Below, in pieces: positions 1 through 63,989 of a stretch of DNA of 63,989 nucleotides. Source of the stretch: Patescibacteria group bacterium AH-259-L05 (GTDB lineage: Bacteria > Patescibacteriota > Patescibacteriia > UBA2591 > UBA6264). The stretch lies in the NCBI GenBank assembly GCA_027717985.1, contig JALLOO010000002.1, forward strand, positions 71,257 to 135,245. The letters are read 5' to 3'. The position numbers and the translations under genes were made by a program. Each line of letters starts with the position of its first letter. Position 1 is the first letter of the stretch. The notes under the pieces were generated by a model. That model was given only the letters and a program-made list of their open reading frames with translations. It made no database searches and was not told where the DNA came from.

Positions 1-2
1 AT

Positions 3-896
3 TATTGTAACAGCCCTTCTCATATGCAAGAATGTATTGAGTTCGCCATTGAATATGACATACTGCCCGAGGGAGAAAAACAAGAAGTGATTAAAGTTTT
101 AGCTGCTTTAAAGAAAGGCGTAAAAATGCCAAATTGTCGCAGCAAACAAGAATGTGATATATATTGTTCAGAACCGGATCATATACTTGAATGCATTGAG
201 TTTGCCGAAGCAGCAGGTTTTGTATCGCCTGAAGAAGCAGCAATGATACGAAAAACAGGAGGGAAAGGTCCAGGCGGATGTATTGGAAGAGAATGTGAAA
301 CGTATTGTGATGACCCAAATCATATGCAGCAATGTATGGAATTTGCTATAGAATATGATCTAATGCCGCCAGAGCAAAGACAGGATGCAGAAAAAATGTT
401 ACGTGCGCTTCAAAAAGGAATAGGGCCTCCGGGTGGCTGTCGGAGTGAAGTAGAATGCGAAGCATATTGTAAAGATCCTGCTCATATTGAGGAGTGTTTG
501 AATTTTGCCGAAGCTGCAGGATTTATGAGTTCTGAAGAGGTACAAAAGGCGCGAAAAGGAATGGAATTTATGAAGACGGGCGGTCCAGGAGGTTGTAAAA
601 GTGAACAAGAATGCAGATCCTACTGTGAAGATTTATCTCATGTTCAAGAGTGTCTTGACTTTGCAGTTGAAATGGGAGAGATGAGTTCTGAAGATGCTGA
701 ATTTTCAAAAGAAATGCTTAAAAAAGGAATAACTGGTGGTCCGGGCGGATGCAGAAGCAAAGAAGAATGTGAAACATATTGTAAAAATCTTCTTCATTTA
801 CCTGAATGTATAAAATTTAAAAAAGAACATGGATTAGAAGGATCTGAAGATATAGAGGAACTTGAAAGAAGTATAAGAGAAGAATATCGTCCTTAG
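3..896 (+). CDS. Cysteine-rich repeat protein, 5' end outside the window
   Basis: The reading frame is open back to the first bases of the window (before the ATG at 24 it reads YCNSPSH), so the gene starts upstream and this is only its C-terminal part. It consists of tandem units of about 45-50 residues, each with the spacing C-x5-C-x3-C-x8-C and a common pattern (E)C-x2-YC-x-D/P-x-H-x3-C-x2-FA. Five full units and one partial one are visible; one has C-x4-C. Glycine-rich linkers (GGPGG) separate them. The function is unknown to me. Paired cysteines suggest either disulfides in a secreted protein or metal binding, but the N-terminus needed to judge export is missing. A hairpin terminator follows. 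Confidence 0.8.
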   Translation, partial: YCNSPSHMQECIEFAIEYDILPEGEKQEVIKVLAALKKGVKMPNCRSKQECDIYCSEPDHILECIEFAEAAGFVSPEEAAMIRKTGGKGPGGCIGRECETYCDDPNHMQQCMEFAIEYDLMPPEQRQDAEKMLRALQKGIGPPGGCRSEVECEAYCKDPAHIEECLNFAEAAGFMSSEEVQKARKGMEFMKTGGPGGCKSEQECRSYCEDLSHVQECLDFAVEMGEMSSEDAEFSKEMLKKGITGGPGGCRSKEECETYCKNLLHLPECIKFKKEHGLEGSEDIEELERSIREEYRP

Positions 897-920
897 TTTA
901 TTCATTTATTAAAAACAAAA

Positions 921-950
921 AAGACCGTCATTGAGATGACGGTTCTTTTT
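921..950. terminator. Bidirectional hairpin terminator
   Basis: Stem AAGACCGTCA / TGACGGTTCTT around a short loop, flanked by A-run and T-run. It lies between the convergent genes ending at 896 (+) and 953 (-), so it can serve both. Confidence 0.8.
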
Positions 951-952
951 AA

Positions 953-1540
953 TTAGCCATATAATTGATAGGGAGTAAATCTTTCAGGTACATCAGGATT
1001 ATAATATCCTATTGATGGAAAGTTAGTCCTATATCCAGGCAGAAAATAATCTTCTATTTTTTCAAGTCGTATTTTGAATTGAATTAGTTCATGCTTAGAT
1101 AAATTTTCAGGAACATACAATCGGCTTGGCCACTTGTCTCCTATGCATGGTATAATTTCTTCCCATATGACTCGCCTTGCATCAAATGGTAGAAGTTTTT
1201 TATCCACAAAATTTTTAAGCGATTCAATACCATATTTTTCTTGAACTGTATCTTGAATAATATCCCAGAATCCAGCAACATTTTCAGGATGGCAGACAGG
1301 GCAGGTAATAAATCCTAATTCTATTAATTTGCGCAAGCCCTTATCACCAATAGCTAATAAAACCTCACTATATCCTTTTGGCCCTTTATTTCCTGATGGA
1401 CAATTTGTTTTGCCAAGCAATCCGGTAGAAAGTCGTGCTGACCAAATGCGAAAATGGCGTTGTAATCTTGCTATATCTTCTAATCTGAGCACATCATACC
1501 TATCATTTATTAAAACACCATATTCATCCTTTCTCGCCAT
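953..1540 (-). CDS. Hypothetical protein with CPVCH motif
   Basis: A 195-residue soluble protein that I do not recognise. It has a CPVCH motif near residue 80 and an isolated Cys-rich NCPSG segment near 45, which together could bind a metal, but no known fold is evident. The start is supported by an AAGGAG site 8-10 bases before the ATG and by a good promoter (TTGACG-N16-TATAAT) further upstream. It is a single-gene unit, divergent from the hydroxylase-like gene at 1731, with a terminator right after the stop. Confidence 0.65.
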   Translation of the reverse strand: MARKDEYGVLINDRYDVLRLEDIARLQRHFRIWSARLSTGLLGKTNCPSGNKGPKGYSEVLLAIGDKGLRKLIELGFITCPVCHPENVAGFWDIIQDTVQEKYGIESLKNFVDKKLLPFDARRVIWEEIIPCIGDKWPSRLYVPENLSKHELIQFKIRLEKIEDYFLPGYRTNFPSIGYYNPDVPERFTPYQLYG

Positions 1541-1580
1541 GATTTTTTCTCCTTATTTTTACTTTTAAAAAACTATCTAT

Positions 1581-1608
1581 ATTATACAAAACACGATAAA
1601 AACGTCAA
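1581..1608 (-). promoter_or_regulatory. Sigma70-type promoter for the 953-1540 gene
   Basis: On the minus strand: TTGACG, 16-base spacer, TATAAT. It is followed by a leader reading GATAGTTTTTTAAAAG and an AAGGAG site. Confidence 0.7.
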
Positions 1609-1616
1609 CTATTTTG

Positions 1617-1630
1617 CTTGACCGTTCAAG
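1617..1630. promoter_or_regulatory. Palindrome between divergent promoters
   Basis: CTTGA-CCGT-TCAAG lies between the two divergent promoters, just upstream of the minus-strand -35 box. Its position would suit an operator shared by both genes; that role is inference. Confidence 0.3.
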
Positions 1631-1662
1631 GTGACATCTTGACTTATCCTCAACAGTAGGTC

Positions 1663-1690
1663 TTGACAGGATTTTATAACATTATATACT
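1663..1690 (+). promoter_or_regulatory. Sigma70-type promoter for the 1731 gene
   Basis: TTGACA, 16-base spacer, TATACT. The leader contains GTTGTTCTTTAAA and ends in AAGGAGG before the ATG at 1731. Confidence 0.75.
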
Positions 1691-1730
1691 TACAGTGTTG
1701 TTCTTTAAATTTTAAAAATAAGGAGGAAAA

Positions 1731-2276
1731 ATGGATATAACAGTATTTGATATACTACGAGCATTGTTTATGTTTACTATTGGTGGAGTTATTGTTGTTG
1801 ATTTGACGAGCTATTTCTGGCATCGCTTTGTTGAGCACAATGGGTTCCTTGGAGAGATGTTTAGACCTCGGCACGTAGTTCACCATGAGGGACATTATCC
1901 ACCCGAGTCGCTTCGACCAAAGCATCCAGAAGAATACAAAAGTGCTGGTTCAAAGGGCTGGTATGTATTAGCAGGGTTGGATATTGTTTTGATTTTTTTA
2001 ATCTTTCCGCTTCGCGATGCAGTGCCTTTAGTAGTTGGTGGTGTGCTTTATGCGCGGTTTGTTGTTCAGTACTTTCATATAGTATTTCATATACCCTCTC
2101 ATTGGCTGCATAGATTTAAGCGGTTTAAGCGTTTGATTAAGTTGCACGATATTCATCATTGGGCTCCTTGTAATTATGGAATTGTTTTTTTCTGGGTGGA
2201 CAGAATTTTTAAGACATTACGAGAAGATATGCCAAAGGAAAAGGAAGATATTTTTCCTGGATATAAAAGGAGTTAG
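1731..2276 (+). CDS. Fatty acid hydroxylase / sterol desaturase superfamily membrane protein
   Basis: A 181-residue membrane protein with the histidine clusters of the di-iron fatty-acid-hydroxylase superfamily: HRFVEH near residue 31, HVVHHEGH near 48, then HIVFH and HDIHH near 115 and 140. Hydrophobic segments lie near residues 5-25, 80-95 and 98-112. The family uses a His-bound di-iron centre to hydroxylate or desaturate lipids in the membrane; the substrate cannot be read here. The protein is shorter than many sterol desaturases but keeps the motif order. The start is fixed by AAGGAGG and a strong promoter. A hairpin with T-run overlaps the stop codon. Confidence 0.75.
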   Translation: MDITVFDILRALFMFTIGGVIVVDLTSYFWHRFVEHNGFLGEMFRPRHVVHHEGHYPPESLRPKHPEEYKSAGSKGWYVLAGLDIVLIFLIFPLRDAVPLVVGGVLYARFVVQYFHIVFHIPSHWLHRFKRFKRLIKLHDIHHWAPCNYGIVFFWVDRIFKTLREDMPKEKEDIFPGYKRS

Positions 2277-2297
2277 TTATATACTAACCCTTTTTTG
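2270..2297 (+). terminator. Terminator overlapping the stop codon
   Basis: Stem GTTAGT / ACTAAC followed by CCTTTTTTG; the TAG stop lies inside the stem. Confidence 0.6.
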
Positions 2298-2318
2298 TTT
2301 TTGGAAAATGGGCAAGAA

Positions 2319-2498
2319 AGAACATAGTCGCTCGCTAATGCTCGCGAGCTATGTTCTCCATAGGGCTTCCGCCCTCTGGCGTGGCTCATCCGCTCACCCA
2401 GCGAGCTGGGTGAGGGATTCGCTCCTGTCACCCCAACGGGGAAACTATGTTTCCCCGACCCCCTTCCTCTTGTATCGGAATTTCTAAATTCCGATACA
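2319..2498. repeat. Cluster of four perfect hairpins in non-coding DNA
   Basis: Four inverted repeats stand in a row: AGAACATAG/CTATGTTCT (2319-2357), CTCACCCA/TGGGTGAG (2393-2414), GGGGAAA/TTTCCCC (2438-2456) and TGTATCGGAATTT/AAATTCCGATACA (2471-2498). No convincing gene lies here. The open frames crossing the region look like by-products of the palindromes. Confidence 0.65.
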
Positions 2499-2527
2499 AT
2501 AAAACAATTTTCTATGTTGTAAGTAAG

Positions 2528-2602
2528 TGGTGCCCCCGCCAGGATTCGAACCCGGAACCTTGGCTCCGAAGGCCAGTGTGATATCCGTTTCACCACAGGG
2601 GC
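2528..2602 (-). tRNA. tRNA-Arg (anticodon TCG)
   Basis: Full cloverleaf on the minus strand. The acceptor stem GCCCCTG pairs with CGGGGGC, the anticodon loop is CTTCGGA, the T-loop is TTCGAAT, and CCA is encoded. It lies 78 bases downstream of pilT on the same strand. Confidence 0.9.
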
Positions 2603-2680
2603 TTAGAAATAGAATCAGGGATTTACCCCTGATTTATTATTCGTATCATTCGTATGAATATGTAGATTAGTATCGCGTTT

Positions 2681-3733
2681 TTAATCTTTTAAAATTTCTT
2701 CAGGGTAGTTTGTACTATTTACCGCAGTGTCAAGATCAATATCACCTTTTCGATATAATTTTTTAAGGTCTTGCTCTAAAGTATGCATGCCATCTTTGGA
2801 TCCTGTCTGGAGTGCAGATCGGATTTGGGCAATTTTATTTTCTCTAATTAAGTTGGCAACAGCCGGGGTATTGATAAGGATTTCGCGGGCCGCAGCTCTT
2901 CCCCCACCTTTTTTTGGCAATAAATGTTGAGAAATAACTGCTCGTAAGGCCATGGCAACCTGTAATCTAATTTGTCGTTGTTGTCCGGTAGGAAAGATGT
3001 CAATCATTCGATCAATGGTTTGTGGCGCATTTGGTGTGTGAAGTGTTGCTAAAAGTAAGTGTCCGGTTTCTGCTAATGTAATTGCTAGACTAACCGTTTC
3101 TAGATCTCTCATTTCAGAAACTAAAACAACATCGGGATCTTGTCTGACAATATGTTTTAATGCTGATTTAAATGAGAGCATATCTCTACCAAGTTCACGT
3201 TGCGCAATCACACTTTTTTTCGGTTTAAATATAAATTCAATTGGATCTTCAAGTGTCATAATATGACATGCTCGTGTTTCATTAATATGATCAATCAAGG
3301 CTGCAAGTGTGGTAGACTTTCCAGATCCTGTTGGCCCGGTAACTAATACCATTCCATCATTAAGTTCAGCGAGTTTATATGTTGATTTAGGCATACCAAT
3401 TTCTTCCATAGCAGGGATTTTGGGTAAAATAAGTCGCGCAGCTAAGGCAAGTGTATTTTTTTCCCAAAAAATACTTACTCTATAGCGAATACCATCACCA
3501 TCATCAATTTGATACGAAAATTCTAAATTTCGTTCTTTAAAAAGTTCTTCTTTTTGTCCTTTACTGATAATGGTTTCAATTAAGGATAAAATATCATCGT
3601 GATTAAGTGCAGGCCAGTTTTTTGCAGGCCTTAAAATGCCGTCAATTCGATAATAAACAGGCAGTCCATGAGCCAAATGAATATCAGAAGCCTTAAGACT
3701 TACTGCTCCTTTAAAAATTTCTTCAACAGTCAT
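2681..3733 (-). CDS. pilT: PilT-like type IV pilus retraction ATPase
   Basis: A 350-residue member of the GspE/PilT secretion ATPase family, normal length for PilT. Visible are Walker A GPTGSGKST (about residues 133-141), the Asp box EDPIE, a Walker-B-like segment VVLVSEMRD (the family usually has GEMRD) and the His box LATLHT. The N-terminal domain begins with the KASDIHL pattern typical of PilT. ATP hydrolysis by the hexamer drives pilus retraction at the inner membrane. No other pilus gene is in this window. Short TTGA-rich direct repeats lie just upstream. SD is not obvious. Confidence 0.88.
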   Translation of the reverse strand: MTVEEIFKGAVSLKASDIHLAHGLPVYYRIDGILRPAKNWPALNHDDILSLIETIISKGQKEELFKERNLEFSYQIDDGDGIRYRVSIFWEKNTLALAARLILPKIPAMEEIGMPKSTYKLAELNDGMVLVTGPTGSGKSTTLAALIDHINETRACHIMTLEDPIEFIFKPKKSVIAQRELGRDMLSFKSALKHIVRQDPDVVLVSEMRDLETVSLAITLAETGHLLLATLHTPNAPQTIDRMIDIFPTGQQRQIRLQVAMALRAVISQHLLPKKGGGRAAAREILINTPAVANLIRENKIAQIRSALQTGSKDGMHTLEQDLKKLYRKGDIDLDTAVNSTNYPEEILKD

Positions 3734-3761
3734 GCGTTTAAAAATTATACTAATTATAAGA

Positions 3762-3820
3762 ACCTGACTCCGTCAGAACCTTGATTTTCAATTAAGGACC
3801 TGACTCCGTCAGAACCTTGA
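3762..3820. repeat. 23-bp direct repeat pair with internal dyad
   Basis: ACCTGACTCCGTCAGAACCT followed by TGA occurs at 3762-3784 and 3798-3820, a 36-base period. Each copy contains the dyad CTGAC-TCC-GTCAG. It lies between efp and pilT. Confidence 0.7.
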
Positions 3821-3864
3821 AGTTTGAAAGGAATAATATTTGTATCCAAACTTTAAAATTTCAT

Positions 3865-4422
3865 TTAAACCCTTTCTACATATGATCCTGTTTCTGTATT
3901 TATTCTAACAATATCTCCCCTTTTAATAAATATAGGGACCGTTAGTTGAGTATCGGTCTCTAACGTTACTGTTTTTGTTGGCGTGGTTGCGGAGTCACCT
4001 TTAATAGATGGTGGCGCTTCAATAACCTCAAGATTAACCTTTTTTGGGAGCTCGATAGCCACGGGATTTTTATTATATATAAGGGTGGCAATCTCAATGC
4101 CCTCTTTTAAAAATTTTTTTTGATCAGTTAAGGATGCTGCAGGGAGGAAAAATTGTTCATATGTATGAGTATCCATAAAAAAGAATTTATCATCCTCTTT
4201 GTATAAGAAATTTGCAGTAGATTTTTCAATATCTGCAGTTTTAATTTTATCAGATCCGGTAAATGTTTTCTCTAATGTAAGACCAGTGATAAGATTTTTT
4301 AGTTTGGTACGTACATATGCGCCGCCGCGGGCAGTAGTTGTGTGTTGAGAATAAATAATTTTATATGGTTCGTTATTAAAAGTGATAATAATTCCAATTT
4401 TTTTAAGATTATTGATATCCAT
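3865..4422 (-). CDS. efp: Translation elongation factor P
   Basis: A 185-residue EF-P with the three domains expected: KOW-like N-domain, central OB domain, and a C-terminal OB domain ending RINTETGSYVERV. EF-P relieves ribosome stalling at proline runs. The loop that normally carries the modified lysine (KPGKG in E. coli) reads TTARGGA here, so the tip residue appears to be arginine. The gene starts 2 bases after the rpsR stop, as last gene of an rpsF-ssb-rpsR-efp unit. No EarP, EpmA or EpmB gene is visible in the window. Confidence 0.92.
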   Translation of the reverse strand: MDINNLKKIGIIITFNNEPYKIIYSQHTTTARGGAYVRTKLKNLITGLTLEKTFTGSDKIKTADIEKSTANFLYKEDDKFFFMDTHTYEQFFLPAASLTDQKKFLKEGIEIATLIYNKNPVAIELPKKVNLEVIEAPPSIKGDSATTPTKTVTLETDTQLTVPIFIKRGDIVRINTETGSYVERV

Positions 4423-4424
4423 TG

Positions 4425-4634
4425 TTATTTTTTAACAAATGGTAAAAGTGCCATAATACGTGCTCGTTTAATAGCGCGTGCAAGTTTTCTTTGATGTTTT
4501 GCACAGGTTCCTTTTCTGCGTCGAGGAAGTATTTTTTCATACGGCGAAATAAATCGACGTAATAGATCAGTATTTTTATAGTCGATTTCATTTATATTGT
4601 TAACGCAAAAATAACAATGTTTTTGATTCTCCAT
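4425..4634 (-). CDS. rpsR: 30S ribosomal protein bS18
   Basis: A 69-residue bS18 with the conserved core [20 protein letters not shown], then [20 protein letters not shown] and ALLPF. The N-terminus carries CYFC, a pair kept in many bS18 proteins. It belongs to the rpsF-ssb-rpsR cluster. In most bacteria rplI (bL9) comes next; here efp follows directly. Confidence 0.95.
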
Positions 4635-4687
4635 ACGTTCATTAAAACATTAAAACAGATTGTTTTTTTACCCTTGTATTTTTATGC

Positions 4688-5113
4688 TTAAAAGGGAATT
4701 TCTTCTACGTTGATTTCCTCTTCTTCAGGAGCCTCTTCTTCCGACGTTTTTTTTGAAGAGGGTTCTTTGTCTGTTGTTTGTGTAGATCGTGGACCTAATT
4801 GTATTCTTTCGGCAATAATTTCTGTTCTATATTTTTTATTGCCTTGCTGATCTTCCCAACTGTTTGTTTGTAATCTTCCTTCAATATATACTAAACTACC
4901 TTTTTTTAAAAATTTTTGAGCAATTTCAGCAAGTCTTCGCCATGCAACAATGTTGTGAAATTCAGCTTGCTGCTGTTTTTCACCGCTTTCTTTATTTGTC
5001 CAAAATCTATTGGTAGCTACCCCAAATGAAGCCACTGTTTGTCCTGAAGGAGTGGTTCGTACTTCTGGATCTCTGGTAACATTCCCCAAAATAATTGCTT
5101 TGTTTACATTCAT
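4688..5113 (-). CDS. ssb: Single-stranded DNA-binding protein
   Basis: A 141-residue SSB with an N-terminal OB fold (NKAIILGNVTRDPEVR, then FHNIVAWRRLAEI and GSLVYIEGRLQT) up to about residue 105. A Glu-rich tail ends in the acidic tip EEIPF that in this family docks partner proteins. Its place between rpsF and rpsR is the classical arrangement. Confidence 0.94.
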   Translation of the reverse strand: MNVNKAIILGNVTRDPEVRTTPSGQTVASFGVATNRFWTNKESGEKQQQAEFHNIVAWRRLAEIAQKFLKKGSLVYIEGRLQTNSWEDQQGNKKYRTEIIAERIQLGPRSTQTTDKEPSSKKTSEEEAPEEEEINVEEIPF

Positions 5114-5136
5114 AATTTATTATACATTATATTTAT

Positions 5137-5682
5137 TTAGATTTTTAATAGTTCATCAATTTTCTCTCCCAATTTTTTAAGGTTAACTTTTTTAGGTTTT
5201 TCAGATTTTTTTTCTTCTTCTTTTGCTTCTGGAGGTGTTTCTTCTTCCTCTGAAGTTTCAGGAGATGCGTCGGCGGATACATCTTTTTCTTCTTTCTTGT
5301 CCTCCGCAGCCCTATCCAAGGCGGGTTCCTTTATTTCTTCTTTAAAAATGTCATCGAATTCTTCTTTTTTTCGTTTTGGTCTTTTTCTAAGGCGAGGTTT
5401 AGTTTCTAATGCGGCAGTGATCATATGGCGCAGAACTTCAGAGGTTAGTTTTAGTTTTTGGTTGAGTTCGTTAATTTTTTTAGCATTTATATCAAAGCGT
5501 ACTAATAGATAAAAACCCCGATGAATGGATTTAATCGGATATGCTAATTTTTTCCCGCCGAGAATTTTTTCATGGGTAATTGTTCCTTCTAAATCAGAGA
5601 TAATCTTTTTTATTTTTTGCGAAATTCCCCCTAGATCCTTTTCTGTATATGGAGCAGGAACAATATATAAGAGTTCATACAT
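5137..5682 (-). CDS. rpsF: 30S ribosomal protein bS6 with long charged C-terminal extension
   Basis: The first 95 residues are bS6 (MYELLYIVPAPYTEKDL, then GGKKLAYPIKSIHRGFYLL). After that comes an unusual extension of about 85 residues, first basic (RLRKRPKRKK) and then very rich in Glu and Lys. I use the ATG at 5682 because the family starts at this point; the frame also has an upstream TTG at 5694. No Shine-Dalgarno site precedes it. The divergent methyltransferase fragment starts about 20-40 bases away, so any promoter must be compact. Confidence 0.9.
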   Translation of the reverse strand: MYELLYIVPAPYTEKDLGGISQKIKKIISDLEGTITHEKILGGKKLAYPIKSIHRGFYLLVRFDINAKKINELNQKLKLTSEVLRHMITAALETKPRLRKRPKRKKEEFDDIFKEEIKEPALDRAAEDKKEEKDVSADASPETSEEEETPPEAKEEEKKSEKPKKVNLKKLGEKIDELLKI

Positions 5683-5721
5683 ATTAATTGACAATTATGG
5701 ATGGTAATTGATAATAGTAGT

Positions 5722-6270
5722 ATGACCTACTTTTTTATATTAGGCAATAACCCTACTTTGTCAATAGCAGAGATTGTGTGCGTATTGTCTGCAAAAATAA
5801 AAAAACAAAATATAAAAATTCTTTCTCAAGATATATTTATTGTTGAGCTTAATAAAAAGATTGATACCAGTTTGCTCCAAAAGCAATTAGGAGGAACTAT
5901 TAAAATTGGGCAGATTATTAATAACTTCAGTATAGATGATATAAAGAAGGCAGAACAATCATTGGTTAAGCAGATTTTGTCGTTGTTCCCATTAAACAAA
6001 CCAAAAATCTTTTTTGGTTTTAGCATTTATGGGAGAAAAGTAAATATAAAACAGTTGGCTTTGGCAGTAAAGAAGAAATTAAAACAGCAGGGAATTGCTT
6101 CGCGATGGGTAGTATCAAAAGAAAGCGTTCTTTCGTCAGTGGTTGTGCAGAAAAATAAGTTATTAGAACAAGGAGCAGAATTTACATTATTTGTGAACTA
6201 CTCTATCCCTAAAGGGATAAAGCTTCCTGCTTCATCGTCGAGAGTAACCTCTCAACTCCACAAGCGTTGA
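5722..6270 (+). pseudogene. N-terminal part of TRM11-like tRNA methyltransferase, split by a mobile element
   Basis: MTYFFILGNNPTLSIAEI and the following THUMP-like region match the N-terminal half of TRM11/G10-type tRNA guanine-N2 methyltransferases as known in this group. The native sequence runs to about 6192 (GAEFTLF). Beyond that the frame reads into the end of the inserted TnpB element and stops at 6270. The remaining half, in good frame, is at about 8241-9035. Joining 6192 to 8241 restores an uninterrupted frame. An in-frame ATG at 5701 exists, but the family start fits 5722. The fragment lacks the SAM-binding domain and should be inactive alone. Confidence 0.8.
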
Positions 6271-6330
6271 TTCCTGTAGTCCCTACAGTATGTAAACTTA
6301 AGGCAAGAATGTTTCTAGCTGCGTTAACAT
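6193..6330 (-). ncRNA. Probable omegaRNA (TnpB guide RNA) region
   Basis: In known TnpB elements the guide RNA derives from the 3' end of tnpB and the right end of the element. This region has that position and the terminal hairpin. A guide read past the end would match the flanking methyltransferase sequence. The boundaries and existence are inferred from the family, not shown by the sequence. Confidence 0.4.
6204..6219 (-). other. Right-end palindrome of the TnpB element
   Basis: TATCCC-TAAA-GGGATA. The tnpB stop codon (6209-6211) lies inside it. The minus strand continues into TAGAGTAGTTCAC, an ending typical of TnpB elements. Confidence 0.65.
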
Positions 6331-7420
6331 CTCTATCTATGGTCAAAGCACATTCAGGACAGTGGTGAATTCTGACAGCTAAAGATTTAGGAACTGTTTT
6401 TTGACAATTGCTGCATATTTGAGATGTATTTTGGGGATTCACTCCTTGCGTCCACATACTAGCTTCTTCCGCTTTGTATGTAAGCATGTGCAGGAATTTG
6501 CCCCAGGCAGCATCAGATATTGATTTTGCTAAATATTTGTTTTTAACCAAACCTTTGATATTTAATTTTTCAAAGGCAATGAGCTGAAAGGCATTGACCA
6601 GCGATGTGCTTAGTTTGTGTAAAAAATCTACTCTTTGATTATTGATTCTTTCGTGTAATTGAGCCACTTTTAATCTTGATTTACTTCTGTTCTTGCTTTT
6701 AAGTTTTTTTCTTGAATGCTTTCTTTGGATTTGAGCTAATTTTTTTTCTGATGCTTTTAAATATCTCGGATTATGTATATTTTCCCCTTGAGACGTGGTT
6801 ACAAAACTGTTTAATCCTACATCAATTCCAATCATATTTTCATTTTTGATATTCTTGATTCGTGGTTTATCTGGTAATTTTTGATTAATCTCAACTGAAA
6901 AACACGCATACCATTTATTAGTTAAAGTTCTTCTAATAATTAAGGTTTTAATATTTCTTTTAATTGGTCGATGGAGTATAATTTTAAGAGAACCAATTTT
7001 GGAAAGATTAAGTTTGTTGGTCTTTACTTCAAATCCTGATTGTGGATATATCAAACTATCATATCTATTTTTTCCTTTAAATCGAGGATATCCTGGCTTT
7101 TTGTTTTTCCCTTTCTTGTTTTCTGCTACTCTTCTAAAAAAGTTTTGAAACGATTTGTCTAAACGTCTGGGTACATCTTGTAATACTTGAGAATATATTT
7201 GATTTAATTCCGGTTTTTGTTTTTTAAGCTCTGGTATTTGTTTAATTTGATCAAAGCATGTTATTTTTGTTTTATCCTTTTCATACGCATCTTTTTTTTG
7301 TTCTAGAAAATGATTGTACAGCCAGCAACAAGAACAAAGCCAGGATTCAAGTAAGGCTTGTTGAGCCTTAGTTGGATATAGTCTGAATTTGTAAGTTCGT
7401 TTTAGCATATTTTTATTCAT
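6209..7420 (-). CDS. tnpB: RNA-guided endonuclease TnpB
   Basis: A 403-residue TnpB of normal length. The RuvC acidic residues appear intact: Asp in IGIDVGLNSF (about 200), Glu in IAFEKLNIKGL (about 284) and Asp in IDRDVNAARNIL (about 362-364). A zinc ribbon is formed by CSNC (336-339) and CPEC (354-357). The N-terminus YKFRLYPTKAQ is typical. TnpB cuts DNA guided by an RNA from the element's right end and helps keep the element at the donor site. It is co-oriented with the LexA-like gene 12 bases upstream and probably cotranscribed. All residues look functional, so this is a recent insertion. Confidence 0.93.
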   Translation of the reverse strand: MNKNMLKRTYKFRLYPTKAQQALLESWLCSCCWLYNHFLEQKKDAYEKDKTKITCFDQIKQIPELKKQKPELNQIYSQVLQDVPRRLDKSFQNFFRRVAENKKGKNKKPGYPRFKGKNRYDSLIYPQSGFEVKTNKLNLSKIGSLKIILHRPIKRNIKTLIIRRTLTNKWYACFSVEINQKLPDKPRIKNIKNENMIGIDVGLNSFVTTSQGENIHNPRYLKASEKKLAQIQRKHSRKKLKSKNRSKSRLKVAQLHERINNQRVDFLHKLSTSLVNAFQLIAFEKLNIKGLVKNKYLAKSISDAAWGKFLHMLTYKAEEASMWTQGVNPQNTSQICSNCQKTVPKSLAVRIHHCPECALTIDRDVNAARNILALSLHTVGTTGINACGVERLLSTMKQEALSL

Positions 7421-7432
7421 TAATCAGTTTCC

Positions 7433-8038
7433 TTAGCTGGTAAAGTGAATAATATTTTTTACCTCTCCGACAATATGAAAATTTTCACTTTTCTTTACAA
7501 CTTCATGCGGATATTTCGGATTAAAAGATTCTAACACAATGTGTTTGCCCGCAAAGATAATCTTTTTGATTTTTGCCTCGTGGTTATGAATCACAATACC
7601 AAGCTGGCCTGATGTAACATCTCTTTGTTTAGTAGCTAAAACCAAATCATTTTCAAATATTCTCGGTTCCATTGAATCACCCATGGCTTTAACTAAAAAG
7701 ATTTGATCTGAAACACCAAACGCTTTAGTGGAAAGTGGTATTCGATCAATCACATTTTCTTGTACCAATAGTCCTCGGGGCCCGCACTGAGCCATGCCAT
7801 AACAATTAACATAGGTTAAGTCTTCTACCGGATCTTTAAGAACGATGTAGTCTTGCGGGTTGGCTGGATTTCGCCGAAGATACCCTTTTTTCTCAAGCTG
7901 CTCAATATGGTAAAAAGCTGTGTTAGGCGAGCTAACGCCTATTTCTTCAGCTATATCCCTCAGAGTCATACCCCTAACACCTTTTTTAAGTATATTGAGA
8001 ATTATTTTTTGTTTAGGGTGGAGTAATTCTTTAGTCAT
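7433..8038 (-). CDS. LexA-like self-cleaving repressor (S24 family) inside the TnpB element
   Basis: A 201-residue protein with an N-terminal winged helix (LRDIAEEIGVSSPNTAFYHI, residues 26-45, followed by LEKKGYL) and a C-terminal S24 peptidase domain. The catalytic Ser lies in GDSMEPRI (about 122) and the Lys in EAKIKKI (about 158). The probable cleavage bond is Cys-Gly in MAQCGPRG (85-86), where LexA usually has Ala-Gly. Such proteins repress SOS or element genes until RecA stimulates self-cleavage. It has its own promoter and lies between the two element ends, upstream of tnpB. It may be element cargo or a captured host gene. Confidence 0.85.
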   Translation of the reverse strand: MTKELLHPKQKIILNILKKGVRGMTLRDIAEEIGVSSPNTAFYHIEQLEKKGYLRRNPANPQDYIVLKDPVEDLTYVNCYGMAQCGPRGLLVQENVIDRIPLSTKAFGVSDQIFLVKAMGDSMEPRIFENDLVLATKQRDVTSGQLGIVIHNHEAKIKKIIFAGKHIVLESFNPKYPHEVVKKSENFHIVGEVKNIIHFTS

Positions 8039-8081
8039 ACATTTTGTTTTAATTTTTTAAAATATATTTGTTCTGTTCTAT

Positions 8082-8110
8082 ATTTTATAGGATAAGATAT
8101 AGTTTGTCAA
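8082..8110 (-). promoter_or_regulatory. Promoter of the LexA-like gene (and perhaps tnpB)
   Basis: Minus strand TTGACA, 17-base spacer, TAAAAT. The leader contains the direct repeat AGAACAGAACA, a possible site for autoregulation, though it is not a clear dyad. Confidence 0.6.
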
Positions 8111-8192
8111 TTAACGTTATCCACAGGTCTATTTTATAGGAGAGGGTAATTTAGAAATCATTAAAACTATGTTAGAGTATAACAAGAAAATG

Positions 8193-8234
8193 CGAGCTTT
8201 CATCTCGTCCCCTAAAGGGGGCAGGTTTTCTCGC
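8193..8234 (-). other. Left-end palindrome of the TnpB element
   Basis: Nested inverted repeat: outer GCGAG...CTCGC, inner CCCC-TAAA-GGGG. The inner core matches the hairpin at 6204-6219. Confidence 0.6.
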
Positions 8235-8548
8235 TCGCGATATATAGAAAAGGATAAAGTATTGCTTGGCAAAACACTCACATGCCAGGAATTTGAAAAA
8301 TATAGTTTTTATGATTTTTCTCGCCCGTATCGGGCAATTGAAAAAGGAATGATGCCGCCAAAGTTAGCAAAGATTATGATTAATTTAGCCGGTGCAGGAG
8401 AAGATTCAGCCCTTTTAGATCCGTTTTGCGGCTCAGGAACAATCCTACAGCAAGCATTGCTTATGGGGTATACAAAAGTGATAGGGACAGATATAGATCA
8501 GAGAGCAGTGGACAATTCTAAAAAAAATTTACAATGGTTAGCGCCCTC

Positions 8549-8633
8549 CTTGTCATCCCGCATCCCTTTGTCATCCCGCACGAATGTGCGGGATGACAAA
8601 GAAGGGACGTCATCCCGAGTACAACAAGGGGTC
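8549..8633. repeat. TGTCATCCCGC palindromic element inserted in frame
   Basis: Three copies of GTCATCCCG plus an inverted copy CGGGATGAC. It is read as LSSR...LSSR...VRDDKEGTSSR inside the methyltransferase between LAPS and VSLYRCDA, where the family has no such segment. Confidence 0.75.
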
Positions 8634-9031
8634 TCATTATATAGATGTGATGCCCAAGAGTTGAGCAAGAAAATACCACAACATTCTATTGATGCAATTA
8701 TTACTGAGCCATATCTTGGCCCGCTTAAAATTGGAAATTTAAAAGCAGAAATTAAAATTTTATCAGATTTATATATTAATGCTTTTAAATCGTTTAAAAA
8801 AGTTTTAAAATCAGATGGACGAGTGGTTATTATTTTTCCCGTATTCAGTATAAAAAATAAATTACATTTTTTACCAATTTTAGATACGCTCAAAAAAATC
8901 GGTTGGCAAATACGAATGTCATTACCTCAATATTTATTAGATAATCCAGTTATTAAAACTACGAGTCGCCAGTCCATTATATATTCTCGACCAAATCAAA
9001 AGATTTTACGCGAAATTTTAATTTTTATATT

Positions 9032-9559
9032 ATGAAAATAGGAATCGATGCTCGATTTTATGGGCCTCATGGCAAAGGTATTGGGCGTTATACACAAAAG
9101 TTACTTGCCAGTTTAGAAAAATTTGACCATAACAATGAGTATTATGTATTCTTGCGTCAAGAAAATTTTGATTTATATAAACCGCAAAATCCTAAATTTC
9201 ATAAGGTGTTAGCTGATTATCCATGGTATTCATTTAAGGAGCAAGTAGTATTTCCGTTTAAATTGTATATGTATGGTCTTAATTTAGTACATTTTTTTCA
9301 CTTTAATGTTCCGTTTTTATATAAAAAAAAGTTTGTGGTAACAATTCATGATCTCATACATCATAAAGCATCACGGGAGGCATCAACACTATCTTTTATA
9401 TTGTTTTATGGTAAAAGGTTATTATATTTTTTAGTAATACGACGTGCAATTAAAAAATCACAAAAAGTTATAACGGTTTCTTCGCATACAAAGATTGAGA
9501 TTATCAGAGAATACAAAGTTAAACCGGAAAAAGTTATTGTAACATATGAAGCAGCTTAA
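9032..9559 (+). CDS. Glycosyltransferase GT4, N-terminal half (broken gene)
   Basis: MKIGIDARFYGPHGKGIGRYT is the start of a GT4/GT-B glycosyltransferase acceptor domain, which continues through TIHDLIHH to VITVSSHTKIEII and ends at VIVTYEAA then stop. The second half lies in a different frame starting at 9546. Intact relatives have about 15-25 residues between TYEAA and LKEPYLLYVGN that are absent here, so a small deletion with frameshift has happened. It could be a pseudogene or two coupled polypeptides. ATGA overlap with the upstream methyltransferase fragment. Confidence 0.75.
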   Translation: MKIGIDARFYGPHGKGIGRYTQKLLASLEKFDHNNEYYVFLRQENFDLYKPQNPKFHKVLADYPWYSFKEQVVFPFKLYMYGLNLVHFFHFNVPFLYKKKFVVTIHDLIHHKASREASTLSFILFYGKRLLYFLVIRRAIKKSQKVITVSSHTKIEIIREYKVKPEKVIVTYEAA

Positions 9560-10100
9560 AGAACCATATTTATTGTATGTGGGCAATGCATATCCACATA
9601 AGAATTTAGAGCGGCTTATTTCCGCGTTTAAAATTGTATTACAAAAACAACCTGAGTTATATCTTGTATTAGTTGGGAAAATCGATTATTTTTACGAGCG
9701 CTTGCAAGATTTTGTAAAAGAATTGGGTTTAGAAAAAAATGTTATATTTACTGGATATGTTTCAGATTCTGAACTTTCATGGCTATATACGCATGGGCTT
9801 GCCTATGTATTTCCGTCATTATCAGAAGGATTTGGTTTACCCGGATTAGAAGCAATGACACATAGCTTACCAGTAATTTCATCAAATAAAGAGCCGTTGC
9901 CAGAAATATATGGTGAAGCTGCCTTATATTTTAATCCAGAAGATATTAATGAGATGGCGCATGCTATTTTACAAATAGTTCAAAGTAAGGAAGTAAGAGA
10001 AAAATTAAAAAAAGTTGGAAGAGTCAAAGTTAAAAAATATTCATGGGATCGTTGCGCGAAGCAAACTCTCGAAGTATACAAAAGCGTTTTGAAAATATAA
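9546..10100 (+). CDS. Glycosyltransferase GT4, C-terminal half (broken gene)
   Basis: The nucleotide-sugar-binding domain of a GT4 enzyme: PYLLYVGNAYPHKN, NVIFTGYVSDSEL, and the E-x7-E motif in SEGFGLPGLEAM. It overlaps the N-terminal half by 14 bases in another frame. The ATG at 9546 has no Shine-Dalgarno site, so translation would rely on coupling to the upstream frame. Together the two halves would make a full-size enzyme for cell-surface glycan synthesis that lacks part of the interdomain linker. Confidence 0.75.
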   Translation: MKQLKEPYLLYVGNAYPHKNLERLISAFKIVLQKQPELYLVLVGKIDYFYERLQDFVKELGLEKNVIFTGYVSDSELSWLYTHGLAYVFPSLSEGFGLPGLEAMTHSLPVISSNKEPLPEIYGEAALYFNPEDINEMAHAILQIVQSKEVREKLKKVGRVKVKKYSWDRCAKQTLEVYKSVLKI

Positions 10101-10109
10101 GTATAAAGT

Positions 10110-10442
10110 ATGACTGTTTATGAGATAATAGTTTTAATTTTATCTGCTTTTGTAGGATATGGTATTCAGAGATTGTGGTCAGGCAGATATGAGGATGATC
10201 GATTAAAACGGTCGCTACGGTTTTTGATTGGTAATTATTATATTCATATTCACCATTGGGTTTATTTATTAGTTATTCTTGCAATACTTTATTTTTATGA
10301 TGTTTATCACCCTATAATTTATGGATTATTAATTGGATTTATTATACAAGGACTTACGTATCAAGATCGGTTTATTTTTATATATCATAAAGATAAATTT
10401 GATACCATATATAGAAAATGGAAATCATCTGTTAAAAATTAG
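10110..10442 (+). CDS. Small membrane protein, function unknown
   Basis: 110 residues with hydrophobic segments near residues 3-18, 48-63 and 68-82, and a conserved-looking HIHHW cluster near 45. I cannot assign a function. It starts 9 bases after the glycosyltransferase, so it may be cotranscribed with it. A terminator follows directly. Confidence 0.6.
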   Translation: MTVYEIIVLILSAFVGYGIQRLWSGRYEDDRLKRSLRFLIGNYYIHIHHWVYLLVILAILYFYDVYHPIIYGLLIGFIIQGLTYQDRFIFIYHKDKFDTIYRKWKSSVKN

Positions 10443-10464
10443 GCTTTGTTAAGCCTAATTTTAG
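10438..10464 (+). terminator. Rho-independent terminator
   Basis: AGGCTT-tgtt-AAGCCT followed by AATTTT, overlapping the stop codon region of the 10110 gene. Confidence 0.75.
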
Positions 10465-10467
10465 CTA

Positions 10468-10496
10468 TTGACAAAAAGGATGATTTTTGTTATAAT
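10468..10496 (+). promoter_or_regulatory. Perfect consensus sigma70 promoter
   Basis: TTGACA, exactly 17 bases, TATAAT. It drives the NUDIX gene at 10559. The leader includes the small hairpin CAGCAT-acggag-TGCTG. Confidence 0.88.
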
Positions 10497-10558
10497 GTAG
10501 ATAATAAGATACAGCATACGGAGTGCTGTAGTTTGGAAACCTTATAAAGGAGGAAAAA

Positions 10559-11170
10559 ATGGAAAGTGACAATCTTGTAGTGGATGAAACAGAAAGGGCA
10601 AGCGTTAGTGTGTTTTTGATAGATATATTTCGTCCGCAAAAACGATCTACCATTCTTCCAACAGACAGAATTTTATTAGTATCGAATGAAAGGCGAGGTA
10701 GAGATGACAGGGAAGGGCGAGGACCAAGACCAGAAGGCTGGGGTATGCCAGGTGGACATGGAGAGCCCGGTGAATGGTATATAAGGACTGGTTACCGAGA
10801 GTTGGGAGAAGAAACAGGAGTTAACCCTCAATACAAGAAGAAGATATATAACCAAGTTGAAATTGTAGATGATAGAAGAATGTTTTTGGCTGAGCCTGGA
10901 GTAGATACAGAGAGTGGGCCAGAAAAGGATGAGAAAGGAAATTTAGTATACAAAACTCATTGGCATTTAACAGTTGGCGGTCGTCTCTTAGTTCCTTGGG
11001 ACGAAACAGTGATAGCAATTGGAAAAGAAGATATTAAGACGGCGGCCTGGCATCGTTTTGATGGGTTGCCTTCAGGAGTATATGGGACTCATGGTAAACG
11101 AATAGAGATTTTTTATAATAGATTGACCGACAAAGAACTGTTTGACTATGTCTTTAATCAGAAAAGCTAA
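10559..11170 (+). CDS. NUDIX hydrolase
   Basis: 203 residues with a complete Nudix box, G-x5-E-x7-REL-x-EE-x-GV, read as GHGEPGE, then RELGEETGV (about residues 66-88). The family hydrolyses nucleoside diphosphates linked to another group; the substrate is unknown. Start set by AAAGGAGG. It is an isolated unit with a perfect promoter and its own terminator. Confidence 0.85.
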   Translation: MESDNLVVDETERASVSVFLIDIFRPQKRSTILPTDRILLVSNERRGRDDREGRGPRPEGWGMPGGHGEPGEWYIRTGYRELGEETGVNPQYKKKIYNQVEIVDDRRMFLAEPGVDTESGPEKDEKGNLVYKTHWHLTVGGRLLVPWDETVIAIGKEDIKTAAWHRFDGLPSGVYGTHGKRIEIFYNRLTDKELFDYVFNQKS

Positions 11171-11188
11171 CCATTTGGTTGGCTTTTT
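11164..11188 (+). terminator. Rho-independent terminator
   Basis: AGCTAACC-attt-GGTTGGCT then TTTTTC, just after the NUDIX stop. Confidence 0.75.
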
Positions 11189-11329
11189 CATTAAATTAAA
11201 ATTTTTTGATGTTAAATGGTTAATAAATAATTTACGACACTATAATTATACTAAAATAAGTATAATTCTTTATTTTATATTAAATTAAATATATAAAATT
11301 ATGCCTGTTGATAACCTGTAGATAACTAT

Positions 11330-11660
11330 TTTTTATTTTTTTGTCATTTATTTTTTTGTCATCCCATACTTCTTTTGTTATCCTACCTTTCCTTGTCATC
11401 CTGCATTTCGTGCGGGATGACAGAAAAAAAGAGTCTCATCCATCTCCTTTTGTCATCCCACTTTTTTTGTTATTAAGGCTCGTGAAGGATCGAGGAATCC
11501 CTTAACAGGCTTTGGCAATAAAAGACTGCTATTGACCACACTATTTTTTTTGTCATTCTTTAGCCTTTTGTCATTCCGCACTTCGGAATGACAAGAAAGG
11601 AAAGTCACGAAATGACAATCCTCCCCCTGTCATTCCTTGCGAGCTATAGACGAGTAAGGA
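11330..11660. repeat. Non-coding region with several palindromic TGTCAT(T/C)CC repeats
   Basis: The gap 11189-11925 holds no gene I can support. Its first part (11189-11330) is very AT-rich. The middle contains many GTCATCC/GTCATTCC words and two clear palindromes: 11394-11422 (TGTCATCCTGC...GCGGGATGACA) and about 11571-11592 (GTCATTCC...GGAATGAC). The last part (11660-11925) is AT-rich without visible structure. Confidence 0.7.
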
Positions 11661-11925
11661 ATAAAAGAGAGGACGGGTTGATAAAAAAGAGAAATATGGA
11701 CAAAAATTGGCACAAAGTTTATAAAGATAGAGAAAAAAATCTCAATTTTGTGATATTTAGCTGATATTAATTAGAAATATTTTATTAATGTTAAACCGAG
11801 AACAGGAGACGTTCGTCGGGGAACAATTTTTCTGAAATTTATCTAATATTTATTAATAATTTATAGTTTTTATCTAATTTTTCTATAAATTTAGCGTCGT
11901 GAAACGTTATAATGATAAAACAAAA

Positions 11926-11956
11926 AAGACCTCTATATTCAATAGAGATCTTTTTA
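11926..11956. terminator. Terminator for the 11954-12886 gene
   Basis: AAGACCTCTAT / ATAGAGATCTT with one mismatch, flanked by A-run and T-run, overlapping the end of the minus-strand gene. Confidence 0.7.
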
Positions 11957-12886
11957 TTGGTTTTGATTTAATTCTTCATTAACAGCACACATAAGTTCAT
12001 CTGGAGGCACTCCACTGCCTTTAACGATCGCGCTACCCCCTCTGTTGTTTCTCCCTCCCCAACGATCTATTCTTAATTTTTCTATTTTATTCATAGTTTT
12101 ACAAAATTTGGGGATAGGAAAATGAAAAAATGATTTTTTATGCATTGCGTATACCCATCTTCCGTCAGGGCGTTGCCGAGCTGAAATATATGCGTGGTAT
12201 CCATCAGCAAAAACACCCATACCTGCTTGAGCTCCAACTTCTTGTATCATTGCCCATCCTTGACCACCACCAATTTTTTTATAATCCATATTAAGAGGGA
12301 TTGATTTACCACGGCCTGAAATATGTTTTAATATACGTTTCTCAACATCATCTACTATACCCTTATAAGCATCAGGATCTCTTTTATCTATTTCCCCGCT
12401 GATCCGGAAATGTCGATATGGCTCAAAAATCCATGCAAGTTGTTGAAATAGTAATAGATCATTAGGAAAAGGATGTATGCTTGGAACAGTATCATGTAGA
12501 TCTTCCACGAATACAATCTGAATCAACTTAGGATTGCCAATAAATTCGTCCTCGTGGCCATGTTTTAATACAGTATATGAGGTAGAAATATCTTCATCAC
12601 AATCAAGCGCATAAACGTTTGCTTTCGGTTCATTATTTTCATCGTGGAAAAGAGTGGTGAAGAACCCATCACGAATTGCTGCATATACTTGTGTACAGGT
12701 TGCTCGCGTAGCAAGATGATCCACTCCTTCATGATGATTAAAGTTTATTCGTGGACCACTTTTCTGGCGGCGCGGTCTCCCCGATACATATCCATCAAGT
12801 GCAATAGAATAAGGGTCAGTTACGCGGCAGAATTTTCTCCATGACATGGGCGGGTCATTTGGGCGCATAAAAAGCTTAACAGCCAT
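11954..12886 (-). CDS. Uncharacterised protein with DHH-like motifs
   Basis: 310 residues. RINFNHHEGVDHLATRATCT near residue 46 resembles the NxDHH metal motif region of DHH phosphoesterases, and GGRNNRGGSAIVKGSG near 280 resembles the glycine-rich DHHA1 region. The other DHH motifs are not obvious, so the assignment is tentative. A possible role is phosphoester hydrolysis. It is a single-gene unit with promoter TTGACT-N17-TATTCT, an AAGGAGG site and its own terminator. Confidence 0.5.
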   Translation of the reverse strand: MAVKLFMRPNDPPMSWRKFCRVTDPYSIALDGYVSGRPRRQKSGPRINFNHHEGVDHLATRATCTQVYAAIRDGFFTTLFHDENNEPKANVYALDCDEDISTSYTVLKHGHEDEFIGNPKLIQIVFVEDLHDTVPSIHPFPNDLLLFQQLAWIFEPYRHFRISGEIDKRDPDAYKGIVDDVEKRILKHISGRGKSIPLNMDYKKIGGGQGWAMIQEVGAQAGMGVFADGYHAYISARQRPDGRWVYAMHKKSFFHFPIPKFCKTMNKIEKLRIDRWGGRNNRGGSAIVKGSGVPPDELMCAVNEELNQNQ

Positions 12887-12919
12887 TGTTTTCTCCTCCT
12901 TTTTTAGGAACTACGAATT

Positions 12920-12948
12920 AGAATAGTAAATATTTTGATATGAGTCAA
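12920..12948 (-). promoter_or_regulatory. Sigma70-type promoter for the 11954-12886 gene
   Basis: Minus strand TTGACT, 17-base spacer, TATTCT; the leader has CGTAGTTCCTAAA and then AAGGAGG. Confidence 0.6.
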
Positions 12949-12954
12949 GTGTAT

Positions 12955-12981
12955 AAAAAAAGAGCCTACAGGCTCTTTTTA
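12955..12981 (-). terminator. Terminator after the ROK gene
   Basis: AGAGCC-tgta-GGCTCT followed by seven T on the minus strand. Confidence 0.8.
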
Positions 12982-12985
12982 CTTT

Positions 12986-13816
12986 TTATTTATGCGTTTT
13001 TAAAAAGTGCAAGCCGCCATAAAGTCCTGATTTGTCGCCCAATTTACTTTTGACAATGGGGGGCGGGTTAAAACGATTTTTTTTAACATTTTCTCTGGTT
13101 TGTTTTAAAAATAAGTGAGCGCGCTGAGAAAATCCGCCACCAATAATAAAAATGTCAGGAGACCATAATACTATGCCGTTGACAATCCCTTGGGCTAGGT
13201 GTTTTGAAAAATCATTCCAGATTTTTTCATTTTTACAATTTTCAGCTTGTATGCCATAATTTTTATAAAAAGCCCTTCCTGATACATATGATTCTAAACA
13301 TCCATATTGGCCGCACGACGGCCACTTTTCCCCATGTATATTAATAATTTGATGACCAGGTTCAAATCCTCGAGAAAAAACATCAATTTGTTTATTAACA
13401 ATTCTAGTCCCGCCAAGTCCAGTACCAATCGCATAATAGCCAACAATCTTATGCCCCTTGCCGGCCCCAAAAGCTACCTCTCCTAAGCCCCCTAAGTCAG
13501 TATCATTCTTAATAAATATTTTGCAGTTAAACTTTTTTGATAATATATTAGTTAAAGGCTTATGTATCCAGGAGCTAAAAAGATCTGGGGCTCTTGCCAA
13601 TCGTCTTGTTTTTTTGTCTATCGTCCCTGGTAAACCAATAATTATGCCCTGTGTTTTGCCCTCTTGAGTAATATTTTCTATAGAAGCGGTTATTCTTTTT
13701 ATAGATAGATCAAAACTTCTTATTGTTGAGAATTTATCTATTTTATCAATAGTTTTAAGTTTTTTTGAGGACGCAATACGCGTAGATGTTCCCCCAATAT
13801 CAAGCACTATGTACAT
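12986..13816 (-). CDS. ROK family sugar kinase / transcriptional regulator-type protein
   Basis: 276 residues with ROK motifs in order: DIGGTSTRIA at the N-terminus (ATP phosphate loop), NDTDLGGLGEVAFGAG, GTGLGGTRIV, and the zinc motif region EPGHQII...CGQYGCLESYVSG with catalytic Asp in NDTD. No helix-turn-helix domain is present, so it is a kinase rather than a repressor. ROK kinases phosphorylate glucose or related sugars; the substrate is unresolved. It could feed the GlgA, GalT and RmlA-like enzymes further along. Confidence 0.85.
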   Translation of the reverse strand: MYIVLDIGGTSTRIASSKKLKTIDKIDKFSTIRSFDLSIKRITASIENITQEGKTQGIIIGLPGTIDKKTRRLARAPDLFSSWIHKPLTNILSKKFNCKIFIKNDTDLGGLGEVAFGAGKGHKIVGYYAIGTGLGGTRIVNKQIDVFSRGFEPGHQIINIHGEKWPSCGQYGCLESYVSGRAFYKNYGIQAENCKNEKIWNDFSKHLAQGIVNGIVLWSPDIFIIGGGFSQRAHLFLKQTRENVKKNRFNPPPIVKSKLGDKSGLYGGLHFLKTHK

Positions 13817-13868
13817 AACTAATTTGTGTTATTGTTTATTGCATCTATTGTATCAACAGGATCGACTC

Positions 13869-13896
13869 TTGACAATAAGGCGAAAGTTTGTAACAC
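13869..13896 (+). promoter_or_regulatory. Possible promoter for the deaminase-like gene
   Basis: TTGACA is clear. The best -10 at 16 bases is the weak TAACAC. The leader then reads TTAGTTCATTAAA before GGGAGG. Confidence 0.4.
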
Positions 13897-13940
13897 TGAT
13901 AATAATGTTAGTTCATTAAATTTGAAGGGAGGTTGGATAG

Positions 13941-14426
13941 GTGAATTATTCCGAGGACAGACATGGAAGAGAGTGTCTAGAATTAGCACAAAAGTCGAAA
14001 GGTGATATGGGGTTTGGCGCTTTGCTAGAAAAAAATGGTAAAATTATTGGTCGAGGATGGAATAGGCGCTCAACTCCGCAAGAACGTAAATTATTGAGCC
14101 ATGTTGATTATAAAATTGATGCTGAACAGGCATGTATTGCTGATGCATTACTGAATAATAGAGATGTTCGGGGTAGTGAGGTTTATGTTTTGGGCATAGT
14201 TTTGCGTGGAGCTGAAAAAGGAAAACTGAGTACCAGAAGAGGCAGAGTTTTTATTTGTAAGAGATGCCCACACACATTTATTCGTTTTGGAATCCCAGTA
14301 AATATTCCACGATTTGATGGGTGGGTTAAACTTAGCCCGGAAATGGCATTAAAAACAGCGAAAATAGTTAAAAAAACTTACGGCAGGGGATATTGGCAAA
14401 GGTTTACGCAGAAAAAAGAAAAATAA
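13941..14426 (+). CDS. Cytidine/deoxycytidylate deaminase-like protein
   Basis: 161 residues resembling the CMP/dCMP deaminase fold. A segment HVDYKIDAEQACIADALL contains an AE pair like the catalytic HAE/CAE site, and FICKRCPHTFIRFGI contains the C-x2-C zinc pair with the hydrophobic strand that follows it in the family. The first zinc ligand appears as D in DAEQ instead of H or C, so activity is uncertain. Start is GTG with GGGAGG ten bases upstream. Its own terminator follows. Confidence 0.6.
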   Translation: MNYSEDRHGRECLELAQKSKGDMGFGALLEKNGKIIGRGWNRRSTPQERKLLSHVDYKIDAEQACIADALLNNRDVRGSEVYVLGIVLRGAEKGKLSTRRGRVFICKRCPHTFIRFGIPVNIPRFDGWVKLSPEMALKTAKIVKKTYGRGYWQRFTQKKEK

Positions 14427-14461
14427 AAAGAGACCGTTTAGAAAATTAAGCGGACTCTTTT
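14427..14461 (+). terminator. Rho-independent terminator
   Basis: AAAGAG-CCG-TTTA pairs with TTAAGCGG-CTCTTTT around a short loop, directly after the deaminase-like gene. Confidence 0.65.
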
Positions 14462-14476
14462 GATTTTGAAGAAGAC

Positions 14477-14505
14477 TTGACAGAGAGGATTTTTTTAGCT
14501 ACTAT
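14477..14505 (+). promoter_or_regulatory. Sigma70-type promoter for the IDO-like gene
   Basis: TTGACA, 17-base spacer, TACTAT. Confidence 0.75.
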
Positions 14506-14548
14506 TATTAATAATTGATCTTTTACAGAACAGAAAAGGAGACAAATT

Positions 14549-15760
14549 ATGAGTGTTGATATGCGTGAGATAAATACAGAAGTCAGAAAGATTATGAAAA
14601 GACATGGTGTTTCATATAAAACCGGATTTCTTGCCGAAAAGCCACTGCGCTGGATACCCTTTGATCAGCGTAATCCATCAGAACAATCCCGATGCTATCA
14701 GTGGCTTGACACAACAGCGCATACGCTCCCCGAGTTGATTGCGCAGAAAGCGGTACGTAAACGTGTAGAAATGTTAGAGACCCCATCATGGTTATTTGTT
14801 GATTTAGATAGAGAAGTCATTAACCTTTTACTATTGAATTTTACTATGATTATTCATGCATACTTTAGAGAGACATTTCCTTATAGTAACGTTGGTGAGT
14901 TAATGCAGGATGAGAGTATAAAGTATGTGCCGCCACAGCTTGCCATACCAGCATGGGAGCTTTCAAAAATTGTGGGTATGCATCCTGTTATGTCATATTG
15001 TTTGTATAGTCCTTGTAACTACTATATACCTGATCAGAATAAGGCATTATCCTTAGATAATATTGAGTTGATTCATTCGTTTACCAATACGCTGGATGAG
15101 AAGTGGTTTGTATGGGATCATCAGGTTGTTGAGAAAATAGTGGCACCAGCTATTCCTGCATTACTTAAAGCGTACCTATTGTGTAAGCGTAATGATCCTC
15201 CGGTTGATGCAATAGTTTATTACCTTTCTGTTGCTACACGGGCGCATGAAAAAGCAGTTGATGTTCTTGAACGAATGCGCGAGCACTGCGATTATCAGAC
15301 ATATTTTGACCAGGTACGATTGTTCTATTCATTTCCAAAAAATGTTGTTTTTGAAGGCGTGGATGAACTTAAGGGAGAGCCGCAAAACTTTTTTGGTGAA
15401 ACAGGAGGACAGAGTCCGTTTATGCACCTTCGTCTTGCTATATTAGGCATTGATCATTATAAAGATCCATACTTTGCAAAAATGCGCGATTATATGCCAA
15501 AAGAATTTCGAAGTCTTATTGAATTGATAGGTGATTCAAAGATTCGTCAATTTGTACTTGATTGCGTGAAAAAGGGAGAGGCAAGGCCAGTACGTCGTTA
15601 TAATGCGCTAGTAATGTCAATTCTTGCATGGGAAGCAGAACATATTACCTTGGTTGATGATTATATTAAACAGTACGGCGAGGTTTATGGAACGGGTAAG
15701 CCACCGCTTGAATGGTTAAGACACCTGTATGATAAAACAAAATCAAAGCTCATTCTCTAG
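14549..15760 (+). CDS. Indoleamine 2,3-dioxygenase-like haem protein
   Basis: 403 residues, the usual IDO length, with the family's landmarks in order: the PPQLAIPAWELSKIVGMHPV segment near 128-147; GETGGQSPFMHLRLAILGI near 283-301, matching the IDO GGSAxQS region; YMPKEFR near 315; and ALVMSILAWEAEHITLVDDY near 353, whose His (about 365) aligns with the proximal haem ligand. A GTG motif follows near 381. The family opens the indole ring of tryptophan with O2. No other kynurenine-pathway gene is nearby, so the role is unclear. Single-gene unit with AAAAGGAG site, strong promoter and terminator. Confidence 0.82.
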   Translation: MSVDMREINTEVRKIMKRHGVSYKTGFLAEKPLRWIPFDQRNPSEQSRCYQWLDTTAHTLPELIAQKAVRKRVEMLETPSWLFVDLDREVINLLLLNFTMIIHAYFRETFPYSNVGELMQDESIKYVPPQLAIPAWELSKIVGMHPVMSYCLYSPCNYYIPDQNKALSLDNIELIHSFTNTLDEKWFVWDHQVVEKIVAPAIPALLKAYLLCKRNDPPVDAIVYYLSVATRAHEKAVDVLERMREHCDYQTYFDQVRLFYSFPKNVVFEGVDELKGEPQNFFGETGGQSPFMHLRLAILGIDHYKDPYFAKMRDYMPKEFRSLIELIGDSKIRQFVLDCVKKGEARPVRRYNALVMSILAWEAEHITLVDDYIKQYGEVYGTGKPPLEWLRHLYDKTKSKLIL

Positions 15761-15766
15761 GTATAA

Positions 15767-15796
15767 AAAGCCCACCTCATTTGAGGCGGGTTTTTG
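15767..15796 (+). terminator. Rho-independent terminator
   Basis: CCCACCTC-attt-GAGGCGGG followed by TTTTTG, after the IDO-like gene. Confidence 0.85.
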
Positions 15797-15854
15797 TTTA
15801 AGACATTTTTCCTTCAGACGCATACAGAATACATATCGCGCTTCCCTAAAAAAG

Positions 15855-15863
15855 TGTTATACT
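15855..15863 (+). promoter_or_regulatory. Extended -10 box, probably leaderless start
   Basis: TGT-TATACT ends 7 bases before the ATG at 15871, so the transcript would begin at or next to the start codon. No clear -35 box. Confidence 0.55.
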
Positions 15864-15870
15864 AAAGGGC

Positions 15871-16998
15871 ATGAAGAGTATTTTTATCATCATTTTGGTG
15901 CTCATGGTTGCTGGTATTGGGTATTACGTTTTTAGTCAGCCAGTACCGCAAGCACAAGAGATTCAAGTGGCTCCACCTATTAGTGAGGGCGCGGTCGATA
16001 ATACGGTGAGACAAGAGCCAGTCGAACCGCCTCCTGAACCAAAACCAAACCGGGTAGATTTTTCGCAGTTTCATTCGCTCTTTCGTTTCTCAGGAGAGAT
16101 TCCCAATGGTTGGAAGGTTGAATTTGTACCTGAAATCATTGCATTCAACATTTATAATCCTGAAAGTTCTGCGGCAAGTATTAGAGAACAATCGCAGATA
16201 TTCATCCGGTACTTTGAAGCAAGCAGATTTTTAACACTTTCAACTGTTGATATTACTTTGCGCGAAGAAACAAAGAGCAATGGCCATCCTGCGGTGCGTT
16301 ATGAAATTATTAAAAAGCCAGGAGTTCCTAACTTTCCTCATCAACCAGGTTGGCGCAATGAGAAACACCGGCTTATTGATATTCGATTCACTAACAACAG
16401 CCCTAGTTTATTTTATGTGTTCACCTATACTCCCTCACTTGAAGAGTACATGTTTGATGATTTTATTAATTCGCTTACCTTCCATAATGATCTAGATAGT
16501 ATATATCCGCCGATTGATAGAATATTAGAACGATCTGTTAAAAAATCGTTTGGACTGAAAGTTTCACCAGAAGACTCTCCTATACAACCAGAGCGGTTTT
16601 CTGGATATCACACTGGCGTTGATTATGAAGTGTTTGGCGAGGAGTTGGAAAAAGACGTGTTCGTACGAGCAATATGCGGCGGTAAACTCCGTCAAAAGCA
16701 AAACGCTGATGGGTATGGCGGCGTTGCGGTACAAGATTGTCTTTTACAAGATCAAGCAATAACGGTGGTGTATGGTCATCTGAAACTCACAAGTATCATA
16801 CTTGAAGTTAATTCATACATCGCACCAGGAAGCGAGATTGGTATCCTGGGTGCACATCAGAGTATAGAAACAGATGGTGAGCGCAAACATCTTCACCTAG
16901 GCATCCGCAAGGGAACCATCGTAGATATTCGTGGTTATGTTGAAAATGAATCAGAACTTACAAATTGGCTGGATCCTCGTGCGCTTCTTTCTTTTTGA
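15871..16998 (+). CDS. Membrane-anchored M23 (LytM-type) metallopeptidase
   Basis: 375 residues. Residues 1-22 form one membrane anchor, followed by a Pro/Glu-rich linker and a middle domain of unknown type. The C-terminal domain (about 240-370) carries the M23 zinc signature: H and D in GYHTGVDYEV and HxH in KHLHLGI. These enzymes cut peptidoglycan cross-links. The active site looks complete. The ATG is only 7 bases behind a TATACT box and lacks a Shine-Dalgarno site. Confidence 0.82.
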   Translation: MKSIFIIILVLMVAGIGYYVFSQPVPQAQEIQVAPPISEGAVDNTVRQEPVEPPPEPKPNRVDFSQFHSLFRFSGEIPNGWKVEFVPEIIAFNIYNPESSAASIREQSQIFIRYFEASRFLTLSTVDITLREETKSNGHPAVRYEIIKKPGVPNFPHQPGWRNEKHRLIDIRFTNNSPSLFYVFTYTPSLEEYMFDDFINSLTFHNDLDSIYPPIDRILERSVKKSFGLKVSPEDSPIQPERFSGYHTGVDYEVFGEELEKDVFVRAICGGKLRQKQNADGYGGVAVQDCLLQDQAITVVYGHLKLTSIILEVNSYIAPGSEIGILGAHQSIETDGERKHLHLGIRKGTIVDIRGYVENESELTNWLDPRALLSF

Positions 16999-17059
16999 AA
17001 TGAAGCGCTAATGAGTTAATACGAAAGCGTTGTTTAGTTGGTAAGGGACCATTTTTTAT

Positions 17060-18547
17060 TTATTTATACCATCCTTGGGCTTTAAGAATTTTGCGTAAAG
17101 CCGGGTCATCTAAAGAAACTGGTGGGAGATAAACGCCAATGCGTTCTCGATCCCAAATGGCACCAGTTTTTTTCTTTTCACGAGGGGTTGTGAAGCGATA
17201 TTTATAAAATAAGGCACGAATATAGTGAGGTGGTTGATCTGAAAAAGGATTATGGCGCATCAGAGAAAGGGTGGCTTTATCATTTTTAAGAAGTTTTGCC
17301 ATAAAGTTTATAAACCACGGGTCATAGCCGTACGGAAGAGAAACACCTTCTGAGGTTATGCTAGCGCGAAAGGGTAAAAACCACATAAGCCAATCAAGCC
17401 GTAAATGATACGGAGCAATTTGGGGTGGCGTGCGTTTAAGATCCCCTGGCTTGCCCATAAATTCATATTCATGCCAGGTAGTTTCAGAGCTGATTACGTT
17501 CTCGTTTGTTCCTTCAACAATTACTTCGTAGCGAGGTCTGGTAATAGATCCAAACGCACCATAGGTGCCTACCAAATGTAAAGAGTTATACGAGGTATTC
17601 ATTACTTGACGGCGAGAAAGCATATTGCGTATGGGATAATAACTTAAAAAAGCAGTAATAACTGTGATAAGGATGATAACATAAGCAAAAACAGGCGTAG
17701 GAGCGGAGAGCAGCCCTGGTTTAAAGTGAAACAGCGCTCGAAGTTGTGCCCCGGAAAAGGTAGGGATGACAAGCACCATGGTGAGTAATCCAAGCCAGGA
17801 AAAATTTCCACTTATAAATAACCATCCGTGAAAAAGTAAGGTGAGACCTCCTGCAATTGCGGCAAATGGTTGAGGCGCAAAGTAGAAAAAAGGGACTATT
17901 AGTTCAACAAAATGATTAAACCCGACGCCGAATTGGTGAATCCATTTTGGCAGCCAGTGAAAATACCAACTTAAAGGGTTAGGCATAGGCTGGGTTTCAT
18001 AATGGTAGAAAAGGCAGGTAAAATCGCGCCAACATTCATCGCCTCGGAGTTTAATAAGTCCTGCGCCAAACATGGTTCGAAAAAGCAGCCATCTGAAAAG
18101 TAAAATAACCAAAAAAGAAGGATTGGTTTTTACTGATCCAAGAAAAACAGCAAAAAATCCTGCTTCTAACAGCATGGATTCCCATCCAAACGCAAAAAAG
18201 GATTGACCAACATTTGTAAAAGAAAGGTATAAAATCCAAAGCAGCAGCCAGGTAGTTACTGAAACGCCAGTACCAAATCGTTCAGAAAATCCTAAAAGCG
18301 CAAAGAGGGCCAGTCCTACCCCAAGCCATCCAAAAATGGTAAAGGCGACATCGGTTGATATCCATTGAAAGATGCTGGGGGCATTTCTAAAACTAATGTG
18401 TTGGATAAATTGAGGGACTGGGAGGATACCTTTTTCTCCAACAAGGGGTTTGAATTGGTGCACAATTGCAATAAAAGCAATAAGATATATCAGAGCAAGC
18501 GCTCGCTGAAATATAATTTTGGTAAGCCAATAACCGGTTATTTCCAT
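17060..18547 (-). CDS. Lipase maturation factor (LMF1) family membrane protein
   Basis: About 495 residues with many transmembrane segments. It has the family hallmarks FGWESMLLEAGFFAVFLG, LLFRTMFGAGLIKLRGDECW and FYHYETQPMPNPLSWYFHWL. In animals LMF1 helps lipases fold in the ER; the bacterial role is unknown. The frame is open up to 18613, but that would run through a tRNA gene, so I set the start at the ATG 18547 (MEITGYW). Located just downstream of tRNA-Ala on the same strand. Confidence 0.8.
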   Translation of the reverse strand: MEITGYWLTKIIFQRALALIYLIAFIAIVHQFKPLVGEKGILPVPQFIQHISFRNAPSIFQWISTDVAFTIFGWLGVGLALFALLGFSERFGTGVSVTTWLLLWILYLSFTNVGQSFFAFGWESMLLEAGFFAVFLGSVKTNPSFLVILLFRWLLFRTMFGAGLIKLRGDECWRDFTCLFYHYETQPMPNPLSWYFHWLPKWIHQFGVGFNHFVELIVPFFYFAPQPFAAIAGGLTLLFHGWLFISGNFSWLGLLTMVLVIPTFSGAQLRALFHFKPGLLSAPTPVFAYVIILITVITAFLSYYPIRNMLSRRQVMNTSYNSLHLVGTYGAFGSITRPRYEVIVEGTNENVISSETTWHEYEFMGKPGDLKRTPPQIAPYHLRLDWLMWFLPFRASITSEGVSLPYGYDPWFINFMAKLLKNDKATLSLMRHNPFSDQPPHYIRALFYKYRFTTPREKKKTGAIWDRERIGVYLPPVSLDDPALRKILKAQGWYK

Positions 18548-18575
18548 AACACATTGTCTAAATATGAATTGTTTT

Positions 18576-18649
18576 TGGTGGACCTGGGCGGAATCGAACC
18601 GCCACCACTGCAATGCGAATGCAGCGCTCTACCACTAAGCTACAGGCCC
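18576..18649 (-). tRNA. tRNA-Ala (anticodon CGC)
   Basis: Cloverleaf on the minus strand: acceptor GGGCCTG/CAGGTCC, anticodon arm CTGCA-TTCGCAT-TGCAG, ACCA encoded. Its 5' end follows the stop of the alpha/beta hydrolase gene by one base. Confidence 0.9.
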
Positions 18650-18650
18650 T

Positions 18651-19211
18651 TTATTGAGATATTTTTAAAACAGATTTTAAAGCACTTGGGAGTTTATGTA
18701 TACCATCATCACCACTGAAATGTCTCATGTTACGTTCTATAATTATTTCAGCATGTAACTTTTTTTTAAAAAACTCTTTTCCATAATGGAGTGAAACCCA
18801 AGGATCATTATCAGAGTGTATTACAATAAATTTTTTACAATGAGATATTATTTTTTTCCAGTTGATAGGTTTAGTAAAAAAACTATTTAGCTCTTTATAC
18901 CCTAAGTTTGAGGTAAATCCAGCAATAAGAACAGCACCACCGATTTTTTGATTTTTTTGTAAGGTTTCACAATATCTCAGAATAGTGATACAGCCTAAGC
19001 TATGGCCAACAAAATAGCAGTTTTTATCTGGAATCCCTACTGTTTTTGTCAAATGCTTTAACCATGCGTTCATGTTTGGATGATTTGTGTTTGGCATAGC
19101 AGGAACGTAAACCTTAAAACCTCTTTTTTCTAACTCGTTTTTCAGCCAAGGTCTCCAGCCTTCTTCTGGATATCCTTCCCAGCCATGTATAAGAAATGCT
19201 CTTTTAGTCAT
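18651..19211 (-). CDS. RBBP9/YdeN-type alpha/beta hydrolase
   Basis: About 186 residues. MTKRAFLIHGWEGYPEEGW begins the fold, the nucleophile is Ser in VGHSLGC, the acid is Asp in HSDNDPWV and the base is His in MRHFSGDDGIH, all as in RBBP9-like serine hydrolases. The substrate is unknown. A start at 19232 is possible; the ATG at 19211 fits the family. The stop is one base from a downstream tRNA-Ala on the same strand. Confidence 0.82.
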   Translation of the reverse strand: MTKRAFLIHGWEGYPEEGWRPWLKNELEKRGFKVYVPAMPNTNHPNMNAWLKHLTKTVGIPDKNCYFVGHSLGCITILRYCETLQKNQKIGGAVLIAGFTSNLGYKELNSFFTKPINWKKIISHCKKFIVIHSDNDPWVSLHYGKEFFKKKLHAEIIIERNMRHFSGDDGIHKLPSALKSVLKISQ

Positions 19212-19288
19212 GATACCAATTAATTTAGACAATAAGTTATTAGTTTTTTAATTGTATCAATTTTTACCTTGTTTTGTAAAGATAAGAG

Positions 19289-19316
19289 TTGACGGAAAGA
19301 AAATATTGCTTATACT
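19289..19316 (+). promoter_or_regulatory. Promoter with short leader for miaB
   Basis: TTGACG, 16-base spacer, TATACT, ending 11 bases before the ATG at 19328, so the leader would be about 5 bases. Confidence 0.65.
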
Positions 19317-19327
19317 AAGTGATAATT

Positions 19328-20491
19328 ATGAAATATTTTATTAAAACATTTGGGTGTCAGCAAAACACTGCTGATTCAGAGCGCATTGCATCATACTATC
19401 AAGCGCGCGGTTATACACCGGCAAACAATTACGAAGATTCTGATGTGGTGGTAATTAATACGTGCGTGGTGCGCCAGCAAGCAGAAGATCGAGTGTACGG
19501 CTTGGCTCAAAATTTACAGCCATTAAAGGATAAAAATCCAGATTTTAAAATTGTGGTAACCGGGTGCTTAGTGGGCGCAGCAGCACGCGAGCCAACCGGG
19601 AAACTAGTGCGGCAAATGAAACGACGACTTCCGAATGTGGATGAATTTTTGCCTATTGAAGAAGTTGGTTTTGAGTATCAAGCGATTCGCGACGATAAAG
19701 AGCATGGATGGGTCCCCATATCTTCTGGATGTAATAATTTTTGCACGTTTTGTATTGTGCCGTTTTCTCGCGGCAGAGAAATCTCGCGGCCATTCCAAGA
19801 AATTATTGACGAAGTTAAACATTTAGTACAAGTTGGATATAGCAAACTTACGTTGCTTGGGCAAAATGTTAATTCGTATGGCTCGGATCTGGTTAAGAGA
19901 CATGAAGATAAACAAGTTAAATATTATGAGCTTCCTGATGGCAGGAAAGTAAAACCAGTAATAGTAAAGCATTTAGGCAGGTATCGGATTCCTACACTTT
20001 TCCCGTATCTTTTAGAAACAATAGCCAAGATAAAACAATTTAAAAAAATTTCATTTATTTCATCAAATCCTTGGGATTTTTCAGATGAGCTGATTGAGGT
20101 CATTTCAAAATACAAAAATATTGATCGTATACTTCATTTACCCGTGCAAGCGGGCGACAATAAAGTGTTAAAGCGCATGAATCGATGGTATACGCGGGAA
20201 CAATATATGGATTTAGTTAAGAAAATCAGAGGTAAAGTTAGGGGGGTATCATTTACTACTGACATTATTGTTGGGTTTCCGGGAGAAACAGATAAGGCAT
20301 TTCAAAACACTATTGATCTATCTAGGCGCATTAAGTTTGAACGAGCATTTATTGCATGTTATTCTCCTCGACCCGGAACTGTTGCAGCACAGTCACCGCA
20401 ATTTAAAGACGATGTGCCGTATGAGATAAAAAAACAGCGCTTTCACACGCTTGATAAGTTTATCAACTACAAATACCGAAAAGATAATTAA
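19328..20491 (+). CDS. miaB: tRNA 2-methylthio-N6-isopentenyladenosine synthase (MiaB), lacking TRAM domain
   Basis: 387 residues. The N-terminal methylthiotransferase domain has the three cluster cysteines in TFGCQQN, NTCVVR and VTGCLV; the radical-SAM domain has CNNFCTFC (about residue 138) and later GFPGETDK. The protein ends at HTLDKFINYKYRKDN, just before the place where MiaB proteins continue into a TRAM RNA-binding domain. It thiomethylates A37 of tRNAs reading U-codons. The GTG at 19319 is rejected because it would precede the predicted transcription start. Confidence 0.88.
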   Translation: MKYFIKTFGCQQNTADSERIASYYQARGYTPANNYEDSDVVVINTCVVRQQAEDRVYGLAQNLQPLKDKNPDFKIVVTGCLVGAAAREPTGKLVRQMKRRLPNVDEFLPIEEVGFEYQAIRDDKEHGWVPISSGCNNFCTFCIVPFSRGREISRPFQEIIDEVKHLVQVGYSKLTLLGQNVNSYGSDLVKRHEDKQVKYYELPDGRKVKPVIVKHLGRYRIPTLFPYLLETIAKIKQFKKISFISSNPWDFSDELIEVISKYKNIDRILHLPVQAGDNKVLKRMNRWYTREQYMDLVKKIRGKVRGVSFTTDIIVGFPGETDKAFQNTIDLSRRIKFERAFIACYSPRPGTVAAQSPQFKDDVPYEIKKQRFHTLDKFINYKYRKDN

Positions 20492-20558
20492 ATCGGGGGT
20501 TTGACTCCGGATATACACAAGATATACAAAATCAGGAGTCAAGCTCCCGATTTTTTTT
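20491..20558 (+). terminator. Long-stem terminator after miaB
   Basis: AATCGGGGGTTTGACTCC pairs with GGAGTCAAGCTCCCGATT over a 26-base loop, then eight T. The stem contains the word TGACTCC also found in the repeat at 3762-3820. Confidence 0.75.
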
Positions 20559-20566
20559 GCAGTTTA

Positions 20567-20713
20567 TTAAAAAAACAAAGATATAGCATATACAAAGCCA
20601 AGTACTGCGCCCTCTACAGCTTTCGCAAAAGTTATGACTAGAATAGACGAGAGAGGGATAGAGAAGAGAAATAATCCCATCAATGCTACAAAGAGTCGTA
20701 TGTTTTTACTCAT
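20567..20713 (-). CDS. Small membrane protein of 48 residues
   Basis: Starts MSKNIRLFVALMGLFLF and has two hydrophobic segments covering most of its length. The ATG is preceded by GGAGGG at the right distance and by a promoter TTGCCC-N17-TATAAT, which argues that this short frame is real. The function is unknown. It lies downstream of another small membrane protein on the same strand. Confidence 0.6.
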   Translation of the reverse strand: MSKNIRLFVALMGLFLFSIPLSSILVITFAKAVEGAVLGFVYAISLFF

Positions 20714-20751
20714 GATGCCCTCCATTTTAAGGGGTAAGGTACAACAAGGAT

Positions 20752-20780
20752 ATTATATAACACTGTTATTTAAAGGGCAA
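20752..20780 (-). promoter_or_regulatory. Promoter of the 48-residue protein
   Basis: Minus strand TTGCCC, 17-base spacer, TATAAT. A perfect DnaA-box word TTATCCACA (20787-20795) lies just upstream, as a lone copy. Confidence 0.6.
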
Positions 20781-20811
20781 GACCACTTATCCACATTAAA
20801 GATTTTTTATT

Positions 20812-20847
20812 TTAAAAAAGAAATCCCGCCAGCAATGTGGCGGGAAG
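20812..20847 (-). terminator. Terminator after the 73-residue protein
   Basis: Minus strand TCCCGCC-acattgct-GGCGGGA followed by TTTCTTTTTT. Confidence 0.7.
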
Positions 20848-20873
20848 CAGTTGGTCTGCTTAGTCCTTGATGC

Positions 20874-21095
20874 TTACAACCATTGCAGCCAGGCAAGGAG
20901 CGTGCCGATCAGCGTCGGAATTGCAGCATACTTCACCGTTACCACCAAACTGACTATGGGGGCAATAGAGAGAGCTGACCGTACACCTCTCCAACCATTG
21001 ATTGCATAGCCCATCACTGGAGCCATGAGGATTAGAGCGCCGGCAAGTGTTGCGAGCATTCCTAAGCAGAACTGTAGAGCCTCTGGAAAAGTCAT
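20874..21095 (-). CDS. Small membrane protein of 73 residues
   Basis: MTFPEALQFCLGMLATLAG leads into two or three hydrophobic helices; no known family is recognised. The start has a strong AAAGGAGG site. The transcript would begin at a perfect consensus promoter (21188-21216) and carry about 85 bases of leader with two hairpins (ATCGG/CCGAT and TACCATG/CATGGTA), so regulation at the RNA level is possible. Own terminator. Confidence 0.65.
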   Translation of the reverse strand: MTFPEALQFCLGMLATLAGALILMAPVMGYAINGWRGVRSALSIAPIVSLVVTVKYAAIPTLIGTLLAWLQWL

Positions 21096-21187
21096 GACGT
21101 TCCTCCTTTTATTATGTAAGCATGTGAATTACCATGCAATTTTCATGGTAGAGGTTATCGGTTCTTCCGATATTATATTATGTTTAT

Positions 21188-21216
21188 ATTATACCACATT
21201 TCGCCCAAAATGTCAA
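21188..21216 (-). promoter_or_regulatory. Perfect consensus sigma70 promoter
   Basis: Minus strand TTGACA, 17-base spacer, TATAAT, driving the 73-residue membrane protein. Confidence 0.85.
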
Positions 21217-21233
21217 GAGCAGATTTCCACTTT

Positions 21234-22376
21234 TTATACTTTTTCTAAGGCCTGTTTCAGGTCATTTATAATGTCATCCGGATCTTCAATACCGACCGAG
21301 AGGCGTACTAATCCATCAGTCAGTCCGCGTTCAAGACGTTCTTTTTTAGGAACTTCAGCATGCGTCATAGTTGCCGGGTGGGTAATCATGGTTTCAACTG
21401 CCCCTAAACTTTCTGCTAAAGAGCACAGTTTAACGTTATTCATTAGTTTTTTTCCTGCACTAATGCCACCCTTAAGTTCAAATGAAATCATGCCAGAAAA
21501 TCCACTCATTTGTTCAGCTGCGATATTATGTTGTGGATGAGATGCAAGACCTGGATAGGTTACTTTTTTAACTTTTGGATGACTTTGTAAAAATTCTGCT
21601 ACTATTTGACCACTTTCACAATGCCGCTTCATGCGCAAAGATAATGTTTTTACTCCTAAAAGCGTGAGCCAGCAATCAAATGGAGACGGCACGGCGCCAA
21701 TAGTTTTTTGTACAAATTTCATAGCTTCATATATGTCTTTACGATTCGTAATTAAAATGCCGCCAATAAGCTGATTATGGCCGCTGATATATTTAGTGGT
21801 TGAATGTATTACAATATCAGCACCAAATTCAAGTGGACGGAGTAATGCGGGTGTGGCAAAGGTGGAGTCAACTACATAGATAAGTTTATGCTGTTTTGCA
21901 ATATTTGCCATTGCACCGAGGTCGGTTATTTTTAAAAGTGGGTTAGTGGGCGTTTCAATCCAGAGCATTTTTGTATTTTTTCGAATTACTTGTTTTACTT
22001 TTGGCGGGTTTGACGTGTCAACATAGGTAAATTTTAAATTATACTTTGTCAAAATGTTATTAAAGTGACGAGAAACGCCGCCATAGACATCATCGGAACA
22101 CACCACATGATCACCTGCTTTTAAAAGTTTGGTACAACTGTCAATTGCAGCCATGCCAGAGGCGAATGCAACACCATATTTTCCTCCTTCAATTGCTGAA
22201 AGATTTTCTTCCATAATTTGGCGTGTAGGGTTTGCTGCGCGGGTATAGTCAAATCCTTTATCTTTACCAACCTGTTCTAATACATAGGTTGCGACAGAAT
22301 AAAGCGGTGGAATAATCGCGCCGGTTGTTTTATCTGGCTTAATTTTTGCCCGCACTACAAGCGTATCAAATTTCAT
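21234..22376 (-). CDS. Cys/Met metabolism PLP enzyme (cystathionine gamma-synthase/lyase family)
   Basis: 380 residues from MKFDTLVVRAKIKPDKTTGA. The family's landmarks are YTRAANPTR, the PLP phosphate region FASGMAAID, the Asp in VVDSTFATP, and the Schiff-base Lys in HSTTKYISGHNQLIGG (about 200). The C-terminal SLGAVETMITHPATMTHA region is intact. Gamma-synthase, gamma-lyase and beta-lyase cannot be told apart from sequence alone. The frame is open to a TTG at 22406, but that abuts a tRNA; ATG 22376 is preferred. Confidence 0.88.
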   Translation of the reverse strand: MKFDTLVVRAKIKPDKTTGAIIPPLYSVATYVLEQVGKDKGFDYTRAANPTRQIMEENLSAIEGGKYGVAFASGMAAIDSCTKLLKAGDHVVCSDDVYGGVSRHFNNILTKYNLKFTYVDTSNPPKVKQVIRKNTKMLWIETPTNPLLKITDLGAMANIAKQHKLIYVVDSTFATPALLRPLEFGADIVIHSTTKYISGHNQLIGGILITNRKDIYEAMKFVQKTIGAVPSPFDCWLTLLGVKTLSLRMKRHCESGQIVAEFLQSHPKVKKVTYPGLASHPQHNIAAEQMSGFSGMISFELKGGISAGKKLMNNVKLCSLAESLGAVETMITHPATMTHAEVPKKERLERGLTDGLVRLSVGIEDPDDIINDLKQALEKV

Positions 22377-22406
22377 ATATATGGTTGGGTTATTATTTAT
22401 TAACAA

Positions 22407-22479
22407 TGCCCCGACGAGGGATCGAACCTCGATATCATTCTTAGGAGGAATGCGCTCTAATCCGTTGAGCTATCGGGGC
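22407..22479 (-). tRNA. tRNA-Arg (anticodon CCT)
   Basis: Minus strand: acceptor GCCCCGA/TCGGGGC, anticodon arm CATTC-CTCCTAA-GAATG, T-arm CGAGG-TTCGATC-CCTCG. CCA is not encoded. The 5' end is one base after the stop of the 51-residue gene. Confidence 0.9.
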
Positions 22480-22480
22480 T

Positions 22481-22636
22481 CTATTTAGTTATGAGGTTGG
22501 CTAATTCTAGAAGAAAGTTTGTTCGAGTATTAATAATTGCCAAAATAATTAAAATAACTGCGATAACTATGCTGATACTAAGAATTCGTTTGAGATCTTT
22601 TACTAAGTACTTTGTTTTATTTTCTATTTCGCTCAT
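22481..22636 (-). CDS. Small single-span membrane protein of 51 residues
   Basis: MSEIENKTKYLVKDLKRI, a hydrophobic helix from about residue 19 to 35 (ISIVIAVILIILAII), then a short polar tail. No Shine-Dalgarno site. The topology suggests a charged cytoplasmic N-terminus and one membrane helix; the function is unknown. It is followed by tRNA-Arg one base after the stop, consistent with cotranscription. Confidence 0.55.
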   Translation of the reverse strand: MSEIENKTKYLVKDLKRILSISIVIAVILIILAIINTRTNFLLELANLITK

Positions 22637-22699
22637 TTGATAATTTAAAAATTGATTAGAAATTTGCCCACGATGTATATTGTAGGCAACTTTATATTG

Positions 22700-22728
22700 T
22701 TGTCAATGTATAATTAATTTGTTATTAT
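22700..22728 (+). promoter_or_regulatory. Promoter for the bactofilin gene
   Basis: TTGTCA, 17-base spacer, TATTAT, about 30 bases before the ATG at 22760. Confidence 0.55.
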
Positions 22729-22759
22729 GAATATAATAATAAGCTATTAATTATTTTTT

Positions 22760-23167
22760 ATGTTAGGAAAAGAAGGAAAAATAAAACCAGAAGATGCTGA
22801 AACTATTATTGGTGCAGGCGTTAAAGTAGAAGGGAGTTTTTCTGCGTTTGGTAATGTAATTATTAAGGGGCAGCTTTTAGGCTCCTTAGAGACAAAGAGT
22901 AATCTTGAGTTGCGAGAGGGCGGAAGAATTGAGGCAGATATTGTAGCAAAAAATGCATCAGTTGGCGGTGAGGTAAAGGGCAATTTTGATGTGGAAGAAA
23001 AAATTGAGCTTGCCTCTAGCGCCAAAGTTTCAGGAGATCTTACGTGCCGGGTGTTGGCCATTGAAGAGGGCGCAGTATTAAATGGACGATGTAGCGTTGG
23101 CGGTGGAACACCAAGTGCTGTTCCGGAGGAACGAGAAGAGGAAAGAGAGGAACGAGAAGAGGAATAA
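22760..23167 (+). CDS. Bactofilin (polymer-forming cytoskeletal protein)
   Basis: 135 residues. Residues 14-115 show the right-handed beta-helix repeats of bactofilins (TIIGAGVKVEGSF, NVIIKGQLLGSLE, GGRIEADIVAKNASVGGEVKG, GAVLNGRC). The tail is almost purely Glu and Arg. Bactofilins polymerise without nucleotide and shape local wall growth. First gene of the plus-strand housekeeping run. Confidence 0.88.
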   Translation: MLGKEGKIKPEDAETIIGAGVKVEGSFSAFGNVIIKGQLLGSLETKSNLELREGGRIEADIVAKNASVGGEVKGNFDVEEKIELASSAKVSGDLTCRVLAIEEGAVLNGRCSVGGGTPSAVPEEREEEREEREEE

Positions 23168-23193
23168 TGGAGGCGATATAAGTCGCTGATATT

Positions 23194-23298
23194 ACCCAGC
23201 ACTCAATTTTGTAAGCATCTGTATTTTAGAGATACAAGGTTTTCTTGATAATGAATTTAAACTAAATGTGATGTTCACAAAAATTGAGGGCTGGGTGC
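23194..23298. repeat. Inverted repeat pair enclosing about 65 bases
   Basis: Arms ACCCAGCACTCAATTTTGT (23194-23212) and its near-complement ACAAAAATTGAGGGCTGGGT (23277-23296). The interior is AT-rich without a reading frame. It could form one long hairpin in RNA, or be a small MITE-like relic. Lies between bactofilin and the kinase-like gene. Confidence 0.65.
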
Positions 23299-23324
23299 TC
23301 GAAAATTAAAATTAATTTTCTCTC

Positions 23325-24107
23325 ATGTATTTTTATATTTACGATTCTTTTCTGGCGAAAAAAAAATATGCCAGGACTATTTCGAAGATAGAAATTCGGC
23401 TTGCACGGCTAGGCATTGATGGTAAAAAACGCCAGCTGACAGTTTTAAAGAATGTCAAAGAAATGGTAAATGATATATTAAAGCACGAATCCCCCACCAT
23501 TGTTGTCGTAGGGGGAGACGAAACATTTTATGCTGCAGCAATTCCTATGGCAGGCTCTCCCGCCGTTTTAGGTTTTATCCCAACTGATTCTCACTCAAGC
23601 GTTGCTCATGTGCTCGGTTTGCCATTAAATGAGTATGCATGTGATGTGATTTCAGCACGGCGAATTGAAACGGTAAGTTTTGGCAAGGTTAATAAACAGT
23701 ATTTTTTTTCATCCCTTGAGTTTACTGCTCATAAAGTTGTTTTAAATGTTGATGACACCTACCAAATTATTCCTAAGCGAGTAAAATCTATTAAGGTTAT
23801 TAACCTAGATTTGCTACAATTTGAGCAGTTGTCAGAAGAACCAGATTTTAAAAAAATGGCATCTAACCCAAAAGATGAATACTTAGAAGTGTTGATGGGT
23901 ACGCCAGGACAAAAGCTTTTATTCTGGCAAAGAAAAGAAAAACGTGATAGTTTATTCTTTGTTAAGAAATTAAAAGTTGATGCAAAGAATCCTAAAGATG
24001 AGGTTAACATTACCCTTGATAAAAATAAAATAGTAAAGACTCCTGCAGTAGTAGAATTGGCTCAAGAAAGACTAAAAGTAATTGTGGGGAAAGATAGACT
24101 TATTTGA
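23325..24107 (+). CDS. Diacylglycerol/lipid kinase catalytic-domain-like protein
   Basis: 260 residues. The N-terminal Rossmann-like part has VVVGGDETFYAAA where lipid and NAD kinases carry GGDGT, and GFIPTDSHSSVAHVLGLP resembles their GTxNDFA region. The C-terminal part is less conserved. The Gly-to-Glu change in the GGDGT loop makes kinase activity doubtful. No Shine-Dalgarno site. Probably read with the genes that follow. Confidence 0.65.
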   Translation: MYFYIYDSFLAKKKYARTISKIEIRLARLGIDGKKRQLTVLKNVKEMVNDILKHESPTIVVVGGDETFYAAAIPMAGSPAVLGFIPTDSHSSVAHVLGLPLNEYACDVISARRIETVSFGKVNKQYFFSSLEFTAHKVVLNVDDTYQIIPKRVKSIKVINLDLLQFEQLSEEPDFKKMASNPKDEYLEVLMGTPGQKLLFWQRKEKRDSLFFVKKLKVDAKNPKDEVNITLDKNKIVKTPAVVELAQERLKVIVGKDRLI

Positions 24108-24133
24108 AGAATAAATTGTTCATACGTTAGTTT

Positions 24134-24784
24134 ATGCAAGATATTACAAAATATATTGAGCATACCAATGTGAGACCAACGGCAACCACCGTAAATATTA
24201 AAAAACTATGTCAGGAAGCAAAAAAATATAGTTTTTATGCAGTGTGCGTGAGCCCTATTTACGTTGCATTAGCGAAAAAAAAATTATTAAAAACAAATAT
24301 TGCTGTTGTTTGTGTAGTTGGATTTCCGCATGGAGGATCTGTCACTAAAACCAAAGTCATAGGGGCGAAGCAAGCAATAAAGGCGGGAGCTGATGAAATT
24401 GATATGACCATGAATATACAAGCGCTTAAAGATAAAAATTATAATTATGTACATGATGATATTAGTGCCGTGGCTCGGGTAGTACAAGGGAAAAAAGTGA
24501 AAGTGATTATAGAGACAGGATATTTAACACACGATGAGATAAAAAAAGCTGCCCAAATTGTAGAGGAAGCAGGGGCACATTTTGTGAAAACATGTACGGG
24601 GTATGGGCCGCGTGGTGTGCGCGTAGGCGATGTTCAATTACTTTCTCAGACATTGAAACAGATAGGCATTAAGGCGTCAGGAGGGATAGATACTTATAAA
24701 AAAGTTGTATCAATGATTAGGGCCGGTGCTGATCGTATTGGTACAAGTCATGGGCCGGAGATAATGAAATCATTAAACCATTAA
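24134..24784 (+). CDS. deoC: Deoxyribose-phosphate aldolase
   Basis: 216 residues, standard length. Key residues are visible: Asp in EIDMTMNI, Schiff-base Lys in HFVKTCTGYGPRG, and the second Lys in KASGGIDT. It cleaves 2-deoxyribose 5-phosphate to glyceraldehyde 3-phosphate and acetaldehyde, a way to recover carbon from scavenged nucleosides. The stop is 3 bases before glgA. Confidence 0.93.
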   Translation: MQDITKYIEHTNVRPTATTVNIKKLCQEAKKYSFYAVCVSPIYVALAKKKLLKTNIAVVCVVGFPHGGSVTKTKVIGAKQAIKAGADEIDMTMNIQALKDKNYNYVHDDISAVARVVQGKKVKVIIETGYLTHDEIKKAAQIVEEAGAHFVKTCTGYGPRGVRVGDVQLLSQTLKQIGIKASGGIDTYKKVVSMIRAGADRIGTSHGPEIMKSLNH

Positions 24785-24787
24785 AAC

Positions 24788-26251
24788 ATGAAGATTTTAT
24801 TTGTTGCTTCTGAATTAAATCCATTGATAAAAGTAGGAGGACTTGCTGATGTTGTTGGATCGTTAGCAAAAGAAATAAAACAATTTGGGCATGATATACG
24901 GATTATATTACCGTTTTATCAAAGTTTAAAAGAAAAAAGTTTGGATCCTTTAAAAAAAATTGCTGATATAAATATAAAGATTGAAGGAAGCGATGAGCCC
25001 GTCTTAGTATATCAGACTATACTTGATCACATCCCCCTCTATCTTATTAAAAACGACTCATATATAACCAATGGCGATATATATTTAGAAGTCAGTGAAT
25101 TTTCGTCTATAGCTCGATTTTTATTTTTTTCACAAGCAGCGGTAGAGCTGTTAGGGGAAATTGATTGGCAGCCAGATATTATTCACGTTCATGACTGGCA
25201 AACAGGCATCATACCGCTTCTTATTAAAATCAAGGGGTTCCCTATTAAAACGGTATTTACGATTCATAATTTACTTATTCAGGGCCAATGGAATTATAAA
25301 CAGAGTTTAGACTTTTTAGGACTTACGGGCGATGAGATTTCGTCGTTAAAACAAACAAAACAAGGTTTGTATGGCAAAGATCTTAATATTGTTCAGCAGG
25401 CGCTTTTAAATGCAGATGTGATTACGACGGTCAGTCCACAGTATGCCAAGGAAATAAAAACAGATTCATCATATGCCCGTGGTCTAGATACAGAGATTGT
25501 AAAGCGAGCAGATGATATATATGGGATTCTTAATGGCATTGATACGTATGCATTCAATCCAAAAAGTGATCCATATATACCAAAACAGTACTCAATTAAA
25601 ACACTTGATGATAAAGGAGAAAATAAGCTTTATTTACAAAAAAAAGCCGGTTTTAAACAGGACAAAAATATACCATTACTTGGCATGGTAACTCGCTTAG
25701 ATATACAAAAGGGCATTGATTTTCTGGCTTCTGCAGTAGACGATATGGTAGATATGGAATGCCAGATTGTTTTTTTAGGAACTGGTCAAGAAAAATATGA
25801 AAATATGCTTAAACAATGCGCTCAAAAATATCCTAAAAATGTAGCAGCATATATTCGGTTTGACGTAAAGCTTGCTCAACAAATATATGCGGGCGTAGAT
25901 ATATTTTTAATGCCATCGCGTTTTGAGCCATGCGGTTTGAGTCAGATGATTTCTATGCGCTATGGTACTATTCCAATAGTACGAGCAACTGGCGGGCTTA
26001 TTGACAGCGTAGAAAATATAACTATAAAACAAGGGTTATTTGGAAAGATAAAAAGTATTAAAGGAACTGGTTTTTGGTTTGATGCTCTTGATAAAGAAGA
26101 GTTTGTAACAACTCTTAAAAGAGTATTACATATATATTCTCAAAAAAAATTATGGCGTCAAATTCAGATCAATGCTATGAATACTGATTTTTCATGGAGA
26201 AAATCAGCTCAAAAATATATAAAATTGTACAAAAAACTTTTTCAAATCTAA
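24788..26251 (+). CDS. glgA: Glycogen synthase (GT5)
   Basis: 487 residues, full length. N-terminal KVGGLADVVGSL (ADP-glucose binding), IHVHDWQT, and the C-terminal RFEPCGLSQM with acidic catalytic motif are present. It transfers glucose from ADP-glucose to alpha-glucan. No other glycogen gene is adjacent; a RmlA-like nucleotidyltransferase lies 13 kb downstream. Three bases after deoC, so probably coupled. Confidence 0.93.
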   Translation: MKILFVASELNPLIKVGGLADVVGSLAKEIKQFGHDIRIILPFYQSLKEKSLDPLKKIADINIKIEGSDEPVLVYQTILDHIPLYLIKNDSYITNGDIYLEVSEFSSIARFLFFSQAAVELLGEIDWQPDIIHVHDWQTGIIPLLIKIKGFPIKTVFTIHNLLIQGQWNYKQSLDFLGLTGDEISSLKQTKQGLYGKDLNIVQQALLNADVITTVSPQYAKEIKTDSSYARGLDTEIVKRADDIYGILNGIDTYAFNPKSDPYIPKQYSIKTLDDKGENKLYLQKKAGFKQDKNIPLLGMVTRLDIQKGIDFLASAVDDMVDMECQIVFLGTGQEKYENMLKQCAQKYPKNVAAYIRFDVKLAQQIYAGVDIFLMPSRFEPCGLSQMISMRYGTIPIVRATGGLIDSVENITIKQGLFGKIKSIKGTGFWFDALDKEEFVTTLKRVLHIYSQKKLWRQIQINAMNTDFSWRKSAQKYIKLYKKLFQI

Positions 26252-26284
26252 TATGTTTCAAAATTTTAATGTTCTAATATTTTT

Positions 26285-26911
26285 ATGACCATAAATTGGT
26301 ACGGACAATCATGTTTTAAAATACAAGAAGGACAAAGAACAGTATTACTTGATCCCTATGGCCCAAAAAAATATGGGTTACGCGGCCCTCAACTTAAGGC
26401 ATCAGTAATTTTAGTGACTGATCCTGATGATGTAAAAGAAACTCAAAAAAAACTTAAAGAAAAAAGTTTTTTAGTGAGCGGACCTGGCGAGTATGAAGTA
26501 AAAGACATTGTTATATATGGCATTTTTTCACCGCAAAAGAAAGAGTCATTAACTATATACCATTTTGAAATAAGCGGAATCAAATTTGGTACCCTGGGGG
26601 AGATTGATAGAGCGCTTACCGATGAAGAACTTGAATCCTTAGATGGTGTAGAAGTTTTATTTGTTCCAGTCGGCGGAAAAACAGTAATGAGTGGTAAGGG
26701 CGCGATTGAAATTATTAATGCGCTTGAACCAAAGTTGGCAATCCCAACGTGTTTTAAAATTCCCAAGCTTAAAGCTGATTTATTTTCAGTGAGTCCGTTT
26801 TTAAAAGAGGTAGGGAAAAAACAAGTAGAAAAAATGAATAAATTAACCCTTAAAAGATCATCCTTGCCGCGCGAGGGAACAAAAATTGTAGTGTTACAGT
26901 CAGGAGGGTAA
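26285..26911 (+). CDS. MBL-fold protein with lost metal site
   Basis: 208 residues resembling UlaG-type metallo-beta-lactamase-fold hydrolases (MTINWYGQSCFKIQ, LLDPYGPK, VSGPGEYEV). The HxHxDH zinc motif that should follow ILVT reads DPDDV, so the metal ligands seem lost. A structural or regulatory role is likelier than catalysis. Part of the run leading to gyrA. Confidence 0.75.
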   Translation: MTINWYGQSCFKIQEGQRTVLLDPYGPKKYGLRGPQLKASVILVTDPDDVKETQKKLKEKSFLVSGPGEYEVKDIVIYGIFSPQKKESLTIYHFEISGIKFGTLGEIDRALTDEELESLDGVEVLFVPVGGKTVMSGKGAIEIINALEPKLAIPTCFKIPKLKADLFSVSPFLKEVGKKQVEKMNKLTLKRSSLPREGTKIVVLQSGG

Positions 26912-26918
26912 AAAAATT

Positions 26919-27209
26919 ATGGCAAATAAAGATAAAATCCCCTGGTATTTAGCATGGATAATTGGCATTATTATTTTTGTCACATGGTTTTTTAATCTGG
27001 ACTACCTTTGGAAAGGAAAGCAAAGCGCAGATTCATTTATGATATCAATTAAAGAAGCGATTTCTGAAGTGTTAAAAGGCTTTAAGGAAACAGGACAGGC
27101 GTTGCAATCATCAGATCCAACAGACTCTCCCTTGCCATTAGATAAAGAAAAATTAGATAAGTTAAAAGAAAAAATATTACAAAATGTCCAAGAAGAAATC
27201 ACAAAATAA
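26919..27209 (+). CDS. Single-span membrane protein, function unknown
   Basis: 96 residues: one hydrophobic helix ([17 protein letters not shown], about 9-25) and a charged, coiled C-terminal half. It lies 7 bases after the MBL gene and its last 26 bases overlap the start of gyrA, suggesting translational coupling. Confidence 0.6.
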
Positions 27210-29694
27210 GTCTCCTCAGACAGAAAAGAATACTAATGAGCTAAAAGAGGTTATTGAGCCCGTAGGCCTTGAAAACGAGGTTCAGCTTTCATATATTGAC
27301 TATGCAATGAGCGTGATTGTATCTCGTGCTTTGCCTGATGTTCGAGATGGATTAAAGCCAGTACACCGACGTATTCTCTATGCCATGCACGAGATGGGGC
27401 TTAAACATAGTGCAAAATATAGAAAATCAGCTACGGTTGTGGGATCGGTAATTGGGCGTTATCATCCACACGGCGATCAAGCTATTTATGATTCACTTGT
27501 TCGTATGGCTCAAGATTTTTCTTTGCGTTATCCCTTAATTGATGGTCAAGGTAATTTTGGAAGTGTCGATGGGGACCGTGCTGCCGCTTATAGGTATACG
27601 GAAGCGCGTTTGACTCCTTTGGCCGAAGAAATGCTTGCTGATATTGAACAAGAAACAGTTAATTTTATGCCGAATTACGATACTACTACGGAGGAGCCGC
27701 AGGTTTTGCCTGCAAAACTGCCAAATTTATTACTCAACGGTTCAATGGGAATTGCGGTTGGTATGGCTACCAATATTCCGCCGCATAATCTTATTGAAGT
27801 ATGCGATGCCATTGTTCATTTAATTGATCATCCCAAGGCAGAGATGGATGATTTATTTGAATTTATACAAGGGCCTGATTTTCCAACCGGTGGTATTATT
27901 TTCGACTTCGAAGCAATTAAAAGTGCGTATGCCTTAGGCAAGGGAGGGATTGTGGTACGCGCAAAAACAGATATTGTTGAACGCGCTCAAAATCACTATC
28001 AGATTATAGTGCATGAACTGCCCTATGTTATTAATAAGACATCGCTTTTGACTCGGATTGCTGATTTGGTAAGAGATAAAAAGTTGCAAGACATTAAAGA
28101 TATCCGCGATGAGTCTGGCAAAGAAGGAACGCGGATTGTATTTGAGCTTAAAAAAGGAGCTATTCCGCAGAAAATATTAAACCAACTGTTTAAACTCACC
28201 GAACTTCAGCAAACATTTCATATGAACATGATTTCATTAGTGGATGGTATTCAACCGAAGGCATTAGGGCTTAAACCAATGTTAGAAGAGTATATAGAGC
28301 ATCGGAAAACAGTGGTGTTGCGGAGAACTGAATATAATTTACGGGTGACAAAACAACGAATTCATATATTAAATGGGCTTAAAATAGCGATTGATCATAT
28401 TGATGCAGTTATCAAATTAATTAAGCAGTCAAAAGATCGCGAGGCTGCCAAGACTAACATACTAAAACGATATAAATTAACCGAAGTTCAGGCAGATGCT
28501 ATTTTAGATATGCGGCTTCATCAACTCGCAAATGCCGATAGAAATAAAGTATTAGAAGAATTAAAAGAAAAAAGAAAGTTAGCGCGTGAGTTAAAACAAA
28601 TTTTAGATCAGCCCAAAATAGTGCTTCAAATAATCAAACATGAGCTTAAAGAGCTAAAAGAAAAATATGGAGATGAGCGTCGAACTAAGGCGGTAAAGAG
28701 CGGTGTAGAAAAGTTTAAAGAAGAAGATTTAATTTCTGATGAGCCAGCGGTAATTATTCTTACGCGCGACAACTATATTAAACGATTATCTCCAAAAAGT
28801 TTTAAAACACAAGTTCGTGGTGGAAAGGGCGTAGCAGGTTTGAGTATAAAAGAAGAAGATAGGGTCTTACATTTGATTACGACAACCACGCATGCAAACT
28901 TGTTATTTTTTACAACCAAAGGAAGAGTATTTCAATTAAAAGCATATGATATAGAGCAGGCAACACGGATTGCAAAAGGAAAGGCGCTGGTTAATTTTTT
29001 AGAAATAGCTCAGAACGAAAAGGTTTCGGTGATTTTACCTGTTTCAGACTTTAAAGAATATGAGTATTTGGTAATGGTGACAAAACATGGCGTGACTAAG
29101 AAAGTGCCGCTTGAAGCATTTCAAAATGTAAGACGATCAGGACTTATTGCATTGAAGCTTAAGAGTGGTGATGTACTAAACTGGGTTAAGCCAGTAAATA
29201 AAAGGGACGAGCTGGTATTAGTTTCTGCAGGCGGGAAAGCAATTCGATTTAAAGATAAAGATTTGCGGCCAATGGGCCGTGTTGCTGCGGGGGTTCGAGG
29301 TATGAGGCTAAAAAAAGATGATGTTATCGTTGGCATGGGTGTTGTTCCCGCTTCTGCCAAGGCTCGGGATACGTATAAGCTTCTTGTTATTACTGAGCAT
29401 GGGCATGGCAAGATGTCTGAAATTAAACATTATCGGATCCAAACACGAGGAGGAGTTGGTATTAAAACAGCTAATATATCTGATAACGTTGGCAAAATTG
29501 TTGGTGCTATTGTGATAAGTGAAAAAAGTCTTCCTTCGTATATTTCTGGTGATCTTATGTTGGTATCTCGCCTTGGACAAATAATCCGTTTGCCGCTTAA
29601 AAGTGTTCCGACCATGGGGCGTGCAACACAAGGGGTAAAGTTAATGAGATTTAAACAAAAAAATGATAAAGTAAGTTCATTTAACCTTATATGA
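27184..29694 (+). CDS. gyrA: DNA gyrase subunit A
   Basis: 836 residues. The catalytic Tyr is in [10 protein letters not shown] (about 138), and the GyrA box appears as QVRGGKG, which identifies gyrase rather than topoisomerase IV. The quinolone region reads [12 protein letters not shown], with Gln (about 99) where E. coli has Ser83 and Asp kept at the Asp87 position. The C-terminal beta-pinwheel repeats (RGGxGxK, RAAxGVRGM) are complete. gyrB is not in this window. The start overlaps the preceding gene; the pcm start overlaps its stop by ATGA. Confidence 0.95.
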
Positions 29695-30323
29695 CAAGCT
29701 TAATTCAACAGCTTATTAATCAAGGATATTTAAAAACGCCTGAGATTATCTCTGCATTTCGTCGCATCAAGCGCGAGGATTTTACAATCCCTGAGTTAAA
29801 ACATGAGGCAGAACAAAATTATCCTCTTTCTATTGGCTATCAGCAAACCATTTCTCAGCCGTTGACTGTTGCGTTTATGTTGGAGCTCTTAGATCCCCAT
29901 AAGGGACACACTATTTTAGATGTAGGGAGTGGATCAGGATGGACTACTGCGTTACTGAGTGAGATTGTAGGTGAGGACGGGAACGTATATGCCTTAGAAA
30001 GAATCCCAGAACTGACAGAGTTTGGGGAAGACAATACACGTAAATATAATTTTGTTGCATCAAAACGAGCAGTCTTTATTACCGGCGATGGTTCAAAAGG
30101 ATTGAAAGAAAAAGCGCCGTTTGATAGAATTCATGTCGCCGCAGCTGCGCCAAAAGTACCCAAGGATCTTTGTGATCAGTTAAAGATTGGCGGAAAACTT
30201 GTGATTCCTGAAGGAGCAGACATGCAAAATATTGTACTTATAGAAAAAGTAGATAAACATGAATTAAGGCGACAAGAATTCCCCGGATTTGCTTTTGTTC
30301 CCTTGGTAAGTGATAAAAAATAA
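29691..30323 (+). CDS. pcm: Protein-L-isoaspartate O-methyltransferase
   Basis: 210 residues with the family signature [19 protein letters not shown] and SAM motif [15 protein letters not shown], then the GDGSKGL segment. It methylates isoaspartyl residues to start protein repair. Coupled to gyrA by a 4-base overlap. Confidence 0.93.
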
Positions 30324-30400
30324 TGTCACACCTTTTTTGTCATTTCACCTTCCTCCCTCGTCATTTCGAGGATATAGTTCAAGAGATCCCATAAAACAAT
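30324..30400. repeat. Degraded TGTCAT-type repeat between genes
   Basis: TTTTTTGTCATTTCACC and CCTCGTCATTTCGAGG, the same word family as the palindromic elements elsewhere in the window. Confidence 0.45.
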
Positions 30401-30409
30401 TTATTTATA

Positions 30410-32335
30410 ATGATTTCTAAAAAATGGCTTAATCTATTTTATGTAAGTGTAGCAATTTTATGTGGATTGATACTTTTTACGATTTTGTACTCACTCTCTA
30501 TTGATAAATCAAAATTTGAATATGCAGATGAATTATTAATTAAGCTAAAAACCAGTAATACAATTTATAAAATCAAAGGACGCGGAATGAATATAAAAGA
30601 ATGGCATAATGTTATCTCTACATGGGAAGAGGCAGAATATATAGAGCCAAATGTTTATTTTCACATTTCATATATCCCGCGAGATAATTTTTATCATGAA
30701 CAATGGTATTTAGATAAAATACAAGCACCACAGGCATGGGATTTAACAAAAGGGGGAAGTGAAGACGTTGTTATTGCGGTGCTAGATACAGGCGTCGATG
30801 TCAACCATCCTGACTTAAAAGATAATATATGGGTAAATGTTGATGAAATACGGGGCGATGGGATAGATAATGATAATAATGGATATGTTGATGATTATTA
30901 TGGGTGGGATTTTGTACGTAACAGTCCTGATCCACGGCCTAAGTTTGATGAGTCATATACTGAAAATGGTATTCATCACGGCACCTTGGTTGCTGGAATT
31001 GCAGCAGCGGTAGGAGATAATGTTGAGGGAGTGGCTGGCCTTTCATATAAAAGTAAGGTTATGCCGTTGCGCGTTTTAAATAGTGAAGGCAATGGAAGTG
31101 TAGATCATGTAATTAAGGCAGTGAATTATGCTATTGATAATGGGGCAAAGATTATTAATTTAAGTTTTGTCGGAACCAGTAAAAGCTATTTTTTAAGTGA
31201 GGCAGTACAATTAGCATGGCAAAAAGGTATTTTAATTGTTGCTGCAGCAGGAAATGAAACTGCTGGGCAGCCAACTGATTTAAACAAGAATCCGAATTAT
31301 CCCATTTGTTTAGATAAAGACGAGGACGAAAATTTTATTATTGGTGTCGCTGCGGTTGATAGCGCAGATAAAAAAGCAATTTTTTCTGATTATGGATCTG
31401 ATTGCGTTGATATTTCTGCTCCAGGGACACGAATCTATGGTACGTTGGTATATAACCCTTCTTATGAGAATTATGATGAATATTATGGAGGATATTGGTC
31501 AGGAACTTCAATTGCCGCACCATTAGTTTCTGGCCTTGCTTCATTAGTGTTTGCTATTAACCCTTTATTTTCTCATAAGCAAGTGCAAGATTTTATTTTA
31601 TCGCAAGCCGATGATATTGATGCAAAAAATCCTCAGTATTCTGGGCAACTAGGGAGCGGAAGAATTAACGCGTATAATACGGTGAAGCACGCACATGAGC
31701 AATTAGGGGGGTTGCCGCAATCATATTATATTATCACCGGTGCTGGGTTTGGAGGCGGACCTCATGTGAGAGTGTTTGACTCCGCCGGATTGCCGGTGAG
31801 CAGTTTCTTTGCCTATGACGAGCGGTTTTCAGGTGGTGTCTCAGTTGCCGCTGGTGATGTTGATGGTGATGGGAAGGATGAAATCATCACGGGCGCAGGT
31901 CCTACCGGTGGTCCTCATGTGAGAGTATTTGATGGGAGTGGCAATGTGAAGTTTCATTTTTTTGCGTTTAATAAAAACTTTTTTGGAGGTATTCGCGTTT
32001 CTTCGGGCGATGTTGATGGTGATGGGAAAGACGAAATCATCACGGGCGTAGCTTCAGGAGCTTCTTCGTATATGAGAGTATTTAATGCCGAGTTTTTATT
32101 ATTGCGGCTTCAGTTTTTAGCATATGATAAAGATTTTTATCATGGGGCCACTATTGCAGCAGCTGATTTTGATGGAGATGGATCGGTTGAGATTGTTACC
32201 GGCCCCCAAAGCAATCATGGACCGCAAGTACGCGTATTTGATTTTTGGGGGAATCAGCTTTCTCAATTTTATTCATATGCACGTCAGTTTAAGGGAGGAG
32301 TGAATCTTGCAACCATGAGAACACAAGGATATTAG
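30410..32335 (+). CDS. Secreted subtilisin-like serine protease (S8) with FG-GAP repeats
   Basis: 641 residues. Residues 10-30 form a signal or membrane anchor; a short prodomain follows. The S8 triad is Asp in VLDTGVDVNHPDL, His in GIHHGTLVAGIAA and Ser in SGTSIAAPLVSG. The C-terminal 200 residues hold three FG-GAP/VCBS-type repeats with Asp-rich calcium loops (DVDGDGKDEIITG twice, DFDGDGSVEIVTG). The layout suggests a surface protease with a beta-propeller-like adhesion module. The nearly identical repeats hint at recent duplication. Confidence 0.9.
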   Translation: MISKKWLNLFYVSVAILCGLILFTILYSLSIDKSKFEYADELLIKLKTSNTIYKIKGRGMNIKEWHNVISTWEEAEYIEPNVYFHISYIPRDNFYHEQWYLDKIQAPQAWDLTKGGSEDVVIAVLDTGVDVNHPDLKDNIWVNVDEIRGDGIDNDNNGYVDDYYGWDFVRNSPDPRPKFDESYTENGIHHGTLVAGIAAAVGDNVEGVAGLSYKSKVMPLRVLNSEGNGSVDHVIKAVNYAIDNGAKIINLSFVGTSKSYFLSEAVQLAWQKGILIVAAAGNETAGQPTDLNKNPNYPICLDKDEDENFIIGVAAVDSADKKAIFSDYGSDCVDISAPGTRIYGTLVYNPSYENYDEYYGGYWSGTSIAAPLVSGLASLVFAINPLFSHKQVQDFILSQADDIDAKNPQYSGQLGSGRINAYNTVKHAHEQLGGLPQSYYIITGAGFGGGPHVRVFDSAGLPVSSFFAYDERFSGGVSVAAGDVDGDGKDEIITGAGPTGGPHVRVFDGSGNVKFHFFAFNKNFFGGIRVSSGDVDGDGKDEIITGVASGASSYMRVFNAEFLLLRLQFLAYDKDFYHGATIAAADFDGDGSVEIVTGPQSNHGPQVRVFDFWGNQLSQFYSYARQFKGGVNLATMRTQGY

Positions 32336-32360
32336 ATTTAAGATTTAAAAATTAAGAATT

Positions 32361-33287
32361 ATGACAAAGTCGGAGATACGCAAAGACTATTTTCTAGACA
32401 AATATGTGATTATAACGCCTCGTCGTAGTAAGCGACCGCGTGGTGTTATGGCAAAAACAACGTTTAAAAGAACAAGTGAGTGTCCGTTTTGCCCAGCGTA
32501 TGTAGAGAAAAATCTTGTTATCAAATCGTATCCCACAAAAGACAAAACGTTTCCGTGGTCTATTATGGTATTAAAAAATAAGTATCCGGTTGTCACATAC
32601 GATAATGATAAAGCATATGGAGAGCATGAAGTGCTTATTGAGACGCCGCGTCATGGTGAAGAGTTGTCTCAGTTAAGCGTTTCAAGAATTGTCGCAATGC
32701 TTGAGGCGTTTAAAGACAGGACAAGAAAGATAAGTAAAATTAAAAATATTGACTATATTTTGATTTTTAAAAATGAAGGAGGAAAAGCAGGCGCGACACT
32801 TGCACATGCGCATTGCCAAATTTTTGCATCTCAGCTTTTGCCACCAGACTTATCTCAAGAGTTTGTGGCAATGGAGAAGTATCATCGTACTCATCGCCGG
32901 TGCCCGTATTGTGATATTATAAGTAAAGAAGAGAAAAGTTCTCGTAAAATTTATGCTGATGAATATATTGTTGCATTTGCGCCGTATGCATCCCAATATC
33001 ATTATGAAACATGGATTTTGCCGCGGCGGCATGTTGATAATATTGTTGGGTTCAAGAGTGAAGAAACAAAATATTTCGCAAAAGCGTTGAAGGGTATTTT
33101 AGAAAAAATTTATAACAAAGGACTTTCATATAATTTTTTCCTTCATCAGGTTATCTCGAAACAGAATCAACATTTTTATTTAAAAATCCAGCCGCGTGAA
33201 TCAGTCTGGGCTGGGATAGAGCTGGGGGCAGGTATTGTGGTAAATTCTATCGCACCAGAAGAAGCTGCAAAATACCTTAGGTTATAA
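32361..33287 (+). CDS. galT: Galactose-1-phosphate uridylyltransferase family
   Basis: 308 residues. The catalytic HxHxQ motif appears as HAHCQIF; zinc-like pairs CPFC and CPYC are present; HYETWILPRRHV matches the C-terminal part. It exchanges UMP between UDP-glucose and galactose 1-phosphate. The ADP-glucose phosphorylase-like members of this family cannot be excluded. Confidence 0.87.
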   Translation: MTKSEIRKDYFLDKYVIITPRRSKRPRGVMAKTTFKRTSECPFCPAYVEKNLVIKSYPTKDKTFPWSIMVLKNKYPVVTYDNDKAYGEHEVLIETPRHGEELSQLSVSRIVAMLEAFKDRTRKISKIKNIDYILIFKNEGGKAGATLAHAHCQIFASQLLPPDLSQEFVAMEKYHRTHRRCPYCDIISKEEKSSRKIYADEYIVAFAPYASQYHYETWILPRRHVDNIVGFKSEETKYFAKALKGILEKIYNKGLSYNFFLHQVISKQNQHFYLKIQPRESVWAGIELGAGIVVNSIAPEEAAKYLRL

Positions 33288-33322
33288 AATTACAAGAATG
33301 TAAATTGTTTTAAGAAAATTTT

Positions 33323-33826
33323 ATGAAATTATCTTGGAAAAAAATAACATCATTGCCTCCCCATGTCTTAGAAAAAGATACAGAAGAGGTAGAGGTAGTT
33401 TATAAAGAGAAAAAAAAAGAAAAACAAAAGTTTTCTCGTAAAAAGAAAGATAAGGAAGTAGCGCCAGAAGAATGGCTGCCCGAATCGAATCAAGAACAGT
33501 TAGTGGTTGATATTTATGATGATGAGGAGAAAAATATCCTCATGCTTCAATCAACAATTGCAGGAGTAAGGACTGAAGCTCTTGATATTACAGTTGAACC
33601 AGATTTAATTGTTATCCGAGGGAAGCGGGAAAAAGAAAAAATCAAGGAATCACACCATTATTATTATCAAGAATGTTTTTGGGGGAATTTTTCTCGTACC
33701 TTAGTACTGCCCGTTCGTATTATGCCAGACAAAGTAAAGGCAAGTTTAAAAAACGGAATTTTAACTGTTATTTTACCAAAAGCAGAAGAGGATAAGGGAA
33801 GTGGGAAGGTTGAGGTAGAAGAATAG
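33323..33826 (+). CDS. Hsp20/alpha-crystallin family small heat shock protein
   Basis: 167 residues. A Lys/Glu-rich N-terminal arm of about 55 residues precedes the alpha-crystallin domain (LVVDIYDDEEKNILMLQSTI, DLIVIRGKRE, and the closing ASLKNGILTVILPK). It acts as an ATP-independent holdase. No heat-shock promoter or CIRCE element is visible upstream. Confidence 0.88.
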   Translation: MKLSWKKITSLPPHVLEKDTEEVEVVYKEKKKEKQKFSRKKKDKEVAPEEWLPESNQEQLVVDIYDDEEKNILMLQSTIAGVRTEALDITVEPDLIVIRGKREKEKIKESHHYYYQECFWGNFSRTLVLPVRIMPDKVKASLKNGILTVILPKAEEDKGSGKVEVEE

Positions 33827-33961
33827 ATAGAAAAATTTCTAATATTTAATTGTCTAACACCCAAAAAAATTTTTAAAAATTAGGATTTAAGAATTAGTAA
33901 TTGGAGCGGTAGGTCCGATGTAGATCGGACTGAAGCGACACCTATGGGTCATATTAATTTA

Positions 33962-35791
33962 ATGAAAACAGAAAAGAAAAAAATATCTGCTCAAAAACGG
34001 ATTATTTTCTATTTTGTAATGATTATAATTATTATTGGTGGATACTTTTTTGTTTTTGATACAATCTATGCTTCTGCTATTTATCCTGGTATATATTGTT
34101 GCAATGATTTTTCATTGAGCGGTTTAGGGCCGGAAGAAGCCAGGACGTTATTAGAAATATTTATTGAAGGAGTTGATTCAAATGGGTACACATTTTACGC
34201 AAACACAGAATTAGGAGAAAAAAAAGCGATTATTTATCCTAATTTAATTGCGCTTACTGATCCAGATTTAAGTAGATCATTGATCCATTTTAATATTGAA
34301 GCAACCATAGAGAATGCCTATGCAGTAGGTAGAGAAGGAAATATTTTTCAACGAACATTTAAAAAAATATCAAGCATTGCGTCAAACAAAAAACTTGATT
34401 TGATAGTAGCTGTAGAAGAGCAAGAGATACAACAAATGTTGCAAGTTCAATTTAAAGAATTAGAAAAACCCGGAGAAAATGTCCATATTGTTATCTCTGA
34501 TTCGGGCCTTGGATTAGAGCCAGAAGTTACTGGTTTTACACTAAATTATGAGCATGCTACTACGTCTCTTAAATATAATTTAGAGCAGTTTAGGTCTGAT
34601 GGCATTCGGATTCCCATAGTGGCGCAAGAACCAGACATAAGCTATGGAGAAGCCTTGGGCGTGTTTGTCTTAGCGCAAGAAGTATTTGATAGGGGACCAT
34701 ATGTGGTGTCATATCAAGATAAAACATGGGAAATAGAGAAAAAAGACGTTGGCCAGTGGCTTGAGTTTGGGCGTGATAATGTAGGTTTTGTAAAACTAAA
34801 ATTTAGTTTTGAGCATGTTTATCAGTATTTAAATACAATTGCCCAAGAAATAAATATTGAGCCGCGCGAGCATCATATTGTTATAGAAAATGACAGAGTT
34901 ACGAATTTTGAAGTGGGCGCGCCCGGTTTAGCGCTTAATATAGATAAAAGTATTCACGTTATTGAGAACGCCGTTTTAGGTGATAAAAAAGTTGAAAATA
35001 TTAATTTAGTAGTAGAAACAGCAGAGCCGGCATCATTGCCCGAAGACGTTGATAATCTTGGTATTAAAGAGCTTATTGGCCGAGGTATTTCTAATTTTAG
35101 TGGTAGCCCAAAAAATAGGCGGCATAATATTAGAGTAGGTGCAGAAAAACTAAACGGGATTTTAATTGCACCAAATGAAGAATTTTCTTTAGTTGAAGCA
35201 TTGGGAGATATTGATGAGGAAGCAGGATATGTTCCCGAGTTGGTAATTAAAGGTGATAGAACAGTCCCTGAGTATGGTGGCGGGTTGTGTCAAATTGGCA
35301 CCACCACGTTTCGCGCCACGCTTAATGCAGGTCTGCCCATAACTGAGCGTCGCAACCATTCGTATCGGGTGGCATATTATGAGCCAGCCGGTATGGATGC
35401 GACTATTTATCTCCCCAAGCCTGATTATCGGTTTATTAATGATACAGACCATCATATTTTGATTCAAACAAAAATACAAGGAGATGAATTGATTTTTGAA
35501 TTTTATGGGACGTATGATAGGAGAATAGTTAAAACTGAAGAGCCTGAGATTTATAATATTGTTGATCCAGGTCCGCCCCGATATATTGAAACTGATAAAT
35601 TGTTACCAGGAGAAAAGAAAAAAGTTGAGTCCTCGCATTTTGGCGCTAGTGCTAAGCTTAAAAATACAATTGTCTATGCCAATGGTATTGAGCGCGTTGA
35701 TCTGTGGCGCAGTTATTATAAGCCATGGCCAGAAGTATGGATGGTAGGGAGAGAAATAAAGAACACGGATGAAGCAGATAATAACGAGTAA
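33962..35791 (+). CDS. VanW family protein with peptidoglycan-binding-4 domains
   Basis: About 609 residues: N-terminal membrane helix (about 15-35), two repeats of the PG_binding_4/YoaR type, then the VanW domain with NEEFSLVEALGDIDEEAGY, YGGGLCQIGTTTFRATLNAG and RRNHSYRVAYY. Likely anchored outside the membrane at the cell wall. An in-frame ATG at 33944 is also possible. A perfect hairpin GTCCGAT-gtag-ATCGGAC lies at 33913-33930 just upstream. Confidence 0.88.
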   Translation: MKTEKKKISAQKRIIFYFVMIIIIIGGYFFVFDTIYASAIYPGIYCCNDFSLSGLGPEEARTLLEIFIEGVDSNGYTFYANTELGEKKAIIYPNLIALTDPDLSRSLIHFNIEATIENAYAVGREGNIFQRTFKKISSIASNKKLDLIVAVEEQEIQQMLQVQFKELEKPGENVHIVISDSGLGLEPEVTGFTLNYEHATTSLKYNLEQFRSDGIRIPIVAQEPDISYGEALGVFVLAQEVFDRGPYVVSYQDKTWEIEKKDVGQWLEFGRDNVGFVKLKFSFEHVYQYLNTIAQEINIEPREHHIVIENDRVTNFEVGAPGLALNIDKSIHVIENAVLGDKKVENINLVVETAEPASLPEDVDNLGIKELIGRGISNFSGSPKNRRHNIRVGAEKLNGILIAPNEEFSLVEALGDIDEEAGYVPELVIKGDRTVPEYGGGLCQIGTTTFRATLNAGLPITERRNHSYRVAYYEPAGMDATIYLPKPDYRFINDTDHHILIQTKIQGDELIFEFYGTYDRRIVKTEEPEIYNIVDPGPPRYIETDKLLPGEKKKVESSHFGASAKLKNTIVYANGIERVDLWRSYYKPWPEVWMVGREIKNTDEADNNE

Positions 35792-35845
35792 AATAAATTT
35801 ATTTTATTCGTGATAATTTATTTAATGAGCATTATTTAGTTATCT

Positions 35846-37861
35846 ATGAATGTTACAGAACTTGCCAGACGATTAAAAATTACCCCAAAGGAGCTTAAGG
35901 ATGAGCTTCCAAAGCTTGGTTTTCATATTGGTCCTCGTGCGATTCAAATTCCTGATAAACAAGCAAGACAAGTAATAGATCTCTATAGACAAAAAAAAGA
36001 AAAAGAACAGGTCTTAGAAAAAGCTAAGAAAAAAATTGTACAAAAAAAAGAAGAAAAAGAAAAAAAAGAAGAAAAAGAAGAAAAAGAAGAAAAAGAAGAA
36101 AAAGAAAAAAAAATAGTAAGGATTTCATCGGCCATTCAAGTATATAAGCTTGCAGAAAAATTGAATTTACCCGTGGTTACGGTGATGAACGAATTAATTA
36201 AAAACGGGGTACTATCGAGCGTTAATGAAAATCTTGATTATGAAATAGCAGCCATTGTTGCACAAAATCTTGGGTTTTCTGTTGAAAAAGGAGAAGAAGA
36301 GGAGAAAGAAACAGGTACATTGGTTAAGCAAAAATTTCAACAAGCACTTAAGAGCGCGGACAAAAAAGAGCTCCGTCCGCGTGCTCCCGCTGTAGTGGTA
36401 ATGGGGCACGTTGATCACGGCAAGTCGTCAATCTTATCAGCAATTCGTGAAGTTGATATGACCTCTCGAGAAAAAGGAGGCATTACACAGCATATTGGTG
36501 CGTATTCAGTTACAAAAAATGACCGCGAAATTACTTTTATTGACACCCCTGGTCATGAAGCGTTTGAAAGTATGCGTGCGCGCGGGGGCGAGGTAGCTGA
36601 TATTGCCATTCTTGTTATCTCAGCTGATGACAAGATCCAGCCGCAAACCCTAGAGTCAATTAAGGTTATACAAAATGAAGACTTGCCATTTATTGTAGCA
36701 ATTAATAAAGTTGACAAACCAGATGCAGATGTAAAAAAAATAAAAAAAGAATTATCTGAAATTAATTTAACTCCTGAAGATTGGGGCGGCAAGGTTATCA
36801 CGATCCCTGTTTCAGCCAAGACAAAACAGGGAATAGAAGATTTGTTAGAGACGATAAATTTAGTAGCCGAGATGCATAAAGATACACTGGTAACAAATCC
36901 GAATGGTACACTTATTGGTACGGTGATTGAATCGCATCTTGATCATGGGTATGGGCCAGTGGCAACATTAATCCTGTATAATGGCACATTACGACGAGGA
37001 GAAAATGTAATTATTGGCTCTAGCTATGGCCGCATCCGTTCCATTAAAAATCAGCAGGGTATATCATTAGAGAGTGTGAGTGCAAGTATACCGGTTCAAA
37101 TTTTTGGACTGAAAAATGTTCCTCAAGTTGGTCATATTGTGGAAGTAATTAAAAATAATCGAGAATTTAAAAAAAGAATTAAACAGATAAGAGTCAGTGC
37201 TCCGGCAATAGAATCTTCTCAGGGAAAAGAAGCGTCAAAAGGGTCTCAATTAAGGGTTATTGTGCGCGCTGATGTTTTAGGGTCGCTTGAGGCAATTATC
37301 CATTCATTGGGAAAATTAGAGCATTCAGAAGTGAAGATTAAAGTTGTTAAAAAAGGGTTGGGGAATATAACAGAATCTGATGTTGACCTATCTCAGGCGG
37401 CTCATGCTTGGATTATTGGATTCGGGGTTGATATAAATGCTCCGGCAAAGCAGTTGGCGCATGAGCTCAGATTAAAAATATCTTTCTACACCGTGATTTA
37501 TGATTTAATTAGTGATGTAAAACAAGAAGTAAATAAATTATTGCCTGAAGAAATTGAAGAAAAGGAGCTTGGAAAAGTTGAAGTATTAAAAGTGTTCCAA
37601 CATAAAGGCAAAGAAACCATTGTAGGTGGCAAGGTAACTCATGGTAAGGTTATAAAAAATGTACTTGCTCGTGTGTGGCTGGAGGGCGAACAAGAATTGA
37701 AAGGAGAAGGTGAAATTACGCAATTGCAAGTTAACAAGCGTGATGTAGACGAGGTAAAAGAGGGGGCTGAGTGTGGCATGAAATTTGTTGGAAATGTAGA
37801 TTTTATTACTGGTGATGTTTTAGAAGTATATAAAGAAATCAAAAAGAAAAAAACAATTTAA
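35846..37861 (+). CDS. infB: Translation initiation factor IF-2
   Basis: 671 residues. Two short IF2_N domains (about 1-50 and 90-140) are joined by a Lys/Glu linker with a KEEKEEKEE repeat. The G domain has VMGHVDHGKSS (G1), GGITQHIGAY (G2), DTPGHEAF (G3), NKVD (G4) and SAK (G5). Domains II-IV follow. It places initiator tRNA on the 30S subunit. The compact N-terminus is typical of reduced genomes. Confidence 0.95.
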   Translation: MNVTELARRLKITPKELKDELPKLGFHIGPRAIQIPDKQARQVIDLYRQKKEKEQVLEKAKKKIVQKKEEKEKKEEKEEKEEKEEKEKKIVRISSAIQVYKLAEKLNLPVVTVMNELIKNGVLSSVNENLDYEIAAIVAQNLGFSVEKGEEEEKETGTLVKQKFQQALKSADKKELRPRAPAVVVMGHVDHGKSSILSAIREVDMTSREKGGITQHIGAYSVTKNDREITFIDTPGHEAFESMRARGGEVADIAILVISADDKIQPQTLESIKVIQNEDLPFIVAINKVDKPDADVKKIKKELSEINLTPEDWGGKVITIPVSAKTKQGIEDLLETINLVAEMHKDTLVTNPNGTLIGTVIESHLDHGYGPVATLILYNGTLRRGENVIIGSSYGRIRSIKNQQGISLESVSASIPVQIFGLKNVPQVGHIVEVIKNNREFKKRIKQIRVSAPAIESSQGKEASKGSQLRVIVRADVLGSLEAIIHSLGKLEHSEVKIKVVKKGLGNITESDVDLSQAAHAWIIGFGVDINAPAKQLAHELRLKISFYTVIYDLISDVKQEVNKLLPEEIEEKELGKVEVLKVFQHKGKETIVGGKVTHGKVIKNVLARVWLEGEQELKGEGEITQLQVNKRDVDEVKEGAECGMKFVGNVDFITGDVLEVYKEIKKKKTI

Positions 37862-37879
37862 TAATTTAATTTAAATTTT

Positions 37880-38608
37880 ATGAAGGGAATTATCTTATCG
37901 GGAGGTACAGGGACAAGAATGTCTCCCTGTACTAAGGTAACTAACAAACATTTACTGCCGATCTATTCAAAACCAATGATCTATTACCCATTAGAGACAT
38001 TGGTAAATGCTGGGATTAAAGAAATTTTGATTGTGACGGGCGGTAATAGCCCAGGCGATTTTTTAAAGCTGTTAGGCAATGGCAAAGAATTTGGTTTAAA
38101 AGAGATTCACTATACGTATCAAGAGGGGGCAGGCGGTATTGCCGAAGCCTTGGGATTGGCAGAAGATTTTGCTGATAATGGCAAAGTAGCAGTTATTTTA
38201 GGAGATAATATTTTTGAAGGCAGTGTTAAATCTGCGGTTAAAGATTTTATGGATCAACCTATGGGAGCAAAACTATTTTTAAAAAGAGTGACAGACCCAG
38301 AACGTTTTGGTGTTGCTGAAATTAGAGGCAAGAAAATAGTGGGCATTGAGGAAAAACCTAAAAAGCCAAAAAGCCAGTATGCCGTCACGGGTTTATATAT
38401 GTATGATGAAAAAGTATTTGATGTAATAAAAACGCTTAAGCCATCGCGGCGGGGAGAGCTTGAGATTACTGATGTAAACAATTTTTATATCAAACAAGGC
38501 ACCGCGACGTTTGAATCTGTAAAAGGTTTTTGGTCAGATGCAGGCACGTTTGAATCATTATTACGGGCGTCAAATTTGGTGGCCAAGAAAGCCAGTCAAA
38601 GCAGTTGA
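37880..38608 (+). CDS. RmlA-like glucose-1-phosphate thymidylyltransferase
   Basis: 242 residues. Signature MKGIILSGGTGTRMSPCT with KHLLPIYSKPMIYYPLETL, and VILGDNIFEG for the metal site, match RmlA/RfbA. The protein lacks the roughly 40 C-terminal residues of long RmlA forms. It makes dTDP-glucose for surface sugars. 18 bases after infB. Confidence 0.88.
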   Translation: MKGIILSGGTGTRMSPCTKVTNKHLLPIYSKPMIYYPLETLVNAGIKEILIVTGGNSPGDFLKLLGNGKEFGLKEIHYTYQEGAGGIAEALGLAEDFADNGKVAVILGDNIFEGSVKSAVKDFMDQPMGAKLFLKRVTDPERFGVAEIRGKKIVGIEEKPKKPKSQYAVTGLYMYDEKVFDVIKTLKPSRRGELEITDVNNFYIKQGTATFESVKGFWSDAGTFESLLRASNLVAKKASQSS

Positions 38609-38664
38609 TTATTTAAGGCAGTATGTTAGAATATTCCAATATTCTAATGTATTAATGATTGTCT

Positions 38665-39258
38665 ATGTTAGCAATTAAATTTTCTCGCAAAGGCAAGAAG
38701 AACCAACCGTTTTTTCGAATTATTGTGTTAGAAAAATCCAAAGATCCATGGGGTGATTTTTTAGAAGATCTTGGCTTTTATAATCCCTTAACAAAAGAGT
38801 GCTCATTAAATGAAAAACGAATAAAGTATTGGATCTCAAATGGCGCTCAGCCAACCGGTTCAGTACATAATTTATTAGTTAATAAAGGAATTATTAAAGC
38901 TGAAAAGGTTAATGTTACGAAGAAAAGGGTTTCGAAGAAAAAAGAAACACTCAAAAAAGCTATGGATAGAAAAGAAGAAAAGAAACCAGACGAAAAAAAG
39001 GAAAAATTAAAGAAGGAGGACAAAGAGAAGGAGACCAAAGAAGAACCCGAAGAAAAGAAACCAGAAGGAAAGTCTAAGGAAGATAAAAAAGCCGCCCCCG
39101 AAGGGGGCGAGCCTCGCCCCGATGTTACATCGAGGCGGGAGGAGAAGAAAGAGGAGAAGAAAGAGGAGAAGAAAGAGGAGAAGAAAGAGGAGAAACTGCC
39201 TAAAAAAGAAGCAAAGGAGGAGAAAAAAGAAGAGGGGGGAAAAGAGGTGGAAAAGTAA
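38665..39258 (+). CDS. rpsP: 30S ribosomal protein bS16 with long Lys/Glu tail
   Basis: MLAIKFSRKGKKNQPFFRI and the region to about residue 85 are bS16. A tail of about 110 residues follows, composed mostly of Lys and Glu (for example EEKKEEKKEEKK). Within it GGEPRPDVTSRR is coded by a G+C-rich palindromic stretch (39096-39140), unlike its surroundings. I use ATG 38665 rather than TTG 38659. First of the usual rpsP-khpA-trmD order. Confidence 0.9.
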   Translation: MLAIKFSRKGKKNQPFFRIIVLEKSKDPWGDFLEDLGFYNPLTKECSLNEKRIKYWISNGAQPTGSVHNLLVNKGIIKAEKVNVTKKRVSKKKETLKKAMDRKEEKKPDEKKEKLKKEDKEKETKEEPEEKKPEGKSKEDKKAAPEGGEPRPDVTSRREEKKEEKKEEKKEEKKEEKLPKKEAKEEKKEEGGKEVEK

Positions 39259-39259
39259 C

Positions 39260-39289
39260 TTGACAAAAAAATTAAATCTGTCATACTAT
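39260..39289 (+). promoter_or_regulatory. Promoter between rpsP and khpA
   Basis: TTGACA, 18-base spacer, TACTAT; it starts two bases after the rpsP stop. The leader has the hairpin GCCG-aaaggtcgga-CGGC. Confidence 0.6.
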
Positions 39290-39372
39290 AATATGAAATA
39301 CCAGTCTGTATGTTATGGAGCCGAAAGGTCGGACGGCTGGATAATATGAATTGTATGTAAGTATTAAGAATT

Positions 39373-39678
39373 ATGGCTGCAAAATATCAAGATCAAGAGT
39401 TTCTTGAGAATCTTATTAAAGCGCTTGTTGCTAATCCAAATGATGTGAGCGTAACACGCAACGTAGACGAAATGGGTGTTCTTCTTTCTTTGAAGATTAA
39501 CCAAGAAGATATGGGCCAAGTTATTGGTCGTCAAGGATCTACTGCACGTTCAATCAGAACATTGCTCAGGATTGTTGGATTGAGGAATAATGCCCGTGTC
39601 AATCTTAAGATTGAAGAACCTGAAGGATCGACGCGCAAGAGGCCTACTTCAAGTTCTGATGACGAATTGAAGTTATAA
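39373..39678 (+). CDS. khpA: KH-domain RNA-binding protein KhpA
   Basis: 101 residues with the KH signature GQVIGRQGSTARSIRTLL. KhpA binds RNA with partner KhpB and influences cell-wall growth in Gram-positives. The C-terminal 20 residues are polar and probably disordered. Located between rpsP and trmD as in most bacteria. Confidence 0.9.
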   Translation: MAAKYQDQEFLENLIKALVANPNDVSVTRNVDEMGVLLSLKINQEDMGQVIGRQGSTARSIRTLLRIVGLRNNARVNLKIEEPEGSTRKRPTSSSDDELKL

Positions 39679-39682
39679 AATT

Positions 39683-39726
39683 ACTCCCAATAAAAGGGTG
39701 ACAGAAGTCGTTGCTTATTGGGTAGC
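39683..39726 (+). other. Hairpin in the khpA-trmD gap
   Basis: CTCCCAATAA pairs with TTATTGGGTAG around about 20 bases, then GCGATTTTT. It may be an attenuator or terminator ahead of trmD. Confidence 0.4.
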
Positions 39727-39759
39727 GATTTTTGTTTCAGTAACAAGGATTATTTTTTT

Positions 39760-40527
39760 ATGCAGTTTGATATCATTACTATTTTTCCTGATATATTTGA
39801 TCTTTATTTTAACACCTCAATAATTAAAAGGGCACAGGAAAAGAAATTAGTTGTCATCAAAATCCATGATCTTCGCAAATGGACTGCTGATAAGCATAAG
39901 ACTGTTGATGATCGACCGTATGGCGGGGGCCCGGGCATGATTTTAAAAGTCAGGCCGATATATGAAGGATTAAAAAAAATCAAAGCAGCTTCTCCCTTGT
40001 CATCCCGCGCTTCGCGCGGGGAGACAAAAAAAGAAGTGTCATCCCGAGCGAAGCAAGGGACAAACGTTATTTTATTGACGCCGAAAGGCAAACAGTTTGA
40101 TCAGAAGATGGCTAAAAGATTTTCAAAGTTAGATAGAGTAATTTTAGTATGTGGAAGATATGAAGGCGTTGATGAACGAGTAACAAAATTTATTGATGAA
40201 CAGATTTCAGTTGGTCCTTATGTTTTGACTGGTGGAGAGCTTCCTGCTATGATAATGATTGATACAATTACACGGTTAATTCCCGGTGTCATTAGCCCTG
40301 AATCCTTACAAGAAGAAACTTTTTCTTTCAGAAAAATCAAGAAAAATAAATTAGAAATTAAAAATTCGGAATTAGAAATTTTTCATGAGTATCCACAATA
40401 TACTCGTCCAGAAGTCTTTACATATAAAGATACATCTGGTAGAATAAAATCGTTCAAAGTGCCAAACGTTTTATTGTCAGGTAATCATAAAAAAATAAAG
40501 CAGTGGCGCGAAAAATACGTTCGTTGA
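39760..40527 (+). CDS. trmD: tRNA (guanine-N1)-methyltransferase
   Basis: 255 residues. SPOUT-fold signatures include DDRPYGGGPGMILK, LVCGRYEGVDERV, and ISVGPYVLTGGELPAM. It methylates G37. Two insertions are foreign to the family: about 25 residues coded by a palindromic TGTCATCCCGC element (39991-40064, read SPLSSRASRG...EVSSRAKQG), and a run KKNKLEIKNSELEI coded by AATT-rich 7-base repeats (about 40341-40383). Both keep the frame. Start ATG 39760 fits the family. Confidence 0.92.
   Translation: MQFDIITIFPDIFDLYFNTSIIKRAQEKKLVVIKIHDLRKWTADKHKTVDDRPYGGGPGMILKVRPIYEGLKKIKAASPLSSRASRGETKKEVSSRAKQGTNVILLTPKGKQFDQKMAKRFSKLDRVILVCGRYEGVDERVTKFIDEQISVGPYVLTGGELPAMIMIDTITRLIPGVISPESLQEETFSFRKIKKNKLEIKNSELEIFHEYPQYTRPEVFTYKDTSGRIKSFKVPNVLLSGNHKKIKQWREKYVR
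39991..40064. repeat. TGTCATCCCGC palindromic element inside trmD
   Basis: CCTTGTCATCCCGCGC-ttcg-GCGCGGG, then GAGACAAAAAAAGAAG and a second GTCATCCCG. Nearly identical to the end of the array at 61150-61215. Confidence 0.8.
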
Positions 40528-40536
40528 CAATTTAAA

Positions 40537-40561
40537 TAAAATGCTTATCAAAGACAGAGAA
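40537..40561 (+). other. 5' arm of the pre-16S processing stem
   Basis: TAAAATGCTTATCAAAGACA and the next five bases are exactly complementary to 43680-43704. This is the long stem expected around pre-16S rRNA for RNase III. Confidence 0.85.
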
Positions 40562-41190
40562 TTTACCCTTCAAAATTTTTTTGAAATTTAGAAGGGTGAA
40601 CCAATCTATTCTTATAATTCCTAAGAGCGAATCAAATGAAAAAATTTATTTTTACATTTGTGAGCCCTGACGGAATTTCAAATTTTACTTAATATATCAA
40701 ATTCTTGTTAAGAGAGTTTGATCCTAGCTCAGGATGAACGCTGGCGGCGTGTCTAAGGCATGCAAGTCGAACGGTCCGATTCGTCGGATAGTGGCAGACG
40801 GGTGAGTAACACATTGGTAATCTACCGGAAAGTGGGGAATAACCTTGAGAAATCAGGGCTAATACCGCATGTGTTCTAATGTTGTTTACATTAGAATAAA
40901 GGCCGCAAGGTCGCTTTCTGAGGAGCCTATGGCCCATCAGGTTGTTGGTAGGGTAATGGCCTACCAAGCCAATAACGGGTAGCAGGTGTGAGAGCACGAC
41001 CTGCCTCATTGGGACTGAAACACTGCCCAATCTCCTACGGGGGACTGCAGTCAAGAATCTTCCTCAATGGCCGAAAGGCTGAAGGAGCGACGCCGCATGC
41101 AGGATGAAGCTCTTCGGAGTGTAAACTGCTTTTCTGGGAGAAGAACCTTCGGGTGACGGTACCTCAGGAATAAGCCGCCGCTAACTTCGT

Positions 41191-41572
41191 GCAAGTAATT
41201 TTTGTCTTATCAAAGAGCGCGACTTCTTCGAGTAATCGAAGTTGAAAACTCAGCTTATATGCTGGAACCCTATAAGGATTGCTGCGTTTCGCATAGAGCG
41301 AAATACCTTATGGGCAATCAGCAGGGAAGTTGTCCCGATTAGTCGGGATTAACCCCTCAGAGACTGATTCACTAAATAATATTTAGGTGAAGAGATGACA
41401 GGTACCAAATAATTTGGATTTAAACTGTTATCATACGCTGAGGGTCCTTTATAATCGAAGCGAGGGTCAAAAGAAAAATTTATTTTTCTTTTGCGCCCGA
41501 ACGAAGATTTCAAGCTTTGCTTATTTAGATAAAGGATCATGAGATAGTCCGTAATCGATATAGATCGATACA
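41191..41572 (+). other. Group I intron in 16S near position 516
   Basis: About 382 bases interrupt the universal GTGCCAGCAGC sequence. Core elements of a group I ribozyme are visible: TATATGCTGGAACCC (P region), GCAATCAGCAGGGAAG (Q), CTCAGAGACTGATT (R) and GAGATAGTCC (S). The 5' exon ends in CTTCGT, with U as expected. The exact 3' end is uncertain by 2 bases. It encodes no protein. Confidence 0.82.
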
Positions 41573-41952
41573 GCCAGCAGCTGCGGTAAGACGAAGGCGG
41601 CAAGCGTTATCCGGATTTACTGGGCGTAAAGGGTGCGTAGGCGGTCTGACAAGTTTCTGGTTAAAGTCCTTTGCTCAACATTGGAAATGCTGGAAAAACT
41701 GTCAGACTAGAGGCCGGGAGAGGCAAGCGGAATTGCCGGTGTAGGGGTTAAATCCGTTAATATCGGCAGGAACACCAAATGCGAAGGCAGCTTGCTAGAA
41801 CGGTTCTGACGCTGAGGCACGAAAGCGTGGGGAGTGAAGAGGATTAGATACCCTCGTAATCCACGCCGTAAACGCTGGATGCTGGACATTGGAAGTGTCG
41901 ACCCTTTCAGTGTCGCATAAAAAAGCTAACGCGTTAAGCATCCCGCCTGGGA

Positions 41953-41984
<32 letters not shown>

Positions 41985-42113
41985 AGACGGGAGTTCGCAC
42001 AAGCGGTGGACCATGTGGTTCAATTCGACGATAAGCGAAAAACCTTACCAGGGCTTGACATGCTAGAAGTACCCTGATAGAAACATCGGGGGACCGTCAA
42101 ATCGGAGTCTAGT

Positions 42114-42145
<32 letters not shown>

Positions 42146-42241
42146 GGTGACGTGTACCCTTAAGTGGGGAAACGAGCGGAACCCCTACTGCCAGTTACTA
42201 ACGGGTAAAAGCCGAGGACTCTGGCAGGACTGCCGGTGATG

Positions 42242-42273
<32 letters not shown>

Positions 42274-42470
42274 GCATGGCCCTTATGCCCTGGGCGACAC
42301 ACGTGGTACAATGGCCGGTACAAAGGGTTGCTAAGCCGTAAGGTGGAGCTAATCCCATCAAAGCCGGTCCCAGTTCGGATTGAGGTCTGAAATTCGACCT
42401 CATGAAGCTGGAATCGCTAGTAACCGTGTATCAGCACGGCACGGTGAATACGTTCTCGAACTTTGTACTC

Positions 42471-43465
42471 GGGTGCCTTGCAGCTCTAAAAGCTAATCCG
42501 TTGAAATCGGATCAAGAAGACTATAGACTTTTTGAAGCGAAATTGCAGTCCCGACGCGCGAGTGATCGGGATGAAGGGCAAAAGTAGCATTTTCCAGCTT
42601 GAGTTTTCGTTGAGGCTTTATGTATTGACGACCCTGCGAGTACATGGGGAAGTTATCTATAGATGAAGTACATAAAGTATAGAAGACCAAGATGGAAAAG
42701 AAATGTTTCTAGAGTGACCAAGGGAGATCTCGTGAAGTCCTCGGAATTTATCTTGACATGACTTTAAAATGGTAGTAAACTAAAACCGAGGTATGAATAA
42801 AAGTAATTTTATTTCAAAAACTTCGCGAGAAGTCAGCAGAGCTCATAGTACTCATCGAAATCCTTATAAAAGAAATTTGAGACTTAAGGATCCAGTGGGG
42901 AAGGAGCAAATCCAAGGAAAAGAAGAATTAAATCCTTATTATATAATTGGCTTTATTGAAGGAGAGGGATCATTTTATGTAGGCATCGGCAGACATAAAA
43001 CACTCCGAAGAAAAATAGATATTAGACCCGCATTTACTATTGAACTTCGTGCAGATGATCGTGAGATTCTTGAGCGCATTCTTATTACAATCGGATGCGG
43101 CAAGATATATGATTGTTCATACGAGAGATATGGATGGTATCCGCATGTAAAGTATAAGATTGGAAGTACAAAGGAAATGAAAGAGTTTTTGATTCCTTTT
43201 CTAGATAGATATCCTTTGCAGGCAAAAAAGGCAGAAGTTTACGCTTTATTTCGAGAGATTGTTTTAATGGTTCGCAGAAAAGAACACCTTACTGATAAAG
43301 GATTTAAGAGAATTCAGTATTTACGTAATGAAATGCGTAAGTTCGGCAAAAAGCATAATTATAAAAGGGATTTTAATCCTTCCTTGGAAACCGCCAGGAT
43401 ACGGGAAAACCGTTCGTCCGGTGGTGTGGGACAAAAGATAAAGTAATTTACTTATTGATCCCAAT
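42471..43465 (+). mobile_element. Group II intron in 16S near position 1395, encoding LAGLIDADG protein
   Basis: About 1.0 kb breaks the universal GTACACACTGCCCGTC sequence. A domain V hairpin is visible at 43391-43424: lower stem CCGCC/GGTGG, GAAA-type tip after ACGG, and a bulge before TCCGG, closely matching bacterial group II domain V. Domain VI follows at 43428-43462 with a bulged A eight bases before the end, and the intron ends in AAT. The 5' region contains GTGCC at 42473. Exact 5' and 3' ends are uncertain by a few bases. Confidence 0.68.
42793..43446 (+). CDS. LAGLIDADG homing endonuclease inside the 16S group II intron
   Basis: 217 residues. One clear LAGLIDADG helix, YIIGFIEGEGSF (about residue 50), is followed by the fold's DNA-binding strands; a second motif is not obvious, so it may act as a dimer. 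No reverse transcriptase is present, unlike most bacterial group II introns. The last 18 or so codons overlap domain V and part of domain VI of the intron RNA. The ATG has GAGGT six bases upstream. Such enzymes cut intron-less 16S genes to spread the intron. Confidence 0.82.
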   Translation: MNKSNFISKTSREVSRAHSTHRNPYKRNLRLKDPVGKEQIQGKEELNPYYIIGFIEGEGSFYVGIGRHKTLRRKIDIRPAFTIELRADDREILERILITIGCGKIYDCSYERYGWYPHVKYKIGSTKEMKEFLIPFLDRYPLQAKKAEVYALFREIVLMVRRKEHLTDKGFKRIQYLRNEMRKFGKKHNYKRDFNPSLETARIRENRSSGGVGQKIK

Positions 43466-43679
43466 ACTGCCCGTCAAGTCAAGGAAGCCGGTAATACCCG
43501 AAAGTCCACGTTCGTGGGAATAAGGTAGGACTGGTAACAAGGGCTAAGTCGTAACAAGGCAGCGGTAGCGGAAGCTGTCGCTGGATCACCTCATTTAGAG
43601 GACTGGCCTTTTGCCTTTATAGGCAAAAGAGCAAGGTCGACCTCCTCACTTGCAAGCAAGTGAGGAGCGAAGATTGGTC

Positions 43680-43704
43680 TTCTCTGTCTTTGATAAGCAT
43701 TTTA
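43680..43704 (+). other. 3' arm of the pre-16S processing stem
   Basis: TTCTCTGTCTTTGATAAGCA and the next five bases are the exact complement of 40537-40561. The spacer before it also has the hairpins GCCTTTTGCC/GGCAAAAG and CTCCTCACTTGC/GCAAGTGAGGAG. Confidence 0.85.
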
Positions 43705-43753
43705 TGGTTTAAATAAAGTCAGTTGACGATACTGATTTTTTACTATCATAAAC

Positions 43754-43782
43754 TTGTTATATCTGAAAGAGTATGTTAAAAT
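43754..43782 (+). promoter_or_regulatory. Promoter for tRNA-Ile
   Basis: TTGTTA, 17-base spacer, TAAAAT, ending 13 bases before the tRNA. Confidence 0.5.
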
Positions 43783-43795
43783 ATATTATGTTTTT

Positions 43796-43870
43796 GGGCG
43801 CGTAGCTCAATGGGAGAGCGTCTTTCTGATAAGAAGAAGGTTGAAGGTTCGATCCCTTCCGCGCCCACCA
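43796..43870 (+). tRNA. tRNA-Ile (anticodon GAT)
   Basis: Acceptor GGGCGCG/CGCGCCC, anticodon arm TCTTT-CTGATAA-GAAGA, T-arm with TTCGATC, CCA encoded. The only tRNA near the 16S gene. Confidence 0.93.
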
Positions 43871-43945
43871 TCAAACCGCTTGACAAAACCGGTTTTTTTG
43901 TTAAACTTATGTATAGATAGTTATTTTACAAAAAGGAGGTTTTTC

Positions 43946-45076
43946 ATGACAAGAATTGTCATCATTGGTGCTGGTGTATTAGGTACTGCAATTTCTTATA
44001 CCTTGAAGAAATGTTTAGAAGATACGGTTGATGTGTTATTACTAGAAAAACATGACGGACCTGGTCAGGAGACCAGTCAATTCAATAGCGGCGTTCTTCA
44101 TTCTGGCATTCATTCAGAACCTAAATCTTTTAAGGCACGATTTGCAAGAAAAGGAAATGTAATGGCAAAGCAGTTTTGCAAAGACAACGATGTTCCATTG
44201 AGCGAGCAAGGTATGCTTATTGTTGCCACATATGGTGATCTTGTTCATTTGGCAATGAGAGGACGCGATTTTTTAAAAATGTATCACAATGGCAAAGATC
44301 AAGGTATAAACATGAAAATTTTAATGTCATGGAACATTCCTCATATAGAGCCTTATATACGCGGCGCAGGAGCGTTATATATTCCCTCAGTAGCAGTGGT
44401 TGATTCGGTCGCATTTGTACAGGCATTATTTAGAAGCGCAAAAGAGGCTGGTGCTCGTTCATTGTTTAATACAAAAGTGGTAGAACTTGAGGCGGTGGGG
44501 GAGCGTTATCATATACGCACAGAAAAATTCGCAGACGTTTATGATATGGTGATTAATGCCGCAGGACTATATGCTGATGAAATTGCAAAAATGGCAGGTT
44601 TTAATCAGTATACGGTTTATCCATACCGCGGAGAATATTACGAAGTACTGGGCAAAGAAAGAGAATTGGTTAACCGCCTTATATATCCGGTGCCCATTAC
44701 TGGTTCAGCTGGGAAAGGTATTCACTTTTTGAAAAAACCTGATGGGCGGTTGTTTTTAGGACCAAATGCACGATTAGTGCCTACGAAAGAGTATTATGAA
44801 GAAGATAAGACTCCGCCAGAAGTATTTCGCGATGCTGCGGTTCGATTTTGCTCTGATCTAAAGAATGCAGAGCTTCGCTGGGCGTATTCAGGAATTCGTC
44901 CAAAAGTGGTACAAGAAGATGAATTGCACAACGATCCTGACTTTATATTCTCAGTTGATAATGAAAAACCGTTTTTATTAAATATTATTGGGTATGAATC
45001 TCCCGGTTTATCAGGTGCACTTGCAGCTGCTGAGTATGTAAAAGATGTAGTAAACAAATACATAAAGTCCCGCTAG
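43946..45076 (+). CDS. FAD-dependent L-2-hydroxyglutarate oxidase-like protein
   Basis: 376 residues. Starts MTRIVIIGAGVLGTAISYTL, a Rossmann FAD-binding motif. NSGVLHSGIHSEPKSFKARF, RRGEYYE-like YPYRGEYYEVL, YPVP...GIHFLKK and LGPNARL match the LhgO/L2HGDH family. The family oxidises L-2-hydroxyglutarate to 2-oxoglutarate, passing electrons to quinone or oxygen. Start fixed by AAAAGGAGG; the longer frame upstream runs through tRNA-Ile. Own terminator. Confidence 0.85.
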   Translation: MTRIVIIGAGVLGTAISYTLKKCLEDTVDVLLLEKHDGPGQETSQFNSGVLHSGIHSEPKSFKARFARKGNVMAKQFCKDNDVPLSEQGMLIVATYGDLVHLAMRGRDFLKMYHNGKDQGINMKILMSWNIPHIEPYIRGAGALYIPSVAVVDSVAFVQALFRSAKEAGARSLFNTKVVELEAVGERYHIRTEKFADVYDMVINAAGLYADEIAKMAGFNQYTVYPYRGEYYEVLGKERELVNRLIYPVPITGSAGKGIHFLKKPDGRLFLGPNARLVPTKEYYEEDKTPPEVFRDAAVRFCSDLKNAELRWAYSGIRPKVVQEDELHNDPDFIFSVDNEKPFLLNIIGYESPGLSGALAAAEYVKDVVNKYIKSR

Positions 45077-45089
45077 TTCGGGACTTTTC
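45065..45089 (+). terminator. Rho-independent terminator
   Basis: AAGTCCCG-ctagtt-CGGGACTTTTC, overlapping the end of the LhgO-like gene. Confidence 0.8.
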
Positions 45090-45186
45090 ATTCCCCCTTG
45101 TCATCCCACCATCGTTGGGAGAGAAATAAATGTTGTTTTTCTCTTGATTTTTGTTACAATATAAACAAAGGGCACTTGGCGCAGTT

Positions 45187-45216
45187 TCCGCCAGAGGCGG
45201 ATCAGCCTTTGGCTGA
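45187..45216. repeat. Two adjacent short hairpins upstream of tRNA-Val
   Basis: TCCGCC-aga-GGCGGA followed at once by TCAGCC-ttt-GGCTGA. A degraded TGTCATCCC element lies at about 45098-45110. Confidence 0.6.
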
Positions 45217-45240
45217 GGTTAGTTACGTAATTGAAAATGT

Positions 45241-45315
45241 GGGCTCGTAGTTTAATGGTAAAACGCTTCGTTGACATCGAAGAGAGCGGTGGTTCAATTC
45301 CACCCGGGCCCACCA
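45241..45315 (+). tRNA. tRNA-Val (anticodon GAC)
   Basis: Acceptor GGGCTCG/CGGGCCC, anticodon arm CTTCG-TTGACAT-CGAAG, T-arm GGTGG-TTCAATT-CCACC, CCA encoded. Confidence 0.92.
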
Positions 45316-45336
45316 TTAAAAACTATATTAAAGTCA

Positions 45337-45804
45337 ATGCCAAAGATAACACTTTTAACCAAAGATTCATACCTTGCAATAATAGAAAATAGTGCAGGGA
45401 CAAAGCTATTTCAAAAATTTTATGTAAAAGTAGATAAAAGAAAAATTGATGCGGTAAAAGGTGGCCGATTTTCTTGTGCTTTTTTTGTGTCCTTTATCTT
45501 ACACAATTTTAATCTTATAAAACAAGCGCATATAACCGTAGACTCTACGCTTGATGATATGGAAAAATCCGGTTGGAAAGAAATTAAAAGACTACGAAAG
45601 GGTGCAGTTCTTGAGTGGGAAGAAAAAGAGTTTCCAGATAAAAGTATACATAAGCACCTTGGTTTTTATATTGGGAATAATCAAGCAATAAGTAATAGCA
45701 CCCGTCATAGAAAGCCCGTTCGCCATCATATGACGTTTGGTCCGCAATCAAGTAAAAAATACCGTAAAATAATTGCCATGTATTGGCATCCAAAATTTAA
45801 TTAA
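45337..45804 (+). CDS. NlpC/P60-like cysteine peptidase-type protein (tentative)
   Basis: 155 residues from MPKITLLTKDSYLAIIENSA. A Cys in GGRFSCAFFVSFIL near residue 50 followed by HLGFYIGNNQAISNS with a His, and RHHMTFG, recall the Cys-His arrangement of NlpC/P60 and CHAP amidases. Without a signal peptide its place in the cell is unclear. The longer frame upstream overlaps tRNA-Val and is not credible. Confidence 0.5.
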   Translation: MPKITLLTKDSYLAIIENSAGTKLFQKFYVKVDKRKIDAVKGGRFSCAFFVSFILHNFNLIKQAHITVDSTLDDMEKSGWKEIKRLRKGAVLEWEEKEFPDKSIHKHLGFYIGNNQAISNSTRHRKPVRHHMTFGPQSSKKYRKIIAMYWHPKFN

Positions 45805-45817
45805 CGTTAAAAAATTT

Positions 45818-46252
45818 ATGGTAAAAGAAAAAATTGAAATACCAAATGTTTATGAAAGTGCTTTATTAGAGCATGAGCGTCAGCTATTTGAGATAGATGA
45901 AGAAAAGTTTTTACGCAAGGCACATCAAAATCCAGAACATTATAAAATGGTTTTAATGGATTTAAGAAACAGTTTGGAGCGATATTTAGATAAAGATTGT
46001 CGCAGAAATAAGCAGGGTGAATTTTTAGAAAAAATAGAAGTGTTTCTTGCCACATTATATAGAAAACTCCCTAAAGAGTTAAATGATAAAGTAGAAGATA
46101 TGGTAGAGCACATTTTAGATCATTATTCTGAGAATAAAGAATATTATGCTCGAAAGGGAGAGGAGCAAAGAGAGCAGGCCTTGCGAGAGCTTTTAGATAA
46201 AGCTGGCATAGAGGGCGTAATTGATAACAAGAATGGAAAAGAGAAAAAATAA
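45818..46252 (+). CDS. Hypothetical acidic helical protein
   Basis: 144 residues from MVKEKIEIPNVYESALLEHE, rich in Glu, Lys and Leu and probably all alpha-helical. No family recognised. Begins 13 bases after the previous stop and overlaps the cca start by about 20 bases, so it is likely in one unit with both. Confidence 0.55.
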   Translation: MVKEKIEIPNVYESALLEHERQLFEIDEEKFLRKAHQNPEHYKMVLMDLRNSLERYLDKDCRRNKQGEFLEKIEVFLATLYRKLPKELNDKVEDMVEHILDHYSENKEYYARKGEEQREQALRELLDKAGIEGVIDNKNGKEKK

Positions 46253-47828
46253 TATATTTGAGAAAAATATGTCACCAGAGAGAAAAAACAAGACCTCTCT
46301 AAATTTAGAGTTTCTAGAGAAAGAGAAAAAATTTGCTTTTCTTAAAGAATTAAGAGAACAATTCCCTAAAGCAGAAATATATTTAGTTGGCGGTGCAGTC
46401 CGCGATTTATTATTAGGGAGAGAAACCAAAGATTATGATTTTGTAATTCGCAAAGTTCCTGCTAATGAGATAGAGCCTTTTTTACAGAATCGCGGAACAG
46501 TTGATTTAGTTGGCAACACCTTTGGTGTTTTTAAGTTTATCCCCAAAGAGGATGATTCGCATAATAAAATTGATATTGCTTTACCGCGAAAAGATTTTGC
46601 TTTAGGCACAGGCGGATATCGTGACGTTGAAATACAATCTAACCCTGACCTAGCTATTAAAGAAGATTTGTCTCGACGCGACTTTACCATTAATGCAATG
46701 GCAGTAGAAATCAAAGACGGCAAGTATAAAATTGTTGATCCATTTAACGGACAAAAAGACTTAAAAAATAAAGTAATTCGCGCTGTTGGCAATCCTATTG
46801 ACCGATTTAAAGAGGATTATTCCCGCATGCTGCGCGCCTTGCGATTTTCATGTCAGCTTAACTTTGATATTGAAAAAAGTACATGGAAAGCGATAAAAAA
46901 TAAGATTAAAGGACTTAATGAAATAAAGCGCAATGTTGAACTGTCTTCACGAGGGTCTATTGCTGAGCCAAAAGTTATTGAGCATCGCGTGGTACCATAC
47001 GAGGTAATTGCAAAAGAATTTTTGAAGTCATTTTATGAGAATCCGGTTCGCGCATATGAATTATATGATGAAAGCGGTGCGTTTGAACAGTTGATCCCAG
47101 AGCTTCTGAAGATGAAAAATTGTCCTCAACCAGAGCAATACCATACTGAAGGCGATGTATGGGCACATATTCGTATGGCGCTGGGAAAATTAAATTCAGA
47201 GGAGTTTCAAAAAGAATTTGGTAGTGAACCATTATCAAAAGAATTAATTATTGCAACGTTATTTCACGATGTTGGCAAGCCATATACGCTTCAAACGCCT
47301 GAAGAGCATGGTGTTGATCGTATTCGTTGTAATGATCATGATAAAGTTGGTGCAAAAGTATTAGAGCAAATATGCGAGCGTTTAAAATTATCAAGTCCTC
47401 CAAAAGTTGGTGTTGATTGCGAAAAAGTAGTATGGATGGTGGGGCACCATTTACTGATAGCACACAGTAAGGGCGTAAAGTTAAAGGCCAGAACGATTGA
47501 GCGATACTTTTTTAACCCTCAAAATCCAGGAGATGATTTAATTAAGCTTGCGTTTGTTGATATTTCAAGCACTATTTCCTCAAGTGGAAAACCAGATTTT
47601 ACTCAATATAATTCATTGCTTGAACAAATTAAAAATTTTAAAAAGTTAAGTCCTACTAAAAAAGGGTTACCTAAAGCATTATTAAATGGCAATGAGATTA
47701 TGAATGAATTTAATTTAAAACCAGGGAGAAAAATTGGAAAACTAAAAGATTTAGTACGCGAAGAACAACTGCAGGGAAATATAAAAACAAAACAACAAGC
47801 AATAAAATTTTTGAAAAAGCATATATAA
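46233..47828 (+). CDS. cca: CCA-adding enzyme / poly(A) polymerase family with HD domain
   Basis: 531 residues. The class II nucleotidyltransferase head has YLVGGAVRDLLLG, KDYDFV (catalytic Asp pair) and RRDFTINAMA; RMLRALRFSCQL follows. The C-terminal half has an HD domain with LFHDVGKP and HHLL. It adds or repairs CCA on tRNAs, needed here because several tRNA genes lack CCA. An extra stretch ELSSRGSIAEPKVIEHR near residue 235 is unusual. Alternative start at 46269. Confidence 0.88.
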   Translation: MEKRKNNIFEKNMSPERKNKTSLNLEFLEKEKKFAFLKELREQFPKAEIYLVGGAVRDLLLGRETKDYDFVIRKVPANEIEPFLQNRGTVDLVGNTFGVFKFIPKEDDSHNKIDIALPRKDFALGTGGYRDVEIQSNPDLAIKEDLSRRDFTINAMAVEIKDGKYKIVDPFNGQKDLKNKVIRAVGNPIDRFKEDYSRMLRALRFSCQLNFDIEKSTWKAIKNKIKGLNEIKRNVELSSRGSIAEPKVIEHRVVPYEVIAKEFLKSFYENPVRAYELYDESGAFEQLIPELLKMKNCPQPEQYHTEGDVWAHIRMALGKLNSEEFQKEFGSEPLSKELIIATLFHDVGKPYTLQTPEEHGVDRIRCNDHDKVGAKVLEQICERLKLSSPPKVGVDCEKVVWMVGHHLLIAHSKGVKLKARTIERYFFNPQNPGDDLIKLAFVDISSTISSSGKPDFTQYNSLLEQIKNFKKLSPTKKGLPKALLNGNEIMNEFNLKPGRKIGKLKDLVREEQLQGNIKTKQQAIKFLKKHI

Positions 47829-47831
47829 TTT

Positions 47832-47990
47832 TTTGTCATCCCCCTCTTGTCATCTCGCCCCTCTTGTCATCTCGCCCCTCTTGTCATCTCGCCCCTCTTG
47901 TCATCTCGCGCCTCTTGTCATCTCGCGCCCCCCTGTCATTCCGCACGGATGTGCGGAAAGACAAAGAAAGAGAGTGCGGAATGACAAAGA
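47832..47990. repeat. Tandem 17-base TGTCATCTCG array with closing palindrome
   Basis: About six units of TCTTGTCATCTCGCCCC (17 bases each) end in a palindrome GTCATTCCGCAC-ggat-GTGCGG and inverted GGAATGAC. No reading frame is plausible in this gap (47829-48067), which then runs into the promoter at 48068. Confidence 0.8.
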
Positions 47991-48067
47991 AAGGGCGCTA
48001 TTCCTCGGTTAAAAGCTGAGGAACTTTTGTTTATTTGAGGAGTTTTCCACAGGTAATTTTGACGGGG

Positions 48068-48095
48068 TTGACAACTTTTTTATATATATTATAGT
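48068..48095 (+). promoter_or_regulatory. Sigma70-type promoter for the metallophosphoesterase gene
   Basis: TTGACA, 16-base spacer, TATAGT. The leader contains GTTGTTCATTT and GAGGAGG. Confidence 0.75.
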
Positions 48096-48134
48096 ATAAG
48101 TGTTGTTCATTTCACAAAGAGAGGAGGACATGTT

Positions 48135-50252
48135 ATGTCTTCGAAACAAGCAGTAAATACATGGGAAAAGCCGAAACCAAAGGTTAGGATAGGAGTTATT
48201 AGCGGACTTTTTCACGGTGATGCTGGCGAAAGACAGGGCTTATGGCATAAAGCTGCCGAGAAGTTCAAAGATAAGCAAGTTAATTTTGTTATATTGGTTG
48301 GTGGGTTAATACGAACAGGCATACAAAAAGTTGATATATTTGGAGAAAGAACATTAAATATGGCCTTAAGAGTCAGGCTCGAGCTTACAAGAGAAAGCCA
48401 TTACGCTAAAGATAAAGGTAAGTGGACCAAATATGACAGAGAAGCTGCGGAACGGGGTTTTATAGAAGATCGCGCAAAAAGATTAGCTCAGGATATCCCT
48501 CAAATAGATGGCATAAAAATATATATTGTAACAAGCCCTGCACTAGATAAAACTCTTGGAAGATTAATAGCTGAACAGCTTGCAGATCAAAGAAAAGATA
48601 TTTGGTTATGGGGTGATGGGGATCAACATTTTGATGTCAAGCAGGTAGGTTTAATTTTAGGAGTATTTGCTCCTGATAAAACAGCCCCTCCTTTCCGGAT
48701 AAAATACTATGGCGCACCTATTCAGAGAAGATTATTGGATGCTAAAAAGGGTCCGGTAGAAGGGCTTGGTGATATTAATATTGTTGGAGGCCACTCTTCA
48801 GTAGTATTTCATCCAGGCGATTCTGTTGATGATGTTCAAAAGCCATTTCTTTCAGCACCGTCGTTGTATAGTATTTCTAAAAATAGGACCGCAGAAAACC
48901 AGACAGGGGTATGTATTCTGAATTTTTATTCAAATGTTGCAAAAGAAGTTGAAGTGGTTAATTATTCTTTGAAGGACTTAGTGGCAAATGAATGGAAATT
49001 TATTAAGGCACCGAACGGAACTACCAGAGCTCAAAAGGCAGTCATTAAAACCTTAAAGGATCATGGACGAGAATTAACTATTGGTCGGCTTGAGGACTTT
49101 GCTGGATATAGCAGAGATACGTTGGTTAAAGAAATTGATGACTTAAAGAAATTTCGGCGGAGCAGTCGTTGGCCGGGTATTGCCGCGCAAAAAATAGGTG
49201 ATAATAGATATTTTTTCAATGTTGATTGGGTTCGAGAAAAGACGCGATATACTTTGCCGCCTGTTAAGAAAGCAGTTGATAGATTGATTTTATTTTCGTG
49301 TTTACATGCAGGCTGTAAACATACTGATATGCGATATTTCATAGAAGAGGTTCCTCGGTTAATGCTTGAAAATGGAGTGAAATACCTTGTGAGCGCGGGT
49401 GATTTTATAGAGGGAGAGTTTCATGGGCTTCACAAGAAGGGAGAACTGGTTGGGAGTAGATTCGGGCCGGTAAACTATACCTATCAGGAGTCGTTAGCGG
49501 CATGGTTGGTTGGAACGGCGATTGCCAAGGTTTTTGATGAATTGTTGTTTGCGCAAATTCCATCAATTAAAACCTCAAAAAGAGCGCGCGTAAATCGGAT
49601 AGATTTGGCAGAAGCGGTACAAAACGCACTGATTGATTTTCCGTATATTCCTGGTAATCATTGCAGATGGACTGAGTATGGCGGGATGGATGCCCTGGCT
49701 CGGTTTGAACCTATGCTAGAGACATTTATCATGGAACACATTGAAAAGACTTTATGGAAAGCAGGCCTATGCATTCCTGGAATTATATTAAGACAGATAG
49801 TGAGAGATAAGCTTACAAAGCTAGATCATGGCGAAGAATACAAACTACCATCTGGCCTTCCTTTTTCAATATATCATCCCAGCCTTTCAAGGACCATAAC
49901 TGCTACCATCAGAATCCAGTCAGCATTAGCAAGCGCAAAGACACTGCTGGTACTTACCGGGAACTATCATACGGGAGCTCGTGTTGAAGAATGGGACAAT
50001 AAAAATAAACAGAGAGTAGGATTGGAGGCTGGTGCTTTGAAGATAAGTAGTCGATTTGAAGACGAGCGATTAAAAACTATTGACTTTGGCGTTGCGTATT
50101 TGGAAACTACATTTGCACGAAATCAGATTGTAAAAACAGCGACAAGATTTTTTGGAGAAAAGCGTACTCAGAAAGAATTAGATAGGGATAATAATAAGAT
50201 CCTAAATCGGTTTGAAAAATGGCACTATCAGGAGAATAACAATCATAAGTAA
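48135..50252 (+). CDS. Large protein with duplicated metallophosphoesterase-like domains around a winged helix
   Basis: 705 residues. The C-terminal third has calcineurin-like motifs: LILFSCLHAG (about 390), YLVSAGDFIEG, YIPGNHCRW and LLVLTGNYHTG. The N-terminal domain has the same layout in degraded form: IGVISGLFHGD, FVILVGGLIRTG, IVTSPALDK and INIVGGHSSVVFHP. Between them (about 300-370) is a helical stretch with LTIGRLEDFAGYSRDTLVKE that looks like a winged helix. A nuclease or phosphodiesterase with an inactive partner domain is my inference. Single-gene unit with strong promoter and AGGAGG. Confidence 0.62.
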   Translation: MSSKQAVNTWEKPKPKVRIGVISGLFHGDAGERQGLWHKAAEKFKDKQVNFVILVGGLIRTGIQKVDIFGERTLNMALRVRLELTRESHYAKDKGKWTKYDREAAERGFIEDRAKRLAQDIPQIDGIKIYIVTSPALDKTLGRLIAEQLADQRKDIWLWGDGDQHFDVKQVGLILGVFAPDKTAPPFRIKYYGAPIQRRLLDAKKGPVEGLGDINIVGGHSSVVFHPGDSVDDVQKPFLSAPSLYSISKNRTAENQTGVCILNFYSNVAKEVEVVNYSLKDLVANEWKFIKAPNGTTRAQKAVIKTLKDHGRELTIGRLEDFAGYSRDTLVKEIDDLKKFRRSSRWPGIAAQKIGDNRYFFNVDWVREKTRYTLPPVKKAVDRLILFSCLHAGCKHTDMRYFIEEVPRLMLENGVKYLVSAGDFIEGEFHGLHKKGELVGSRFGPVNYTYQESLAAWLVGTAIAKVFDELLFAQIPSIKTSKRARVNRIDLAEAVQNALIDFPYIPGNHCRWTEYGGMDALARFEPMLETFIMEHIEKTLWKAGLCIPGIILRQIVRDKLTKLDHGEEYKLPSGLPFSIYHPSLSRTITATIRIQSALASAKTLLVLTGNYHTGARVEEWDNKNKQRVGLEAGALKISSRFEDERLKTIDFGVAYLETTFARNQIVKTATRFFGEKRTQKELDRDNNKILNRFEKWHYQENNNHK

Positions 50253-50255
50253 TTC

Positions 50256-50283
50256 AAAAGGCCCGAATTTCGGGCCTTTTTCA
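50256..50283 (+). terminator. Rho-independent terminator
   Basis: AAAAGGCCCG-aatt-TCGGGCCTTTTT. Confidence 0.85.
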
Positions 50284-50324
50284 TTTACGCTGTTAAATTT
50301 ATCCTTATTTGCTAGAATAATCGT

Positions 50325-51053
50325 ATGGTCAATCTTGACATTTTGGATAAAATCAATATACTATACGAAAGTAGGGATTTTTTAATTTTAGATAAACCAT
50401 CGGGGTTGCTCATTCATCCAACAAAACATCAAAAAACAAATACCTTAGTTGGTTGGTTAGTTAAAAAATATCCTGAAATAAAAAATGTAGGGCAAAGAGA
50501 GCGTCCAGGCATTGTTCATAGATTAGATAAAGATGTTTCTGGGTTGATGGTTGTAGCACGAACGCAGAAGATGTATGATTTTTTAGTGTTTCAGTTTAAG
50601 CAGGGAAGAGTAAAAAAAGAATATATAGCTTTAGTTCATGGAAAGCCGCCTGAAATACATGGTTTTATTGAAACGCCAATTGGGAGAACAAAAAAGGGAA
50701 AACTCGTAGCAGTTATAAGCAGAAAAAAATTAAAATTTGAAAAACCAGCATTTACGGAGTATCGCGTGATTAAAAAATATAAAGACTGTTCCCTTTTACA
50801 GGTCCGACCTGTCACGGGCAGGACCCATCAAATTAGGTTGCACCTTAAAAGCGTTGGTTGTCCAATCGTTGGAGACTCCCTCTTGTCATCCCGAGCGAGC
50901 CGCAAGGTGAGCGAGGGATCTCATATACATCCAAACCGTATTTTTTTACACGCCTCGTATTTAGGGTTTTATGATCTAGGTAAGCAATGGCAAGAATTTC
51001 AAAGCGATTTACCTCAAGAATTAAAAAACTTTTTAAGTATTTTACAAAACTAG
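50325..51053 (+). CDS. RluA/RluD-family pseudouridine synthase
   Basis: 242 residues. Catalytic motif GIVHRLDKDVSGLMVVA holds the Asp; LDKPSGLLIHP and VTGRTHQIRLHL are also typical. No S4 domain is present. Near the C-terminus LLSSRASRKVSEGS is coded by a TGTCATCCCG element (50877-50930) between GD and the conserved FLHASYLGF. A TAGAAT box with TG ahead of it ends 6 bases before the ATG, so the mRNA is probably leaderless. The substrate uridine is unknown. Confidence 0.88.
   Translation: MVNLDILDKINILYESRDFLILDKPSGLLIHPTKHQKTNTLVGWLVKKYPEIKNVGQRERPGIVHRLDKDVSGLMVVARTQKMYDFLVFQFKQGRVKKEYIALVHGKPPEIHGFIETPIGRTKKGKLVAVISRKKLKFEKPAFTEYRVIKKYKDCSLLQVRPVTGRTHQIRLHLKSVGCPIVGDSLLSSRASRKVSEGSHIHPNRIFLHASYLGFYDLGKQWQEFQSDLPQELKNFLSILQN
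50877..50930. repeat. TGTCATCCCG element inside the RluD-like gene
   Basis: TTGTCATCCCGAGCGAGCCG then CAAGGTGAGCGAGGGATCT, read LSSRASRKVSEGS. Confidence 0.7.
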
Positions 51054-51055
51054 AC

Positions 51056-51646
51056 ATGGCAAAACTTTTTATTATTACGGGATTATCAGGCGCTGGAAAG
51101 GATAGTATTACTGATGGTTTGAAAGACGCAGGCCTTGATTATACACGCGTCATTACCACGACAACACGGCCTATGAGAAAAGGAGAGAAGCAGGGGACCC
51201 CCTATTATTTTGTTTCAGAAGATGATTTTAAGCACATGATATCAGAAAATAAGTTTTTTGAATGGGCAGTGGTATATACTAATTATTACGGTAATACCAA
51301 AGACGCGGTTGATAACGCATTATCCATAGGCAAGCCAGTTGTACTGCGTATTGATTGTCAGGGCGCAGAAACAATTAAGCAAAAATATCGTGGGGCAGTG
51401 GTTATCTTTATAAAAGCACCGAGTATAGAAATTTTAGAAAAACGATTACGAAAAAGAGGGCTTGATTCTGACTTTGTTATCAAACAACGGCTCAAAGAGG
51501 TAGAAAAAGAAATGAAGTCTTTAGAAAAAAGTGATTATGTAGTAGTAAATGAAGAAGATAAGTTAGACGAAGCTATTGAAGAAGTAAAAAATATTATTTT
51601 AAAAGAATCAAAATATGACAGAAGAAGAACAAAAAGACAAAAATAA
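51056..51646 (+). CDS. gmk: Guanylate kinase
   Basis: 196 residues. P-loop GLSGAGKDS near the N-terminus, [11 protein letters not shown], and the GMP-binding YYFVSEDDF segment are present. It phosphorylates GMP to GDP. Starts 2 bases after the RluD-like stop; its last 32 bases overlap rplS. Confidence 0.92.
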
Positions 51647-51992
51647 AGTTGAAGAAAAAAAACAAGAGAAAAGAGAGATCCCTGAAATTAGGTCAGGGTA
51701 TGTTGTTCGTGTTCATCAAAAAATTACCGAACTTGATGCGAAAGGAAATCCTAAGGAGCGAATTCAGGTTTTTGAAGGAATAGTGATTGCGCGTAAAGGA
51801 GGTAATACGCCTGGGGCAACTTTTACCGTTCGCAAAGTTGCTACAGGTGGCGTTGGGGTAGAAAAAATTTATCCTTTGCATTTACCCTCAATTCTAAAAG
51901 TAGAAATAGTTAAAAAATATAAAGTCAGACGTGCTAAACTATATTATCTACGCGGCAAATACAAAAAGAAATTAAAAGAGATAAAGGAATGA
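51615..51992 (+). CDS. rplS: 50S ribosomal protein bL19
   Basis: 125 residues. Core [39 protein letters not shown] and [11 protein letters not shown] are conserved. The first 20 residues are charged and extra to the usual bL19. rplS usually follows trmD; here it lies 11 kb away, after gmk. Overlaps gmk by 32 bases and the endonuclease gene by ATGA. Confidence 0.94.
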
Positions 51993-52642
51993 GAGGTAAT
52001 CAGAAACATAAGAATTATGTAGTAAAATGGACGCCAGAGTTTGCTTATGCTATTGGCTTGTTGACCACAGATGGATGTTTATCTAAAGATGGAAGACATC
52101 TTGATTTTACATCCAAGGATATGCAGTTAGTTAAAACTTTTAAGAAGTGTTTAAATTTAGATGTTAAGATAGGATATAAATCGGATGGGCACGGAAGAAT
52201 ATATCCCCGTATTCAATTTAGCAATGTTAGGCTTTACAAATACCTTCTCACAATTGGATTGACCCCAAATAAGAGTAAAACTATTGGCGAATTGAGAATT
52301 CCAGATAAGTTTTTCTTTGATTTTCTACGAGGACATTTTGACGGAGATGGCTCTTGCTACTCTTGCTGGGACAAAAGATGGCCGAACAGTTTTATGTTTA
52401 ACATCCACTTTACTTCTGCTAGTTTACCTCATCTTAAATGGTTGCATAATCGGGTCAAACAATTGACAGAAGTTAAGGGGGGCGGTATATCTAAGGCCGT
52501 GAGGTCTTGGCAATTAGGGTATGCCAAAAGAGATTCACAAATTCTTTGGAAAAAGATGTATTATAAAAAAGACGTACCATGTCTTTTGAGAAAGCATAAG
52601 AAAGTAGAGAATATTCTTAAAGTACAGGCCCAGGTGGCGTAA
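51989..52642 (+). CDS. Free-standing LAGLIDADG homing endonuclease
   Basis: 217 residues with two LAGLIDADG motifs, [12 protein letters not shown] (about 20) and [13 protein letters not shown] (about 110), hence a monomeric two-domain enzyme. It is not in an intron or intein: it begins with ATGA overlap on rplS and its last 15 bases are the first bases of tRNA-Leu. Its target may be nearby, but this is inference. Confidence 0.85.
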
Positions 52643-52711
52643 TTAGGTAAACGCGGCGGCTTGAGGAGCCGTGCTCTTCGGAGCGTGTGGGTTCGAGTCC
52701 CACTCTGGGCA
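52628..52711 (+). tRNA. tRNA-Leu (anticodon GAG)
   Basis: Acceptor GCCCAGG/TCTGGGC, anticodon arm GCGGC-TTGAGGA-GCCGT, long variable arm GTGCTCTTCGGAGCGT as expected for Leu; CCA not encoded. The 5' end overlaps the endonuclease stop codon. Confidence 0.92.
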
Positions 52712-52722
52712 CTTTTGTTTCG

Positions 52723-52797
52723 GGGCCCGTAGCTTAGAGGGAAAGCGTTAGTATGGCATACTAAAGATCGTGGGTTCGAGTCCCACCGGGTCCACCA
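52723..52797 (+). tRNA. tRNA-Ala (anticodon GGC)
   Basis: Acceptor GGGCCCG/CGGGTCC, anticodon arm TTAGT-ATGGCAT-ACTAA, CCA encoded. Confidence 0.92.
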
Positions 52798-52813
52798 TTT
52801 TAAGCTAAAATTT

Positions 52814-53071
52814 ATGGAGCGAAAAGAGTTTAGCAATTCATATAGAGTAGAAACGGCGGAATCCTCTGAGAACATACGTAATCCAGAATATCTCGAATCT
52901 CAGCTTTTGAGGCGCACTACTGATCTAAAACTCGAGGAAGAAGATAAAAAGTTTATTAAAGAGGCCATAGTAGTACTGAAAAGTTCTCATGCCAAGCAAA
53001 CGCGAGACGAAGGCGATCCGTATATTGTACATCCGTTGCGCGTTGCACTTGATGCTATTGAGAGATCATAG
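52814..53071 (+). CDS. HD-domain (RelA/SpoT-like hydrolase) protein, N-terminal part before in-frame TAG
   Basis: The frame ends ...YIVHPLRVALDAIERS then TAG at 53069-53071. The same frame continues without interruption as VKDPEDIVITLLHDVIED, so one base change probably split a single gene. HPLRVA is the first His motif of the (p)ppGpp-hydrolase HD fold. If translated alone, this part would be inactive. Confidence 0.7.
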   Translation: MERKEFSNSYRVETAESSENIRNPEYLESQLLRRTTDLKLEEEDKKFIKEAIVVLKSSHAKQTRDEGDPYIVHPLRVALDAIERS

Positions 53072-53104
53072 GTAAAAGATCCAGAGGATATAGTTATCAC
53101 ATTA

Positions 53105-53464
53105 TTGCATGATGTCATTGAGGACTCTGATATATCGTATGAAGATTTACAAGCTCGTTTTGGCAAAAGGGTTGCTGATACGGTGAGAGATTTGAGCAAA
53201 AATAAGGAACTGCCTAGAAAGGAAATGTTTGATGAGTATCACGAGCGTTTAAAGAATTTACCAAAAGATATACTAAAAATTAAATTACTTGATCGTTTGG
53301 ATAATCTTCGGTATCTTCATCTATCTCCAATAAAAGGGAAGAAAGATGCCTATATACGGAATACAGAAAAACACTATTTGCCATTGGCAAAAAAGATTGA
53401 TAAAGAGTCATATGATGAAATGGTTAAAATTATCAATAATTTAAAAGAATCTAATAATTTATAA
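53105..53464 (+). CDS. HD-domain (RelA/SpoT-like hydrolase) protein, C-terminal part after in-frame TAG
   Basis: Continues the frame of the previous entry; coding-like sequence begins at 53072. It contains the HD pair in LLHDVIEDSD and the distal Asp in KLLDRLDNLRYL, as in small alarmone hydrolases. Combined length would be about 216 residues. A restart at TTG 53105 would cut inside the HD motif, so a separate working protein is unlikely. Pseudogene, sequencing error or stop read-through are the options. Confidence 0.7.
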   Translation: MHDVIEDSDISYEDLQARFGKRVADTVRDLSKNKELPRKEMFDEYHERLKNLPKDILKIKLLDRLDNLRYLHLSPIKGKKDAYIRNTEKHYLPLAKKIDKESYDEMVKIINNLKESNNL

Positions 53465-53467
53465 AAT

Positions 53468-53764
53468 ATGGAGAGATCAATAGAAAAAGCAAAAAATATT
53501 CAAGATAAAGAGGCAGTTCTTCAGCAACTAGAAAAGCAAGAGAAAAAAGTGCTAGAAATAGCATGGCAGAGTTTTTTGAAAAGCAAGGAAATGTCTGAGG
53601 AAGAAGGCCGCTCCTTATCACCTGCAGAAAATGAAGAACTTTTTGAAGAATTTTGGAAGCTCTCGAGCACGCAAAAGATTTATAAGGAATTTAAAAGGTT
53701 TAAACAGCCCCTTGATCGTCTTATCAAAAAATTTGCGAAATCTGATCAAGAATCCGAAAGTTAA
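53468..53764 (+). CDS. Hypothetical helical protein
   Basis: 98 residues, Glu/Lys/Leu-rich and probably coiled; no family recognised. Three bases after the HD frame stop, so likely cotranscribed with it. Confidence 0.5.
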   Translation: MERSIEKAKNIQDKEAVLQQLEKQEKKVLEIAWQSFLKSKEMSEEEGRSLSPAENEELFEEFWKLSSTQKIYKEFKRFKQPLDRLIKKFAKSDQESES

Positions 53765-53793
53765 CAAATAGTTTTTTGTAGTACTGCTATTAT

Positions 53794-55476
53794 ATGACAG
53801 AAGTTTTTGTTCAAAAAATTTTACAAGAGTCGCCACAGACATTTGAGGAGCTTCAGAAATTAAAGCGTCAAGTGGCAAAAGAGACGAAGACCACAATGCC
53901 CTCCCAGCGCGATTTACTCTCTAGTTATCGCGCTCTTTTGAAATCAGGCGAAATTAGGCCAAGCCGTACGCTAGAACAGATTTTAGTTTTACGGTCTGTT
54001 AGAACAATTTCTGGCGTAGCACCTATTACGGTTTTAGTAAAGCCATATCCATGTCCCGCAAAGTGTGTGTATTGTCCAACTGAGAAAAATATGCCCAAGA
54101 GCTATTTAGCAAACGAGCCTGCTGCGGCACGGGCATTACGTAACAACTTTGATCCATATCGCCAAGTCATGACCCGTCTTAGGACGTTATATGAAAATGG
54201 GCATCCGGTTGATAAGCTTGAGCTTATTGTTAAAGGAGGGACCTGGGGAAGTTATCCGTGGCCATATGATTTGTGGTTTATCACTCGGTGTTTTGAGGCC
54301 GCAAATGATTTTCCCAATGAGAATAATCATACAGAAAAAGATCCATCACTTTTAAGAGAAGGATATTTAAAAGAATTTTTACAAAAAGCAGAACAGCGCT
54401 TACTACAAACACAAGGAAAAAATGAAAAAGCGCAATGCCGTTTTATAGGTATAACACTCGAGACAAGACCGGACTGGATTGATTTAGAGAAAATACGGCG
54501 CATGCGTTTGCTCGGCACCACCCGACTTGAGATTGGGTTTCAGCACAGCGATGACAAAATCCAGAAGTTAACCTTGCGCGAGCATACATTACAAGATACC
54601 AAAGTTGCAGCGAAGCTGCTTAGAGATGCCGGGTTTAAAGTTGATTTTCACACCATGCCGCATCTTCCTGGATCTACGCCGAAAAAAGATTTTAAAATGT
54701 ATAAAACACTTTTTAAGGATTCAGGGTTGCGCCCTGATATGATTAAAATTTATCCCTGCGTGGTAATTAAGTCTGCAGAGCTGTATCAATGGTGGAAGCA
54801 GGGCAAATATATGCCGTATAAAGATAAGGATTTGGTCGAAATGTTGATCAAAGTAAAATCAGAAGTTATTCCGCCCTATGTGCGTATTTCTCGTTTAATA
54901 CGAGATTTTTCCTCAAATGATATTGTTGCAGGAAATAAAGTAACTAATCTTCGAGAGGTAATCCAGGGAAAAATGCGAAAAAGGGGCTTGCAATGCGAAT
55001 GTCTTCGTTGTCGCGAGATTGGGCATAGCGTGAAACAATCAAATAAAGATGTACAAACAGCACTGCGTAGCAAACCGCAGCTTTTTGAGTATAAATATAG
55101 CGCATCAGGCGGAAAAGAATTTTTTGTAAGCTTTGAAAGCAAAGATAAAAGTGTTGTATTTGCATTTTTACGCATGCGTTTTCCTTCAAAAGATAATAAA
55201 GAGATTATAACGTTATTCCCTGAATTACAAGGGGCTGCATTTATACGCGAGCTCCACACCTATGGGCATTTAGTATCATTAGGAAAAATTGGAGATATTT
55301 CAAGTGCGCAAGCACAGCATCAAGGATTAGGGAAAAAGCTTATGGCTCGTGCTGAAAAAATAGCAAAAAATGCAGGATATACGAAAATGGCAGTGATTTC
55401 TGGTATTGGGGTACGCGAATATTATCAGAAATTGGGCTATAAAAAACAAGGAACCTATATGGTAAAGTCTTTGTAA
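53794..55476 (+). CDS. Elp3-type tRNA uridine-34 acetyltransferase (radical SAM + GNAT)
   Basis: 560 residues. Radical-SAM cysteines in CPAKCVYCP (about 88-96), then GGTWGSYPWPYDLWFI, TLETRPDW, FQHSDD and FHTMPHLPGSTP. The C-terminal GNAT domain has AFIRELHTYGHLVSLG and QHQGLGKKLM. Elp3 builds the cm5 side chain on U34 of tRNA. As in other bacteria with it, no other Elongator subunit is seen. Confidence 0.92.
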   Translation: MTEVFVQKILQESPQTFEELQKLKRQVAKETKTTMPSQRDLLSSYRALLKSGEIRPSRTLEQILVLRSVRTISGVAPITVLVKPYPCPAKCVYCPTEKNMPKSYLANEPAAARALRNNFDPYRQVMTRLRTLYENGHPVDKLELIVKGGTWGSYPWPYDLWFITRCFEAANDFPNENNHTEKDPSLLREGYLKEFLQKAEQRLLQTQGKNEKAQCRFIGITLETRPDWIDLEKIRRMRLLGTTRLEIGFQHSDDKIQKLTLREHTLQDTKVAAKLLRDAGFKVDFHTMPHLPGSTPKKDFKMYKTLFKDSGLRPDMIKIYPCVVIKSAELYQWWKQGKYMPYKDKDLVEMLIKVKSEVIPPYVRISRLIRDFSSNDIVAGNKVTNLREVIQGKMRKRGLQCECLRCREIGHSVKQSNKDVQTALRSKPQLFEYKYSASGGKEFFVSFESKDKSVVFAFLRMRFPSKDNKEIITLFPELQGAAFIRELHTYGHLVSLGKIGDISSAQAQHQGLGKKLMARAEKIAKNAGYTKMAVISGIGVREYYQKLGYKKQGTYMVKSL

Positions 55477-55490
55477 AAAAGCATTCGCTC

Positions 55491-55520
55491 TTGACATTTT
55501 GTAAAAAAATATGCTAAACT
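55491..55520 (+). promoter_or_regulatory. Promoter for the E1 fusion gene
   Basis: TTGACA, 18-base spacer, TAAACT. Leader with GTAGTTCATTAAC and AAAGGAGG. Confidence 0.6.
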
Positions 55521-55568
55521 GAGAATATATAATTGTAGTTCATTAACATTAAAGGAGGATAACGGAAA

Positions 55569-57587
55569 ATGTCACATTTTCACGGTTTCACAAAAGAAGA
55601 ACTCCTCACTATTTACCGGAACATGGTACTCACCCGTAAACTTGACGAAAAGATGCTTATATTGCTACGGCAAGGGAAGGGATTTTTCCATATTGGGGCG
55701 GGGGGCCATGAAGCGGCTCAATTGGCTGCAGCTCGTGTTATGCGCCCAGGAGAGGACTGGTTTTATCCCTACTACCGTGATTTGCCCTTCTGTCTTGGGA
55801 TTGGCATGACCGCCCGTGAGGTGCTGTTGTGCTTTCTTTCCCGGGATGAGGATCCCAATTCGGGTGGCCGCCAGATGCCCACCCATTACAGTCACAAGAA
55901 GCTTCGGGTTGTGTCGCAATCCAGTCCTACCGGGACCCAATTCCTTCAGGCTGTGGGATGCGGGATGGCTGTGGCGAAAGAAGGGAAAAAGGAAGTGGTA
56001 TACGTTTCCGCCGGCGAGGGTACAACCAGCCAAGGGGACTTCCACGAAGCCCTGAACTGGTCCAGCAAAGATAAACTTCCTATCATATTCCACATTGAGG
56101 ACAATAAGTACGCTATTTCGGTCCATATCAGTGAGCAAACGTCTGGCGCATCTGTATATCATATGGTGGCAGGATATAAGAATCTTGCTCGGTTCCAGGT
56201 GGATGGTACCGACTTTTTTGAGTCTTATTTAACGTTTCAGAAAGCGGTGGATCGGGCACGTAAGGGAAAGGGGCCCAGCGTCATTGTGTCAGACGTAGTC
56301 CGCCTTTTTCCCCATTCTTCCTCCGATGATCATCGAAAGTACAGGAAAGAAGAAGAGATTGAGGCGGACCAGAAGCGAGATCCGATTAAGTGTTTTTCAG
56401 ACTATTGTGTCGAAGGTGACGTGATTTCACATGAGGAGTTTCAAGATATTGATAAGGAAGTTGAAGAACAGGTTAGGGCGGATGCCGACTGGGCTGAATC
56501 GCGACCACTTCCAGATCCGGAATCAGCCACAAGATTTGTCTATAGCCAGGACAGCTGCCCCTTGCTTTCGGCGGAACCTGAACCAAACTATATATCCGAT
56601 AAAATCGTGATGGTGGATGCCATTAATCATGCCCTTCGAGAGGAAATGTCAAGGAATGATAAGATGGTAGTATATGGACAGGATGTGGCGGATATGAAAG
56701 GTGGTGTATTTACGGCCACAAAAGGGTTAACGATCGAATTCGGACATGATAGGGTTTTTAATTCACCTTTGGCAGAATCATCCATTATCGGAACCGCGGC
56801 AGGGATGGCAGTGGCAGAATGGAAACCGGTTGTGGAAATCCAGTTCGGTGATTATATTTGGACGGCCATGATGCAGATTCGCAATGAAGTAGCCCCGATG
56901 CGATATCGGTCAAGAAATGACTGGTCCTGCCCCATCGTGATTCGAGTCCCGGTGGGAGGATATATTCATGGAGGACTATGTCATAGCCAATCTATTGACG
57001 GATATTTTCTGCACCTACCCGGAATCCGCATTGCCTACCCCTCCAATGCAGAGGATGCCAAAGGTCTTCTTAAGACCGCCTGTCGAATAGATGATCCCGT
57101 CATGTTTATGGAGCATAAGGCACTATACCGATTAGCCCAGGCAGCGACACCGGAGCCGGATGAGAACTACCTTCTCCCTTTTGGCAAAGCAAAAATCATT
57201 CAGGAAGGTTCCGACCTTTCGATCATTACGTATGGCATGATGGTATATAAGTCTCTTGAAGCATCAAAGAAACTCCACGAATCTACTGGCGCATCCATAG
57301 AAATCATTGATCTGCGCACATTAAACCCTATGGATCTTGATACCATAGAACGTTCGCTCAAAAAGACGAATAAAGTTCTCGTTGTCTATGAGGATAATAT
57401 TACCAACGGTCCTGGCGCGGAGATTTCTGCCATTATTGGAGAGCGGTTTTTTGAGTTTTTGGATGGACCGGTGATACGGGTTGCTGCAAAAGATAGTCCT
57501 GTTCCCTTCAGTTCTGTACTGGAGGATCGGGTTCTGCCGCAAACAGAGGACATTGTCACATCCGCTAGACAGTTACTGGAATACTAA
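55569..57587 (+). CDS. 2-oxoacid dehydrogenase E1, fused alpha and beta subunits
   Basis: 672 residues. Residues 1-310 are E1-alpha, with the thiamine-PP motif GEGTTSQGDFHEALNW and a later KYAIS segment; residues 350-672 are E1-beta (MVVYGQDVADMKGGVF, FNSPLAESSIIG, the YPSNAEDAKGLL region). The family decarboxylates pyruvate or branched-chain 2-oxoacids for transfer to lipoyl E2. No E2 or E3 gene is in the window. The DNA is visibly richer in G+C (33 of 60 bases at 55801-55860, against 16 of 60 at 55141-55200), pointing to transfer. Strong AAAGGAGG site. Confidence 0.88.
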   Translation: MSHFHGFTKEELLTIYRNMVLTRKLDEKMLILLRQGKGFFHIGAGGHEAAQLAAARVMRPGEDWFYPYYRDLPFCLGIGMTAREVLLCFLSRDEDPNSGGRQMPTHYSHKKLRVVSQSSPTGTQFLQAVGCGMAVAKEGKKEVVYVSAGEGTTSQGDFHEALNWSSKDKLPIIFHIEDNKYAISVHISEQTSGASVYHMVAGYKNLARFQVDGTDFFESYLTFQKAVDRARKGKGPSVIVSDVVRLFPHSSSDDHRKYRKEEEIEADQKRDPIKCFSDYCVEGDVISHEEFQDIDKEVEEQVRADADWAESRPLPDPESATRFVYSQDSCPLLSAEPEPNYISDKIVMVDAINHALREEMSRNDKMVVYGQDVADMKGGVFTATKGLTIEFGHDRVFNSPLAESSIIGTAAGMAVAEWKPVVEIQFGDYIWTAMMQIRNEVAPMRYRSRNDWSCPIVIRVPVGGYIHGGLCHSQSIDGYFLHLPGIRIAYPSNAEDAKGLLKTACRIDDPVMFMEHKALYRLAQAATPEPDENYLLPFGKAKIIQEGSDLSIITYGMMVYKSLEASKKLHESTGASIEIIDLRTLNPMDLDTIERSLKKTNKVLVVYEDNITNGPGAEISAIIGERFFEFLDGPVIRVAAKDSPVPFSSVLEDRVLPQTEDIVTSARQLLEY

Positions 57588-57598
57588 ATTCAGAGATA

Positions 57599-57633
57599 AA
57601 AAAATTCCCGCTGCAATGAGTCGGGAATTTTTA
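57599..57633. terminator. Bidirectional terminator
   Basis: AAATTCCCG / CGGGAATTT flanked by A-run and T-run, between the convergent E1 and ferredoxin oxidoreductase genes. Confidence 0.8.
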
Positions 57634-57634
57634 A

Positions 57635-58495
57635 TTACATAAATTGTTCTAAAAGATCGTTATAATCGATTCCTTCGAGCTCGAGATCCACCAAAGGTTT
57701 ATCAGGTTCTGTTATTGGTTTTTCTACTTGATAAAATATGCCGAGTGCGAATTCATCTTTTTTTTCAGCGTGTGTGTAGGCCTGTATTTTATCTTTTGTA
57801 TCATAGTCTGGGTATTTATCTTTAAGATAAAATACTTTTTCTTTAAACCAGTCATGGGTGTTGATTTTGTTAAACGTGGGGCAGGGCGAAAAATCATTAA
57901 TAAAGGCAAATCCACAGTGAGTAATTGCTGCTTTAATGATTTCTACTGATTGGTTCACATGGCCGGCAAAGGTCCGGGCAATAAATGTTGCTCCTGCGGC
58001 AAGCGCTGCAACTATGGGATTTACTGGTTCATCAGTTACGCCTTTCGGATGACTTAGCGTTTTTGTTCCTTGAGGGGTGGTTGGTGAGGTTTGTCCGGTG
58101 GTAAGACTATATCTTTGATTATCAAGAATAAGATAGGTTATATCAATGTTAGTTCGCGGCGTGAGCATAAAATGCTCCATACCAATTGAGACCCCGTCTC
58201 CATCACCGCCGACACCAAGTACACATAAGTCTTTATTTGCCATTTTAATGCCATGTGCGAGTGGAAGAATACGACCATGGTCAGCTTTGATTACATTACA
58301 ATTGATATATCCTCCGATTTGACCTGAACATCCAATACCCGTGACACAAACCACTTGATGAGGCGGAATTGTTAGTTCTACCAGTGCTTTTTGAAGTGCT
58401 TTGAGGACACCAAAGTCTCCACATCCAGGACACCAATCTTTCCGTGCAATATCTTTTTGATATAACTGATTAAGGCTTTTTTCTTGGTCAGTCAT
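57635..58495 (-). CDS. 2-oxoacid:ferredoxin oxidoreductase beta subunit
   Basis: 286 residues. DWCPGCGDFGVL (cluster cysteines), TGIGCSGQIGGY, and the thiamine-PP motif GGDGDGVSIG ... LDNQRYSLTTGQTSPTT are typical of KorB/PorB-type beta subunits. With the alpha subunit it oxidises a 2-oxoacid to acyl-CoA and reduces ferredoxin. Overlaps the alpha gene by 8 bases. Confidence 0.9.
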   Translation of the reverse strand: MTDQEKSLNQLYQKDIARKDWCPGCGDFGVLKALQKALVELTIPPHQVVCVTGIGCSGQIGGYINCNVIKADHGRILPLAHGIKMANKDLCVLGVGGDGDGVSIGMEHFMLTPRTNIDITYLILDNQRYSLTTGQTSPTTPQGTKTLSHPKGVTDEPVNPIVAALAAGATFIARTFAGHVNQSVEIIKAAITHCGFAFINDFSPCPTFNKINTHDWFKEKVFYLKDKYPDYDTKDKIQAYTHAEKKDEFALGIFYQVEKPITEPDKPLVDLELEGIDYNDLLEQFM

Positions 58496-60365
58496 TGCTT
58501 ATCCCTCCTCTCTGTACAAAGTTTTGCAGTTTTTCAAGAATTTCACGTGGCTCAAACGGTTTGCCTGAATATTTGTTGATTCGAATTACATCTTTATAGA
58601 GAATTTGTTCAAGAATGTTTGCAAATTGGCCTGTGTAGTTTTGCTCTATAACTGCTACGGGAGTGTTTTCAGGAAAGTATTTTTTGATTCGTTCTTTGTC
58701 AAGCGGCCAGAGGTGGGTAAAGTGAACAAGTGCAGCATTGATGCCATATTTCTCAAGACGATCGAGAACATCACAGAGTATGGCTTTTGTTGATCCCCAG
58801 CCAACCAAAATGATTGATGCGGTTTTTATATCCCCGTATACATGAGGATCTTTGAAGTGTTTCCGTAGATACGTATCCATTTTACGCATACGTTTCTCGT
58901 GCATTTTGTTTCTTCCTTCAGGAGTTGCATCAATTTCTCCGCTTTCAGTATGTTCAGCACCAATCTTTTTGATTACTGTACCTTCGTGTTTTCCAAGTAC
59001 AATCCAACTGGAAACACCAGTCGGCGTTATTTGATGTGGCTGAAATTTACTTTTCCTTTTTGCTAAATTTTCAGCGTTGAGTAGTTTTCCTCGATCTATT
59101 TTTATCTTTGACAGATCTGGTTTTGGAATTCGTTTTTTTCCTTCGGCAATGGTTTGGTCGAGGAGTACAATAACCAGTCCTTGGTATATCTCGGCAAGAT
59201 TAAATGCTTCAGCTGCCATAAATAAGCATTCTTCATGATCTGATGGTGCAAGAATAATTTTTGGGATGTCGCCATGACTTCCCGCTTTAACCAAATCAAA
59301 ATCAGCTTGTTCTGGTTTGGTAGGCATACCAGTATCGGGCCCGGCACGTTGGGCATCAAGAATAACAGTAGGAATTTCCATCATTGCCGCATGTCCAATT
59401 CCTTCTATCATTAAGGAGAGTCCTGGTCCTGAGGTTGGGGTGTAGGCGCGCATGCCAGCAACGGCAAATCCAATAACTGTATGAATGGCTGCAATTTCAC
59501 TCGATGCTTGAATAACCATACCGCCATATTTTTCTATATACTGGCTCATAAAGTCCAGATGCGGTGATGCAGGACTGATGGGGTAGCCAACCAGTGCGCG
59601 ACAGCCAGCAGCAAGTGCACCAATACAAAATGCTTCATTTCCCGTAACACTGATTGTTTGTTCTCGTTCCTCTGGTGGTGGTGGTACTATTTTATATTCA
59701 GGTGCATGAGTTTCTTGTGCTATCAATTCTCCCATAGCTTTAAATCCAGATTGAGCTGCAGTAATGTTTTTATCAACAATGTCTTGCCCTTTTGATATAA
59801 ATCTTTTTTCAAGAATGGTGTATAAGAGTTGAAGTCCTTCATTACAATTAATAAGACCCAAGAATGCTCCTACCATATAGATATTTTTTGCTCGTTCAAG
59901 ACCTATTTCTTTGCACTGTGCTGCTGCGGGGAGTGGATACACATGAATGTTTCTTTTCTTGAAGTTTTTTATCAATTTTTCAATGGGAACAATGTTTTTT
60001 GAGCTGTCGTATATAATACATCCGCCATTAACGATTTTATCTTGGAATTTTATAATAGAAGCTCGGTTCGGCTTTATATCCCATGCCGGATTTTTTCGAT
60101 GCGCTGGATTTGGTTTATATGAGCTTGGTTCAAGAGAGATACAAACATCAATATCTTCATCGCCAGGAGACAGCCATTGCTCGCGAGAAATAGGAAAGCT
60201 GGTATGAATAGTGTCAGGTGACATGATAACAGAGAGAAGGGTGCGGTATGTTTGATGTGCCATAAGATTGAGTCGATTTAACAGTGTGCCAAGTGTTTCT
60301 CCAACGGTTCGTGTTGCGCCGTCACCAGATTGACCAGCAACGACCAGTTTCATGCGTTTTTTCAT
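58488..60365 (-). CDS. 2-oxoacid:ferredoxin oxidoreductase alpha subunit (gamma-alpha fusion)
   Basis: 625 residues. The N-terminal gamma domain (LVVAGQSGDGATRTVGETL, about 1-190) is followed by the alpha domain (SVTGNEAFCIGALAAGCRAL, FAVAGMRAYTPTSGPGLSLM, AQRAGPDTGMPTKPEQ). This layout matches KorA. The likely electron partner, a flavin reductase, is divergently transcribed next to it. Promoter TTGACA-N17-TATCGT upstream; weak GGAG site. Confidence 0.9.
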   Translation of the reverse strand: MKKRMKLVVAGQSGDGATRTVGETLGTLLNRLNLMAHQTYRTLLSVIMSPDTIHTSFPISREQWLSPGDEDIDVCISLEPSSYKPNPAHRKNPAWDIKPNRASIIKFQDKIVNGGCIIYDSSKNIVPIEKLIKNFKKRNIHVYPLPAAAQCKEIGLERAKNIYMVGAFLGLINCNEGLQLLYTILEKRFISKGQDIVDKNITAAQSGFKAMGELIAQETHAPEYKIVPPPPEEREQTISVTGNEAFCIGALAAGCRALVGYPISPASPHLDFMSQYIEKYGGMVIQASSEIAAIHTVIGFAVAGMRAYTPTSGPGLSLMIEGIGHAAMMEIPTVILDAQRAGPDTGMPTKPEQADFDLVKAGSHGDIPKIILAPSDHEECLFMAAEAFNLAEIYQGLVIVLLDQTIAEGKKRIPKPDLSKIKIDRGKLLNAENLAKRKSKFQPHQITPTGVSSWIVLGKHEGTVIKKIGAEHTESGEIDATPEGRNKMHEKRMRKMDTYLRKHFKDPHVYGDIKTASIILVGWGSTKAILCDVLDRLEKYGINAALVHFTHLWPLDKERIKKYFPENTPVAVIEQNYTGQFANILEQILYKDVIRINKYSGKPFEPREILEKLQNFVQRGGISND

Positions 60366-60407
60366 GATTAGTCTCCATTATATGTATATTGAAATGATCT
60401 ATATATA

Positions 60408-60436
60408 ACGATAATTTATTTTTTTTAGTCTGTCAA
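60408..60436 (-). promoter_or_regulatory. Promoter of the ferredoxin oxidoreductase operon
   Basis: Minus strand TTGACA, 17-base spacer, TATCGT. Confidence 0.5.
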
Positions 60437-60449
60437 GGGGACGTGAATC

Positions 60450-60478
60450 TTGACGGAGCACTGCAATGCTGGTATAGT
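60450..60478 (+). promoter_or_regulatory. Promoter of the flavin reductase gene, probably leaderless
   Basis: TTGACG, 17-base spacer, TATAGT; the ATG at 60491 is only 12 bases after the -10 box and has no Shine-Dalgarno site. Confidence 0.7.
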
Positions 60479-60490
60479 GAAGAGAGATGT

Positions 60491-61390
60491 ATGCTAGAGA
60501 TTTTCCCATATAAACTTGATACCAAGGTTCAGCTCTCTCCTGACAAATTAGGTTTAAATTTTATTCCTGAGAAGGGGAGCGTATTCAACTTTAAACCAGG
60601 TCAGTGGGTTTTTTTATATCTTTACAATACCAGCGGCTCTTTATGGGGTAAGCGGGCATTTTCAGTTTGTTCTGCGCCAACAAATAAAGTGTATATTCAG
60701 CTCGGTATTAAAGTTTCGGGTACATTTACCCGAAGAATGGCAAAAATGAAAACAGGCGAACGTGTGGGAATTTCAGGACCATATGGTTTTTTTACATTTG
60801 AGGAAAAAAAAATGAGAAATACAGTATTTCTCACAGGAGGAATCGGTATTACACCGTTTATGAGCATGATTCGCTATGCAAAAGATAAGAAATTAAAAAA
60901 TAAGCTTACGTTCATCTATAGCAACAGAGATAAAAATGACATTGCTTTTTATAAAGAATTAGAATTACTTTCACAGCAAAATAAAGATTGTAGAGTTATT
61001 TTTACGTTAACGGGTAAGATTCCAGCTTCCCCTCTGTCATCCCGCTCCCCTTTGTCATCCCGCTCCCCTTTGTCATCCCGCTCCCCTTTGTCATCCCGCT
61101 CCCCTCTGTCATCCCGCTCCCCTTTGTCATCCCGCTCCCCTCTGTCATCCCGCTCCCCTCTGTCATCCCGCGCTTCGCGCGGGAAGACAAAAAAAGAAGT
61201 GTCATCCCGTCCTTTATGGGAGGGAGAAAAAGGACGAATAAATGGAACAATGCTGAGAAAATATTGCTTTCCGTATAAGGGAAAATATTTTTTTCTCTGC
61301 GGTCCATTGCCCTTTATGGAGCGTATGGTACAATATCTTAAAAACAGCGGCGTTTCTCAAGAGCATATCAAAATAGAACGGTTTGGATAA
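60491..61390 (+). CDS. Ferredoxin-NADP reductase-type flavin oxidoreductase with repeat insertion
   Basis: About 299 residues. The FAD domain has KRAFSVCSAP; the NAD(P) domain has FLTGGIGITPFMSMI and the end FFLCGPLPFMERMV. Between LTGK and NGTMLRKY lies an insertion of about 70 residues: eight SPLSSR units followed by ASRGKTKKEVSSR, coded by 18-base repeats (61028-61224). It probably forms a disordered loop. The enzyme may move electrons between ferredoxin made by the divergent KorAB and NAD(P)H. The stop is one base before tRNA-Val. Confidence 0.85.
   Translation: MLEIFPYKLDTKVQLSPDKLGLNFIPEKGSVFNFKPGQWVFLYLYNTSGSLWGKRAFSVCSAPTNKVYIQLGIKVSGTFTRRMAKMKTGERVGISGPYGFFTFEEKKMRNTVFLTGGIGITPFMSMIRYAKDKKLKNKLTFIYSNRDKNDIAFYKELELLSQQNKDCRVIFTLTGKIPASPLSSRSPLSSRSPLSSRSPLSSRSPLSSRSPLSSRSPLSSRSPLSSRASRGKTKKEVSSRPLWEGEKGRINGTMLRKYCFPYKGKYFFLCGPLPFMERMVQYLKNSGVSQEHIKIERFG
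61028..61224. repeat. In-frame array of 18-base TTTGTCATCCCGCTCCCC units
   Basis: Eight units of 18 bases read SPLSSR, then a palindrome CCCGCGC-ttcg-GCGCGGG and a further GTCATCCCG. The frame is kept throughout. Confidence 0.88.
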
Positions 61391-61391
61391 A

Positions 61392-61466
61392 GGGCGAGTA
61401 GCTCAATGGTAGAGTACTGCGCTTACATCGCAGGGGTTACAGGTTCAAATCCTGTCTCGCCCACCA
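61392..61466 (+). tRNA. tRNA-Val (anticodon TAC)
   Basis: Acceptor GGGCGAG/CTCGCCC, anticodon arm CTGCG-CTTACAT-CGCAG, CCA encoded. Begins one base after the flavin reductase stop codon. Confidence 0.93.
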
Positions 61467-61476
61467 TTTTTAGATA

Positions 61477-61510
61477 AAACAAAAACTCGTTATAATACGA
61501 GTTTTTGTTT
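61477..61510 (+). terminator. Terminator after tRNA-Val
   Basis: AAACAAAAACTCGT-tataat-ACGAGTTTTTGTTT. Confidence 0.8.
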
Positions 61511-61574
61511 TCCAATAATGTGGTATATTGAAAATAAGTTCGAATTATTTTAAGAATACTCAACCATTTTAAAA

Positions 61575-61646
61575 TGCCAGGGGTGGGAGTCGAACCCACT
61601 ACCTCAACGTTTTCAGCGTTGCACTCTACCGGTGAGTTACCCTGGC
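61575..61646 (-). tRNA. tRNA-Phe (anticodon GAA)
   Basis: Minus strand: acceptor GCCAGGG/CCCTGGC, anticodon arm CAACG-CTGAAAA-CGTTG; CCA not encoded. The first base follows the CNNM gene stop codon directly. Confidence 0.92.
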
Positions 61647-62852
61647 TTACTTACTAATTTTTACTTTAAGAATTGTTTTCTTGGTTGCGTCTTCAATAGC
61701 GATTTTTACTGTGTCTAATTCTAGTTTTTCTTCTTTTTTCGGGATGCGCCCTAATTTATCAAGGATCACCGCACTAATAGTCTCGTGTTCGTTGCCTGGT
61801 AATTTTACTTTAAAAAATCGATTAATTTGACCAATCTCAGTTGCCCCGTCAACTAAAATAGTGTTTTTATCAATTCGTTTGATAACAATTCTATCAACAT
61901 CTTTTTCATCAGCTATTTCTCCTACCAATTCCTCGAGCAGATCTTCTAAGGTAATCAAACCAATAATCTCTCCCCATTCATTCACCACAATTGCAATATG
62001 AACAGCTCGTTTTTGGAATTCTTTAAGCAAGTCGTTTAATGGTTTTTGATCAGGGATAAAGTATGGTTCTTTACAAATTTCGCCAAGGGTTAGTTTTTGT
62101 GCGCGTTCGGAAGAATATTTAAGTAAATCTTTGGTATATAAAATGCCAATAATATTATCTTTGCTATTTTTAAAAACAGGAATACGGCTTAACGGCGCTT
62201 TTTTAATCGCTTTAATAGCATCAGTTATGCTAAGGGTATGATTTAAACTAAAGATTTTTGATCGCGGCGTCATTGCATCTTCAGCCGTAATATCAGTAAA
62301 TTGAAAAACTTTACCAATAATTTCCCTCTCCTCTTCTTCAATGGTGCCTGCTTCAACGCCCATGGCAGTCATGGTTTGCACATCTTCTTCAGTAATGCGA
62401 ATTGGTTGAATCGTGCCAGTAATTTTTACTAATTTTTCAAAAATGACAACGAGGGGATAAAGAGCATAACTGATAAGTTCAATTGGTCGGGCTACTAATA
62501 AAGATATAAATGAGGCTTGTGCCGTAGCCATTGATTTTGGCAAGATTTCGCCGAAAAGTAAAATTAAAAAAGTAGTGCCGCCAAACGCAATACCAGCACC
62601 ATATGAACCAAACCATTGGGTAGCCAGAATCGTTGCAAGAATTGAGGCTGCTACATTAGCAATGTTGTTTCCAATTAAAATCGTAATAATCAGTCGTTTT
62701 GGTTTTTCTTTAATGCGGGATAGCGCCTTAGCCCCTTGCTTTTTTTGCCGTAAAAGTCTTTTAACTTCTACTCCACTAATGGAGTAGAGCGCTGTTTCAG
62801 ATCCAGAAAAAAATCCAGATAATAGTAGTAGTATAATAAATACTGTTAGCAT
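61647..62852 (-). CDS. CNNM/CorC (HlyC/CorC) family transporter
   Basis: 401 residues. An N-terminal CNNM (DUF21) membrane domain with LSGFFSGSETALYSIS and GNNIANVAASILAT, then a CBS pair (MTPRSKIFSL; PLSRIPVFKNSKDNIIG; VVNEWGEIIGLITLEDLLEEL) and a CorC_HlyC C-terminal domain. The family handles Mg2+ or Co2+ export. Lies between tRNA-Gly and tRNA-Phe on the same strand. Confidence 0.92.
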   Translation of the reverse strand: MLTVFIILLLLSGFFSGSETALYSISGVEVKRLLRQKKQGAKALSRIKEKPKRLIITILIGNNIANVAASILATILATQWFGSYGAGIAFGGTTFLILLFGEILPKSMATAQASFISLLVARPIELISYALYPLVVIFEKLVKITGTIQPIRITEEDVQTMTAMGVEAGTIEEEEREIIGKVFQFTDITAEDAMTPRSKIFSLNHTLSITDAIKAIKKAPLSRIPVFKNSKDNIIGILYTKDLLKYSSERAQKLTLGEICKEPYFIPDQKPLNDLLKEFQKRAVHIAIVVNEWGEIIGLITLEDLLEELVGEIADEKDVDRIVIKRIDKNTILVDGATEIGQINRFFKVKLPGNEHETISAVILDKLGRIPKKEEKLELDTVKIAIEDATKKTILKVKISK

Positions 62853-62915
62853 ACTAGAATGGTAACCATAAATAGAAATCCCGTCAATACGGGATTATGG
62901 TAAATTATGTATACG

Positions 62916-62989
62916 TGGAGCGGGCGAAGGGAATCGAACCCTCGTTATCAGATTGGAAATCTGAGGCTTTACCACTAAGCTACACCCGC
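62916..62989 (-). tRNA. tRNA-Gly (anticodon TCC)
   Basis: Minus strand: acceptor GCGGGTG/CGCCCGC, anticodon arm TCAGA-TTTCCAA-TCTGA, CCA encoded. Seven bases after the HD protein stop. A hairpin AATCCCGT/ACGGGATT lies just downstream at 62878-62896. Confidence 0.92.
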
Positions 62990-62996
62990 CAATTAG

Positions 62997-63929
62997 CTAG
63001 ATTTTATACCCCATGTCTTCTGCCAATTCTTCAAGTGACATGGTTTTTCGTTTTTCTGCCCGTTCTTGTGCAGCCTGAATTGACTCATCAAATTTATTAA
63101 ACAAGGCGCGGACCGCATCTTTTGCTGTCCCTGGAATGCCCTTAAGTTCTTTATCTAATGAATCTTTGCGGCCTTGAGCAAATTTTGGTTGAAATTCAGC
63201 CCATGTAATCATTCTTTTTTTGTAATATTCTTTTTGTTCGTTGGTGAGATTTTTAATATTTTTAACCGCATCAGCAATATCCATATTTTCTTCGCGAAAA
63301 AAGTTATCACCGTCTGCAAGAAATGCTTCTGCCCCGTCGAGTCCAGCCGCGCCCAAGTCTGCAAGCGCAACGGCTCGCGTTATAAGCGATGAGTCTTTAG
63401 TAAGATTGGGCTGAATAACCGTGTTGTTTTTAAGAATATCGCCAGGTATAGTAGCTTCAATAGCTTCTTGAACCGTTTTCATATCTTGTTCAGTAAATAC
63501 TTCTTTGCCCTCTTCTTGATTTGCTTGTTTCATAAATTTAATTGCTTCTTTTGCACTATCTTTTTCATTATCGCTGGTATGCCGTTTACGTATTATTTTT
63601 TCAAATTTACCGTCTTGTTTGTCTTTATCATAATTTTGAATAACATCATGAAATGCGCCTGCAAGACACCCAATTTTTACATCATGACTGGTTAAAAGGG
63701 ATGAATCAGCGTGCTGTATTGTCGAGAGAATATACTCAACTCTTTGGACAATTTTGTTTGTATGGTCTCTGTTATGAAAATCAAGGTTGTCATCAGGATT
63801 TTTTGCCTGTTCAAACCGCTGTTTAATTTTTTCCAACGCTTCTTCAATTCCTTTATAAATATATAAGCCAAAGCGAGATTCTTTTTCTCGTTCACTTTCT
63901 ACTGGTTGTGATTCTAACTTTTTAAACAT
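62997..63929 (-). CDS. HD-domain metal-dependent phosphohydrolase-like protein
   Basis: 310 residues. HD motifs: HNRDHTNKIVQRV (about 52), GAFHDVIQNY (about 91) with the HD pair, and ALADLGAAG (about 188) as distal Asp. The C-terminal 80 residues are helical and charged. The substrate is unknown. The ATG lies 6 bases after a TACAGT -10 box, so the message is probably leaderless. Confidence 0.75.
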   Translation of the reverse strand: MFKKLESQPVESEREKESRFGLYIYKGIEEALEKIKQRFEQAKNPDDNLDFHNRDHTNKIVQRVEYILSTIQHADSSLLTSHDVKIGCLAGAFHDVIQNYDKDKQDGKFEKIIRKRHTSDNEKDSAKEAIKFMKQANQEEGKEVFTEQDMKTVQEAIEATIPGDILKNNTVIQPNLTKDSSLITRAVALADLGAAGLDGAEAFLADGDNFFREENMDIADAVKNIKNLTNEQKEYYKKRMITWAEFQPKFAQGRKDSLDKELKGIPGTAKDAVRALFNKFDESIQAAQERAEKRKTMSLEELAEDMGYKI

Positions 63930-63935
63930 ATTAGT

Positions 63936-63964
63936 ACTGTATCAGATTTTTGGGCTCTTGTCAA
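63936..63964 (-). promoter_or_regulatory. Promoter of the HD gene, leaderless
   Basis: Minus strand TTGACA, 17-base spacer, TACAGT, then six bases to the ATG at 63929. Confidence 0.72.
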
Positions 63965-63989
63965 TCCCCCACCACTTTTGGAATAAAAG

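What the first reader, a model, noticed from the sequence alone, without database searches (positions are those of the whole stretch)
6193..8240. TnpB element that carries a LexA-like self-cleaving repressor as cargo, inserted in a tRNA methyltransferase gene
Seen: two in-frame halves of one TRM11-like gene (up to about 6192 and from about 8241) flank a 2.05-kb block with tnpB and an S24/LexA-like gene 12 bases apart on the same strand; matching hairpins (CCCTAAAGGG core) lie at both ends, the left one upstream of the LexA-like gene. Known: IS200/IS605 elements have such subterminal hairpins and usually carry only tnpA and/or tnpB. Inference: a DNA-damage-responsive repressor may control tnpB and its guide RNA, tying nuclease activity or element loss to the SOS state. 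A TnpB-LexA operon is not an arrangement I know.
Basis: partly seen in the sequence, partly recalled or inferred. Interest (0 to 1): 0.85.

Follow-up and report, generated by a model that had tools for sequence, protein, structure and literature searches.

The report
TnpB element carrying a LexA-like repressor
In a small Patescibacteria genome, a "jumping gene" that encodes an RNA-guided DNA-cutting enzyme (TnpB) also carries, in the same operon, a LexA-type self-cleaving repressor; the pair sits at more than one site as one unit, suggesting that the cutter is kept under a stress-releasable switch.

Summary
An uninterrupted orthologue in a genus-mate (86% identical) fixes the element at 6193-8243 (2051 bp, 3 bp longer than proposed). 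It holds tnpB (6209-7420, -), an S24/LexA-like gene (7433-8038, -), both IS200/IS605-type ends and a covarying omegaRNA. A second full LE-lexA-tnpB-RE copy (81% DNA identity) sits at another site in the same genome, and two more copies are partly assembled, so lexA lies inside the mobile unit. Both genes are under purifying selection (dN/dS 0.14 and 0.19), and the nuclease and self-cleavage residues are intact. Two related tnpB genes have other, very divergent LexA-like genes directly 5' (one has no LE; the other's contig ends there). Three related tnpB copies have none. S24 genes of this kind otherwise stand 5' of restriction-modification genes in this class. None of 80 viral TnpB loci has one within 3 kb. 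Best reading: an autoregulated repressor controls a tnpB operon, possibly released by RecA on DNA damage. The SOS step and the operator are inferred; the operator palindrome is weak statistically. No TnpB-LexA operon turned up in the limited literature searched. New variant of a known kind.

The parts
6193..8243 (-). complete insertion element (LE at the right, RE at the left in window coordinates), 2051 bp
   Evidence: Empty-site alignment with L060; RE end shared by 7 own-genome copies
6193..6290 (-). RE and 3' part of the omegaRNA (three helices), ending GAGTAGTTCAC
   Evidence: 10-sequence alignment A1; 28 consensus pairs, 11 with changes on both sides that keep the pair
6177..6192 (-). 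expected guide (first 16 nt past RE), AAATAATGTAAATTCT on the minus strand; it matches the element's own empty site
   Evidence: Position relative to RE; guide length by analogy with ISDra2, inference
6209..7420 (-). tnpB, 403 aa; conserved start probably Met5 (about 7408); RuvC residues D200, E284, D364 invariant in the alignment
7433..8038 (-). S24/LexA-like repressor (type A), 201 aa: winged HTH + S24; Cys85-Gly86 cleavage site, Ser122/Lys158 dyad
8075..8110 (-). putative promoter of the lexA-tnpB operon: TTGACA-17-TAAAAT; imperfect dyad ATCCTATA-AAA-TATAGAAC (8075-8093) over the -10 (perfect in C62 and C29)
   Evidence: by shuffling the dyad alone is not significant (4-8% per promoter)
8117..8125 (+). 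DnaA-box sequence TTATCCACA just upstream of the -35; the same 9-mer stands in most S24 promoters compared
   Evidence: 0.58 expected in the whole window
8176..8243 (-). LE with subterminal hairpin (CCCCTTTAGGGG) and conserved GATGAAAGCTCGCA
   Evidence: LE alignment of 8 copies
8244..8248 (-). flanking target/TAM, TCTAT here; TTTAT-like in other copies
5701..6192 (+). 5' half of the interrupted TRM11/UPF0020-like methyltransferase gene
8244..9035 (+). 3' half of the interrupted methyltransferase gene

Best explanation
This is a non-autonomous IS200/IS605-type element whose tnpB is the second gene of an operon headed by its own LexA-like repressor. SHOWN: the two genes lie together between the IS ends and occur together at a second genomic site; both are under purifying selection; TnpB keeps its nuclease residues and the repressor its self-cleavage residues; an omegaRNA is conserved at the RE. 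INFERRED: the repressor binds its own promoter at about 8075-8110 and keeps lexA-tnpB, and the omegaRNA made from the tnpB transcript, low. When RecA-ssDNA filaments form, as on DNA damage or fork collapse, it cleaves itself at Cys85-Gly86 and the operon is released. TnpB then cuts empty donor sites (TTTAT-like TAM plus guide) when homologous recombination is available to copy the element back. A shared DnaA-box sequence upstream of the promoter suggests a further replication-linked input.
For: Second full copy at C62 plus LE + lexA-promoter leaders at C7 and C33. dN/dS 0.135 for lexA and 0.188 for tnpB between two copies at dS 0.5-0.7. Cys/Ala-Gly, Ser and Lys conserved in 15 of 15 S24 proteins compared. 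A promoter block TCCTATAAAATATAG is kept between the element's lexA and a 64%-identical tnpB-free homologue (C29), with the outer pair changed on both sides (A-T to G-C) between C62 and C29. Related tnpB genes have LexA types B (C16) and C (G023:C141) directly 5'. RecA is present. S24 genes of this class stand 5' of DNA-targeting R-M genes. ISDra2 transposition is stimulated by irradiation (PMC2806898).
Against: No expression, binding or cleavage data. The dyad over the -10 is not significant alone in AT-rich DNA, and the window's right arm is imperfect. The host's probable own lexA (C13) has a different-looking promoter, so a link to the host SOS regulon is not shown. Three related tnpB copies do without a LexA gene. 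In C16 the LexA-B gene may be the host's own R-M regulator, beside which a tnpB lacking LE ended up. No full TnpA was found in the 77%-complete genome.
Confidence: 0.5

Rival explanations
1. The LexA-like protein is an autoregulating repressor of the tnpB operon but has nothing to do with DNA damage: like a restriction-modification controller protein or a phage-type repressor, it limits nuclease level after the element enters a new cell or site.
For: S24 genes of the same types stand 5' of R-M methylase/nuclease genes in many genomes of the class; the operator block is not that of the host's probable lexA.
Against: The self-cleavage site and Ser/Lys dyad are fully conserved, which a non-cleaving repressor would not need.
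Confidence: 0.25
2. Passenger: the tnpB unit landed beside a lexA-type operon and a TnpA later used an LE upstream of lexA, so lexA is mobile cargo without a role for TnpB.
For: An LE remnant lies upstream of the probable host lexA at C13, a possible intermediate of such capture; S24 genes are abundant here (7 hits in the own genome), and C16 looks like a tnpB placed between a LexA-B gene and an R-M methylase.
Against: Kept together at two sites through dS 0.5-0.7 with dN/dS 0.14, and other LexA lineages adjoin related tnpB genes; 0 of 80 viral TnpB loci have an S24 gene within 3 kb.
Confidence: 0.2
3. The copies are domesticated: the repressor and TnpB act on the host (regulation or defence) rather than for transposition.
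For: No full TnpA found; the C16 copy has no detectable LE and is fused behind LexA-B before an R-M methylase.
Against: The window copy has intact ends and a clean empty site in a genus-mate, and LE/RE copies occupy several sites.
Confidence: 0.05

Closest known systems
IS200/IS605 family, tnpB-only (IS1341-like) elements; ISDra2
   Same: TnpB with RuvC residues, subterminal hairpins at LE and RE, omegaRNA ending at RE, insertion 3' of a short TAM without target duplication
   Different: Carries a LexA-like gene ahead of tnpB; no tnpA; TAM TTTAT-like rather than TTGAT
LexA / S24 self-cleaving repressors (LexA, UmuD, phage CI)
   Same: Winged HTH + S24 domain, Cys-Gly cleavage site, Ser-Lys dyad; TIGR00498 88.6 bits
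   Different: Below the LexA equivalog cut-off (110.95 bits); lies in an IS; private promoter block
Controller proteins of restriction-modification systems
   Same: Small regulator directly 5' of DNA-cutting or methylating genes; here S24 genes stand 5' of or are fused to methylases
   Different: C proteins (from general knowledge) are not S24 proteases; here the downstream gene is an RNA-guided nuclease
TldR (nuclease-dead TnpB-derived repressors)
   Same: TnpB lineage linked with gene regulation
   Different: This TnpB keeps its catalytic residues; the regulator is a separate LexA-like protein

Membership tests
IS200/IS605 (tnpB-only) | TnpB with RuvC catalytic residues and C-terminal zinc ribbon | tested here: met
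IS200/IS605 (tnpB-only) | subterminal hairpins, insertion 3' of a short fixed sequence, no target duplication | tested here: met
   empty site and 8-copy LE alignment
IS200/IS605 (tnpB-only) | omegaRNA overlapping RE with conserved structure | tested here: met
   11 of 28 pairs with changes on both sides
IS200/IS605 (autonomous) | Y1 transposase TnpA in the element | tested here: not met
   none in the element; own genome holds only a 61-aa fragment at C3 and a RAYT-like 245-aa frame at C56
LexA/S24 repressor | winged HTH plus S24 domain | tested here: met
   PF01726 and PF00717 above cut-off; LexA structures E=2e-8
LexA/S24 repressor | Ala/Cys-Gly cleavage site and Ser-Lys dyad | tested here: met
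   Cys85-Gly86, Ser122, Lys158
LexA (SOS master repressor, equivalog) | score above the curated TIGR00498 cut-off | tested here: not met
   88.6 against 110.95 bits
LexA (SOS master repressor, equivalog) | RecA*-dependent cleavage and control of repair genes | not testable with these tools
   needs biochemistry; RecA gene present
TldR | loss of RuvC catalytic residues | tested here: not met
   D200, E284, D364 present

The most novel reading that the evidence does not exclude
A mobile RNA-guided nuclease that is gated by DNA damage and replication state: TnpB elements of one Patescibacteria lineage have repeatedly recruited different LexA-type repressors (A, B, C) so that cutting occurs only when RecA filaments, and thus recombinational copying, are present.
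Probability: 0.3. Interest if true: 0.85.

Novelty: new variant of a known kind. Interest (0 to 1): 0.66.

Why it matters
How TnpB activity is held in check, so that a self-spreading nuclease does not kill its host, is an open question. An element that brings its own self-cleaving repressor would give a testable answer: the cut is tied to the state in which homologous recombination can repair it and re-copy the element. It would also give a natural damage-inducible RNA-guided nuclease cassette and join TnpB to the R-M genes that use the same class of repressors in Patescibacteria.

Tried and rejected
Chance adjacency inside the window: rejected by the second full copy. LexA as host gene with only tnpB mobile: rejected by the empty site, which lacks both. 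Phage or plasmid origin of the repressor: no phage hit and only distant (<60%) plasmid LexA hits. Close relatives in viral contigs: none for the repressor. An S24-TnpB link elsewhere: 0 of 80 viral TnpB loci, and none in the two TnpB loci of a phylum relative. A statistical case for the operator by shuffling: weak. Rfam: no family at threshold; a sub-threshold RAGATH-18 match (24.4 against 44.9 bits) inside the omegaRNA. The TnpB tree does not resolve the order of the six close copies, so whether LexA types were gained independently or swapped is open. The Patescibacteria SOS paper (10.1111/1462-2920.13826) is not held.

Full report
Observation. tnpB (6209-7420, minus) and an S24/LexA-like gene (7433-8038, minus) are 12 bases apart. 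The gene interrupted is a UPF0020/TRM11-like methyltransferase; its orthologues are found in 22 of 26 genomes of the order, nearly all in one open frame. The closest (L060 in G023, 86% nt) gives the empty site: ACATTATTT|ATAAAAAAGG against window ACATTATTT(6192)|element|ATAGAAAAGG(8244). The element is thus 6193-8243, and the joined gene reads ...EFTLF|IEKDK..., the relative ...EFTLF|IKKDK.... Seven own-genome copies end at the same RE base. On the minus strand the base run before LE is TTCTAT here, TTTTAT (C62), CTTAT (C7), TTTAT (G023 C46) and TTTTAT (G012): a TTTAT-like TAM.

Mobile unit. In the own genome (1.03 Mb, 63 contigs, 77.5% complete) C62 holds a second LE-lexA-tnpB-RE unit beside a dtd-like gene: DNA 81%, TnpB 77% and LexA 89-90% identical. 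C61 (tnpB + RE, at a contig start beside rpsK) and C7 (LE + lexA-type promoter leader, at a contig end beside rpsD) fit the two ends of one copy between rpsK and rpsD whose middle is unassembled; this joining is inference. C33 has LE + leader at a contig edge.

Selection. Between window and C62, dN/dS is 0.135 for lexA (dS 0.51) and 0.188 for tnpB (dS 0.72): both genes have been kept functional over long divergence.

Other lexA-tnpB neighbours. C16 has tnpB whose start lies 2-3 bases after the stop of a different LexA (type B, about 27% to A); no LE was found, and an N6 methylase follows RE. G023:C141 (same length as JALLOP010000092.1 of Patescibacteria bacterium AH-259-L07) has tnpB behind a third LexA (type C, 31%); the contig ends just upstream, so an LE cannot be checked. 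Three relatives, G023:C46, G012:C9 and L034, have LE-like sequence directly before tnpB and no LexA. tnpB is rare: 3 of 26 genomes in the order, 2 of 379 sampled across the phylum. Of 80 viral TnpB loci none has an S24 gene within 3 kb, while the same HMM finds all the known ones.

Where such repressors usually sit. Relatives of types A, B and C in the class stand 5' of Eco57I-, D12- and N4/N6-type methylases and HsdR-N proteins, or are fused to methylases; C29 has a type-A gene (64% aa) followed by a BRO-domain gene that matches the padloc candidate PDC-S13. TnpB takes the place that R-M genes take elsewhere.

Control region. The lexA promoter has TTGACA-17-TAAAAT. TCCTATAAAATATAG is shared by window, C62 and C29; C62 (ATCC...GGAT) and C29 (GTCC...GGAC) form perfect 8-base dyads, the window an imperfect one. 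Shuffled promoters give such a dyad in 4-8% of cases, so symmetry alone is weak; the conservation in otherwise diverged promoters is the better argument. A TTATCCACA (DnaA box) lies just upstream of the -35 in the promoters of window, C62, C7, C33, C29, C16, C26, C13, C56, G005, G020, G023:C94 and G049; 0.58 copies are expected in the whole 64-kb window and 3 are seen. Type B promoters have their own dyads (CCTGACTTTTCAGTCAGG, CCCGACTAAATAGTCGGG), and the probable host lexA (C13) a different region.

Proteins and RNA. TnpB keeps D200, E284, D364 (invariant in 7 TnpBs; assignment to catalytic roles by recalled homology to ISDra2). The repressor keeps Cys85-Gly86, Ser122 and Lys158 but falls below NCBI's LexA equivalog cut-off. 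RecA is present. The omegaRNA has three helices, 11 of 28 pairs with compensatory change.

Mechanism. See best explanation: autorepression is the likeliest role; release by RecA is plausible from the cleavage site; both are untested. ISDra2 gives a precedent for damage-stimulated IS200/IS605 transposition, by TnpA and without need of TnpB (PMC2806898).

Novelty. Searches for TnpB with LexA, repressor or accessory-gene terms found no described TnpB-LexA operon; I judged these from titles, abstracts and term counts, and the library lacks most subscription papers, so this is weak evidence of absence.

Noticed in passing
L029 (G000:C29) about 462-665 and L031 (G000:C61) about 2580-2955: Short LE-to-RE units without tnpB that keep the omegaRNA and have a TTGACA/TTGACT promoter-like sequence: possible guide-only RNAs acting with TnpB in trans.
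   Followed up: partly
window 8117-8125 and S24 promoters in L002, L005, L037, L048, L054, L051, L052, L042: DnaA-box 9-mer TTATCCACA just upstream of the -35 of nearly every S24/LexA-type gene compared in this order, in either orientation.
   Followed up: partly
L054 about 1275-1340 (G000:C13:6290-6330): LE remnant of the same element family 150-200 bp upstream of the probable host lexA, same orientation; a possible route to lexA capture.
   Followed up: partly
L051 490-2118, L049, L045, L044: LexA-like domain in one open frame with a DNA methyltransferase (S24-methylase fusion; Pfam-confirmed for L051 only), a possible self-regulating R-M gene.
   Followed up: partly
L005 572-2132 (G000:C29): Type-A LexA gene followed by a BRO-N gene matching the padloc defence candidate PDC-S13 (E=3.5e-121).
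   Followed up: partly
window 8550-8625: REP-like palindromic repeats (TCATCCCGCA...TGCGGGATGA) inside the methyltransferase 3' half, read through in frame and absent from the relatives aligned.
   Followed up: no
window 9032-10100: One glycosyltransferase-like gene appears split into two overlapping frames (9032-9559, 9546-10100): possible frameshift.
   Followed up: no
L076 1393-2812 (G000:C3): TnpB of another clade beside a truncated divergent TnpA, with an RE end like that of the present element.
   Followed up: partly

Follow-up and report, generated by a model that had tools for sequence, protein, structure and literature searches.

Among haem dioxygenases of the IDO family, the branch that degrades tryptophan efficiently comprises the mammalian and fungal enzymes together with those of Gemmatimonas and S. 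scabiei. This branch alone is described as acting on tryptophan at useful rates; proteobacterial enzymes that have been tested are very slow (PMC4217691), and the same source, citing Yuasa et al., reports very slow tryptophan turnover in several characterised bacterial and fungal IDOs. Residues of the active site can be traced between the two tryptophan-oxidising families: Ser167 of IDO1 is matched by His76 of TDO, Arg231 by Arg144, and Thr379 by Thr342 (PMC5758539). Here we describe an IDO-family gene in a bacterium with a reduced genome and place it within this framework.

Gene, fold and flanking signals

The window, by which we mean the whole stretch of DNA analysed, spans 63,989 nucleotides of a genome assembled to 1.03 Mb in 63 contigs and 77.5% complete. 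Given its small genome size and its relatives, we read the source organism as candidate-phyla type. The gene and the signals around it are as follows.

14549..15760, + strand: ORF for an IDO-family haem dioxygenase of 403 aa, divergent "GTGKPP" subfamily (Pfam, AlphaFold2, alignment)
14477..14505, + strand: promoter-like site, TTGACA-17-TACTAT, 10/12 matches (such sites no commoner than in shuffles)
14537..14541, + strand: AGGAG ribosome-binding-like sequence, 7 nt before the ATG (sequence)
15771..15796, no strand assigned: terminator-like inverted repeat plus T-run, one A-C mismatch on the + strand (sequence)

The ORF opens with ATG at 14549, and its stop codon ends at 15760. Pfam returned a single family, IDO (PF01231; 165.9 bits, E 1.6e-48, curated cut-off 26), which scored 165.2 bits in the whole-genome search. 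Comparison with PDB sequences by phmmer gave 25 distinct sequences at E < 1, all IDO1 or IDO2; the best E-value (1.5e-19) fell on human IDO1, and the top match was the engineered S167H mutant 6cxu. The AlphaFold2 model, built on a 47-sequence alignment, reached pLDDT 93.5 and pTM 0.92, and all 50 PDB matches listed by Foldseek were IDO1 or IDO2 (TM 0.78-0.84 by query length, up to 0.91 by target). TDO appeared neither among the phmmer matches nor among the fold matches listed. Judged by sequence and predicted structure, 14549-15760 is a real gene whose product is a true, single-domain IDO-family protein, as the initial annotation had proposed.

That annotation also described a single-gene unit with strong expression signals. 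The first part fits the arrangement, in which a promoter-like site, AGGAG and a hairpin with T-run flank the gene; such sites are no more numerous in the surrounding sequence than after shuffling, so that placement alone is suggestive. A deaminase-like ORF adjoins the gene on one side and an M23 peptidase on the other; the remaining neighbours are NUDIX, ROK kinase and LMF1 genes, in keeping with the earlier remark that no pathway partner is near. Encoded at 17060-18613 (- strand) is a lipase maturation factor family membrane protein (PF06762, PF25179), unexpected in a reduced genome; at another locus, L010, an HTTM-domain protein adjoins the Melainabacteria IDO.

Haem and substrate pocket

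Pocket positions were read from an alignment with human IDO1, using the chain letters of 6cxu. The following codons were assigned by alignment.

15641..15643, + strand: His365, proximal haem ligand position (human H346)
15119..15121, + strand: His191, distal pocket (human S167, TDO His76 position; 6cxu is the S167H mutant)
15317..15319, + strand: Arg257, substrate carboxylate position (human R231)
15689..15706, + strand: codons 381-386, GTGKPP, altered substrate (JK) loop; the canonical form is GTGGTP
15116..15118, + strand: Asp190, next to the distal His; unusual, as almost all others have I/V
15632..15634, + strand: Glu362, unusual (human R343; Arg in most)

His365 aligns with human H346 and is invariant across the 93-row alignment, confirming the proximal haem His that had been placed near residue 365. 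The remaining human IDO1 counterparts are Y126=Y150, F163=F187, S167=H191, F227=F253, R231=R257, S263=T285 and A264=G286; T382, placed by the common GTG motif, matches human T379. Alignment with IDO1 thus found the haem pocket residues present, and the original family assignment, which had been made to hang on them, stands. The contig scan selected its loci by the motif DExWF[VI]x[VID]H[VQ], which makes the invariance of D183, E184, W186, F187 and H191 in those rows partly a product of the search; H191, R257 and H365 are kept in all rows from the full-profile search (L098-L110), which are free of this bias. As aligned, the predicted pocket is one with a TDO-like distal His plus Arg and Thr at the substrate-anchoring positions. 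In the JK loop, GTG and T382 are retained and the next Gly-Thr is replaced by Lys-Pro (GTGGT to GTGKP). This change suggests a substrate range that may not be identical to that of L-tryptophan dioxygenases and, together with the slow bacterial IDOs, makes plain L-tryptophan catabolism less than certain.

Two substitutions lie close to the pocket. Position 190 is Asp in the query and Ile or Val in the other 92 rows of the 93-row alignment, and position 362 is Glu where nearly all other rows of that alignment have Arg; going by the IDO1 literature, we take it that D190 and E362 may change haem-propionate contacts. Because the query departs here and at C156 and A360 from near-invariant subfamily positions, the gene could be viewed as a decaying or inactive acquired copy with a damaged pocket. 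We regard this as very improbable: the frame is open at full length, the model is of high confidence, all ligand and substrate residues are kept, and candidate-phyla IDOs vary at both sites (L099 also has E362, five others carry Leu or Gly there, and several have Asp or Pro at 190). The idea of a pocket damaged uniquely in the query was dropped given these same or other changes elsewhere.

Subfamily, distribution and metabolic setting

The contig scan yielded 80 loci, only seven of which are 43-53% identical to the query (two Melainabacteria, three Methylomirabilota, Spechtbacteria and Sungbacteria), with all others at or below 31%. Profile searches added three Spechtbacteria-class genomes (L098-L100) and five more Methylomirabilota. 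In trees, the 16 subfamily rows, query included, group together with 100/100 support, and the stem of this clade is 1.4 changes per column long. The phylogeny suggested earlier as a check accordingly sets the query apart from ordinary bacterial IDOs and from the human IDO1 and IDO2 rows, both of which fall outside the clade; the query does not group with the mammalian IDO1/2 branch, these rows being the only efficient-branch members compared. A distinctive feature of the clade is an insert.

14876..14911, + strand: codons 110-121, subfamily-specific insert FPYSNVGELMQD (alignment)

The insert measures 11-12 residues across the clade, at about 110-121, with Y112 and D121 in 16/16 rows. W361 is likewise found in all 16 subfamily rows, versus F in 30/30 others, and further marks separating the 16 rows from the 30 are Gly287 for Ala, His293 mostly for Pro, Pro290, and Leu354 for Cys. 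Lys384-Pro385 replaces Gly-Thr in 13/16 subfamily rows, giving GTGKPP where the IDO/TDO substrate loop reads GTGG. On this alignment-based evidence, we show the query's branch to be a deep, long-branched, fully supported and separate IDO subfamily spanning three major lineages.

By path length the query is nearest to Melainabacteria and Methylomirabilota; an alternative that unites the query with every other candidate-phyla member is not rejected (p-AU 0.24), and we leave the direction of transfer open for that reason. The mixing of phyla within one clade and the patchy distribution indicate that the subfamily probably crossed phyla horizontally. No IDO over the family cut-off occurs in 57 relatives of the source organism or in the remainder of a sample of 380 genomes from its phylum; the same-genus genome and the four same-family genomes lack it. 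In the Spechtbacteria class, 15/384 genomes carry an IDO and 5/384 the subfamily, which is also present in 8/95 Methylomirabilota genomes and in 2/240 genomes of the Melainabacteria class. Acquisition, raised in the initial annotation, is plausible and fits this patchiness, but a recent gain does not, since GC (0.392; window genes 0.376 +/- 0.032) and codon use, ordinary for the window, match those of the genome. A literature search of partial coverage found no report of IDO in these lineages, which is weak evidence.

Two other origins were considered and set aside. Contamination is unlikely: the contig exceeds 135 kb and bears a 16S gene, and the IDO gene lies within the window range for GC and codon use. 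For phage or plasmid cargo, no phage record matched, plasmid matches reached only 26-30%, and viral-contig matches were general IDOs. Elsewhere in the window, a fused E1 alpha-beta 2-oxoacid dehydrogenase (55569-57587, + strand) has GC and GC3 of 0.48 each (gene means 0.376 and 0.296), a possible recent acquisition. The 16S rRNA gene (40706-42502, + strand) matches the full bacterial model (1-1533) over 1797 bases, implying ~260 bases of insertion; after it, at 42792-43446, come a group-II-D1D4 intron match and, with it, an endonuclease-like ORF.

Bacteria of candidate-phyla type are usually portrayed as non-respiring fermenters. Among Patescibacteria single-cell genomes, 0.6% have an O2 reductase (PMC7507113); scattered O2-using enzymes have recently been found in candidate-phyla bacteria, with IDO not named in the accessible part of that report (PMC12577380). 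Searches of the source genome found no haem-copper oxidase, cytochrome bd, ferrochelatase or indole-3-glycerol-phosphate synthase (trpC), in agreement with the earlier view that an O2- and haem-dependent enzyme is unexpected in this probable fermenter; gene absences here rest on family searches in a genome 77.5% complete. Cytochrome bd, trpC and kynureninase over cut-off are equally missing from the 15 other small-genome IDO carriers, as are haem-copper oxidase and ferrochelatase from the four of them tested (five with the query). Genome incompleteness can explain single absences but hardly the pattern common to the carriers. With no ferrochelatase found, haem would come from outside or by a route beyond those searched. 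The five Melainabacteria/Methylomirabilota carriers, which are aerobic, have haem-copper oxidase-family genes (5/5) and ferrochelatase (4/5). Within the window, a fatty acid hydroxylase family protein (1731-2276, + strand; PF04116, E 1.6e-11) is a second probable O2-using enzyme, of diiron type. Near IDO genes of the Spechtbacteria class lie a multihaem cytochrome c (L130:203-1237) and a cytochrome c (L131:1767-2162); the first 5 kb of L130 may be foreign.

Kynureninase bears on whether the protein is an ordinary L-tryptophan 2,3-dioxygenase feeding the kynurenine route for NAD or catabolism, its partner enzymes being encoded in the unrecovered remainder of the genome or by a partner organism. 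All three tryptophan-anchoring positions are kept, the ordinary IDOs of haloarchaeal plasmids sit beside or near kynureninase, and kynurenine 3-monooxygenase is reported in three candidate-phyla MAGs (PMC12577380). The sole kynureninase model match in the source genome, however, scores 56 bits where the cut-off is 246, and sub-threshold matches to this model are common (10/14 control genomes match, only two passing the cut-off). No kynureninase over cut-off occurs in any of the 16 small-genome carriers or the five aerobic ones, trpC is found in 0/16 small-genome carriers, and the substrate-loop change is specific to the subfamily. We consider this reading unlikely, though it merits more weight than the other alternatives.

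A stand-alone gene without pathway partners, in a genome where no terminal oxidase was found, could instead encode a protein that binds, scavenges or senses O2 through haem, having kept the IDO fold but not efficient catalysis. An IDO-derived myoglobin exists in abalone (PMC4191572), and slow bacterial IDOs (PMC4217691) lend the idea further credit. Arg257, Thr382 and His191 are nevertheless kept across the subfamily, and O2 storage has no need of them; we judge such a role improbable. The oxygen handling raised in the initial annotation finds neither support nor contradiction here.

Conserved IDO partner genes across phyla were sought among the compared loci, and none were found. In two candidate-phyla genomes, L014 and L129, alanine, proline and aldehyde dehydrogenase genes adjoin the IDO gene in collinear regions (L014:1824-7215, L129:6078-11271). 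Between these loci the IDOs are 32% identical and the TatD-like neighbours 76%, IDO diverging far faster than the flanking genes. At L127, an aromatic amino-acid lyase and pterin-4a-carbinolamine dehydratase lie 1-6 kb from the IDO gene, and L128 is similar (blast matches). These neighbours favour amino-acid turnover over host-directed depletion, through a link seen in related genomes and due in part to common descent. Tryptophan depletion of a host, one role first floated for this protein, has in its favour that external tryptophan would matter to an organism that appears to lack trpC; a tryptophan auxotroph would, however, harm itself, the AlphaFold2 model starts with an ordinary soluble helix, nothing links the gene to a host, and Methylomirabilis, not known to have a host, carries close relatives of the protein. 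We find no support for that role and regard it as scarcely credible.

Proposed function and comparison with known systems

We consider it probable, though well short of certain, that the protein stands alone as a haem oxygenase, with scavenged haem as cofactor and tryptophan, or some other indole or aromatic amino acid, as substrate. Haem binding, O2 chemistry on such a substrate and haem import are what we infer. By family chemistry, ferrous haem on His365 would bind O2. Arg257 would hold the carboxylate of an indole-type amino acid or derivative, Thr382 its ammonium group and His191, as in TDO, the indole N-H; O2 would be inserted across the ring C2-C3 bond. Since neither a terminal haem-synthesis step nor a downstream kynurenine enzyme was found, the cell would import haem, and the reaction would probably be a single, stand-alone step of amino-acid turnover whose product is released or used otherwise. 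Counting against this function are the missing pathway, the pocket-adjacent D190 and E362, the assumed haem supply, the slowness of many bacterial IDOs and the fact that the amino-acid neighbours are those of related genomes. More tentatively, and with doubt outweighing confidence, we suggest that candidate-phyla bacteria lacking haem synthesis and aerobic groundwater bacteria share an undescribed IDO subfamily that spread among them, and that in the candidate phyla it may consume O2 on neighbours' haem with a substrate other than free L-tryptophan. If true, cells taken for pure fermenters would have a cross-feeding link, receiving haem and giving off oxidised indole. A preserved haem dioxygenase in 16 small genomes also raises two testable questions: whether O2 is used enzymatically in these cells, and whether they import haem. 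For the debate over residue roles in IDO and TDO, the subfamily further supplies natural variation at the IDO substrate loop and at the distal residue (the S167H equivalent).

Compared with human IDO1 (PDB 8i7l, 6cxu), the query has the same fold (TM 0.81-0.83 by query length, ~24% identity) and retains the proximal His, R231, Y126, F163, F227 and the GTG loop. It differs in His191 for Ser167 (cf. the S167H mutant 6cxu), E284 for G262, L296 for D274, E362 for R343, K384-P385 for G-T and the insert at 110-121. With the common prokaryotic IDOs (Nitrospira, Armatimonadota, haloarchaea and Methylocystis plasmids) it shares PF01231, the distal His, DExWF, the ETG(A/G)Q loop and H365, at no more than about 31-34% identity; its clade, supported at 100/100, stands apart by W361, H293, G287, W189, Q192 and the insert. 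The abalone IDO-like myoglobin, taken here by description and not by sequence, is likewise a repurposed IDO fold and bears on the O2-handling alternative, but the query keeps the substrate residues. Sequence and fold place the query with IDO and not with TDO, yet it probably works as TDO does, with a His-ligated haem, a distal His and Arg for the substrate, and a GTGG-type loop.
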